From positions 1-24,477 of the IMG/VR virus record IMGVR_UViG_3300033145_002875: a DNA stretch of 24,477 nucleotides, one strand, 5' to 3'. Shown piece after piece: positions 1-24,477 of the stretch. Every line of letters starts with the position of its first letter. Positions within the stretch are counted from its first letter, which is position 1. Source of the DNA: a virus. Both the position numbers and the translations under genes were made by a program. The notes under the pieces are model-generated. The model was given only the letters and a program-made list of their open reading frames with translations. It did no database searches and was not told the DNA's origin.

Positions 1-207
1 CTTTGCGATCTTTTTAATCATGGCCGGCACCGGATCAAACGGCACCTTGTACCGGCGGCCGCAATAAGAGTCGATCTCCGCATCCCCGTCGGATACGGCC
101 TCGGTGAAGATGGCCGTATCGACAATGCCCAGGCCTTTATCGTCGGTCAGGGCAACAAGCTCATCCTCATCGATGATTTTCTTGATGTCATCCAGCGTGC
201 AGTACAT
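1..207 (-). CDS. gp36-like phage protein (DUF1320), C-terminus cut by window edge
   Basis: The minus strand reads open for 69 codons from ATG at 205-207 to the window edge. The product begins MYCTLDDIKKIIDEDELVAL and contains AEIDSYCGRRYKVPF, the pattern of the Mu gp36 / DUF1320 family: an N-terminal helix-rich start, then the 'D-x-Y-hydrophilic-R-Y-x-x-P' segment. Family members are about 130-150 aa, so roughly half is missing here. In Mu-like phages this gene lies just after the major capsid gene and is thought to act at the head-tail connection, which fits its place here downstream of the capsid gene. The family match is by motif recognition only. Confidence 0.75.
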   Translation of the reverse strand, partial: MYCTLDDIKKIIDEDELVALTDDKGLGIVDTAIFTEAVSDGDAEIDSYCGRRYKVPFDPVPAMIKKIAK

Positions 208-220
208 ATGCCCTCCGGGC

Positions 221-297
221 AGGTTATAGGTTATAGGTCATGGGTTATGGGTTCTGATAGGATTCCACCCATCACCCATTACCCATCACCCATTACC
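221..297. repeat. Heptamer-array inverted repeat between capsid and gp36 genes
   Basis: Each arm is built from 7-bp tandem units: AGGTTAT/AGGTCAT/GGGTTAT on the left (221-252) and ACCCATC/ACCCATT on the right (268-297). The arms are inverted copies of each other, 26 of 32 positions pairing, around a 15-bp loop. The transcript could form a long imperfect hairpin in the only sizeable gap downstream of the capsid gene. It may act as a partial terminator or mRNA-stability element, or be a host-type intergenic repeat. Confidence 0.7.
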
Positions 298-303
298 TGT
301 TTT

Positions 304-1284
304 TTAAGTAATCACCGTGGCGCCGCAGATCCCGTTCACGTTGGGAATGGGAAACGGCTTACTTTCACCTACCAGCTTGTATCCGGACGGATCTTTCATC
401 GGGATCGGTTTGATGAACAGCGGCATGGCCACCAGATTGGCATCCAGATCGTCCAGGGCGTTATACACCAGGCGGTGATTGGCATCCGTGGCGATCATCT
501 TGACATCCTTGTCCGCCACCACGGGAGTGAGGGCCTTGGTCTGGGGATTCATCACCTTGTCCGCCCGGCGCTTCACCAGATACCCGCCCACGTTGATGCC
601 CTGGTCGGAAAGTTCCACCCGGATTTTTGCCGTTGTCGTGGATTTCTCGGCTAACGCGAACAGGGTGGAATAGGCGGTTTTTCCTGCCCAGATTTCGTAA
701 GCGGATCCATACCCTTTCTCGTTGATCGCCTCCTCCATGGCCTGGAGGGTCTCGAACACGTCCTTGAGCTTGGCAGCCGAATCGCTCCACAGAACCGCCG
801 GCGTCACGGACAGGATGCTGCCGAAGGCGATGGACCAGTTCTCGAACTGGCCGGATTCAAGCTGTACCGGCCAGGTGAATGTTCCCGCCAGGGACACGGC
901 GCACATGCCCTCGGTAGTCCGGCGCACGATCTTTCGCAAAAGATCGGTCTTTTCCCGGGCCCAGGTGTCCAGTCCGGACCGGCCCAGGAGCTTGAGATTG
1001 TTCAGATCCGCGCCTGTTACCGATTTGTTCGGCCGGATGGGCAGGGGCTCGTAAAACGAGACGGCCCCGGATTCGGATCCCGCCGGGATGCTGGCCGCGC
1101 CCCTGCGGACCACGGGCAGGGTATTGGCCACTTCCGTGATCATGTCCGCCCCGACCACGGGCAGGGGGTTCAGGGGTCGGTCCGTGTATATGAGATCCAT
1201 CACCGGCGTCTTGATGATGGGCAATGATTTAAGATACCGGATGATGGCTTCCTTTGTGAATAAGCTTGCCAGATTGATGGGCAT
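304..1284 (-). CDS. Major capsid protein (phage lambda E family)
   Basis: The 326-aa product resembles the lambda gpE / HK97-fold major capsid family (lambda gpE is about 341 aa). Supporting segments are the N-terminal MDLIYTDRPLNPLPVVGADM, a central AYEIWAGKTAYSTLFALAEK region, and a C-terminal stretch rich in small beta segments ending GATVIT. It would form the capsomers of the icosahedral head. ATG at 1282-1284 is preceded by AAAGGAGG at good spacing. It follows the decoration-protein gene, the lambda D-E order, although the surrounding packaging genes are Mu-type (Mu itself uses a T-family capsid protein). Highly expressed head genes often have such a near-consensus ribosome binding site. 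Confidence 0.85.
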   Translation of the reverse strand: MPINLASLFTKEAIIRYLKSLPIIKTPVMDLIYTDRPLNPLPVVGADMITEVANTLPVVRRGAASIPAGSESGAVSFYEPLPIRPNKSVTGADLNNLKLLGRSGLDTWAREKTDLLRKIVRRTTEGMCAVSLAGTFTWPVQLESGQFENWSIAFGSILSVTPAVLWSDSAAKLKDVFETLQAMEEAINEKGYGSAYEIWAGKTAYSTLFALAEKSTTTAKIRVELSDQGINVGGYLVKRRADKVMNPQTKALTPVVADKDVKMIATDANHRLVYNALDDLDANLVAMPLFIKPIPMKDPSGYKLVGESKPFPIPNVNGICGATVIT

Positions 1285-1347
1285 GATGGCCTCCTTTGTA
1301 ATGATTTTAATGATTGAATTTTCTTACATTGCCTGCAAAAACAGGTT

Positions 1348-1938
1348 TTATGATGCGTACAGGTGGCGCTTGCGCATCCGTTTCAGACACGTCGCATCCG
1401 GCGCGGCCTGAGCCGATATGCCGATCTTGAGCACATCCTGCCTTACTAAGCCGAAATGGATGCAGTTCCCGGACGCGGCCTTGCTGGTGTCCACCTGCTC
1501 ATCCAGGACAAGGTCGATGGATGTGACGTAATCCACTTCCACATCGACCGCATTGGTCACATTGGCGTTAAACGATACGGCGATGTCGCCGGTCTCGTAG
1601 TCGATGGTGCCGGTCCCGGCCGCATCCCCCACCAGGCGGCCGTAACCGTCATCCCGGAAGGCCTCCGTGCCGTCACCCACAACAACAGACCCCGGATGCA
1701 CCGGGAAGTTCGTCAGGGTCCCGGAAAAAGCCTTTGTCGCTCCGTCCCCCGTTCCAAGCACTTCATCCGCCGTCTCCACATAGGGGATCCCCTCGCCGCT
1801 TTTTTCCGTCAATATCAGGCCCACGGGCAGGATTCCCTGGGCGGCCTTCAGGGCACCGGTGATCAAAACAACCGGGTCCCCGTTCTGGGCCTTTTCGTCA
1901 TTGTACGAAACACTTCCCACCAGTCCGTTGATCGTCAT
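1348..1938 (-). CDS. Head decoration protein (lambda D-like) with inserted beta domain
   Basis: The 196-aa product has a decoration-type N-terminus (KAQNGDPVVLITGALKAAQG, LPVGLILTEK) and a C-terminus with KIGISAQAAPDATCLKRMRK. Between them, residues about 55-135 hold a segment with VLGTGDGATKAFSGTL, PGSVVVGDG and GTIDYETGDIAVSF. That segment is the common 'GTGDG..F.G.L...P..PG' beta domain found in many phage structural proteins. Lambda D is only about 110 aa, so the extra domain makes this an enlarged cement protein that would cap threefold axes of the mature capsid. ATG at 1936-1938 follows AAGGAGGAT. It sits between the protease/scaffold and capsid genes, as D does in lambda. Fold assignment is inferred from motifs and context. 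Confidence 0.75.
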   Translation of the reverse strand: MTINGLVGSVSYNDEKAQNGDPVVLITGALKAAQGILPVGLILTEKSGEGIPYVETADEVLGTGDGATKAFSGTLTNFPVHPGSVVVGDGTEAFRDDGYGRLVGDAAGTGTIDYETGDIAVSFNANVTNAVDVEVDYVTSIDLVLDEQVDTSKAASGNCIHFGLVRQDVLKIGISAQAAPDATCLKRMRKRHLYAS

Positions 1939-1960
1939 ATCATCCTCCTTGTTTTTCCTT

Positions 1961-2013
1961 ACTGTTCACGGTTCACTGTTCACTGTTCACGGTTCACTGT
2001 TCACTGTTCACGG
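1961..2013. repeat. 21-bp tandem repeat made of 7-bp units (ACTGTTC/ACGGTTC)
   Basis: A 21-bp unit (three heptamers: ACTGTTC, ACGGTTC, ACTGTTC) occurs at 1961-1981 and again exactly at 1982-2002, followed by a partial third copy to 2013. It fills the gap between the protease/scaffold stop codon and the decoration-gene start. No function is evident. It may vary in copy number by slippage. Confidence 0.85.
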
Positions 2014-2016
2014 CAT

Positions 2017-2496
2017 TTAAACATATTTCGTCAGGTCCGCCGTCTCCGCGAAATCCGCCCCGTCATCCGCCCCGGCAGCCTTCTCCTTCGTCACCAGTTC
2101 CTGAAAGATCTCAAACTTGCCCAGGCCCTCCAGAAACTCCTTGAAGTATGCCAGGGAATTTTTCTTCTCCCCTTCGGCAAAGTCGAGATCCGTTTCCGCA
2201 TCCAACTGTTGCATGAACTCCACCATGCCGCCTTTGATCCAGGAAGGCGGTATCTTGCCGTCCTTTGCCAGTCCCTCGCAGAAATCCCTGATCTCCTTTT
2301 GCCGGGCCTCACCGGCCAGGGCTTTTTTGGCGTCCGCAGCGCCCTGTTTCTTCGCCGCCTCGATGTCGGCCTCGGAAAAACTTTTCCCGTCATCCACAGG
2401 CTTGACGGCAGGTACCGCCGGTTGACCCAGGTCCACGTCCTTGCCCTGGGCTTTCTTCCAAAATTTGAACGCTTCCAAGAATTCGGAAAATTCCAT
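2017..2496 (-). CDS. Internal in-frame scaffold product (Mu Z / lambda Nu3-like)
   Basis: Within the protease/scaffold gene, an in-frame ATG at 2494-2496 (codon 206) is preceded by a perfect AAAGGAG at 2505-2511 with 8 nt spacing. It starts the peptide MEFSEFLEAFKFWKK and would yield a 159-aa protein consisting only of the helical scaffold half. Mu (Z inside I) and lambda (Nu3 inside C) both make scaffold from an internal start in the protease gene. The strength and position of this site suggest the same arrangement here. Expression is inferred from sequence, not shown. Confidence 0.7.
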   Translation of the reverse strand: MEFSEFLEAFKFWKKAQGKDVDLGQPAVPAVKPVDDGKSFSEADIEAAKKQGAADAKKALAGEARQKEIRDFCEGLAKDGKIPPSWIKGGMVEFMQQLDAETDLDFAEGEKKNSLAYFKEFLEGLGKFEIFQELVTKEKAAGADDGADFAETADLTKYV

Positions 2497-3111
2497 GTCG
2501 TCTTCTCCTTTCGATGTTGATTGTTCCGCCCGGCTTTTCTCATCGGCAATGTCGTCAAGATTCCACTCCGGGATAACGGAATCCGCCTTTTCCTTGCCGT
2601 CCTTTTCAATGATCCACTCGCGTATGGCCCGAAACATCCCGCCGATCGCCCCCCAGGTCCACGGGCTGGGGTCTGAGAATTCAAATGTAACCCCGTCTCC
2701 GTCGTCGGCAAAAGCGATGTTTTTCAGTCCCTTCACCGCCGGCGGCTGCGCTCCCAAGAAGCCCACATGTCTCAACCGTCCGTCATCGTAAAAGCTCGCC
2801 GATCGCTTTTTATACATTCCCTGGGACACCGCATCGGCAAACTCCGGCACCACCTGGTCGAACTTAGCAAACAACGTCTTGGTCCCCTTGACGTCGGGCA
2901 CTGCCTTGATTTCTTTCACCCAGGCATACCCGGGGGCATTGTCTTTTGGATGCCCGATCACCGCCGGCGGCTCGTGAAACGTCGGATCAAAGCTGGATAC
3001 CGCCTTGTCGATGATGGCGTCGCCGTCATGTTGTTTGCCCTTGCTGTCAATCTGGGCGCCGCCCCTGAAGATCTCCACCCAGTTTTCAAATCCCTTAAAA
3101 TTGATTGTCAT
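2017..3111 (-). CDS. Head maturation protease fused to scaffold (Mu gpI-like)
   Basis: The 364-aa product matches the Mu I-type protease/scaffold family. N-terminal markers are NWVEIFRGGAQIDSKGK, FDPTFHEPPAVIGHPKDNAP, GMYKKRSASFYDDGRLRHV and the hallmark FLGAQPPAVKGLK. The first 180 or so residues are the protease. The remainder is charged, helical and Lys/Glu/Ala-rich, as in phage scaffolds, with low-complexity linkers. It would assemble inside the prohead and then cleave itself and the scaffold. ATG at 3109-3111 follows GGAGGG. It lies directly downstream of the F-like gene, the Mu order. A second, internal start for scaffold alone is listed separately. Confidence 0.85.
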   Translation of the reverse strand: MTINFKGFENWVEIFRGGAQIDSKGKQHDGDAIIDKAVSSFDPTFHEPPAVIGHPKDNAPGYAWVKEIKAVPDVKGTKTLFAKFDQVVPEFADAVSQGMYKKRSASFYDDGRLRHVGFLGAQPPAVKGLKNIAFADDGDGVTFEFSDPSPWTWGAIGGMFRAIREWIIEKDGKEKADSVIPEWNLDDIADEKSRAEQSTSKGEDDMEFSEFLEAFKFWKKAQGKDVDLGQPAVPAVKPVDDGKSFSEADIEAAKKQGAADAKKALAGEARQKEIRDFCEGLAKDGKIPPSWIKGGMVEFMQQLDAETDLDFAEGEKKNSLAYFKEFLEGLGKFEIFQELVTKEKAAGADDGADFAETADLTKYV

Positions 3112-3132
3112 TGTATTCCCTCCAAAATTTAG

Positions 3133-3819
3133 CTACGCCGGTTTTTCCCATGCAGCTTTACCCACATTGTAATCCCATCCCGGATCGATGCCGTTGGGAA
3201 TTGTATGTGTCTTGCCTGCCTTGTCCGTCCACTCGTATGTCCCGTCATCCGGGGCGTTGCCCACGGTCTTGCCTTCCCGGTCCAGATCCCGTTCGGACAC
3301 AGCAAACACCTTGCACTTGCATCCCCAGCCGTTGGGCGGATAATGATCGTCCCACCAGGGGTCGTCTGCCGGCAGCACAAGGCCGTCCCATGCCAGGTGC
3401 TCGGGCCGGGGATTCGCGCTGCCGCTGTGCCGGTATTCCCAGTAGGGCCTTGCCTTCAACACATCCGGGTCCGTCATCTGCTTATACCGCCCGGCCGAAT
3501 ATGCCGTTCGGATATTGGTGTCGAAGATCACCCGGCTCCGCCAGTTGCGTCCGCCCTTGTAAACCCACCCGTGACGGGCCACGATGTCATCAAAATTCTT
3601 TCTGAATTGCGCAAGCGTCATGCCGTCGGTCTGGGCCTTCAAAATAGCGTTGTGAAAATCCGTCAAAAGTGATTCCTCTGTCGCGCCGGCGACCATGAAC
3701 CCCCGGGCATGCATCCCCTTCCAGAGGTCATCCCATCGCAGGGTGGGGATCTTGAGTTTCCCCTTAAAAAAGGCGATCGCTTCGTCAAAGCTCAGATTTT
3801 CGAATACTTCATCCGGCAT
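3133..3819 (-). CDS. Phage head morphogenesis protein (Mu F-like / SPP1 gp7)
   Basis: The 228-aa product carries the Mu F-like/SPP1 gp7 signature: WRSRVIFDTNIRTAYSAGRY, then HSGSANPRPEHLAWDGLVLP, DDPWWDDHYPPNGWGCKCKV. This minor head protein is thought to act with the portal in early prohead assembly. The N-terminal FDEAIAFFKGKLKIPTLRWDD block matches the usual beginning of the family, supporting ATG at 3817-3819. There is no good Shine-Dalgarno before it. The 116 bp between this start and the portal stop codon (3820-3935) stay open in several minus frames. One of them ends MAAKAGGNF and stops just before this start, so a slightly longer portal or a tiny extra gene cannot be excluded. Confidence 0.85.
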   Translation of the reverse strand: MPDEVFENLSFDEAIAFFKGKLKIPTLRWDDLWKGMHARGFMVAGATEESLLTDFHNAILKAQTDGMTLAQFRKNFDDIVARHGWVYKGGRNWRSRVIFDTNIRTAYSAGRYKQMTDPDVLKARPYWEYRHSGSANPRPEHLAWDGLVLPADDPWWDDHYPPNGWGCKCKVFAVSERDLDREGKTVGNAPDDGTYEWTDKAGKTHTIPNGIDPGWDYNVGKAAWEKPA

Positions 3820-3935
3820 GATTAAAAATTCCCGCCTGCTTTCGCCGCCATTTGCCCGCCTTTGAAAGATCTCCCCTCCGAACGACCAAGTCTGCCAAAG
3901 TCCGGGGATCGTCGCTTGTCGTCGAGCTGAGGCGT

Positions 3936-5426
3936 TTATTTGATTTCATCCATCACCTCGGATCGGCCGGCCAGCTCGGCGGCCGTCATCGCCTTTTGCA
4001 TCAGGGCGCCCAGGTCGGACGAATTCATTTCAGGGTCCAGGTCGATCAACCCGTCCCGGATCTCCGCGAACGAACTTGCCGAGTTCACCAGTGCCCTGAT
4101 TTTGTCCGTATACCCGTCGATGATCCCGGCCGCCTCCTTGTCCAGGCGATCGGCAAGGATATCCGCCGCATCCGGTGTGGCCGTCTTCTCGGCGAATTCC
4201 GCCGCAATAACCGGCTGCCCGGACCGCATCTCAAAATCATCCTCTTCCAGGTTATAGGTCCGCATATAATATGCGGGCGTAAACGTGATATTCTTGGAAA
4301 GCTTGTCATCCCGCTCGGCCCGGTCGTTTTGCAGATCTTCTTTCTCCTCAAAAGCAAACACCGGCGGTGCGGCAGCGGGCACGTTCAAGTCAGTAATCCA
4401 AGCGCACAACGTATTGAATGCCTCGGTAACCATGGCGCTGTCGTTATTCACGACATCCTCCCGGACTTCCAGGTGTCCCTTTGTCGCGGCATAGGATCCG
4501 CCGCCCTGGACTTCCGTGGACAGCGTCTGGTTTAAAATGGCCTTGGAGATCTCCCGGTTGGAAACGCTGATCAGCTTTTCATAGATACCCGCGCTGGAAG
4601 CCTTGAACGCGCTTTCCTTGATGTCGATCTTTTCATCGTTGTTGATTACCGCGACGGCATCCTGGACCATCGACACCAGTCGGGAGAGAAAGGCGTTGCG
4701 CTCGGGCTGCCCGGTTCCCCTGGGCACATTGCCGATCACCCAGGGCATGCCGTATTTCTCCGTGAATATCGCCCAGAACTTGAACCCGCCCTTTTTAAAC
4801 GCCACCGGCCAGAAGCATTTCGACAGCAGGCGCTCTCCATAGGGATTCAGGTAATCGGCATGATGGCGGCACAACAAGATTTTGTATGGTGGGAGTTCCT
4901 CGCCGTCCTGGTTATTTTGAGTCTTAAACCGGATCCGGTTTGCCTGGTCGAACAGAAACCACTCCGGCGGCTTGCCGGTAATGGCCGTCGGTCGCCATTC
5001 GTTTCCGTCCGCCTGCCAGATCACCTCCATCGGCGATATGCCGTACAGCGCCGCATCCAGCATGTCGGACATGATGTTTCGCATGGGAAGGGAGGAGAAA
5101 ACATCCTTGACCAGCTCGGCCGCTTTCACATTGGCTGCTGCGGATCCCCCGCGGGCCGCTTCGGTGATGTCCCAGTCCCTTGGCATGGTGCCGGATTTCC
5201 GGCTGCTGATGCAGGACCACACATGGGCGTCGGATTTCATCTGCCGGTATGTGCTGATGTCCTTGCCGGCCGCCTTTAAGACGGGATCCGGATCAGGCAG
5301 CACGTCCATGTCGTTGACGCCGTCATACCGCTGCCGGGTGATGATCTCCTCCGGCTCCGGCCGCATGGCCGCTGCCGCCACCTCGACAAAATCATTTTCA
5401 TTGATCCAAAGTTTCATATCCGCCAC
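3936..5426 (-). CDS. Portal protein, Mu gp29-like (DUF935)
   Basis: The 496-aa product is a DUF935 / Mu gp29 portal. It has IITRQRYDGVNDMDVLPDPD near the start, then LDAALYGISPMEVIWQADG, EWFLFDQANRIRF, FTEKYGMPWVIGNVPRG, and a C-terminal helical tail. The portal forms the dodecameric ring through which the terminase pumps DNA. The longest frame begins at a GTG (5424-5426). An ATG three codons in (5415-5417) is the alternative, and neither has a strong Shine-Dalgarno. It begins 16 bp after the large terminase stop, so coupling is likely. Length is typical for the family. Confidence 0.9.
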   Translation of the reverse strand: MADMKLWINENDFVEVAAAAMRPEPEEIITRQRYDGVNDMDVLPDPDPVLKAAGKDISTYRQMKSDAHVWSCISSRKSGTMPRDWDITEAARGGSAAANVKAAELVKDVFSSLPMRNIMSDMLDAALYGISPMEVIWQADGNEWRPTAITGKPPEWFLFDQANRIRFKTQNNQDGEELPPYKILLCRHHADYLNPYGERLLSKCFWPVAFKKGGFKFWAIFTEKYGMPWVIGNVPRGTGQPERNAFLSRLVSMVQDAVAVINNDEKIDIKESAFKASSAGIYEKLISVSNREISKAILNQTLSTEVQGGGSYAATKGHLEVREDVVNNDSAMVTEAFNTLCAWITDLNVPAAAPPVFAFEEKEDLQNDRAERDDKLSKNITFTPAYYMRTYNLEEDDFEMRSGQPVIAAEFAEKTATPDAADILADRLDKEAAGIIDGYTDKIRALVNSASSFAEIRDGLIDLDPEMNSSDLGALMQKAMTAAELAGRSEVMDEIK

Positions 5427-5442
5427 AACTCACTGTTTTTTA

Positions 5443-6993
5443 TTAATACGCATCATAATCAACCGCATCACGGTATCCGACAAACCCGCTGTCAAGCGCC
5501 GGTTTTGCAGAAACCACCGGCGGCACCTCGTGATACACGTCAAATGTCCGGGCCGCATACACGGCCAGACTTTTTGCTACCGCTGCATCCCCGTGCCGCT
5601 TGCCCCCGTATTTGCTCAGGGTCCGTTCATCCACGGGCACCCGGGGAACGCCCTTGATTTTCTTGATGGCCCGGAAGTCTTCCAGCACTTCATTATCCTT
5701 GGGGAGCGAGGTGGTCCGATCCTCAAAGAGCGCCTTCATGGGCGGCATGTTTTCTAAGTACCAGGCAGATGAAAACGAAACCTGTTCAATGCGATCCTCG
5801 CTGTATCGCTGCATGGCTCGCTCCGCAAGAAACGCCCCGTTGCCGCCTTTATCCAGCGCCCCGCCGCATAACCTCGGCAGCCGGTCCAGCAGGTAGAACA
5901 AGGCCTGTTCCTGCTGGGAAAAGGGGCAATCCCGAAGCTCCAGCAGCAAGGGCGTCCAATACGTCAGCCCCGGCATCTCCTGGAGGGGCCACACGCAGGT
6001 CAGATCGCACGTCCGGGCGAAGTCTTCGCCGAACCAGGAGTTCGCAATAATGGCCTTGGCTTTCATGACGGGCTCAAGTTCGTCATCCAGCCAGTCCTGC
6101 ATCTCCTTGAACCGAGCCACATCGTCCCAGTGCACAAAATCCGTTGCCGGCGGCCGCCATCTCAACACCGGGATATCTTCGACCATGCACGCCTCGATCA
6201 TCATCCGGGTGAGAAAAGATCCCCCGCCCCGGGCCGGAATGCACAGCAGCTCTTCGTCGGCATCGTCCCCGTAATAATCAAACAGGGTTTCCCGCCATTC
6301 GGTCTGGCTATCTTCGCTCCAGGATTTGCCCAGGCGCAGGCAAATCCGGCGATACAGCCCCTGCTCAAGGGCGTCGTCGATGGTGACCCGGTGCAGGCTG
6401 TATGGTTTCTTGCCCGCCCGGACCTCGTTGATCAGCTCGGCAAACGGATGATCGTCCCCGTTGTGCGTGGAGATGATCACCACCCGGCCGCCCCACATCA
6501 GCATGGCCATGGCCGCCTTCAGCAGGCCCGCCAGGTCGTCGTGAAACGCGGCTTCGTCGATCACGATCTTTCCCTGCTTGCCGCGAAGGTTCGCCGGTCT
6601 GGATGAAAGGGCCACGACCTTGAACCCGGAAGGGTACTTGATCCGGAACGCCTGGATGTCTTTTTTTTCTTCCCCTTCATCCTGCCAGATAAATTCTTCG
6701 ATCTCGCCGGCCGCCTGGTTGTAAACCCGGGCCCAACCGGCGCAATCCTCGATGAATTCCAACGCCATGTCCTTGTTGTACCCGATGTAAAATACGTCCA
6801 TGCCGTTTTCCGACGCGGCCAGAAGGGCGTCTTCACCGGCCTCGGCCCAGGAAAGACCGATGCGCCGAGACTTTTCCATGATCTTCACCGGGCTTTGATC
6901 CGCCGCCCATTTCTTCTGGTAGGAAAGAAAAACATCCGGACATACGTCCGGCGTTCTTAAATTTCGGTTTTCTTTTCCGGCCCATCCCTTCAT
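5443..6993 (-). CDS. Terminase large subunit (Mu gp28-like)
   Basis: The 516-aa product is the packaging ATPase/nuclease. A deviant Walker A, KSRRIGLSW, lies at residues 41-49. Walker B is KIVIDEAAF, with the acidic pair near 146-147. Motif III is IISTHN near 173-178. C-terminal nuclease acids are likely in the RTCDLTCVWPLQ segment and in GKRHGDAAVAKSLA. It would cut concatenated or host-integrated DNA by a Mu-type headful mechanism and drive it through the portal. ATG at 6991-6993 overlaps the small-subunit TGA in ATGA, showing translational coupling. Length matches Mu gp28-like proteins. Confidence 0.9.
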   Translation of the reverse strand: MKGWAGKENRNLRTPDVCPDVFLSYQKKWAADQSPVKIMEKSRRIGLSWAEAGEDALLAASENGMDVFYIGYNKDMALEFIEDCAGWARVYNQAAGEIEEFIWQDEGEEKKDIQAFRIKYPSGFKVVALSSRPANLRGKQGKIVIDEAAFHDDLAGLLKAAMAMLMWGGRVVIISTHNGDDHPFAELINEVRAGKKPYSLHRVTIDDALEQGLYRRICLRLGKSWSEDSQTEWRETLFDYYGDDADEELLCIPARGGGSFLTRMMIEACMVEDIPVLRWRPPATDFVHWDDVARFKEMQDWLDDELEPVMKAKAIIANSWFGEDFARTCDLTCVWPLQEMPGLTYWTPLLLELRDCPFSQQEQALFYLLDRLPRLCGGALDKGGNGAFLAERAMQRYSEDRIEQVSFSSAWYLENMPPMKALFEDRTTSLPKDNEVLEDFRAIKKIKGVPRVPVDERTLSKYGGKRHGDAAVAKSLAVYAARTFDVYHEVPPVVSAKPALDSGFVGYRDAVDYDAY

Positions 6994-7520
6994 GTGGCCA
7001 TCCCCAATATTTTTGCCCGGATTTTATCGGCGGCATCGTCCGACAGCCCGCCTTTTTTCACGATTTTTGCCACGGCGTCCGCCGTCTTTTTTGCCCGTTT
7101 TTCAAGATCGTCTTTCCAGACGTTCATCCGCACATGGGCATTCTGCAAACTGGCGACGCCGGAAATAAGCCTGGCGTTTTCCGTGACGTTTGCCGTGCCG
7201 TCCATCAGCCCGGCCATGACCTTTTGCAGGATCATCTTGCCCACGGCCTCTTCCATGGGCATGCCGTCAGCCGCTCCCGCCGTGATGGCCCGGGCCTGGT
7301 CTTCAAACCGCTTGATGGCGCCATATGCCTCGAAAAACTCTTTGCCGTACCGGCCGATGGACGCCCGGCTGATATTGTATCCCCGGACCTTCAGATGTTC
7401 GGCGATCTCTTCATAGGTGGCCCCCTCCAGCAAAAGCCGGTCCACATCCTGCCGAAGCTCGATCGGCAGCTCGGTCTCGATGCGGGAGCGCCGCCGTGAT
7501 TTGGTGTGTGTGCCGCCCAT
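6990..7520 (-). CDS. Terminase small subunit (Mu gp27-like, DUF3486)
   Basis: The 176-aa product matches DUF3486. It opens with a basic RRRSRIETELP stretch and a helix-turn-helix-like segment (residues about 20-60: LPIELRQDVDRLLLEGATYE, then IAEHLKVRGYNISRASIGRY). Next comes a helical oligomerisation region with AHVRMNVWKDDLEKRAKKTA. It would recognise phage DNA and deliver it to the large subunit. The start ATG at 7518-7520 shares one base with the upstream TGA (TGATG), and the stop overlaps the large-subunit ATG. Confidence 0.85.
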   Translation of the reverse strand: MGGTHTKSRRRSRIETELPIELRQDVDRLLLEGATYEEIAEHLKVRGYNISRASIGRYGKEFFEAYGAIKRFEDQARAITAGAADGMPMEEAVGKMILQKVMAGLMDGTANVTENARLISGVASLQNAHVRMNVWKDDLEKRAKKTADAVAKIVKKGGLSDDAADKIRAKILGMAT

Positions 7521-7768
7521 CAGGCCAGCTCCGCCTCAATCTTGGTAATGTCCACACAGACCGCTGTCAGCTTGATTTTCAGCTCGGCCGCCTCCCGCAA
7601 ATTATAATGGGCGCTGTCAATATCAATATCGGCAATGGCCCGTATCCGCCATCCGGCCAGAAAGGTTTGCACCGCCGCGAGGTTCGCCGCAATGGCCGTT
7701 GCAATCCTCATTTTTTCTTCCTTCAGTCCGGCCAGGTGGCCTTTCAAAATCGCGCGTTCCTGGTTCAT
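7520..7768 (-). CDS. Small helical phage protein (gp26 position)
   Basis: The 82-aa product is almost entirely helical, for example AILKGHLAGLKEEKMRIATA and REAAELKIKLTAVCVDITKI, with coiled-coil character. No specific domain was recognised. Overlap with both neighbours (ATGA upstream, TGATG downstream) shows it is a translated member of the late operon. In Mu-like phages a small protein of this kind (gp26) sits immediately before the small terminase, so it is probably the positional equivalent. Function unknown. Confidence 0.75.
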   Translation of the reverse strand: MNQERAILKGHLAGLKEEKMRIATAIAANLAAVQTFLAGWRIRAIADIDIDSAHYNLREAAELKIKLTAVCVDITKIEAELA

Positions 7769-8139
7769 CCGTTCGGCCCTTTCTCCCGTATCATGGGGCA
7801 GTACATGTTGTTTTTGATCTGGTCCGCCAGGTGGGTCTGGGTCTGGGTGTTCAGTGAAATAATGGCGATGGTTTCACTGTACAGGGTTTCTAAGCGGTTG
7901 TAGGCTTTGCCGTAGTCCTGGACCAGGTGGACGTTGTTTTCATACAACCGCTTGATTCCTGAAACGTCATCTTTATACTGGGAAAGGATGCGTGTGACGT
8001 CTTCGTAATGCCGGATGGTTGTTTTTTCCCGGTTCCGGAAAAATGCCCATATCAGCACAATAACCAGAAATAAAATCAAGCCGAAACCCCCGTATTCCTT
8101 AGCCACAACAAGCCCCCATGTGAGCCATACCGTTTCCAT
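7765..8139 (-). CDS. One-TM coiled-coil membrane protein (Mu gp25 position)
   Basis: The 124-aa product has a single hydrophobic segment at about residues 18-34 (GGFGLILFLVIVLIWAFF), a positively charged stop (RNREK), then a long helical tail rich in charged heptads. Topology is predicted as N-out/C-in or a type II anchor. It begins at the ATG immediately after the DksA-like stop (TAAATG) with GGGGGAT upstream. This fits the gp25/DUF2730-type proteins of Mu-like phages. A role in lysis (holin or inner-membrane spanin) is possible given the endolysin nearby, but no motif proves it. Confidence 0.75.
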   Translation of the reverse strand: METVWLTWGLVVAKEYGGFGLILFLVIVLIWAFFRNREKTTIRHYEDVTRILSQYKDDVSGIKRLYENNVHLVQDYGKAYNRLETLYSETIAIISLNTQTQTHLADQIKNNMYCPMIREKGPNG

Positions 8140-8349
8140 TTAATATCCCCCGGGTTGTTCGAATATTGTCTGGCATCGCACACACCGCTCACAACCGGGC
8201 ATCATTTCCCTGCGTTTTTCCGGTATCTTTTCCCCGCATTCGGTACAGTGCGTTTTTGACGGCCGGTTTTGCGCCGGTCCCCGGGCCGCTGCGAGAGAGT
8301 GGCGAAAAAACAGGGATTCCATTTCCTGGGCCAGATCCGCTTCGTCCAT
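8140..8349 (-). CDS. DksA/TraR-type zinc-finger protein
   Basis: A 69-aa product starting at ATG 8347-8349. This start is preferred over a longer frame because it shares one base with the preceding TGA (TGATG). The N-terminal DEADLAQEMESLFFR is a short coiled coil. The C-terminus has the C4 finger HCTECGEKIPEKRRE and CERCVRCQTIFE (cysteines 35, 38, 53, 56, 59). TraR-like proteins of this size bind RNA polymerase in the secondary channel and mimic DksA/ppGpp. Mu-like phages often carry one in the lysis/packaging junction. It may retune host transcription during late gene expression. Confidence 0.85.
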   Translation of the reverse strand: MDEADLAQEMESLFFRHSLAAARGPAQNRPSKTHCTECGEKIPEKRREMMPGCERCVRCQTIFEQPGGY

Positions 8350-8729
8350 CAGACATGAAATCCTGTTTCTTCCGGTTTGTTCTTCCCGGACCAGAAGGCC
8401 GGGCCCCCCAGCTCGGCGACAAACCGGTAGTAGGTTTTCGCCCGTCGGGTTCGAAGCTTTTTCAGCCATCGCCATTTCGTCTTCGCATCGATGATCCGCA
8501 GCAGGTTGTTGTAAAACGACCGGTCCGCGCTGTCCTTGTCCGCGATCGTTTCGCCGATGTGATACATAAAATCATGGATATCGCAGGCCGGGGTGATGCA
8601 CAGGCCGTAGGCCGTGTCCGGCACAATGTAACCGCACAGGCCCTTGGTGCCGCACCCGTTGCAAAGCCGCTTTTTTTCTTCCGGCGCAAGCTTTACGAAG
8701 CTTTCCGGTGCGAATAACGGTGTTTTCAT
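8349..8729 (-). CDS. Phospholipase A2-like protein with C-D-x-H-D motif
   Basis: The 126-aa cysteine-rich product has NGCGTKG at 24-30 and GYIVPDTAYGLCITPACDIH leading into DFMYHIG. This gives a C49-D50-x-H52-D53 core followed by Y56, then DKDSADRSFYNNLLRI. A glycine-containing loop followed by a helix with Cys-x2-His-Asp and a nearby Tyr is the layout of the phospholipase A2 superfamily (His-Asp dyad, Ca2+ loop). No signal peptide is evident. It overlaps the lipoprotein gene by ATGA and the DksA-like gene by TGATG, so it belongs to the lysis segment. Enzyme activity is inferred and the calcium loop is atypical. It could also be a non-catalytic relative. Confidence 0.5.
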   Translation of the reverse strand: MKTPLFAPESFVKLAPEEKKRLCNGCGTKGLCGYIVPDTAYGLCITPACDIHDFMYHIGETIADKDSADRSFYNNLLRIIDAKTKWRWLKKLRTRRAKTYYRFVAELGGPAFWSGKNKPEETGFHV

Positions 8730-9166
8730 TTATCACCTTCCGAATCCGCTTCCGTCGCCATGGCCATGCCGTCAAGAAAACCCTCGGCGGCAGCCTTGAC
8801 CAGCGCGACATTCCATTTGGCGTCCGGGGTCGGTTTCAACAGCCCCAGCAGTTCAACCACGCTTTTCGACATAGCCGGGTCCTGTTCAAACCGTTGGGAA
8901 AGATATTTTGCCGTCCTGTCGATGGAGTCCTGGGACAGCTCGCCCGTGGTGTAGGATTCGCAAAGCAAAGTGGCGGGAAGAACAATATCCGGATTCTTTT
9001 TGGCGAACTGGCTGCCGAAGGGCCGGGCCGCGGCCTTGACCGCAACTGTCTGTGCGTCGTTGAGGTTAATGGAAAGCCATGCCGTTTTGCAGCCGATGAT
9101 ACCGAATGCAAAGAAAAAAATCAGGATCGGCAGCAAAACAATGAAATGCGATTTTTTTCGATTCAT
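8726..9166 (-). CDS. Predicted phage lipoprotein
   Basis: The 146-aa product begins MNRKK followed by a long hydrophobic stretch and a lipobox FGIIGC with Cys26, a type II signal peptide. The mature part is helical and soluble (VVELLGLLKPTPDAKWNVAL). No known domain was recognised. It lies between the M15 endolysin and the PLA2-like gene, with AAAGGAG ahead of ATG 9164-9166 and an ATGA overlap downstream. Location suggests a lysis or outer-envelope role (for example an outer-membrane spanin-like component or lysis regulator), but it is longer than typical o-spanins. Confidence 0.7.
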   Translation of the reverse strand: MNRKKSHFIVLLPILIFFFAFGIIGCKTAWLSINLNDAQTVAVKAAARPFGSQFAKKNPDIVLPATLLCESYTTGELSQDSIDRTAKYLSQRFEQDPAMSKSVVELLGLLKPTPDAKWNVALVKAAAEGFLDGMAMATEADSEGDK

Positions 9167-9178
9167 GATGCGCTCCTT

Positions 9179-9604
9179 TTACGGCCGGATAACCAGCAGG
9201 CCGTTTTCAGGGTTATGGTTTCTGCAATCGATGTGAAGCCAGGGCACGTCCGCCTCGATACAGGTGACCAGGCCGCCGGCGATTGCGGGATGCTCAATCA
9301 AATCGGACCGGATATCGTCAACAGGGGCATCCAGGGGCAAGAGATCGATTGCCCGGCCGAATTTGTGCTGGCTGAGTTTTGCACCCACCGGGCAATCAAA
9401 AGGCCGAAATCCCCGGAACTGGTTGGGACCGCCCCAAAACCAATCGTTTGCCTGCATGGGACCGTACTGATCTCTCAGCCGATCGGCGGCCTTTAAAATC
9501 CTGTCGTCAAACAGAACGGACAGCAGACCGTCGGGCTTTTTTGTCCGGCAGAACAATTCCCGGGGTAGAAGTTCAAAGGGTTTAAAAAAATTTGGCAGGT
9601 ACAT
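9179..9604 (-). CDS. Endolysin, M15-family peptidase
   Basis: The 141-aa product starts at ATG 9602-9604, chosen over a longer frame because TTGGAGG lies at ideal distance upstream. It has the M15 zinc ligand pattern: KLSQHKFGRAIDL (His80, Asp87) and PWLHIDCRN (His124), preceded by GFRPFDCPVGA. Enzymes of this type cut peptide cross-links or stem peptides in peptidoglycan. It has no signal peptide, so a holin-like protein should be needed for release. It is the first gene of the late transcript after Mor. Confidence 0.85.
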   Translation of the reverse strand: MYLPNFFKPFELLPRELFCRTKKPDGLLSVLFDDRILKAADRLRDQYGPMQANDWFWGGPNQFRGFRPFDCPVGAKLSQHKFGRAIDLLPLDAPVDDIRSDLIEHPAIAGGLVTCIEADVPWLHIDCRNHNPENGLLVIRP

Positions 9605-9660
9605 GGTTTGCCTCCAAATGCGATTAACGGCCGGAGCCGGTAAATCGCTGTTTGAGAGGC

Positions 9661-9716
9661 GTTGTACAATGAAAACAAGGGAAGTTTCCACCGAAGTAGT
9701 TCAGCAATTTAGTTCA
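9661..9716 (-). promoter_or_regulatory. Putative Mor-dependent late promoter
   Basis: The 147-bp gap between mor and the endolysin is the only long untranslated interval ahead of the late genes. On the minus strand two direct TGAACTA copies (9710-9716 and 9697-9703, 13 bp apart) lie about 31-50 bp upstream of a -10-like TACAAC (9666-9661). No good -35 is present. Mu Pm is activated by Mor bound in a comparable upstream position. Assignment is inferred from spacing only. Confidence 0.35.
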
Positions 9717-9724
9717 CTTTTAAA

Positions 9725-9750
9725 GGGAAAGGGGGAAGGGGGAAGGTGGG
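9725..9750 (+). repeat. G-rich heptamer repeat, G-quadruplex candidate
   Basis: Four G-runs on the plus strand (GGG, GGGGG, GGGGG, GGG) are separated by loops of 3, 2 and 5 nt, with a 7-bp period in the middle. This meets the standard G3+N1-7 quadruplex pattern. It lies just past the mor stop codon and upstream of the late promoter candidate. The mRNA strand is the C-rich one. Confidence 0.6.
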
Positions 9751-9751
9751 A

Positions 9752-10078
9752 TTAAAACAGTTTTTGCTGGATATAGACTTTTTTGCCGTTAACGCCGGGG
9801 GTCTCCTCCGGATCGGCCCCGGAAACGATCACCCGCACCCACCGGGCGGTGAGGTTGTATTTCACTGCCAGTTCCAAATAGTTACGGCCGTTAAACTCAT
9901 CCCGGATGGCCCGGTTCCGGGCGCAAACCCCCAGCCGGTCCCGGGAAGGGATATAAATCCGCTCCCCGCCCATCCGGCCGGACAGCGCTAAAAGCCCGTC
10001 AAGCCCGATGATTTCGGCGACCTGCCGGCAGTCCTCCGGCAGATCGTCGATCTGGATATGGTCAAGCGTATCGGTCAT
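9752..10078 (-). CDS. mor: Mor-family transcription activator
   Basis: The 108-aa product is a clear Mor/C-family member. It has DDLPEDCRQVAEIIGLDGLL in the dimerisation half, GGERIYIPSRD, and the DNA-binding half RAIRDEFNGRNYLELAVKYN with NLTARWVRVIV. Mor in Mu activates the middle promoter. No separate C gene was seen, so this protein may switch on the late genes directly from the gap to its left. ATG at 10076-10078 has only a weak ribosome binding site. It ends the early/middle gene block. Confidence 0.9.
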   Translation of the reverse strand: MTDTLDHIQIDDLPEDCRQVAEIIGLDGLLALSGRMGGERIYIPSRDRLGVCARNRAIRDEFNGRNYLELAVKYNLTARWVRVIVSGADPEETPGVNGKKVYIQQKLF

Positions 10079-10114
10079 TGTTTATCAAGATTGTTGTTTT
10101 TTGTTCTGAAAACA

Positions 10115-10459
10115 CTATGGTTTCCCCCGGTGTTCGATCCGGATCAGCTCGCCCTTGTCAAATGTCAGCACCCGCAGAAACATGCACGGCCCCTCGTTGT
10201 ATACCCATTTTTCCCGGGCCGTTCGTTTCGATTCCCACTCCGAAAAAACGATACTGTTCCCCAGGGCAACGGCAACATGGTTCCCCTGCGTTTCAACCGC
10301 CGTAACCGTCCGGTAGTCCGGATCACCGCAGGTTTGCCACACCTCGTATTGATTATCACCCACGCAGGCCAGCCGCCCCTTGCACCGGATGCAGTCCGAT
10401 GCAGCGGCAATGGATGCCGCAAACACCGCCAGTAAAACAATGCCCATCGCTTTTCTCAT
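10115..10459 (-). CDS. Secreted DUF2845-like protein
   Basis: The 114-aa product starts at ATG 10457-10459 behind AAAGGAGG, which is better than the longer upstream frame. MRKAMGIVLLAVFAASIAAA is a Sec signal peptide with probable cleavage after AAA. The mature domain, with CKGRLACVGDNQYEVWQTCG and DPDYR, fits DUF2845, a small disulfide-rich periplasmic family of unknown role. Two or more cysteine pairs are likely. It is an unusual cargo gene beside mor and may modify the lysogen's envelope. Confidence 0.7.
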   Translation of the reverse strand: MRKAMGIVLLAVFAASIAAASDCIRCKGRLACVGDNQYEVWQTCGDPDYRTVTAVETQGNHVAVALGNSIVFSEWESKRTAREKWVYNEGPCMFLRVLTFDKGELIRIEHRGKP

Positions 10460-10515
10460 GACATCCTCCTTTGCTTTCTTCATTTGTTGGAAATCGACCA
10501 TATAGAATTCTCCAA

Positions 10516-10737
10516 TTAATATGAACACCAGATTTGAAATGATAAAAAACCCGCGTCAACCAAAGAATTGCACAGCTTTTTCGTCAATTCATTTTGCCTG
10601 TCAACGTCTCCGCTGAGATTGAATGTGATATAATCGACGCCTTCTTTTGCTACCCGCGCATCAACTTTCGTTTTGTCCCCATCCGAATTTTCATGATTTT
10701 CCGTATCAACCTCGGCAACTATTATTACGTATTCCAT
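10516..10737 (-). CDS. Small hypothetical protein
   Basis: The 73-aa product starts at ATG 10735-10737 behind AAAGGAGG (a longer frame begins upstream but lacks this signal). It reads MEYVIIVAEVDTEN, then ARVAKEGVDYITFNLSGDV, an alternating beta-type sequence ending in LVDAGFLSFQIWCSY. No family recognised. It lies in the minus-strand early/middle operon between two unknown genes and has lower GC than its neighbours. Confidence 0.6.
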   Translation of the reverse strand: MEYVIIVAEVDTENHENSDGDKTKVDARVAKEGVDYITFNLSGDVDRQNELTKKLCNSLVDAGFLSFQIWCSY

Positions 10738-10769
10738 TTGCAACCTCCTTTCCATTTTCTGTCCATTGG

Positions 10770-11183
10770 CTAATCTCCTTTAATCGTAAGTAAAGAAAAT
10801 AATATGCACACAACAGAGCCGTGTGGAGAATGGAACCGTTCAACCATTTTTTTATCGGATTTGCTTTCAAGCCAGCAAAGCGCACAAACGCTTTTATTCC
10901 CGTCCTCCGAGTCCCTCACATATCCGAGCGTCCGCCGGATACGGTCATGCATGTCGTCATGTGGGCATAGTCTTTCATGCGCACCGCTTTTTAACGATTT
11001 TTCCAATAACCCCGGAGGAAACCGATGAACGATATCCCACAACACCACCAATAGATTGCTGTAGGATTGCTCCCAGTGCTCCTCAAACGAGATGTCTTCG
11101 GGCAAATCATCGAGTCCATCTTCACTGCACTGAGGTAGTATGTTGTGTATATCAATTAGGGCCTGAGCCATTTTTCGTTTCAT
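10770..11183 (-). CDS. Hypothetical protein with Cys/His clusters
   Basis: The 137-aa product starts at ATG 11181-11183 behind GAGAGGA. It has an acidic N-terminal half (EDGLDDLPEDISFEEHWEQS), a helical NLLVVLWDIVHRFPPGLLEK segment, then CPHDDMHDRI and VCALCW, which could bind a metal. No family recognised. It is AT-richer than the DUF3164 gene next to it, consistent with accessory cargo. Confidence 0.6.
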   Translation of the reverse strand: MKRKMAQALIDIHNILPQCSEDGLDDLPEDISFEEHWEQSYSNLLVVLWDIVHRFPPGLLEKSLKSGAHERLCPHDDMHDRIRRTLGYVRDSEDGNKSVCALCWLESKSDKKMVERFHSPHGSVVCILFSLLTIKGD

Positions 11184-11214
11184 TTTGTCCTCTCATAACG
11201 TTGATACCATCCCC

Positions 11215-11823
11215 TCAACACGACGCAATATCCAGCGGAATCGTACACCACGTCCCGTTTTTCTTCTCCCAGAACCGGATATACGTCCGCTTCCCCACGA
11301 TCCGGATGCTCTCGTTGATCAGGTCCATGGCCTGTTTCCAGTCCGGGTCTTTGATGTCGATGTTGCGCAGATCCAGGATCCGGTCCCGGTCCAGCCTGCC
11401 CTTGTTGTCCACGGAAAAGGCCCGGTCCACGATCAGCTTGATCTTGTCATCACTTCCCTCGCTCCACCGCTTCAGACACACATCGATGATCCCCTTGGCC
11501 ATCTGCAGCCGGTTGTCGAAATCGATGATCTTATTCACCTTGATCTCGATTTTAAGGGTATTGGAAAAGTCCGTTAAAACCTTGTTTCCCTGGGCCGTGC
11601 GCACCGTCATGCCGTACATCTTCTCCGCATCCCGGATGAATTGCGCCACATCGTCAAATGCTTTTTCTTTCAACTTTACGATCGCACCACTGGCGCGCCT
11701 GGCATGTCCCGCCAGGCGGGTGACGACCTGGTCAAGCCGCTTGTCGTATTTCTTGACGTATTTAATCGGGATCGCGTTGCCGCTCGGATCCACCCAGTGC
11801 CCGTTCTCGTTTTTAACCGCCAT
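11215..11823 (-). CDS. DUF3164 early phage protein
   Basis: The 202-aa product matches DUF3164, a family nearly confined to Mu-like phages. It begins ENGHWVDPSGNAIPIKYVKK, then helical DVAQFIRDAEKMYG, GNKVLTDFSNTLKIEIKVNK, and DRILDLRNIDIKDPDWKQAM. Its role is unknown, but it lies with transposition and replication genes in all such phages. AAGGAGGAATC precedes ATG 11821-11823. It follows the GemA gene, the usual order. Confidence 0.85.
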   Translation of the reverse strand: MAVKNENGHWVDPSGNAIPIKYVKKYDKRLDQVVTRLAGHARRASGAIVKLKEKAFDDVAQFIRDAEKMYGMTVRTAQGNKVLTDFSNTLKIEIKVNKIIDFDNRLQMAKGIIDVCLKRWSEGSDDKIKLIVDRAFSVDNKGRLDRDRILDLRNIDIKDPDWKQAMDLINESIRIVGKRTYIRFWEKKNGTWCTIPLDIASC

Positions 11824-11844
11824 AATGATTCCTCCTTTGTTTTT

Positions 11845-12339
11845 TCATTGGCCGCCTCCGTGCCGTCGCTGATAGACGATCAGCATCTGCATGATCTTCT
11901 CAATCTGATCCACCCGGCACCACTCCACCGCCTGCACCTTAAAACGCTTTCTCGCGATGCCGTCCGCATAGGTCCACGGCAGCTTCATGTCCGCCAGGAT
12001 CGCCCCGATTTTCTCGATCATGGGCCGTTTTTCCGCCGGCACCCCGGCGGGCCGTCCGCAGCTGATCTTTAATTCCCGGTCGCCTTTTTTCCAGTCCCTT
12101 GCACCCTTGGGCACGGCGGGCCGGAACAAATTGCACCCTTTTTTCGTCAACTGCCGGATCAATTCATCCCGCTCCCCCAGGGTCATCTGGGAAATGCCGG
12201 CGACGGCCCGGTTCGCGATATCCGAAAACAGCGTCACCATGTCTTCTTTGGAATTTTCGTACGTCAGTCCCAGGTCGGAAAAACCCCGGTGGATCACCTT
12301 GTTCTGCCGTTTGTATATTTCCGCCGCCGCAATGATCAT
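11845..12339 (-). CDS. gemA: GemA-like regulatory protein (Mu gp16, DUF1018)
   Basis: The 164-aa product has the C-terminal GemA block: RPMIEKIGAILADMKLPWTY, then ADGIARKRFKVQAVEWCRVD and QIEKIMQMLIVYQRRHG. The N-terminal half (TLFSDIANRAVAGISQMTLG, ERDELIRQLTKKG) is a helical Mu gp16-like segment. GemA of Mu modulates host gene expression and DNA topology. ATG at 12337-12339 overlaps the preceding small gene's TGA (ATGA). Family call is firm for the C-terminus, weaker for the N-terminus. Confidence 0.8.
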   Translation of the reverse strand: MIIAAAEIYKRQNKVIHRGFSDLGLTYENSKEDMVTLFSDIANRAVAGISQMTLGERDELIRQLTKKGCNLFRPAVPKGARDWKKGDRELKISCGRPAGVPAEKRPMIEKIGAILADMKLPWTYADGIARKRFKVQAVEWCRVDQIEKIMQMLIVYQRRHGGGQ

Positions 12340-12554
12340 GCCGACGCCTCCCTTTTCATATCCGTCCGTACGCAGTGCACAAGCCCCATGCTGTCCAGCG
12401 TTTTCCGCATGTCAATAATCCGCCGGGCCGCATCGTGCTTGCGTTTCATTTCCGCCATGTCCGTCACATGCAGGCCGGATATCGCGATAAACGCATCGTT
12501 CAACTGCTCATGCATGCTCTTTATTTTTTCCCAGAATTCATCATTGATCATCAT
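12336..12554 (-). CDS. Small helical early protein
   Basis: The 72-aa product (INDEFWEKIKSMHEQLNDAF, KHDAARRIIDMRKTLDS) is predicted to be all helix. Two adjacent ATGs (12552-12554 and 12549-12551) follow AAAGGAG. The second has better spacing. It overlaps the upstream wHTH gene by 14 bp and the downstream gemA by ATGA, so it is clearly part of the operon. Function unknown. Confidence 0.7.
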   Translation of the reverse strand: MMINDEFWEKIKSMHEQLNDAFIAISGLHVTDMAEMKRKHDAARRIIDMRKTLDSMGLVHCVRTDMKREASA

Positions 12555-13149
12555 TGTCTCCTTTCATTTCTTCAAGATTTGTTAAAATTTCCCGACAGAG
12601 CCTCATGGCCTTCTGCCGCTCATCCACCATGTGCAGCACCATCCCCGTGCAGATCAACCGGTTCAGTTTCACCGCCTTTAGAATCAACGGGTCCGGCTCG
12701 AAATCAGCTACTCTCGGCCGTTTTAGGTGTTCCCGGCCCTTGGGTGTCAATCGCCAGACTTTCTCACTTGCCCCGGACAACGCCGGCCGACGACCGTGCT
12801 GCACCACCAGCCCCTTTCCCCGGTACCGCCGCATCAGCTTGTACACATAGCTTGTGGTGGTCCCGGCAAGCATGGCCAGTTCAGAGCATGAGAACGTGGG
12901 TTTAATGCGCATGCCTTTCCATATGCGGTCATTAATGGGGGCGCCTTTTCCCGGCAGGGGTTTGTCAACAAACTCAAAGGTCCCGTGCCCGATTTTTACC
13001 AATCTTCCGGTGCGGACCAGTTGGTCAATGGCATGCACAACTTGGCTTTTGTGGATACCGAGCGCTTTCTCGATTTGTTTTTTTCGGACCAGGCTGTTTG
13101 CTGCTGCATACCGGCAGACCGTATCCACAATTTTAGGTGTATCGTTCAT
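12541..13149 (-). CDS. Tandem winged-helix DNA-binding protein
   Basis: The 202-aa product contains two probable winged helices. Residues about 5-62 are VDTVCRYAAANSLVRKKQIE, then GIHKSQVVHAIDQLVRTGRL and a wing KIGHGTFEFV. Residues about 85-145 are FSCSELAMLAGTTTSYVYKL, RRYRGKGLVVQHGRRP and a wing VWRLTPKGREHLKRP. The C-terminal helical tail may dimerise. It starts by ATGA overlap with the MuB-like gene and so is expressed with the transposition proteins. It is likely an early regulator or accessory DNA-binding factor. The exact family is not known to me. Confidence 0.7.
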   Translation of the reverse strand: MNDTPKIVDTVCRYAAANSLVRKKQIEKALGIHKSQVVHAIDQLVRTGRLVKIGHGTFEFVDKPLPGKGAPINDRIWKGMRIKPTFSCSELAMLAGTTTSYVYKLMRRYRGKGLVVQHGRRPALSGASEKVWRLTPKGREHLKRPRVADFEPDPLILKAVKLNRLICTGMVLHMVDERQKAMRLCREILTNLEEMKGDNDDQ

Positions 13150-13874
13150 GGCCGCCTGCCTCCTTTAAGTTTTGATTTGGGACCTGTTTTTCGTTGTGGC
13201 AGAGATTTAACCATATCAAGCGTTGCGACATTATCACCACTGGTCCGAACCATCTTTGAGAGATCGCGCACACAAATATGCATCAGCCGAAAATCACCAT
13301 CAGATTTTTGTGATACAACGACGGCTGCGTCAGGCATTATTTTTATTTGAAACGCCTTTGCAGCGTATAAAAGAATATCTTCTGTGCATATGGGGCCGAA
13401 ATGAACGGATTGCGTCACGCGGCTCCATAATCGTCTGCGGCAACTAATCGCAGAGTAAAGGCTCTCCTCTCCGATAAATACGATGGGCGCTCCTGTAAGG
13501 TCATGAATATCCCTAAAATATTCAAACATATCCATCCGTTTAAGCCTGTCAGCCTCATCCACCAGAAGAATTCGCCGATGCTGTTTCAGTCTGTAAATAA
13601 CACGGTCCATACAGTCGCCGGCGCTTCTTGGTTCCATGCCGGTGAGTTCATTGCATAGAGACGCCAACATCTGCCGGTCTGTCATATTGTGCAGCACTCT
13701 GAAATATACGGCATCAGTATTCATTGCGTAACTCTCTGAAGCCTTAGACTTTCCTCGCCCGGCCATACCGTACACCACGGCGAGGCCGGGTTGGCCGTAT
13801 TCTGTGTCTTCCAGGACCCCCATGGCTTCCCGGAAAAGACTGACGTTTTGCGTAACCAGAAAAATTTTTTTCAC
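13146..13874 (-). CDS. B: MuB-like AAA+ ATPase for transposition target choice
   Basis: The 242-aa product is an AAA+ ATPase with Walker A GMAGRGKS (residues 36-43), Walker B RILLVDEAD (Asp106, Glu107) and an IVFIGEE sensor-type strand. Next to a MuA-type transposase this is the MuB role: ATP-dependent filament on target DNA, stimulation of strand transfer and target immunity. It lacks the N-terminal HTH of Mu B (312 aa), which explains the shorter length. The start is GTG (13872-13874) with GGAGG upstream. The basic C-terminal tail (RKTGPKSKLKGGRRP) probably contacts DNA. Confidence 0.85.
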   Translation of the reverse strand: MKKIFLVTQNVSLFREAMGVLEDTEYGQPGLAVVYGMAGRGKSKASESYAMNTDAVYFRVLHNMTDRQMLASLCNELTGMEPRSAGDCMDRVIYRLKQHRRILLVDEADRLKRMDMFEYFRDIHDLTGAPIVFIGEESLYSAISCRRRLWSRVTQSVHFGPICTEDILLYAAKAFQIKIMPDAAVVVSQKSDGDFRLMHICVRDLSKMVRTSGDNVATLDMVKSLPQRKTGPKSKLKGGRRP

Positions 13875-13903
13875 GATTCCTCCTTTCGTTTAAAATAGAT
13901 TAT

Positions 13904-16102
13904 TTACCCGATTCCAAACGCCTGATTTTCCCTCGGCAATATTCCCCGAAGCCCGTCAAACCGCTCCTTGTAACTTTCCGCAAACACCCGGCTGTTCTCA
14001 AATTGCGCCATAAACACCGAATCATCGGAAGAGAGCGAAAACCCGTCCCGGTGCACGGCGTAAAAGCACCATTCATACCGGTCCAGGTCGGACCGGAAAA
14101 ACCCCGGCCGGTCCGGAGCCGTTTTCGATGTCGGCATATCCGCCAGCGTTTTGTCCGCCAGATCCTCAAGCCGCTTTACTTCCCCGGCCGGAAGTGCTTT
14201 TTGTTCCGGCTTGTCGTTAATGGCCGGGGTGGTCCGGATCACCGGCTGTTTTTGCACATACGGCAGGCTCTTCAACCCGTCCATATCCTCCATGGACGCC
14301 CCAAGGGCCAGCAGTTGCTGTTTGGTACGCTTGAGCATCCGGTTTTGCCGCGCCATCTCATACTTCACCCGATCGAGTCCGACCTGGTCCCCGAACGCCG
14401 CCGCCACCGGGTGAATGGCCTGTACCGCGTTGGCCTCGTCAACATACTGCCCGTCCGGCGTATAGACCCAGATCGTCTCCATATTCGCGGTATCGTACAT
14501 GGCGGTCATCGGGTGGGTGATGCCGTGCAGGGCGTCGGACTCGTAATCGATGCCGTAAAGCTTGACCCGGCATCGCCGGGGCGTGACGGTCTTACGCCAT
14601 AAAAATTCGTGGTTCAGCGCCTGAACATCCACCCCGGGACCGCGCCCCGCCTCAAGCACGGACAAGGGCGTATCTCCGCCCAGGCCGGAATGGGGCTGGT
14701 TGACATAGTAGGTGAAATAGGACCCGATCAGATGGGCCGCTTCCCGGATGTCCGGGATCCAGCCGGAGGTTTGGGCCTGGTGCCAGGCCTGGTGGAATTT
14801 TTCGTTTCGCATCATATGGGCGGGCTTGTCTGAGATGGACGTTCCGGAAAAGCTGGGGAACATCCGCTCGCCCTGTTCCTGCATGGTCAGATGGAACCGC
14901 TCGTTGATTTTGGCCTTTGCATTGAAGGGAATGGCAAACATTGTGGCTATGCCCAGGCGGGCGAACAGCCCGGTCATCTCCATCAGATCCACGTCCTCGC
15001 CCAGGAACACCTTGTTCTTAAAGGCCTTGCCGTTGTCCATATAGGCAACCTTGGGAATCATGCCCAGGAACATAATGGCCATACGCAGGGCCGAGGCCAC
15101 GGCGATGGTGTTTTCCGTGGGCATGAGCTGCCACCCCGCCGGAAACCGGCTCCGCCAGTCCATCCAGATAATCAGGGCCATGCGGCAGGGTTTGCCCGAT
15201 ACCGGATGCAGCACCTGGAAATTTAACACCTTCCCGTCGGCAACCACACAATCCCCGACGTTCAATTGATCCAGGTCCCGGGTGATATAGGACTGGAACT
15301 GGTCCTTGTACGCCTTCTCCCCGTCCCTGGCCAAGGCCAGCACATGCCCGTTCTTTTCCCCGTACTCCTTCAGCCACCGCCGGAACGTGTCGTCACTGGC
15401 TCTCTCATCAATCCCCAGGGCGTCAAGTGTGTACCGCGCCGCCCGGATGGACATGGCCACCGTGGGCCGCTGCTGGGACAGGTAGCATTTCAGCAACGCC
15501 TTTTTAGACTCTTCGGACAGGCTCCGGCTCCGCCATTTATTGGTGCCGTGAACTTTCCACCCCCCCCGGCCGTCGCACAGGGATACGTAGTTGTCCTTGC
15601 TTTTAAGCAGCTTTTTGTCCAGGGCGCGCAGGGTCTGGACGGCGACATCCCCAAGGGTCTCATGGACTTTGGGCATCAGTTGCCCGGCGTTATAGGCCAG
15701 TAAAAACGCGGCTGAAAATTCGCTTTTCTTTCCCCAGGGCGCGTTATTTGCCGCCTTTCGAAACGCATGGACCAGCCGGTATTTTGCCAGGCCGATCTCC
15801 CTGGCCGTGTCCGGTATCGCCGGCATGTCGTTGGGCAACACCGCCGGCAGGTTTTTCGGATCAACCGGAACCAGACCCCGTTTTTCCGCATGCACAACAG
15901 CCCCGGCTTGGCGCACATCCTCGGGCAAGAGCCGGAAGATGTAGCGCCGCTGTTTTCCGCCCCGCTTGGCCTTGGCCGTTGTCAGCCATCCTTCCTTCCG
16001 TGCCCTGAGTTGGATGGCCCGCTCGGTCTTTCCCATGGCCCTTGCGATGTCGCTTGCCGTGGGCTCGATTTCCCCGCCGTTGTTTTCGCGTAAGGGATCC
16101 AT
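13904..16102 (-). CDS. A: MuA-like DDE transposase
   Basis: The 732-aa product starts at ATG 16100-16102, which overlaps the upstream TAA (TAATG) and follows GGAGG. A frame 25 codons longer has no such signals. Domains in order are an N-terminal Mu-type winged helix (about 10-60, ASDIARAMGKTERAIQLRAR), I-beta/I-gamma end-binding domains (about 90-255), an RNase H-like core with VVADGK (Asp289), AYMDNGKAF (Asp356) and INERFH (Glu401), then a C-terminal beta domain and a basic tail. D-D spacing of 67 equals that of MuA (269/336). It catalyses replicative transposition together with the B ATPase. Confidence 0.92.
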   Translation of the reverse strand: MDPLRENNGGEIEPTASDIARAMGKTERAIQLRARKEGWLTTAKAKRGGKQRRYIFRLLPEDVRQAGAVVHAEKRGLVPVDPKNLPAVLPNDMPAIPDTAREIGLAKYRLVHAFRKAANNAPWGKKSEFSAAFLLAYNAGQLMPKVHETLGDVAVQTLRALDKKLLKSKDNYVSLCDGRGGWKVHGTNKWRSRSLSEESKKALLKCYLSQQRPTVAMSIRAARYTLDALGIDERASDDTFRRWLKEYGEKNGHVLALARDGEKAYKDQFQSYITRDLDQLNVGDCVVADGKVLNFQVLHPVSGKPCRMALIIWMDWRSRFPAGWQLMPTENTIAVASALRMAIMFLGMIPKVAYMDNGKAFKNKVFLGEDVDLMEMTGLFARLGIATMFAIPFNAKAKINERFHLTMQEQGERMFPSFSGTSISDKPAHMMRNEKFHQAWHQAQTSGWIPDIREAAHLIGSYFTYYVNQPHSGLGGDTPLSVLEAGRGPGVDVQALNHEFLWRKTVTPRRCRVKLYGIDYESDALHGITHPMTAMYDTANMETIWVYTPDGQYVDEANAVQAIHPVAAAFGDQVGLDRVKYEMARQNRMLKRTKQQLLALGASMEDMDGLKSLPYVQKQPVIRTTPAINDKPEQKALPAGEVKRLEDLADKTLADMPTSKTAPDRPGFFRSDLDRYEWCFYAVHRDGFSLSSDDSVFMAQFENSRVFAESYKERFDGLRGILPRENQAFGIG

Positions 16103-16800
16103 TATGCCTCCCGAAGGATTGCCGCCTTGGCTTCGTCCAGGCACAGCACCGCCGCTTCCCGGGACGTGGTTTTCCATTTTTGCGCCCGGGCGTCGCTCAC
16201 CGCGTTCAGGAGGGATTGGAGGCCGGATTTGAAATCGTCGGAAATCACCGTCTCACGGGCGATGCGGGTTTTAGTGCTCCCCAGCCGCTGTACCACCTCC
16301 GCCCCGACATACTCGCTCACCGTCCGTGCCACCAGGGCCGCCGTGATCCGGCCGTTGGGGGCGTGTGCAATCACGTGGCGCCATACGTCAAGCTGCTGGT
16401 CGGGTTCGAGACGGGTGAGGGGTCGGGCCTGGCGCTCGTTTTTTGGGAGGAGGCTTTCGGGGATTAACGGGATGTCGCTTTTTTCGGATTCATTTTGCGA
16501 CCCATGGGTCGCGTTTTTCAAATTCTTTATGACCTCTGTTGACGCGATATATCGTTGCGCATGCCGGATGTTCATCTCCCACAAATCCTTGCAATACCCC
16601 TCAAACGTCCGGTGGGTGCTGCGGTACAGCCGCTTTTCCCGGATTTCCGCCAGGGCCGAGCCCACCGCCACAAACCCAGTGAAATTCCGCTCGATCACGG
16701 TCTCCAGATCGGCCCGCCGCTTGTTCTCCTTCGATGACAGCGGTGAGATTTCAACCTCTTCGTCATCGTCATTTTTATAAATGGATAGTATGTCCGTCAT
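16102..16800 (-). CDS. ParB/KorB-like helical early protein
   Basis: The 232-aa product has a central DUF3102-type region (FTGFVAVGSALAEIREKRLY, THRTFEGYCKDLWEMNIRHA, QRYIASTEVIKNL) and then PKNERQARPLTRLEPDQQLD. These blocks are typical of mobile-element proteins with a ParB/KorB-like helix-turn-helix. AAAGGAGAT precedes ATG 16798-16800. Its TAA overlaps the transposase ATG, so translation is coupled. A role in phage DNA maintenance or transposition control is likely, but unproven. Confidence 0.7.
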   Translation of the reverse strand: MTDILSIYKNDDDEEVEISPLSSKENKRRADLETVIERNFTGFVAVGSALAEIREKRLYRSTHRTFEGYCKDLWEMNIRHAQRYIASTEVIKNLKNATHGSQNESEKSDIPLIPESLLPKNERQARPLTRLEPDQQLDVWRHVIAHAPNGRITAALVARTVSEYVGAEVVQRLGSTKTRIARETVISDDFKSGLQSLLNAVSDARAQKWKTTSREAAVLCLDEAKAAILREA

Positions 16801-16820
16801 CTCAATATCTCCTTTTGCCG

Positions 16821-17012
16821 TTAGTCCCTGTTTGCTTGATTTCCGTCATGGTGTTTGATATTTAACTTGAGGTTCCGATTTGTTTTTTCAATTCGGACAA
16901 GCGGCCGAATTTCTTTCATAAGGGCTTCAAAGTCCTTATCTTTTTTAGGTATCAACGGACTGTCGGGAGGGATATTGCATGGATCGTAAAAAACAATCTG
17001 ATTTTCAGTCAT
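16821..17012 (-). CDS. Small hypothetical early protein
   Basis: The 63-aa product begins MTENQIVFYDPCNIPPDSPL and has a basic C-terminus (NRNLKLNIKHH). AAAGGAGAT lies ahead of ATG 17010-17012. That leader is nearly identical over 20 bp to the leader of the following 232-aa gene, suggesting a duplicated ribosome binding site region. Its first 34 bp are antisense to the start of the plus-strand zinc-ribbon gene. No family recognised. Confidence 0.55.
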   Translation of the reverse strand: MTENQIVFYDPCNIPPDSPLIPKKDKDFEALMKEIRPLVRIEKTNRNLKLNIKHHDGNQANRD

Positions 17013-17296
17013 CTCATAATCTCCTTTCTTCAAAATACAAGGACACGCCTTATGGGCCTGCCTGTATTGAAATGGAAGCCGCTTGCTTAAAATGCGGCCA
17101 TATCTACAAAATAAAGATCCAGGAATCTGAAATAAGAAATGTCCTGTCTGAGGCACAGGCCGGGACCGCAATGATTGATGCGATACTTGCCCAGTCAGGC
17201 TGGGCAAGAACATTGGTTCAACGGAAAAATGGCCCCCTTGCTCTTTATTCCGTATGCCCCGACTGTGTTGAAAAAGATTTTCAAACATATTTCTAA
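16979..17296 (+). CDS. Zinc-ribbon protein on the plus strand
   Basis: The 105-aa product has two CxxC knuckles, ACLKCGHIYKIKI (Cys36, Cys39) and SVCPDCVEKDF (Cys93, Cys96), separated by a helical segment. It is a small zinc ribbon. GGGAGG lies 8 bp before ATG 16979. It opposes the early operon: its 5' end overlaps the start of the minus 63-aa gene by 34 bp, and its stop codon overlaps the stop of the minus I-gamma-like gene (CTAA). It is likely an inserted cargo gene expressed separately. Function unknown. Confidence 0.6.
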   Translation: MDRKKQSDFQSSHNLLSSKYKDTPYGPACIEMEAACLKCGHIYKIKIQESEIRNVLSEAQAGTAMIDAILAQSGWARTLVQRKNGPLALYSVCPDCVEKDFQTYF

Positions 17297-17505
17297 GCTC
17301 GCTGTAACGCTGTTTGGTGCTGAGCATTTTCACAGTATGCCTTCAACCACCGCCGAAGCGCCTCATCCGACGCCGCCACGGCAATCCCCTGCCGTTTCAG
17401 ATTAAACCGCGCCGCCCGGATCGCCATCATCATCGGCGGCCGGCACCGGTCCAGATAACATCTTAAAATTGCTTCTTTTATTGTCTTGCTGATCTGTTTC
17501 TTCAT
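17293..17505 (-). CDS. Free-standing transposase I-gamma-like DNA-binding domain
   Basis: The 70-aa product starts at ATG 17503-17505 behind AAGGAGG. Without gaps it aligns to residues about 194-252 of this phage's own transposase: KEAILRCYLDRCRPPMMMAI versus KKALLKCYLSQQRPTVAMSI, then ASDEALRRWLKAY versus ASDDTFRRWLKEY. About 29 of 59 positions are identical by eye. In MuA this is the I-gamma end-binding subdomain. A lone copy with its own ribosome binding site could bind phage ends or the enhancer and compete with the transposase, or it may be the remnant of a second transposase. It lies in the early operon. Confidence 0.7.
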   Translation of the reverse strand: MKKQISKTIKEAILRCYLDRCRPPMMMAIRAARFNLKRQGIAVAASDEALRRWLKAYCENAQHQTALQRA

Positions 17506-17587
17506 GGTGTCCTCCTTGTTCATTGAGTTGATTTGTGGTATTTGCTAAATTCTTTATCCCCCAGACGAATGAAAGGAACTCATCATC

Positions 17588-18145
17588 ATGAACCCCGAAA
17601 TCATCAATGGGATTATCTCCGCATGCCTCGGTTTTACAGGGGCAGTCATCGGCGGCGGCATCGGCGCAGCCGTCACCTTGACCCTGAGAAAAGAAAAATT
17701 TAAAAAAATCGTCTATGAAGAGCGTCTTGCCGCCTATAAAAAGATTCTCGGTCATGTAATTAAAATTTTCTTCTTTATTAATGTAGTTGCCAAGGTGTTC
17801 GACTCTGCGAAGTCCGCGACGCAGTTGAAAAAGTTGACTGACGAGGTCTTCGGTCTCTTTTTCAGCCTCGAAACGGCAAGGATGCTTGTCTCTAAGGATG
17901 TCAGCGAAAAAGCCGACGAGATCATTAAATTTCTTCCTGTCGCGTTCAAGAAACCAGAGCCGGAAAATAGCATCCAGGTTGGAAAGGATGCTGTATTTGC
18001 CGCGAATCTCATCAAGGATCTGGTTAATGCCATAAGAAGCGACTTGGGCACGGATGCGTTGTCTTACAGTATTGATAAAACGATTAAAGGGCTTGGGATA
18101 TTTATTCAAAATGACCGTTACGACAATAGACCCGCCGATAAATGA
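17588..18145 (+). CDS. Membrane-anchored helical protein (plus-strand cargo)
   Basis: The 185-aa product has one N-terminal TM segment (residues about 8-33, GIISACLGFTGAVIGGGIGA), then KFKKIVYEERLAAYKKIL, the start typical of many membrane-tethered helical proteins, and a soluble helical body. GAAAGGAA lies about 9 bp before ATG 17588. A 263-codon frame exists on the opposite strand but is low-complexity and cysteine/aspartate-biased over most of its length, so the plus strand is preferred. It sits against the direction of the early operon, like the zinc-ribbon gene. It could be a superinfection or defence factor, but nothing specific identifies it. Confidence 0.65.
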   Translation: MNPEIINGIISACLGFTGAVIGGGIGAAVTLTLRKEKFKKIVYEERLAAYKKILGHVIKIFFFINVVAKVFDSAKSATQLKKLTDEVFGLFFSLETARMLVSKDVSEKADEIIKFLPVAFKKPEPENSIQVGKDAVFAANLIKDLVNAIRSDLGTDALSYSIDKTIKGLGIFIQNDRYDNRPADK

Positions 18146-18189
18146 AAAAACAAACACGATGAGCCATAGCATGATGTACGCTTCCATCC

Positions 18190-18735
18190 TCACCCCCCAA
18201 CCCGCATGGTTTTTTTAAGTTCCGTCTGGGCCTGCTTAACCTGGTCCATCAAATCCTGAACTTTCAACAGGTTCAACCGTTGCCTTTCTGCTGCCGTCAC
18301 CACGGCCCCGCCCTCCGCCTCCGCAAAACACCGGGCCGGCTCCAGTGATCCGGTCACATGATGTATGGCAAACAGCAACACCGCAGGCATCTTGTATTCG
18401 GTGGGTTTTGCCAGCATGTTGTTAAGCATGTTGAGGGTGAGGGGCTTGAAACATTCCTTGGGATTTTTCGCCGCCTTTTCTTCTGTGCGGCCCAGATAGG
18501 CATTGATCCGGTCCACCGCATCCGCACGGGAAAGCCCGGACTTGTCAATCGCTTTTTTCACTGAGGCTGCCAGCAGGTTGCAGGCCTCGAAATCGTTGCT
18601 TGCACCGAGCCCGGCCGGCTGGTCGTAAGCATCTTGTAACTCCCTGGTGATATTCACCAGATCCGTAATGCGCTTTTCAAACTGAAAATCCAGGGCCATC
18701 TGGTTCGGATCGGGCGTGTTGCGTCTACGTGCCAT
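18190..18735 (-). CDS. Phage-conserved early protein, helical
   Basis: The 181-aa product has features I associate with a family common in Mu-like phages: LAASVKKAIDKSGLSRADAV, DRINAYLGR, CFKPLTLNMLNNMLAKPTEY, KMPAVLLFAIHHVTGSLEPA. The middle resembles a helix-turn-helix with toxin/antitoxin-like spacing. No named function is known to me. AGGAGGG precedes ATG 18733-18735. It is the first large gene after Ner in the early transcript. Confidence 0.7.
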   Translation of the reverse strand: MARRRNTPDPNQMALDFQFEKRITDLVNITRELQDAYDQPAGLGASNDFEACNLLAASVKKAIDKSGLSRADAVDRINAYLGRTEEKAAKNPKECFKPLTLNMLNNMLAKPTEYKMPAVLLFAIHHVTGSLEPARCFAEAEGGAVVTAAERQRLNLLKVQDLMDQVKQAQTELKKTMRVGG

Positions 18736-18796
18736 GTTTTGCCCTCCTGTTTGTCAATTTTAATGCCTTGATTTGACATTCGTTTTCTCGTTTTAT

Positions 18797-18820
18797 GTCT
18801 AAACTTATTCAGGTTTAGAC
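18797..18820. promoter_or_regulatory. Perfect 8-bp inverted repeat, operator candidate
   Basis: GTCTAAAC (18797-18804) and GTTTAGAC (18813-18820) are perfect inverted copies with an 8-bp spacer, in the 133-bp gap between Ner and the 181-aa gene. There is no T-run for a terminator on either strand. The GTTTAG half-site also occurs in the repeat copy at 20216-20221, so a shared repressor or Ner operator is plausible. Confidence 0.45.
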
Positions 18821-18868
18821 GTTGACCTTTCCGTCCAACCGGTGTAAGCTACAAGACAAAAATAAGGA

Positions 18869-19078
18869 TCAGCTTGCCAGGCGCGAATACCATTCCGGGA
18901 ATATCTCGTGCAGATCCCTTTTGATGGTCTTGGCAATCTCGCGTTCGATATGCGCCGCCCGTTTATGTTTGTGGACCACCTTGTTGACCATGGTGGCGGA
19001 AACACCCCGCCGCGCCGCAATGGCGGTTTGGGTTTCACCGGCGTCCTCAATGGCGTGCTTGATTTTTCGTGGGATCAT
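18869..19078 (-). CDS. ner: Ner-like helix-turn-helix regulator
   Basis: The 69-aa product has an HTH (AIEDAGETQTAIAARRGVSA, TMVNKVVHKHKRAAHIEREI) and ends HEIFPEWYSRL. This resembles the Ner/Nlp family, whose members end in a similar 'P-x-x-W/Y' segment. In Mu, Ner is the first early gene and turns down the early and repressor promoters. Position here, at the head of the early block facing the repressor, agrees. AAGGAAG precedes ATG 19076-19078. It could also be a general XRE-type regulator. Confidence 0.7.
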   Translation of the reverse strand: MIPRKIKHAIEDAGETQTAIAARRGVSATMVNKVVHKHKRAAHIEREIAKTIKRDLHEIFPEWYSRLAS

Positions 19079-19085
19079 GTTGAGC

Positions 19086-19106
19086 TTCCTTTTTTGGTTT
19101 TGGGTT
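19086..19106. repeat. Leader repeat, diverged copy 0
   Basis: TTCCTTTTTTGGTTTTGGGT lies between the divergent starts of ner (minus) and the 141-aa gene (plus). It matches the matching stretch of copy 4 (20550-20574) at about 20 of 21 positions. It lacks the AACGTAG block seen in copies 1-4. Confidence 0.6.
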
Positions 19107-19116
19107 GGATTAATAA

Positions 19117-19542
19117 ATGGCTAAAAACAACTCTGACAAAAATGAGAACGATGCAGACCGGATTGTTTCCCATATGGTACATTCCCAATCCGCCGGATGT
19201 CCGTTCAATGGGTTTGGCCCATGTGCCGGAAGCAGGTGCAGGTTTTACGTGCTTGTCCCGCCGGATGAGGAAAACCGTGCATGCATGATAGCGGCGACAT
19301 ATCTGTCCATTCGGATGCAACATACCCTTCAACAACTGGAGTCTTTGGCTGACGTCGCCGGCAATCCGCATTGGCCTCAAATTTCCGCTTTGCCGATTCG
19401 AATCGTTGAATCAGCAATTCGGTCTCTGGACTCTTTGGACGAGATCGCAACCCATCCAAAGATTGACCGAGGTCTGAAGCAAGACGTTCTAAAAATGAAG
19501 CGTGAACTTCGTGCTCGTTTAAATGCTTTTGCTGAGGAATAA
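19117..19542 (+). CDS. Cysteine-motif small protein, cassette 1
   Basis: The 141-aa product contains CPFNGFGPCAGSRCRFYVLV with Cys28, Cys36, Cys41, followed by Cys56: four cysteines that could hold a metal or Fe-S cluster. The C-terminal half is helical (RIVESAIRSLDSLDEIATHP). The start ATG 19117 follows repeat copy 0 without a clear Shine-Dalgarno. It is on the plus strand between repeats 0 and 1. The cysteine pattern and normal composition argue that it is real. A minus ORF (from 19567) is antisense to it. Confidence 0.65.
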   Translation: MAKNNSDKNENDADRIVSHMVHSQSAGCPFNGFGPCAGSRCRFYVLVPPDEENRACMIAATYLSIRMQHTLQQLESLADVAGNPHWPQISALPIRIVESAIRSLDSLDEIATHPKIDRGLKQDVLKMKRELRARLNAFAEE

Positions 19543-19567
19543 TGTCGTGGTTTTCGGAGTCTGACAT
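19205..19567 (-). CDS. Minus-strand cassette ORF 1 (antisense to the 141-aa gene)
   Basis: ATG at 19565-19567 follows AAAAGGAGC in repeat copy 1 with GGAG-N7-ATG spacing, the same as in copies 2-4. The frame gives 120 aa, beginning MSDSENHDIIPQQKHLNEHE. Only the first 8 codons are outside the plus-strand 141-aa gene, and the rest looks like antisense translation. Translation start is well supported. A functional long product is not. Confidence 0.3.
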   Translation of the reverse strand: MSDSENHDIIPQQKHLNEHEVHASFLERLASDLGQSLDGLRSRPKSPETELLIQRFESAKRKFEANADCRRRQPKTPVVEGYVASEWTDMSPLSCMHGFPHPAGQARKTCTCFRHMGQTH

Positions 19568-19572
19568 ATGAT

Positions 19573-19620
19573 CGCTCCTTTTAACGTAGGTTTCTTTTTT
19601 TTGGCTTAGGGTTAAACGTC
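19573..19620. repeat. Leader repeat copy 1
   Basis: Contains CTCCTTTTAACGTAGG, a T-run and a GGGTTAAACG end, shared with copies 2-4. Read on the minus strand it supplies AAAAGGAGC seven bases before ATG 19567. On the plus side it precedes a coiled-coil frame. Confidence 0.85.
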
Positions 19621-19791
19621 AAGAATATTTGGAGATAGACGCACTTTCCGAGCGTCTTGAGAAAGTAGAAAAACAGATTCTCCGGAAACCTGAAAAACAG
19701 CAGGACCGGGCGGGTGTCCATCAGCGGAATAAGAAACTCCATTGATTTGCACCATGCCCCTTCTGATGTTTCTAAATATGAGGTGTTGCAT
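19612..19791 (-). CDS. Minus-strand cassette ORF 2
   Basis: A 59-aa frame begins at ATG 19789-19791 behind the repeat copy 2 ribosome binding site (GGAG-N7-ATG). It ends with TAA inside repeat copy 1, so it exactly spans the two repeats. The product (MQHLIFRNIRRGMVQINGVS, FQVSGESVFLLSQDARKVRL) has protein-like composition. It is antisense to the coiled-coil frame at 19629-19745. No family recognised. This is the most credible of the four minus ORFs together with ORF 3. Confidence 0.4.
   Translation of the reverse strand: MQHLIFRNIRRGMVQINGVSYSADGHPPGPAVFQVSGESVFLLSQDARKVRLSPNILDV
19629..19745 (+). pseudogene. Coiled-coil gene remnant, cassette 2
   Basis: A plus frame reads LEIDALSERLEKVEKQIL, a strongly heptad-patterned helix, then a basic tail, and stops at 19745. 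No ATG or GTG is available before the upstream TAG inside repeat copy 1. The only near-start is TTG at 19629 without a Shine-Dalgarno. The most likely reading is a small helical gene whose 5' end was replaced at the repeat, as expected if repeats recombine. A TTG-started 38-aa protein is possible. Confidence 0.4.
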
Positions 19792-19795
19792 AAGA

Positions 19796-19835
19796 TTGCT
19801 CCTTTTAACGTAGGTTTCTTTTTTTTGGTTTAACG
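19796..19835. repeat. Leader repeat copy 2
   Basis: Shares GCTCCTTTTAACGTAGGTTT, the T-run and GGTTTAACG with the other copies, but lacks the internal AGGGTTAA segment of copies 1 and 3. It carries the minus-strand ribosome binding site for ORF 2 and lies 20 bp upstream of the plus gene at 19856. Confidence 0.85.
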
Positions 19836-19855
19836 ATTTATGGAGATTAAAACTC

Positions 19856-20044
19856 ATGGCCTCATCAACCTGTATTAAATGCGGTGGGCACTCGTTTGAA
19901 ATCGTTATCAAAGAACCGCGAGGTTCTGATTATAAGCTTACGTTCGTCCAGTGCAGCTCATGCGGCGGTGTCGTTGGCGTAATGGATTATTACAGTATCG
20001 GTGCAAAACTTCATAAAATTGAGAAGAAGCTGGGAATTTCCTGA
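19856..20044 (+). CDS. Small zinc-ribbon protein, cassette 3
   Basis: The 62-aa product has two CxxC pairs, STCIKCGGHSFEIVIKE (Cys6, Cys9) and VQCSSCGGVVGVMDYY (Cys33, Cys36), a compact zinc ribbon, then a short helix KLHKIEKKLG. GGAG lies about 10 bp before ATG 19856. It begins just after repeat copy 2. The paired knuckles make this a real gene. Zinc ribbons of this size often bind nucleic acid or RNA polymerase. Confidence 0.75.
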   Translation: MASSTCIKCGGHSFEIVIKEPRGSDYKLTFVQCSSCGGVVGVMDYYSIGAKLHKIEKKLGIS

Positions 20045-20180
20045 CAACGCAGCATAGGCCGTGTTTTTCAGCGAATTCTTCAGCATGGTTCTCATACAGG
20101 AACATGGCCTCTGGAATTGCCATGTTTTCAGGGATTACGCAGTAATAACCGTCATGCAGGTTGCTTTCGGTGTTCGGCAT
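19938..20180 (-). CDS. Minus-strand cassette ORF 3
   Basis: An 80-aa frame starts at ATG 20178-20180 with the repeat copy 3 ribosome binding site (GGAG-N7-ATG). The first 45 or so residues (HDGYYCVIPENMAIPEAMFL, YENHAEEFAEKHGLCCVV) lie outside the plus zinc-ribbon gene and look like a genuine protein. The remaining third is antisense to that gene and is basic and unlike a protein. The original 3' end may have been replaced, or the two genes may truly overlap tail to tail. Unknown function. Confidence 0.45.
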   Translation of the reverse strand: MPNTESNLHDGYYCVIPENMAIPEAMFLYENHAEEFAEKHGLCCVVRKFPASSQFYEVLHRYCNNPLRQRHRRMSCTGRT

Positions 20181-20185
20181 AGTGG

Positions 20186-20230
20186 CGCTCCTTTTAACGT
20201 AGGTTTCTTTTTTTTGGTTTAGGGTTAAAC
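20186..20230. repeat. Leader repeat copy 3
   Basis: Matches copies 1 and 4 over CTCCTTTTAACGTAG, the T-run and the GGGTTAAAC end. Here the end forms the dyad GTTTA-N4-TAAAC (GTTTAGGGTTAAAC), an operator-like site. It carries the minus-strand ribosome binding site for ORF 3. Confidence 0.85.
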
Positions 20231-20248
20231 AGGCGAAAGGACTTAATA

Positions 20249-20476
20249 ATGACTGAAAAACAAGCGTCGGAATCATCCGAACCGTGCACGGAGGGCAAGC
20301 TCCTTGCACTTTTTACCGTAATCGTAGGCCTTTCGCGGGCTCTTGTTAAATCCGGGAACCTGGATCGTGACCTGCTACATGCTGAGCTTGACAATGGGCT
20401 TGGGTGGCTCCGTCGCCATGATCCCCATGCCTGTCAGGCGTTTGAAGATCTGTTGCCGATGCTGAGGGATATTTAG
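20249..20476 (+). CDS. Small helical protein, cassette 4
   Basis: The 75-aa product (GKLLALFTVIVGLSRALVKS, AELDNGLGWLRRHDPHACQA) is helical and soluble. GAAAGGA lies 8 bp before ATG 20249, just after repeat copy 3. No family recognised. It is on the plus strand, pointing toward the repressor gene. Confidence 0.65.
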   Translation: MTEKQASESSEPCTEGKLLALFTVIVGLSRALVKSGNLDRDLLHAELDNGLGWLRRHDPHACQAFEDLLPMLRDI

Positions 20477-20531
20477 ATCCCCACCCGGGTGGCACATCGT
20501 GTCGGTTCCAGAAGTTTTTTGCGTCTGACAT
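20346..20531 (-). CDS. Minus-strand cassette ORF 4
   Basis: A 61-aa frame starts at ATG 20529-20531 behind the repeat copy 4 ribosome binding site (GGAG-N7-ATG). The first 18 codons (SDAKNFWNRHDVPPGWGS) are outside the plus 75-aa gene. The rest is antisense to it and rich in His, Gln and Asp, unlike a normal protein. The initial residues resemble those of ORF 1 (MSDSEN versus MSDAKN), as expected if the repeat and start codon were copied together. Confidence 0.35.
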   Translation of the reverse strand: MSDAKNFWNRHDVPPGWGSKYPSASATDLQTPDRHGDHGDGATQAHCQAQHVAGHDPGSRI

Positions 20532-20536
20532 AGAAT

Positions 20537-20585
20537 CGCTCCTTTTAACGTAGATTTCTTTTTTGGTTTTGGGTTAAACGTCAAG
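20537..20585. repeat. Leader repeat copy 4, beside the repressor
   Basis: Matches the other copies over CGCTCCTTTTAACGTAG and GGGTTAAACGTCAAG, with a G-to-A change in the AGATTTC part and a shorter T-run. It ends 33 bp before the repressor ATG, so it probably overlaps the repressor promoter. Confidence 0.85.
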
Positions 20586-20618
20586 GTTTTGAACTACTAA
20601 TAATTGCAAATTGAAATA

Positions 20619-21092
20619 ATGTCAAGAAAAAATATTTCATTATTAAATATTATTGAAAGAATGAAGGCGGCCTCATCAATATCAAAAGATATTAAATTAG
20701 CCGAATCACTTGGTATTGCTCAAAGTACGCTTGCTGGATGGAAATCAAGGGGAACCATAGATATCTCAATAATTATTGATTTTTGCGATAATTTTAACGT
20801 TAATTTGGATTGGCTCCTTACTGGAAATGGCGAAAAATTTCGCACAAAAAAGGTTGATACACCTATCGATTCTAAAAAAGTCGTCGATATAGATGCCCAT
20901 CACGATGAAATAATCAGAGGCTTCGAAGATAAGGAAACCGCCAGGGAAATGAACCTGGATCTGTTAACGATTGAAAAATTAAACAAAACCGTTTTCAGGG
21001 AAACCGGGACCTATATAAAAGGGGTGGCAAACACACTTAAGTCCGTAATAAAAGAAACCCAGACGGAATTCAAAAAAAAGGGGAACGGGTAG
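20619..21092 (+). CDS. CI-type phage repressor (zero-frame product)
   Basis: The 157-aa product has an N-terminal CI-repressor HTH (LLNIIERMKAASSISKDIKL, AESLGIAQSTLAGWKSRG, NLDWLLTGNGEKF), then an acidic linker and helices (NLDLLTIEKLNKTVFRETGT). It is the lysogeny repressor, facing the end of the prophage and divergent from the Ner-led early genes, as c is in Mu. ATG 20619 lacks a Shine-Dalgarno. A TTG at 20604 is an alternative, and a near-leaderless mRNA is possible. It ends at TAG 21090-21092, but the frame continues in -1 after the slippery site at 21074-21080. The gene is much more AT-rich than the structural genes. Confidence 0.85.
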   Translation: MSRKNISLLNIIERMKAASSISKDIKLAESLGIAQSTLAGWKSRGTIDISIIIDFCDNFNVNLDWLLTGNGEKFRTKKVDTPIDSKKVVDIDAHHDEIIRGFEDKETAREMNLDLLTIEKLNKTVFRETGTYIKGVANTLKSVIKETQTEFKKKGNG

Positions 21093-21403
21093 AGTACCTG
21101 GCCGCCCTGGCCAAAAATGGCCAAACCGTTTGCCGGATTGACCGCAACGGCACGGTTCTGGAGGTTCACGGCGGGCTCGGAGTAGATGGAAGTGGCGTGA
21201 TCGGCAAATCCTGTTTTCCATACTTTTTAAACCGGCTTGATTTACAAACATTCAAGCGGATGATGTCCATGGCCGTGGAGTCAAGGGAACCGTACACGAT
21301 GCCGGCAAAAATCCTGATAGACGACAGGCCGGTCATCTGTTTTATCAGAATCATAAAATGTGATGCCGACTTGGTGTTGATACTGAATAAATTACCGGCT
21401 TGA
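21080..21403 (+). CDS. PAS-like extension of repressor, reached by -1 frameshift
   Basis: A 107-codon frame follows the repressor in the -1 frame, with no ATG, GTG or Shine-Dalgarno of its own before GTG 21197. It reads GERVEYLAALAKNGQTVCRI, DRNGTVLEVHGG, VIGKSCFPYFLNRLD, MPAKILIDDRPVICFIRIIK, which resembles a PAS domain (ligand/redox sensor fold). The zero-frame codons AAA-AAG at 21075-21080, with A at 21074, form the heptamer A_AAA_AAG, a strong bacterial -1 site. The fused product would be 261 aa and ends right before a hairpin. Alternatives are a mutation in the A8 run, or a sequencing error. Confidence 0.6.
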   Translation, partial: GERVEYLAALAKNGQTVCRIDRNGTVLEVHGGLGVDGSGVIGKSCFPYFLNRLDLQTFKRMMSMAVESREPYTMPAKILIDDRPVICFIRIIKCDADLVLILNKLPA

Positions 21404-21430
21404 CCGCATCCTTTATATATAAGGATGCGG
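21404..21430 (+). terminator. Perfect 10-bp hairpin after the repressor frame
   Basis: CCGCATCCTT (21404-21413), a TATATAT loop and AAGGATGCGG (21421-21430) form a perfect hairpin starting on the base after the extension's TGA. It lacks a T-run on the plus strand, so it may slow rather than stop transcription. The right arm also contains AAGGA spaced for a small ORF at 21432, so it could instead control translation. Confidence 0.5.
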
Positions 21431-21431
21431 G

Positions 21432-21542
21432 ATGAAAAAATTTAATGGCGTGCTGGATGCAAAATGCTTCAGCCCATTTTTTTGGCCCGAAATCAAGACC
21501 GGGTATAAAACTACGTATCTTAATATTGGTTTAAAGTGGTAA
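21432..21542 (+). CDS. Possible 36-aa peptide with ribosome binding site in a hairpin
   Basis: ATG at 21432 opens 36 codons (MKKFNGVLDAKCFSPFFWPE, then IKTGYKTTYLNIGLKW) ending TAA. AAGGA lies 6 bp upstream but is buried in the stem at 21421-21430, so translation would be closed unless the stem melts. Aromatic-rich composition suggests a membrane-active or small regulatory peptide. Reality is uncertain. Confidence 0.3.
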   Translation: MKKFNGVLDAKCFSPFFWPEIKTGYKTTYLNIGLKW

Positions 21543-21574
21543 TTATTCTTATTAAAAATCATAGAGGTTCTATA

Positions 21575-22414
21575 ATGCCTAAAATTCAAGACTGCATGTC
21601 CATACTGTTATTTTTTACAGTATTATCATCAGCCAACCCGGCCGCAGCCGCGAATATTGAGCTTATGGATTTTTCCGGCCATGATGGCACTGTTTATACA
21701 ATTTTGTGGCTACATGACGCACCTAATGAGATCTCCAGTATGGAGATTGTTCTTGAATCAGAGTGTAACGTGCTTTTTATGAGAGACTTTGATGGCCTTG
21801 GTTTTTTGGCCAATGGAGACAATCTTGATCTTAACAGTGGATTTGGTTATTCAGATTGTGTTCTTGGCGTTCAGAATGCTCATCTATTTGCAAATTTCAA
21901 AGAACCCATTCCAAAAGGGGCAAGTGGGCCACTTGCATTGGTAAAAGTATTAATTTGGGGCCAAAGCGATTCAGAAATTTCTGTCGCAACACTAAATGGA
22001 GATGTTGCCGGATGGACAAAAAAAAATGCTGTATTCACATATTTAGACGAAGACAACGATCCACCGGAGGTTGTCGCTGGGAATGACAAGGTGATTATTT
22101 CAACAGTATACTTGGACGGAAGTCAGTCATACGATTTTGACGGGATGATTGTGGAATGGAGATGGGATCTCGTCCACAGGACCCACTCGGTTTACAATCA
22201 AACCCTGTTGGGGAAGACCGTTACCGTAACCGACCTGGCCACCGGGGTCTATGATGTTGCACTCACCGTAACCGATAATTCGGGTATTTCAGCAACAGAC
22301 CTCCTGACCTTATCCGCATCCGGCAGCCGGCAAATTCTTGGCGACGTCAACGGCAACAGCAAGCTCGACCTTCCGGATGCACTTGAAATTCTCAGGATGC
22401 TCACAGGGCAATAA
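21575..22414 (+). CDS. Secreted cohesin-like/PKD/dockerin-like protein
   Basis: The 279-aa product starts at ATG 21575 behind GAGG, rather than at an upstream frame start. It has a signal peptide (ending about NPAAAA, 26), then a cohesin-like beta region (27-145, with IPKGASGPLALVKVLIWG). Next is a PKD domain (about 163-248, DGSQSYDFDGMIVEWRWD, VYDVALTVTDNSG), and finally a single dockerin-type calcium loop (256-279, GDVNGNSKLDLPDALEILRM). Dockerins normally have two such loops, so this is a half dockerin. It is probably exported to the cell surface and is lysogenic-conversion cargo in the left end of the prophage. The PKD and dockerin calls are firm, the cohesin call weaker. Confidence 0.75.
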   Translation: MPKIQDCMSILLFFTVLSSANPAAAANIELMDFSGHDGTVYTILWLHDAPNEISSMEIVLESECNVLFMRDFDGLGFLANGDNLDLNSGFGYSDCVLGVQNAHLFANFKEPIPKGASGPLALVKVLIWGQSDSEISVATLNGDVAGWTKKNAVFTYLDEDNDPPEVVAGNDKVIISTVYLDGSQSYDFDGMIVEWRWDLVHRTHSVYNQTLLGKTVTVTDLATGVYDVALTVTDNSGISATDLLTLSASGSRQILGDVNGNSKLDLPDALEILRMLTGQ

Positions 22415-22515
22415 TGCCTGAAATTTGTTTCGGACTTTCGAAAAAGCTTAAATAGGTCAAGAATGCCCGTAAACGCTTATTAATAAAGACATCACGTAAA
22501 ATCAGGATAAATTTT

Positions 22516-22561
22516 CCCGTTTCGTTTTCATTTCGTTTTCTAAACGATAAAGCCCGAAACG
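22516..22561. repeat. TTTCGTTTTC direct and CCCGTTTCG/CCCGAAACG repeats
   Basis: In the 172-bp gap after the dockerin-like gene, TTTCGTTTTC occurs at 22520-22529 and 22531-22540 (11-bp period). CCCGTTTCG (22516-22524) pairs with CCCGAAACG (22553-22561): CGTTTCG is the inverted form of CGAAACG. It may be an operator/promoter for the downstream cargo genes or a transposase-binding cluster. Confidence 0.6.
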
Positions 22562-22586
22562 ATTTTCACCAAAAAGAGGCCCTTAA

Positions 22587-22871
22587 ATGTCCAAAAAAAT
22601 AAGATCCGAAATCGCCGAGATCCTCAACACCACCTTCACCCCGGAAACCTTCCACCCGGAAAATATCCACCAAAACCGGTTAACACCCCCCGAAACCCAC
22701 GACCCCAACACAATCCGCTGGTGGGCCGAGGCCGAAAGCGGCCGCATCGCCAGCGCCATCGGCATGACCATGTCCGATTTTATCAAACGCCACAATAAAG
22801 GGCTTACGCAAAAAATATTCGACAACAACCTCGGCTGGCAGTTTCATGATAAAAATCAAACTGTCATTTAG
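22587..22871 (+). CDS. 94-aa hypothetical protein upstream of HsdR-N gene
   Basis: The product begins MSKKIRSEIAEILNTTFTPE, has a His/Pro/Asn-rich middle (TPPETHDPNTIRWWAEAESG) and a helical end (SAIGMTMSDFIKRHNKG, IFDNNLGWQF). GAGG lies 7 bp before ATG 22587. It is much more GC-rich than the following gene despite being only 33 bp upstream, suggesting separate origins. No family recognised. Proximity suggests co-expression with the nuclease-domain gene. Confidence 0.6.
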   Translation: MSKKIRSEIAEILNTTFTPETFHPENIHQNRLTPPETHDPNTIRWWAEAESGRIASAIGMTMSDFIKRHNKGLTQKIFDNNLGWQFHDKNQTVI

Positions 22872-22904
22872 AAAATTAAACCACTATAATTTGGAGGAAC
22901 TAAA

Positions 22905-23981
22905 ATGAGTTTTGATGAAAAAATCATGGCACTTGCTCAACGTTTACCAAAGATTGTGGACCATTTAGATACAGAAGAGGCGACAAAAAACGCATTGGTA
23001 ATGCCTTTTATTGCCGCCCTTGGATATGACGTTTTTAACCCAAAAGAAGTGGTTCCAGAGTTTACAGCGGATGTCGGCACAAAAAAAGGTGAAAAAGTAG
23101 ATTACGCTATTATGAAAGATGGTGAGACTATCTTTTTAATTGAGTGTAAAAAAAGTGGGTCTGATCTTTCAAAAGAAAATATGAGTCAGTTATATCGCTA
23201 TTTTAATGTCACCAAGGCTCGTATTGCAATTCTTACCAATGGAGTTCAGTATTGGTTTTATTCTGACATTGAAGAGCTTAACAAAATGGATGACAGACCT
23301 TTTTTAGAGCTTAATTTAAAAAATCCCAAAGGGAACGCGCTATTTGAAGTAAAAAAGATGGCAAAGGATGGCTTTGACCTTGATAATATGTTGAGTACGG
23401 CTAGCGAGCTTAAATATATATCTGAAATCCAAAAGTGTTTATCTTCACAATACGAATTGCCGGATGAAGATTTTGTCCGCTTTTTCTTTATGAAAGCTTT
23501 ACCAGGTGGCCGTTTTACGGCATCTATGAAAGAACAGTTTTCGCCTATGGTATTAAAAGCCTTTCATCAATTTGTGAGTGATAAGGTTAGTGATCGTCTT
23601 CGATCTGCACTTGACAGCGAAAAAGGATCTGCCGAAAACAACAAAGAAAATGCTGAAGAAAACAATATCGAAGAACCTATGAATAATGGAATTATAACAA
23701 CAGATGAAGAAATAGAGGGGTTTCAAATTGTTAGAGCAATTGCTGCGAGAGATGTTAAACCCGAACGAATTGTTCATAGGGACACAAAATCATATATGGG
23801 GATACTGTTTGATGACAATAATAGAAAACCGATTTGCCGCCTCTGGCTTAACACGAAGCAAAAATATATTGGTTTGATTGACAAAGATAAAAACGAGTTA
23901 AGAATCCCAATCGATTCAACAACTGACATATATAAACATTCTGATCAGCTACTCCAAACGATCGCATCTTATGAACAATAA
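22905..23981 (+). CDS. Orphan HsdR N-terminal-domain (PD-(D/E)xK) protein
   Basis: The 358-aa product has a type I restriction R-subunit N-terminal domain. KVDYAIMKDGETIFLIECKK gives Asp66, Glu80-x-Lys82, and ENMSQLYRYF gives the Gln95-x3-Tyr99 motif that follows the nuclease core in HsdR. There is no helicase, HsdM or HsdS. The C-terminal third (RIVHRDTKSYMGILFDD, CRLWLNTKQKYIGLIDKDKN) is a beta-rich domain often fused to this module. GGAGG lies before ATG 22905. As prophage cargo it may cut foreign DNA or act in superinfection exclusion, possibly with the 94-aa protein. The catalytic residues look intact, but the target is unknown. Confidence 0.8.
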   Translation: MSFDEKIMALAQRLPKIVDHLDTEEATKNALVMPFIAALGYDVFNPKEVVPEFTADVGTKKGEKVDYAIMKDGETIFLIECKKSGSDLSKENMSQLYRYFNVTKARIAILTNGVQYWFYSDIEELNKMDDRPFLELNLKNPKGNALFEVKKMAKDGFDLDNMLSTASELKYISEIQKCLSSQYELPDEDFVRFFFMKALPGGRFTASMKEQFSPMVLKAFHQFVSDKVSDRLRSALDSEKGSAENNKENAEENNIEEPMNNGIITTDEEIEGFQIVRAIAARDVKPERIVHRDTKSYMGILFDDNNRKPICRLWLNTKQKYIGLIDKDKNELRIPIDSTTDIYKHSDQLLQTIASYEQ

Positions 23982-23991
23982 TTTTGAACCA

Positions 23992-24063
23992 ATATGGTGC
24001 AATAAAAAAAGCCCGTTTTCCGGGGCCGCAAACTGAAAGCAAACTTCTCACATACGGTGCAAT
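23992..24063. repeat. Direct repeat ATAYGGTGCAAT, 60 bp apart
   Basis: ATATGGTGCAAT (23992-24003) and ATACGGTGCAAT (24052-24063) differ at one base, and each is followed by A/T-rich DNA. They lie in the gap between the last cargo gene and the prophage end. They could be transposase end-binding sites like the L sites of Mu. No other copy was noted. Confidence 0.45.
24004..24026 (-). terminator. Rho-independent terminator facing into the prophage
   Basis: On the minus strand the sequence CCCG-GAAAA-CGGGC is followed by TTTTTTTA, a short GC stem with a purine loop and a T-run. It would stop transcription entering from the disrupted host gene before it runs antisense to the HsdR-N gene. The stem is only 4 bp, so strength is uncertain. 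Confidence 0.5.
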
Positions 24064-24130
24064 TTTCGTCCGGAATCAGCTAATTTTTTTAGCTTGCCTC
24101 CACGACAAAAAAATACACTAAAACCCATCT

Positions 24131-24204
24131 AATCCCTTAATATCCCGTCATTTCCCGCCCATTCCCATCAAATTTCAACCAATCCCACTTTTTCTCATAT
24201 TCCC
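24131..24204. other. Prophage left end region with 10-bp-phased TCCC array
   Basis: TCCC or a one-base variant recurs exactly every 10 bp: 24133, 24143, 24153, 24163, 24173 (TTTC), 24183 and 24193 (TCTC), with another TCCC at 24201. The host gene frame to its right loses its family pattern close to this array. If the TG...CA end rule of Mu applies, the last phage base would be 24197. The exact border cannot be fixed without the other end. Confidence 0.5.
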
Positions 24205-24477
24205 TGCTAAATGATAGTCATCGGCAAAATCAATGCTTAAAAGATCTTTTTGTATATTGCTGTTCTGCTCGGACCAGGTCTTGCCGCCGTCTCTGGTATG
24301 CAGGATTATTCCACCGTTTCCGCAGATCCATCCGTTCCGATCGTCACCGAAACTCACGGAAAACAGAGGCTCGTGGGTATTGCTCGGCATTTGTTTCCAG
24401 CTTTCTCCGCCGTCGGTGGAACGATAAAACCTGCCCCGCTCGCCCACCATGATATAAATCTCGTGGGAGAGCATCAT
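24175..24477 (-). pseudogene. Host Ycf48/BNR-repeat protein, cut by the prophage and the window edge
   Basis: The 100-codon frame contains two Ycf48/BNR-type repeats, VGERGRFYRSTDGGESWKQM and GNGGIILHTRDGGKTW, each with the Asp-box-like STDGG / TRDGGKTW pattern. The third repeat starts normally (LLSIDFADDYH) but then runs into LAGNMRKSGIG and a stop, where the family expects GWAVG-G-ILHT. The 3' part is therefore probably displaced by the insertion. The 5' end lies beyond the window. Such proteins are beta-propeller factors, often periplasmic and near RND transporters in Desulfobacterota. A naturally short protein is the alternative. Confidence 0.65.

Follow-up and report, generated by a model that had tools for sequence, protein, structure and literature searches.

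The window analyzed here is the whole 24,477-nucleotide stretch, a linear IMG/VR record of a Mu-like phage whose minus strand carries a Ner-like gene, a CII-like gene, a 232-aa early gene, transposase A and ATPase B, with head genes farther along (Table 1). Between the CII-like gene and the 232-aa gene lies a short gene, P0001, whose product resembles an internal part of transposase A. Why would a phage that encodes a transposase also encode one piece of it separately, and is that piece a working gene?

The earlier note had described a 70-aa gene with its own AAGGAGG site, about half identical without gaps to the transposase of the same phage. This description held: the sequence upstream of the start reads AAGGAGG-ACACC-ATG, and BLASTP aligned P0001 with the phage's own transposase without a gap, at 32 of 67 identical (48%) and 43 of 67 positive positions (E 8e-19). 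Both sequence blocks that had been singled out are present in the alignment, RPPMMMAIRAAR of P0001 facing RPTVAMSIRAAR of the transposase and ASDEALRRWLKAY facing ASDDTFRRWLKEY. The residue numbers given for the match, about 194–252, had been counted from a methionine 25 residues further in; numbered from the first ATG, the paralogous stretch spans residues 218–284. The phrog_310 transposase profile also detected P0001, in the same colinear part of the model, and an Iγ family profile that included P0001 itself picked it out of all the ORFs in about 190 loci, at E 9e-25. Because both profiles detect P0001, a chance likeness is excluded. Two places in the whole record match the Iγ domain, P0001 and the transposase, and a search of the whole record revealed no other transposase sequence flanking P0001. 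The borders of the gene are those of the domain. The frame is open and has its own start, and no signs of decay (further transposase remnants, stops or frameshifts) were seen around it.

Table 1. Features of the P0001 locus and lone Iγ genes of other prophages
Feature	Sequence	Position	Strand	Remarks
B-type transposition ATPase	Window	13146..13874	-	phrog_296
Mu-type DDE transposase A	Window	13904..16177	-	757 aa from first ATG; rve, Mu-transpos_C, phrog_310
Iγ subdomain within transposase	Window	15326..15526	-	Stretch paralogous to P0001
232-aa early gene	Window	16102..16800	-	Conserved directly upstream of A in relatives
Extra 1.39-kb segment	Window	16800..18190		Contains the lone gene
105-aa CxxC-type ORF	Window	16979..17296	+	Convergent with P0001; stop codons overlap
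P0001, free-standing Iγ-like gene	Window	17293..17505	-	70 aa, TAG stop
Shine–Dalgarno AAGGAGG of P0001	Window	17511..17517	-	5 bases ahead of ATG
185-aa ORF without assigned function	Window	17588..18145	+	Inside extra segment
CII-like regulator	Window	18190..18735	-	phrog_2345; conserved flank of extra segment
Ner-like HTH repressor	Window	18869..19078	-	phrog_769
P0002, lone Iγ gene	G751:C28 (L235)	5590-5802	-	71 aa; early operon upstream of A; GGAGGAG site
G541 lone Iγ gene	G541:C60 (L267)	7557-7760	+	68 aa; between A and B; AGGAGA upstream

When the PDB was searched with a profile of 28 Iγ stretches, P0001 among them, the NMR structure of MuA Iγ (2EZH/2EZI) came first, at E 0.015, and the MuA transpososome (4FCY) was also matched. 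The full-length transposase profile matched 4FCY at E 1e-16, colinear through Iγ into the catalytic core. The AlphaFold2 model of P0001 (pLDDT 83.5, pTM 0.69) has four predicted helices (residues 7–17, 25–38, 47–60 and 62–69) in the homeodomain-like fold of 2EZH and 4FCY. In the superposition on MuA Iγ that had been proposed beforehand as a check, VIA-align put MuA 178–241 in first place, with Z 7.4 and 7.0 (rmsd 2.4 over 64 residues), and TnsB second (Z 6.8), the two tied within 1 Z and well clear of the remaining, unrelated folds (≤4.3). Foldseek placed the same entries on top, with E near 1. A search for Pfam PF09039 gave no match anywhere, controls included, and at E 0.1 P0001 matched no Pfam model; since the phage's own transposase likewise matches no Iγ model, the Pfam model is insensitive here. 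P0001 has no DDE catalytic core, and it also lacks Iβ, which together with Iγ makes up the end-binding module of MuA. As the profile and fold matches both point to MuA Iγ, the assignment of P0001 as Iγ and nothing else is well supported by sequence and predicted structure, which bears out the proposal that the domain stands here by itself.

We then considered how P0001 is placed among related phages. Profile scans retrieved relatives with transposases 42–50% identical (L201, L188, L189/L194, L191, L192, L193, L202, L010 and others), none of which has a lone Iγ copy in the available sequence. L201, the relative with the best synteny, keeps the order ner, CII-like gene, 235-aa gene, A, B, and its CII-like and 235-aa genes are 73 bp apart, whereas the corresponding gap in the window is 1.39 kb and holds the lone gene; P0001 is therefore an accessory gain, or was lost in relatives. 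A survey for a lone gene at the same locus, which the earlier note had recommended, thus met a locus that is not conserved. The extra segment contains P0001, two plus-strand ORFs and a 63-aa ORF, and its DNA had no match in phage records. No ortholog of P0001 turned up when its single sequence was scanned against IMG/VR, genome contigs and phage records, and profile scans of IMG/VR for lone Iγ recovered copies within transposases only. P0001 is not a conserved phage gene. A promoter and terminator scan of the region gave nothing usable.

Several other features of the phage were observed. Small plus-strand ORFs (16979–17296, 17588–18145, 19856–20044 and 20249–20476) interleave with the minus-strand early genes, and two of them carry paired CxxC motifs. 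An element of about 45 bp (CGCTCCTTTTAACGTAGGTTTCTTTTTTTTGG...) is repeated near window positions 19571, 19797, 20188 and 20535 (approximate); on the minus strand it forms a 5′ leader, with AAAAGGAGC directly before the ATG of small early genes. At 21070–21403 (plus strand), a CI-like repressor ORF ends just past an A8G4 tract, and the −1 frame that continues from there, open to 21403, would add a C-terminal domain to it, reflecting either a programmed frameshift or an assembly indel; a hairpin follows at 21406–21433. Towards the left end, 22587–23981 (plus strand) holds a small ORF and then a 358-aa protein that by eye has the look of an HsdR_N-type restriction-enzyme N terminus. Near 24.2 kb, a possible phage left end, a YCF48-like ORF is apparently cut off. 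Close to this point, two copies of ATTGCACC(A/G)TAT(K)(K)G (23989–24003 and 24049–24063, minus strand, in one orientation, 60 bp apart) are candidate transposase sites, by a pattern chosen after they had been seen.

Lone Iγ genes were found in other prophages. A survey of Desulfobacterota genomes (395, 55, 5, 348 and 247, in overlapping draws), in which only some candidates per genome were scored so that copies may have been missed, yielded many Mu-type transposases and one further free gene, P0002. A third gene, in genome G541, was found by fetching the flanks of 60 transposase loci and scanning 319 sequences. Each of these two has a ribosome-binding site of its own and sits near the transposase gene of a prophage, in the Desulfobacterota genomes G751 and G541 respectively. 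Judged by its sequence, the G541 protein is Iγ (E 4e-5 against the Iγ of its own transposase); its model for the fold search was made without an alignment. Among 398 Pseudomonadota genomes, 33 domain matches included none in a frame under 200 aa. Several candidates were set aside. Between A and B, a 139-aa frame in G581:C1 (L236, 2197–2613, minus strand) consists of an Iγ segment fused to the beginning of gene B in a diverged copy; it is either a recent chimeric gene or an assembly artefact. The 4-kb contig ends at the repeated segment, and the frame, possibly an assembly chimera, was not counted. Weak matches in G223, G764, G499 and L241 were judged to be chance, the match in L237 is a frameshifted transposase and that in L248 a contig edge.

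In a tree of 71 Iγ sequences, P0001 grouped with the transposases of the window, L193, L010 and L176 (support 70), P0002 with L243/L244/L245/L256 (support 87) and the G541 gene with L213/L223/L180 (support 92). Three lone genes in three transposase clades indicate at least three independent origins. In AU tests of 2000 replicates over 77 columns, sisterhood with its own transposase was rejected for P0002 (p 0.036), and was not rejected for the G541 gene or for P0001 (p 0.53); that P0001 is simply a copy of its own transposase is thus neither rejected nor favoured. The transposase was also cut into eleven tiles of about 70 residues, and the same loci were scanned for short ORFs that match any one of them. 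With the Iγ tile, the three clean genes were recovered; the N-terminal Iα tile gave short ORFs in about 30 Mu-like loci (L058, L062, L075, L081 and others), most of them repressor-like and on the opposite strand, and from all other tiles came essentially nothing but pieces at contig edges or from frameshifts. By this comparison, informal in that profile sensitivity varies by tile and short matches were sorted by eye, Iγ is singled out apart from Iα, which is known from repressors.

These data bear on the leading rival explanation, namely that P0001 is a remnant without function, a piece that recombination brought into an accessory segment from the transposase of another phage and whose frame is still open by chance. 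Its position in a segment missing from L201 and the failure of the scans to return an ortholog both favour this. So does its fast evolution: the terminal branches of the lone genes are 0.87 (P0001), 1.37 and 1.35 against a transposase median of 0.17, and of the 22 positions with a conservation of 90% or more in its clade, P0001 retains 14, whereas transposases retain 19–22 of 22–24. The long branch and the lost residues also fit relaxed constraint. Compared with the nearest transposase, however, dN/dS for the three lone genes is approximately 0.55/2.0, 0.41/1.6 and 0.51/1.7, near 0.3 each, so the divergence occurred mostly under protein-level constraint. Identity is also much lower at third codon positions (0.42) than at second positions (0.64), which counts against a remnant. 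This ratio does not date the constraint, and part of the divergence may predate truncation, in an unsampled donor transposase. The open frame alone is weak evidence, because 15% of sequences in a neutral simulation reached P0001's amino-acid divergence without a stop. What speaks against a remnant is that gene and domain borders agree behind a strong Shine–Dalgarno site with no flanking transposase sequence, and that the same product arose at least three times while other tiles did not yield such genes. The intact start, the clean flanks and the independent parallels likewise counter the decaying fragment that the earlier note had named as grounds for abandoning its proposal. We consider a remnant unlikely, although a serious contender. 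Recurrent independent origin suggests a small dedicated regulator rather than debris, and P0001 is a putative example.

What might such a regulator do? Our best explanation, which we hold at a little short of even confidence, is that P0001 is a stand-alone captured Iγ that binds DNA and modulates transposition. The product is small and very basic, with a predicted homeodomain-like helix-turn-helix fold, and would derive from a transposase of this phage's clade; its gene is co-oriented with the early genes and near the transposase gene. P0001 would most likely bind DNA by itself, at the gamma half of the transposase end sites or at similar sequence, and could then, if produced alongside the transposase, compete for part of an end site or replace an Iγ in the transpososome. 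A lone Iγ entering the transpososome would bring no catalysis, and the net effect on transposition would more probably be inhibitory. We infer the DNA target, the partner and the direction of the effect, end-site binding and inhibition included. P0001 has a net charge of +10, whereas 68 transposase Iγ domains reach +8 at most and have a median of +3. This excess, noticed after the fact, would suit a domain that has to bind DNA unaided; P0002 (+4) is without it. It also counts against our explanation that each lone Iγ gene is a singleton with no ortholog found.

Binding to the same end sites as the transposase, as the earlier note had proposed, lacks support: Iβ is absent, the L176 transposase is as close to P0001 as the phage's own (49% vs 48%), and only 14 of the 22 conserved positions remain. 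In MuA, Iβ and Iγ jointly recognize the end sites. The Iβ study by Schumacher et al. of 1997 reportedly found that a single subdomain binds 100–1000 times more weakly than both together. Because Iγ alone should bind weakly, simple competition by P0001 would need high expression, extra affinity or protein contacts. Within the transpososome, MuA Iγ is extensively engaged in contacts with protein, and insertions into it are not tolerated (PMC3362531).

Alternatively, P0001 may be a repurposed transcription regulator that kept the Iγ fold and reads an operator of early or accessory genes instead of transposase sites. It lies in the early control region beside the Ner-like and CII-like genes, it is very basic, and its recognition helix, while keeping the RRW core, carries T264A and F265L relative to its own transposase; moreover, Iα of the same family is well known as a repressor domain and recurs as such here. 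However, the lone genes recurrently adjoin A or stand between A and B, and 70 aa hold no partner domain or dimerization region, so that we regard this account as distinctly unlikely. Least probable, and by a wide measure doubtful, is interference, in which the captured domain would recognize the ends of a rival transposable phage and block its transposition: the lone G751 protein (P0002) is 53% identical to the transposase on a second Mu-like prophage contig of the same genome vs 46% to its own, its sisterhood with the latter was rejected, and P0001 is no nearer to its own transposase than to that of L176, but AU tests of that small size did not reject such sisterhood for P0001 or the G541 gene. 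Ranked from the most likely, modulation of transposition comes first, followed by a remnant or a repurposed regulator, and then by interference with rival phages. More broadly, Mu-like phages of Desulfobacterota may repeatedly have made Iγ a separate early gene that controls transposition or blocks the ends of rivals, a one-domain modulator class that we put forward as conceivable rather than probable. We found no description of stand-alone Iγ genes in the open-access literature. If Iγ is made separately, with several origins, phages would have a second way, again through a shared domain, of tuning or blocking transpososome assembly, and a natural 70-aa protein would be a simple tool for dissecting end-site recognition without catalysis.

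Among known systems, the closest is MuA Iγ itself (2EZH/2EZI, approximately residues 174–247; also in 4FCY), the top PDB profile match, with the same fold and a colinear position in the parent protein. In Mu, however, Iγ is part of a 663-aa transposase, tethered to Iβ and the catalytic core, whereas P0001 is a separate gene. The end-binding domain of TnsB (9BW1) has the same fold class as the P0001 model but likewise sits within a large transposase. Mu controls transposition with a repressor that has Iα in common with the transposase, and the earlier note's comparison with this arrangement was apt: in both cases a DNA-binding domain of the transposase also occurs in a separate phage protein, in Mu the repressor c. 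The difference is that repressor c shares Iα, which binds the enhancer and operator, whereas P0001 is Iγ, which binds ends. Non-catalytic transposase derivatives such as Tn5 Inh, IS1 InsA and the P-element KP protein can lower transposition. P0001 resembles them as a non-catalytic relative of the same element's transposase, and might by analogy be inhibitory; Inh, InsA and KP arise from the transposase gene itself, as alternative products or as deletion derivatives, whereas P0001 is a diverged, separate gene for one subdomain.

Follow-up and report, generated by a model that had tools for sequence, protein, structure and literature searches.

What is encoded in the 1.5 kb between the repressor gene and ner of a Mu-like prophage, where four near-identical repeats of ~45 bp, with a diverged fifth at ner, are interspersed with small open frames that face each other across the same DNA, and which strand do the repeats serve? 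The sequence analyzed here (the window) comprises the 24,477 bases of a virus record, and all coordinates are window positions. We consider that the interval is probably an enlarged version of the two-strand immunity and early region described for phage Fc02, in which a translation leader, reminiscent of the start-associated sequences (SAS) of mycobacteriophages, precedes each early-strand gene.

The prophage and its repeated leader

By gene content, the window is a Mu-like prophage with capsid, portal, and terminase genes. It has the combination that marks Mu-like transposable phages, namely a DDE transposase A with an AAA+ B protein, a Mu-type terminase, and Ner-like and CI-like regulators. 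A phrog_2345 (CII-like) gene is a neighbor shared by the window and the relatives L195, L163, and L161. The features relevant to the argument are as follows.

13146-13874, minus strand: AAA+ B protein
13904-16177, minus strand: transposase A
18869..19078, minus strand: ner, Ner-like HTH regulator on the early strand (phrog_769 transcriptional repressor, E 1.4e-9; Pfam HTH_35, 8.8e-6)
19083..19106, minus strand: diverged leader copy before ner (AACCCAAAACCAAAAAAG), matching the repressor-proximal copy at 92% over 24 nt
19117..19542, plus strand: p141, Cys4 and helical protein of the lysogeny strand, with homologues in L189, L163, and L161
19205..19567, minus strand: m4, early-strand ORF antisense to p141 (register open in relatives, wobble constraint, SD leader)
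19568..19617, minus strand: leader of m4, A-rich with AAAAGGAG (repeat search, SD-N7-ATG)
19612..19791, minus strand: m3, from its leader to a stop inside the next leader; a doubtful gene (no homologue found; codon model against its frame)
19620..19745, plus strand: rem, start-less E/K-rich frame ("coiled-coil remnant"), ambiguous
19792..19835, minus strand: leader of m3 (repeat search, SD-N7-ATG)
19856..20044, plus strand: zn, 62-aa zinc-ribbon protein of the lysogeny strand (homologue 71% identical in L195; codon posterior 0.96)
19938..20180, minus strand: m2, 80-aa early-strand gene (L195 homologue; codon posterior 0.998 in the non-overlapping part)
20181..20230, minus strand: leader of m2 (repeat search, SD-N7-ATG)
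20249..20476, plus strand: p75, 75-aa helical orphan protein of the lysogeny strand (codon posterior 0.74-0.91)
20346..20531, minus strand: m1, a putative gene whose ORF lies opposite the last part of p75 (SD leader only; codon model ambiguous)
20532..20581, minus strand: leader of m1, adjoining the repressor gene (repeat search, SD-N7-ATG)
20597..20625, minus strand: candidate early promoter TTGACA-17-TATTAG, found by eye, with its -35 over the repressor start codon
20604..21092, plus strand: CI-like repressor, ATG probably at 20620 (Pfam Phage_CI_repr, E 4.1e-14)

The repeats go far beyond chance. With up to three mismatches allowed, the window contains four matches to CTCCTTTTAACGTAGGTTTC, as against none in 100 shuffles, and self-BLAST of the repeat gives E values down to 5e-19; the preliminary description, which placed four copies and a diverged one between repressor and Ner, was accurate here. 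From start to start, the copies lie 224, 389, and 351 bp apart, and two of them are identical at 35/35 positions. Repeat searches found no inverted repeats within the leaders, and the predicted folding of their RNA is no better than that of shuffled sequences.

Read on the minus strand, each of the four copies terminates in AAAAGGAG-N7-ATG. The pattern AAAGGAG-N7-ATG occurs five times in the whole 24.5 kb, four of these inside the repeats, against a shuffle mean of 0.06, and the bases between SD and ATG vary (GATCAT, AATCTT, GCCACT, GATTCT), with only the last T constant; the exact spacing despite differing bases noted earlier is thus confirmed. The copy before ner has 18 nt exactly in common with the copy at 20532-20581. 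Because the SD-N7-ATG spacing is fixed in 4/4 copies, the ner leader is related, and distances to the plus-strand starts are variable, the repeat is best read as a leader of early-strand genes, composed of AAAAGGAGC and an A-rich upstream part.

A different reading takes the repeats as operators for repressor or Ner, or as a Mu-type transposition enhancer, in which case the ribosome-binding site and ATG would be incidental. In Mu, the operators and the enhancer are repeated AT-rich elements between c and ner; the present repeats likewise lie between repressor and ner, and they contain CTTTT and TTAACGT/TTAAACGT motifs. Such a reading does not account for an SD-to-ATG distance held constant while the intervening bases drift, nor for the fact that every copy heads an early-strand frame, two of these being conserved genes, and spacings of 224-490 bp are unlike a compact operator. 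We therefore regard it as unlikely, although operator and leader functions can coexist in one repeat.

Small genes on the two strands

Whether prokaryotes have protein genes that overlap in antisense is disputed, and few examples have evidence at the level of conservation. Taken by itself, the openness of antisense frames in the window could readily occur by chance (P 0.10-0.87) and constitutes no evidence; what speaks for the minus-strand genes comes from the comparison of sequences with relatives. All four plus/minus frame pairs share the same antisense register, with minus codon position 2 over the plus wobble position. This is the register least often open in the genes of this phage (0.22 of positions versus 0.48 and 0.69).

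The strongest case is zn/m2. Homologues of both genes, convergent and with a 3' overlap of 53 nt, are present in the contig L195 (terminase locus L051, 54% identical to the terminase of the window); in the window, the final 107 nt of m2 overlap the end of zn. The two m2 proteins are 50% identical over the alignment, with 16/26 residues identical in the non-overlapping core (GYxxVIPENMAIP), and nucleotide substitutions in the non-overlapping part are distributed 8/5/15 over the codon positions, favoring the third, which argues that m2 is protein-coding. Identical residues are encoded by identical codons more often inside the shared overlap than outside it, both for zn (8/11 versus 4/16, p 0.02) and for m2 (9/9 versus 9/19, p 0.01), in tests devised post hoc, after the data had been seen, and with modest p values. 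On this comparative evidence, both partners are protein-coding and form a conserved convergent, antisense-overlapping pair. The L195 pair is situated between a Ner-like gene and the phrog_2345 gene, a site occupied in phage B3 by ORF16, also between Ner-like and CII-like genes. A promoter-like TATAAT lies just upstream of the L195 zn, between it and the CII-like gene, and the leader of the L195 m2 is unrelated to the repeated leader of the window. AlphaFold models of m2 and p141 (pLDDT 52 and 59) are too poor for fold searches.

The second pair, p141/m4, has homologues of p141 in L189 and L163 (37-39% identical) and in L161 (35%), in each case on the strand opposite transposase A and, in L163 and L161, adjoining the phrog_2345 gene. 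Searches for p141 among phage records, plasmid records, and 398 genomes from the phylum to which L006 belongs gave no match, negatives that are weak since the host group of the window falls outside these. The antisense register of m4 is open over the C-terminal part of p141 in 4/4 homologous loci (the window and all three relatives), the probabilities of openness given the p141 protein being 0.055, 0.009, 0.017, and 0.094. In a test likewise devised post hoc, p141 shows more wobble-position conservation than a synonymous null within the overlap (z summed over frames, 1.6-4.1; 3.3-5.6 for L163-L189), but not in the non-overlapping N terminus (z -2.2 to -0.9; 0.3-1.7 for L163-L189). In L161, the ATG of the antisense gene directly follows the stop codon of the CII-like gene that precedes it (TAG|ATG), and the gene has an SD-like GAGGGGG; that of L163 has GAGG at a fitting distance and extends for ~42 codons outside the overlap. 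From these alignments, m4 is very likely a gene. The wobble constraint could come from an RNA element rather than an antisense protein, an alternative that fails for m2, the non-overlapping part of which is protein-coding.

With zn/m2 found in L195 and p141/m4 in L163, L189, and L161, two or more of the four cassettes are, by comparison with one to three relatives per pair that are 30-71% identical (L163 and L189 not being independent), conserved convergent, antisense-overlapping gene pairs. The proposals that small genes on both strands converge and overlap, and that translation from the minus-strand starts is under selection, are upheld to this extent, strongly for m2 and with good support for m4. 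The plus-strand frames on which they drew (19117-19542, 19856-20044, 20249-20476, and the start-less frame ending at 19745) are all present.

Conserved pairing, as judged from these relatives, is confined to zn/m2 and p141/m4, leaving p75/m1 (cassette 4) and rem/m3 (cassette 2) as candidate pairs. By codon use, p75 is coding; no homologue was found in the relatives searched. As described previously, m3 runs from its start at 19791 beside one repeat to a stop at 19612 within the next; it has no homologue in the relatives searched, and the codon model speaks against its frame. The frame rem had been taken for a plus-strand gene that lost its start at a repeat. The start is indeed absent, whereas the status of rem as a gene is ambiguous: the codon model cannot separate it from its mirror frame, and the relatives searched contain no homologue. 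Because m3 lacks codon-use support and the plus frame has no start, cassette 2 is possibly decayed or a non-coding spacer.

Relatives without the repeat and competing readings

Mu-like relatives were found by terminase alignment scans (up to 83% identical, as contigs without the early region) and by transposase A alignment scans (42-49% identical), whereas single-protein scans with A and with the repressor found none. The contigs with the closest terminases, L011 and L012 (83% and 81% identical), both end before the early region. The preliminary description had proposed comparing the repeat with related phages; in the event, it is absent from all Mu-like relatives found, including those that carry the same gene pairs. 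Exact scans gave 0 matches in viral_contigs and, in genome_contigs, two isolated single matches (in Aquimarina and an alphaproteobacterium), approximately the number expected by chance, with no second array. Early-region repeats in L158, L121, L165, and L185 were considered as leader arrays and rejected, being of other kinds. With no repeat-bearing relative among those compared, the repeats are, by sequence, specific to the lineage of the window.

These results bear directly on the earlier idea of a modular array, in which the leaders are homology sites for the gain, loss, and swapping of cassettes between phages. Its modular aspect stands: two of the four cassettes are recognized in other phages, each time singly, and are stacked here (zn/m2 as in L195, p141/m4 as in L163, L161, and L189). 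Near-identity of the leader copies and the decayed appearance of one cassette would also fit. Recombination at the leaders fares less well, as the relatives with the same pairs have no repeat, the L195 m2 has a different leader, and no second array was found in either contig collection; we find it rather improbable that the leaders act in this way. Relatives without the repeat and the unrelated L195 leader indicate that the leader spread or was homogenized within the lineage instead of moving along with the cassettes.

A further possibility is that the leaders form a trans-acting switch. Lysogenic transcripts would be antisense through at least one near-identical leader, and any lysogeny RNA, carrying an anti-SD (CGCUCCUUUUAACGUAGGUUUC), would thus be able to pair with all early-gene leaders. 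This would also account for the ~35 nt upstream of the SD staying identical. Were it true, one prophage transcript would silence every early small gene, both in cis and on a superinfecting phage; we think the chances of this decidedly slim.

Least probable of all is that real genes exist on the plus strand only, with the repeat acting as their moron promoter or leader and the minus ORFs as antisense frames that merely happen to be open behind it. In its favor, homologues and good codon scores are on record for p141 and zn, antisense openness in the window is unremarkable, and zn of L195 has a promoter-like TATAAT of its own. Against it, the m2 homologue is conserved where nothing overlaps it, all four loci keep the m4 register open and under constraint, and the repeat spacing is fixed to the minus starts and not to the plus starts.

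Known systems and neighboring genes

In Fc02, a B3-like, Mu-like phage of Pseudomonas, early gene 10 overlaps the lysogeny-strand gene olg1 antisense, and a lysogenic transcript of ~1.7 kb from promoter pC1, upstream of olg1, spans olg1/olg2 and the repressor gene and is antisense to both ner and gene 10 (PMC9936078). Olg1 and Gp10 both exclude superinfecting phages, and expression and exclusion assays exist (PMC9936078). The window resembles Fc02 in being Mu-like, with small lysogeny-strand genes upstream of the repressor, the ner early operon opposite, and an early gene antisense to a lysogeny gene near ner or a CII-like gene; that both partners are coding is found for zn/m2 and supported for p141/m4. 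The position of pC1 upstream of olg1 is likewise paralleled by the TATAAT of L195. The differences are that Fc02 has one early gene against olg1/olg2, behind ner, whereas the window has four leader-headed cassettes, two of them conserved pairs, between repressor and ner; that a repeated leader, present here before each early-strand frame, is not mentioned in the parts of that study consulted (PMC9936078); and that the array is known from its sequence, Fc02 also from expression and exclusion assays. No window protein matched B3, the type phage of the family of Fc02, above noise in tblastn, and the two regions therefore have the same layout but different genes.

In the Fc02-like arrangement that we favor, the lysogeny strand has the small genes p141, zn, and p75 ahead of the repressor and pointing the same way. 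The lytic strand has the small early genes m4, m2, probably m1, and perhaps m3, with ner and the transposition genes downstream of them, and each lysogeny gene converges on an early gene and overlaps its 3' end. At least p141/m4 and zn/m2 are conserved, exchangeable units, and one A-rich leader with a strong ribosome-binding site at fixed spacing would have been copied before every early-strand gene in this lineage. On induction, the putative promoter at 20625-20597, which is absent from the output of a consensus promoter scan, would give a single early transcript, m1-m2-m3-m4-ner-A-B; the A-rich leader and strong SD would provide each small gene with its own efficient start, and all would thus be strongly translated once that transcript appears. 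In the lysogen, plus-strand transcription of p141, zn, p75, and the repressor would pass through the same DNA (no plus-strand promoter was found in the window). Roles in superinfection exclusion may be envisaged by analogy with Fc02. That two unrelated pairs, each also seen in other phages, occupy the same kind of site suggests repeated recruitment by Mu-like switches of lysogeny/lytic partners with DNA in common. The shared leader, for its part, is a well-defined example, open to testing, of a translation signal that was copied and links unrelated early genes.

The leader also recalls the SAS and extended SAS (ESAS) of cluster K mycobacteriophages, for which a role in translation initiation was proposed (PMC3203893). 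In both cases, an SD-bearing repeat lies within a few bases, at a near-fixed short distance, of the start codons of several small non-structural genes that are unrelated to one another and for the most part point the same way. The SAS are 13 bp long (GGGATAGGAGCCC), with 11-19 copies scattered over half a genome (PMC3203893), whereas the window leader is ~45 bp, A-rich, and present in four to five clustered copies with antisense genes between them. It departs from the SAS consensus and is unrelated to it beyond GGAGC, and, unlike the ESAS with their 17-bp imperfect inverted repeat upstream, the window leaders contain no inverted repeat.

Morons are lysogenically expressed accessory genes with their own promoter, usually free-standing and with their own terminator. 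The lysogeny-strand genes are similar in being small accessory genes inside an early region, with promoter-like sequence of its own before the L195 zn, but differ in overlapping early genes and in having no terminator-like site between partners.

Further genes surround the array. A 76-aa ORF at 17293-17523 (minus strand) shows homology to an internal part of transposase A, its 27 tblastn matches falling inside A of relatives, and represents a partial duplicate upstream of A. Converging on this fragment is a lysogeny-strand gene at 16979-17296 (plus strand), an accessory gene opposed to the early operon, whose Cys-rich 105-aa product is 41% identical to that of L122 2881-3192 (minus strand), located between A and B and converging on A. 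At 17588-18145 (plus strand), also on the lysogeny strand inside the early region, lies a 185-aa probable membrane protein that is coding by codon use and has no homologue among the loci of the relatives. To the right of the repressor (21536-24477) are a protein with a dockerin-like C-terminal repeat and an HsdR-N domain protein (Pfam E 4e-15), and the window ends in a repeat protein resembling a host gene, such that the record may run into the host chromosome.
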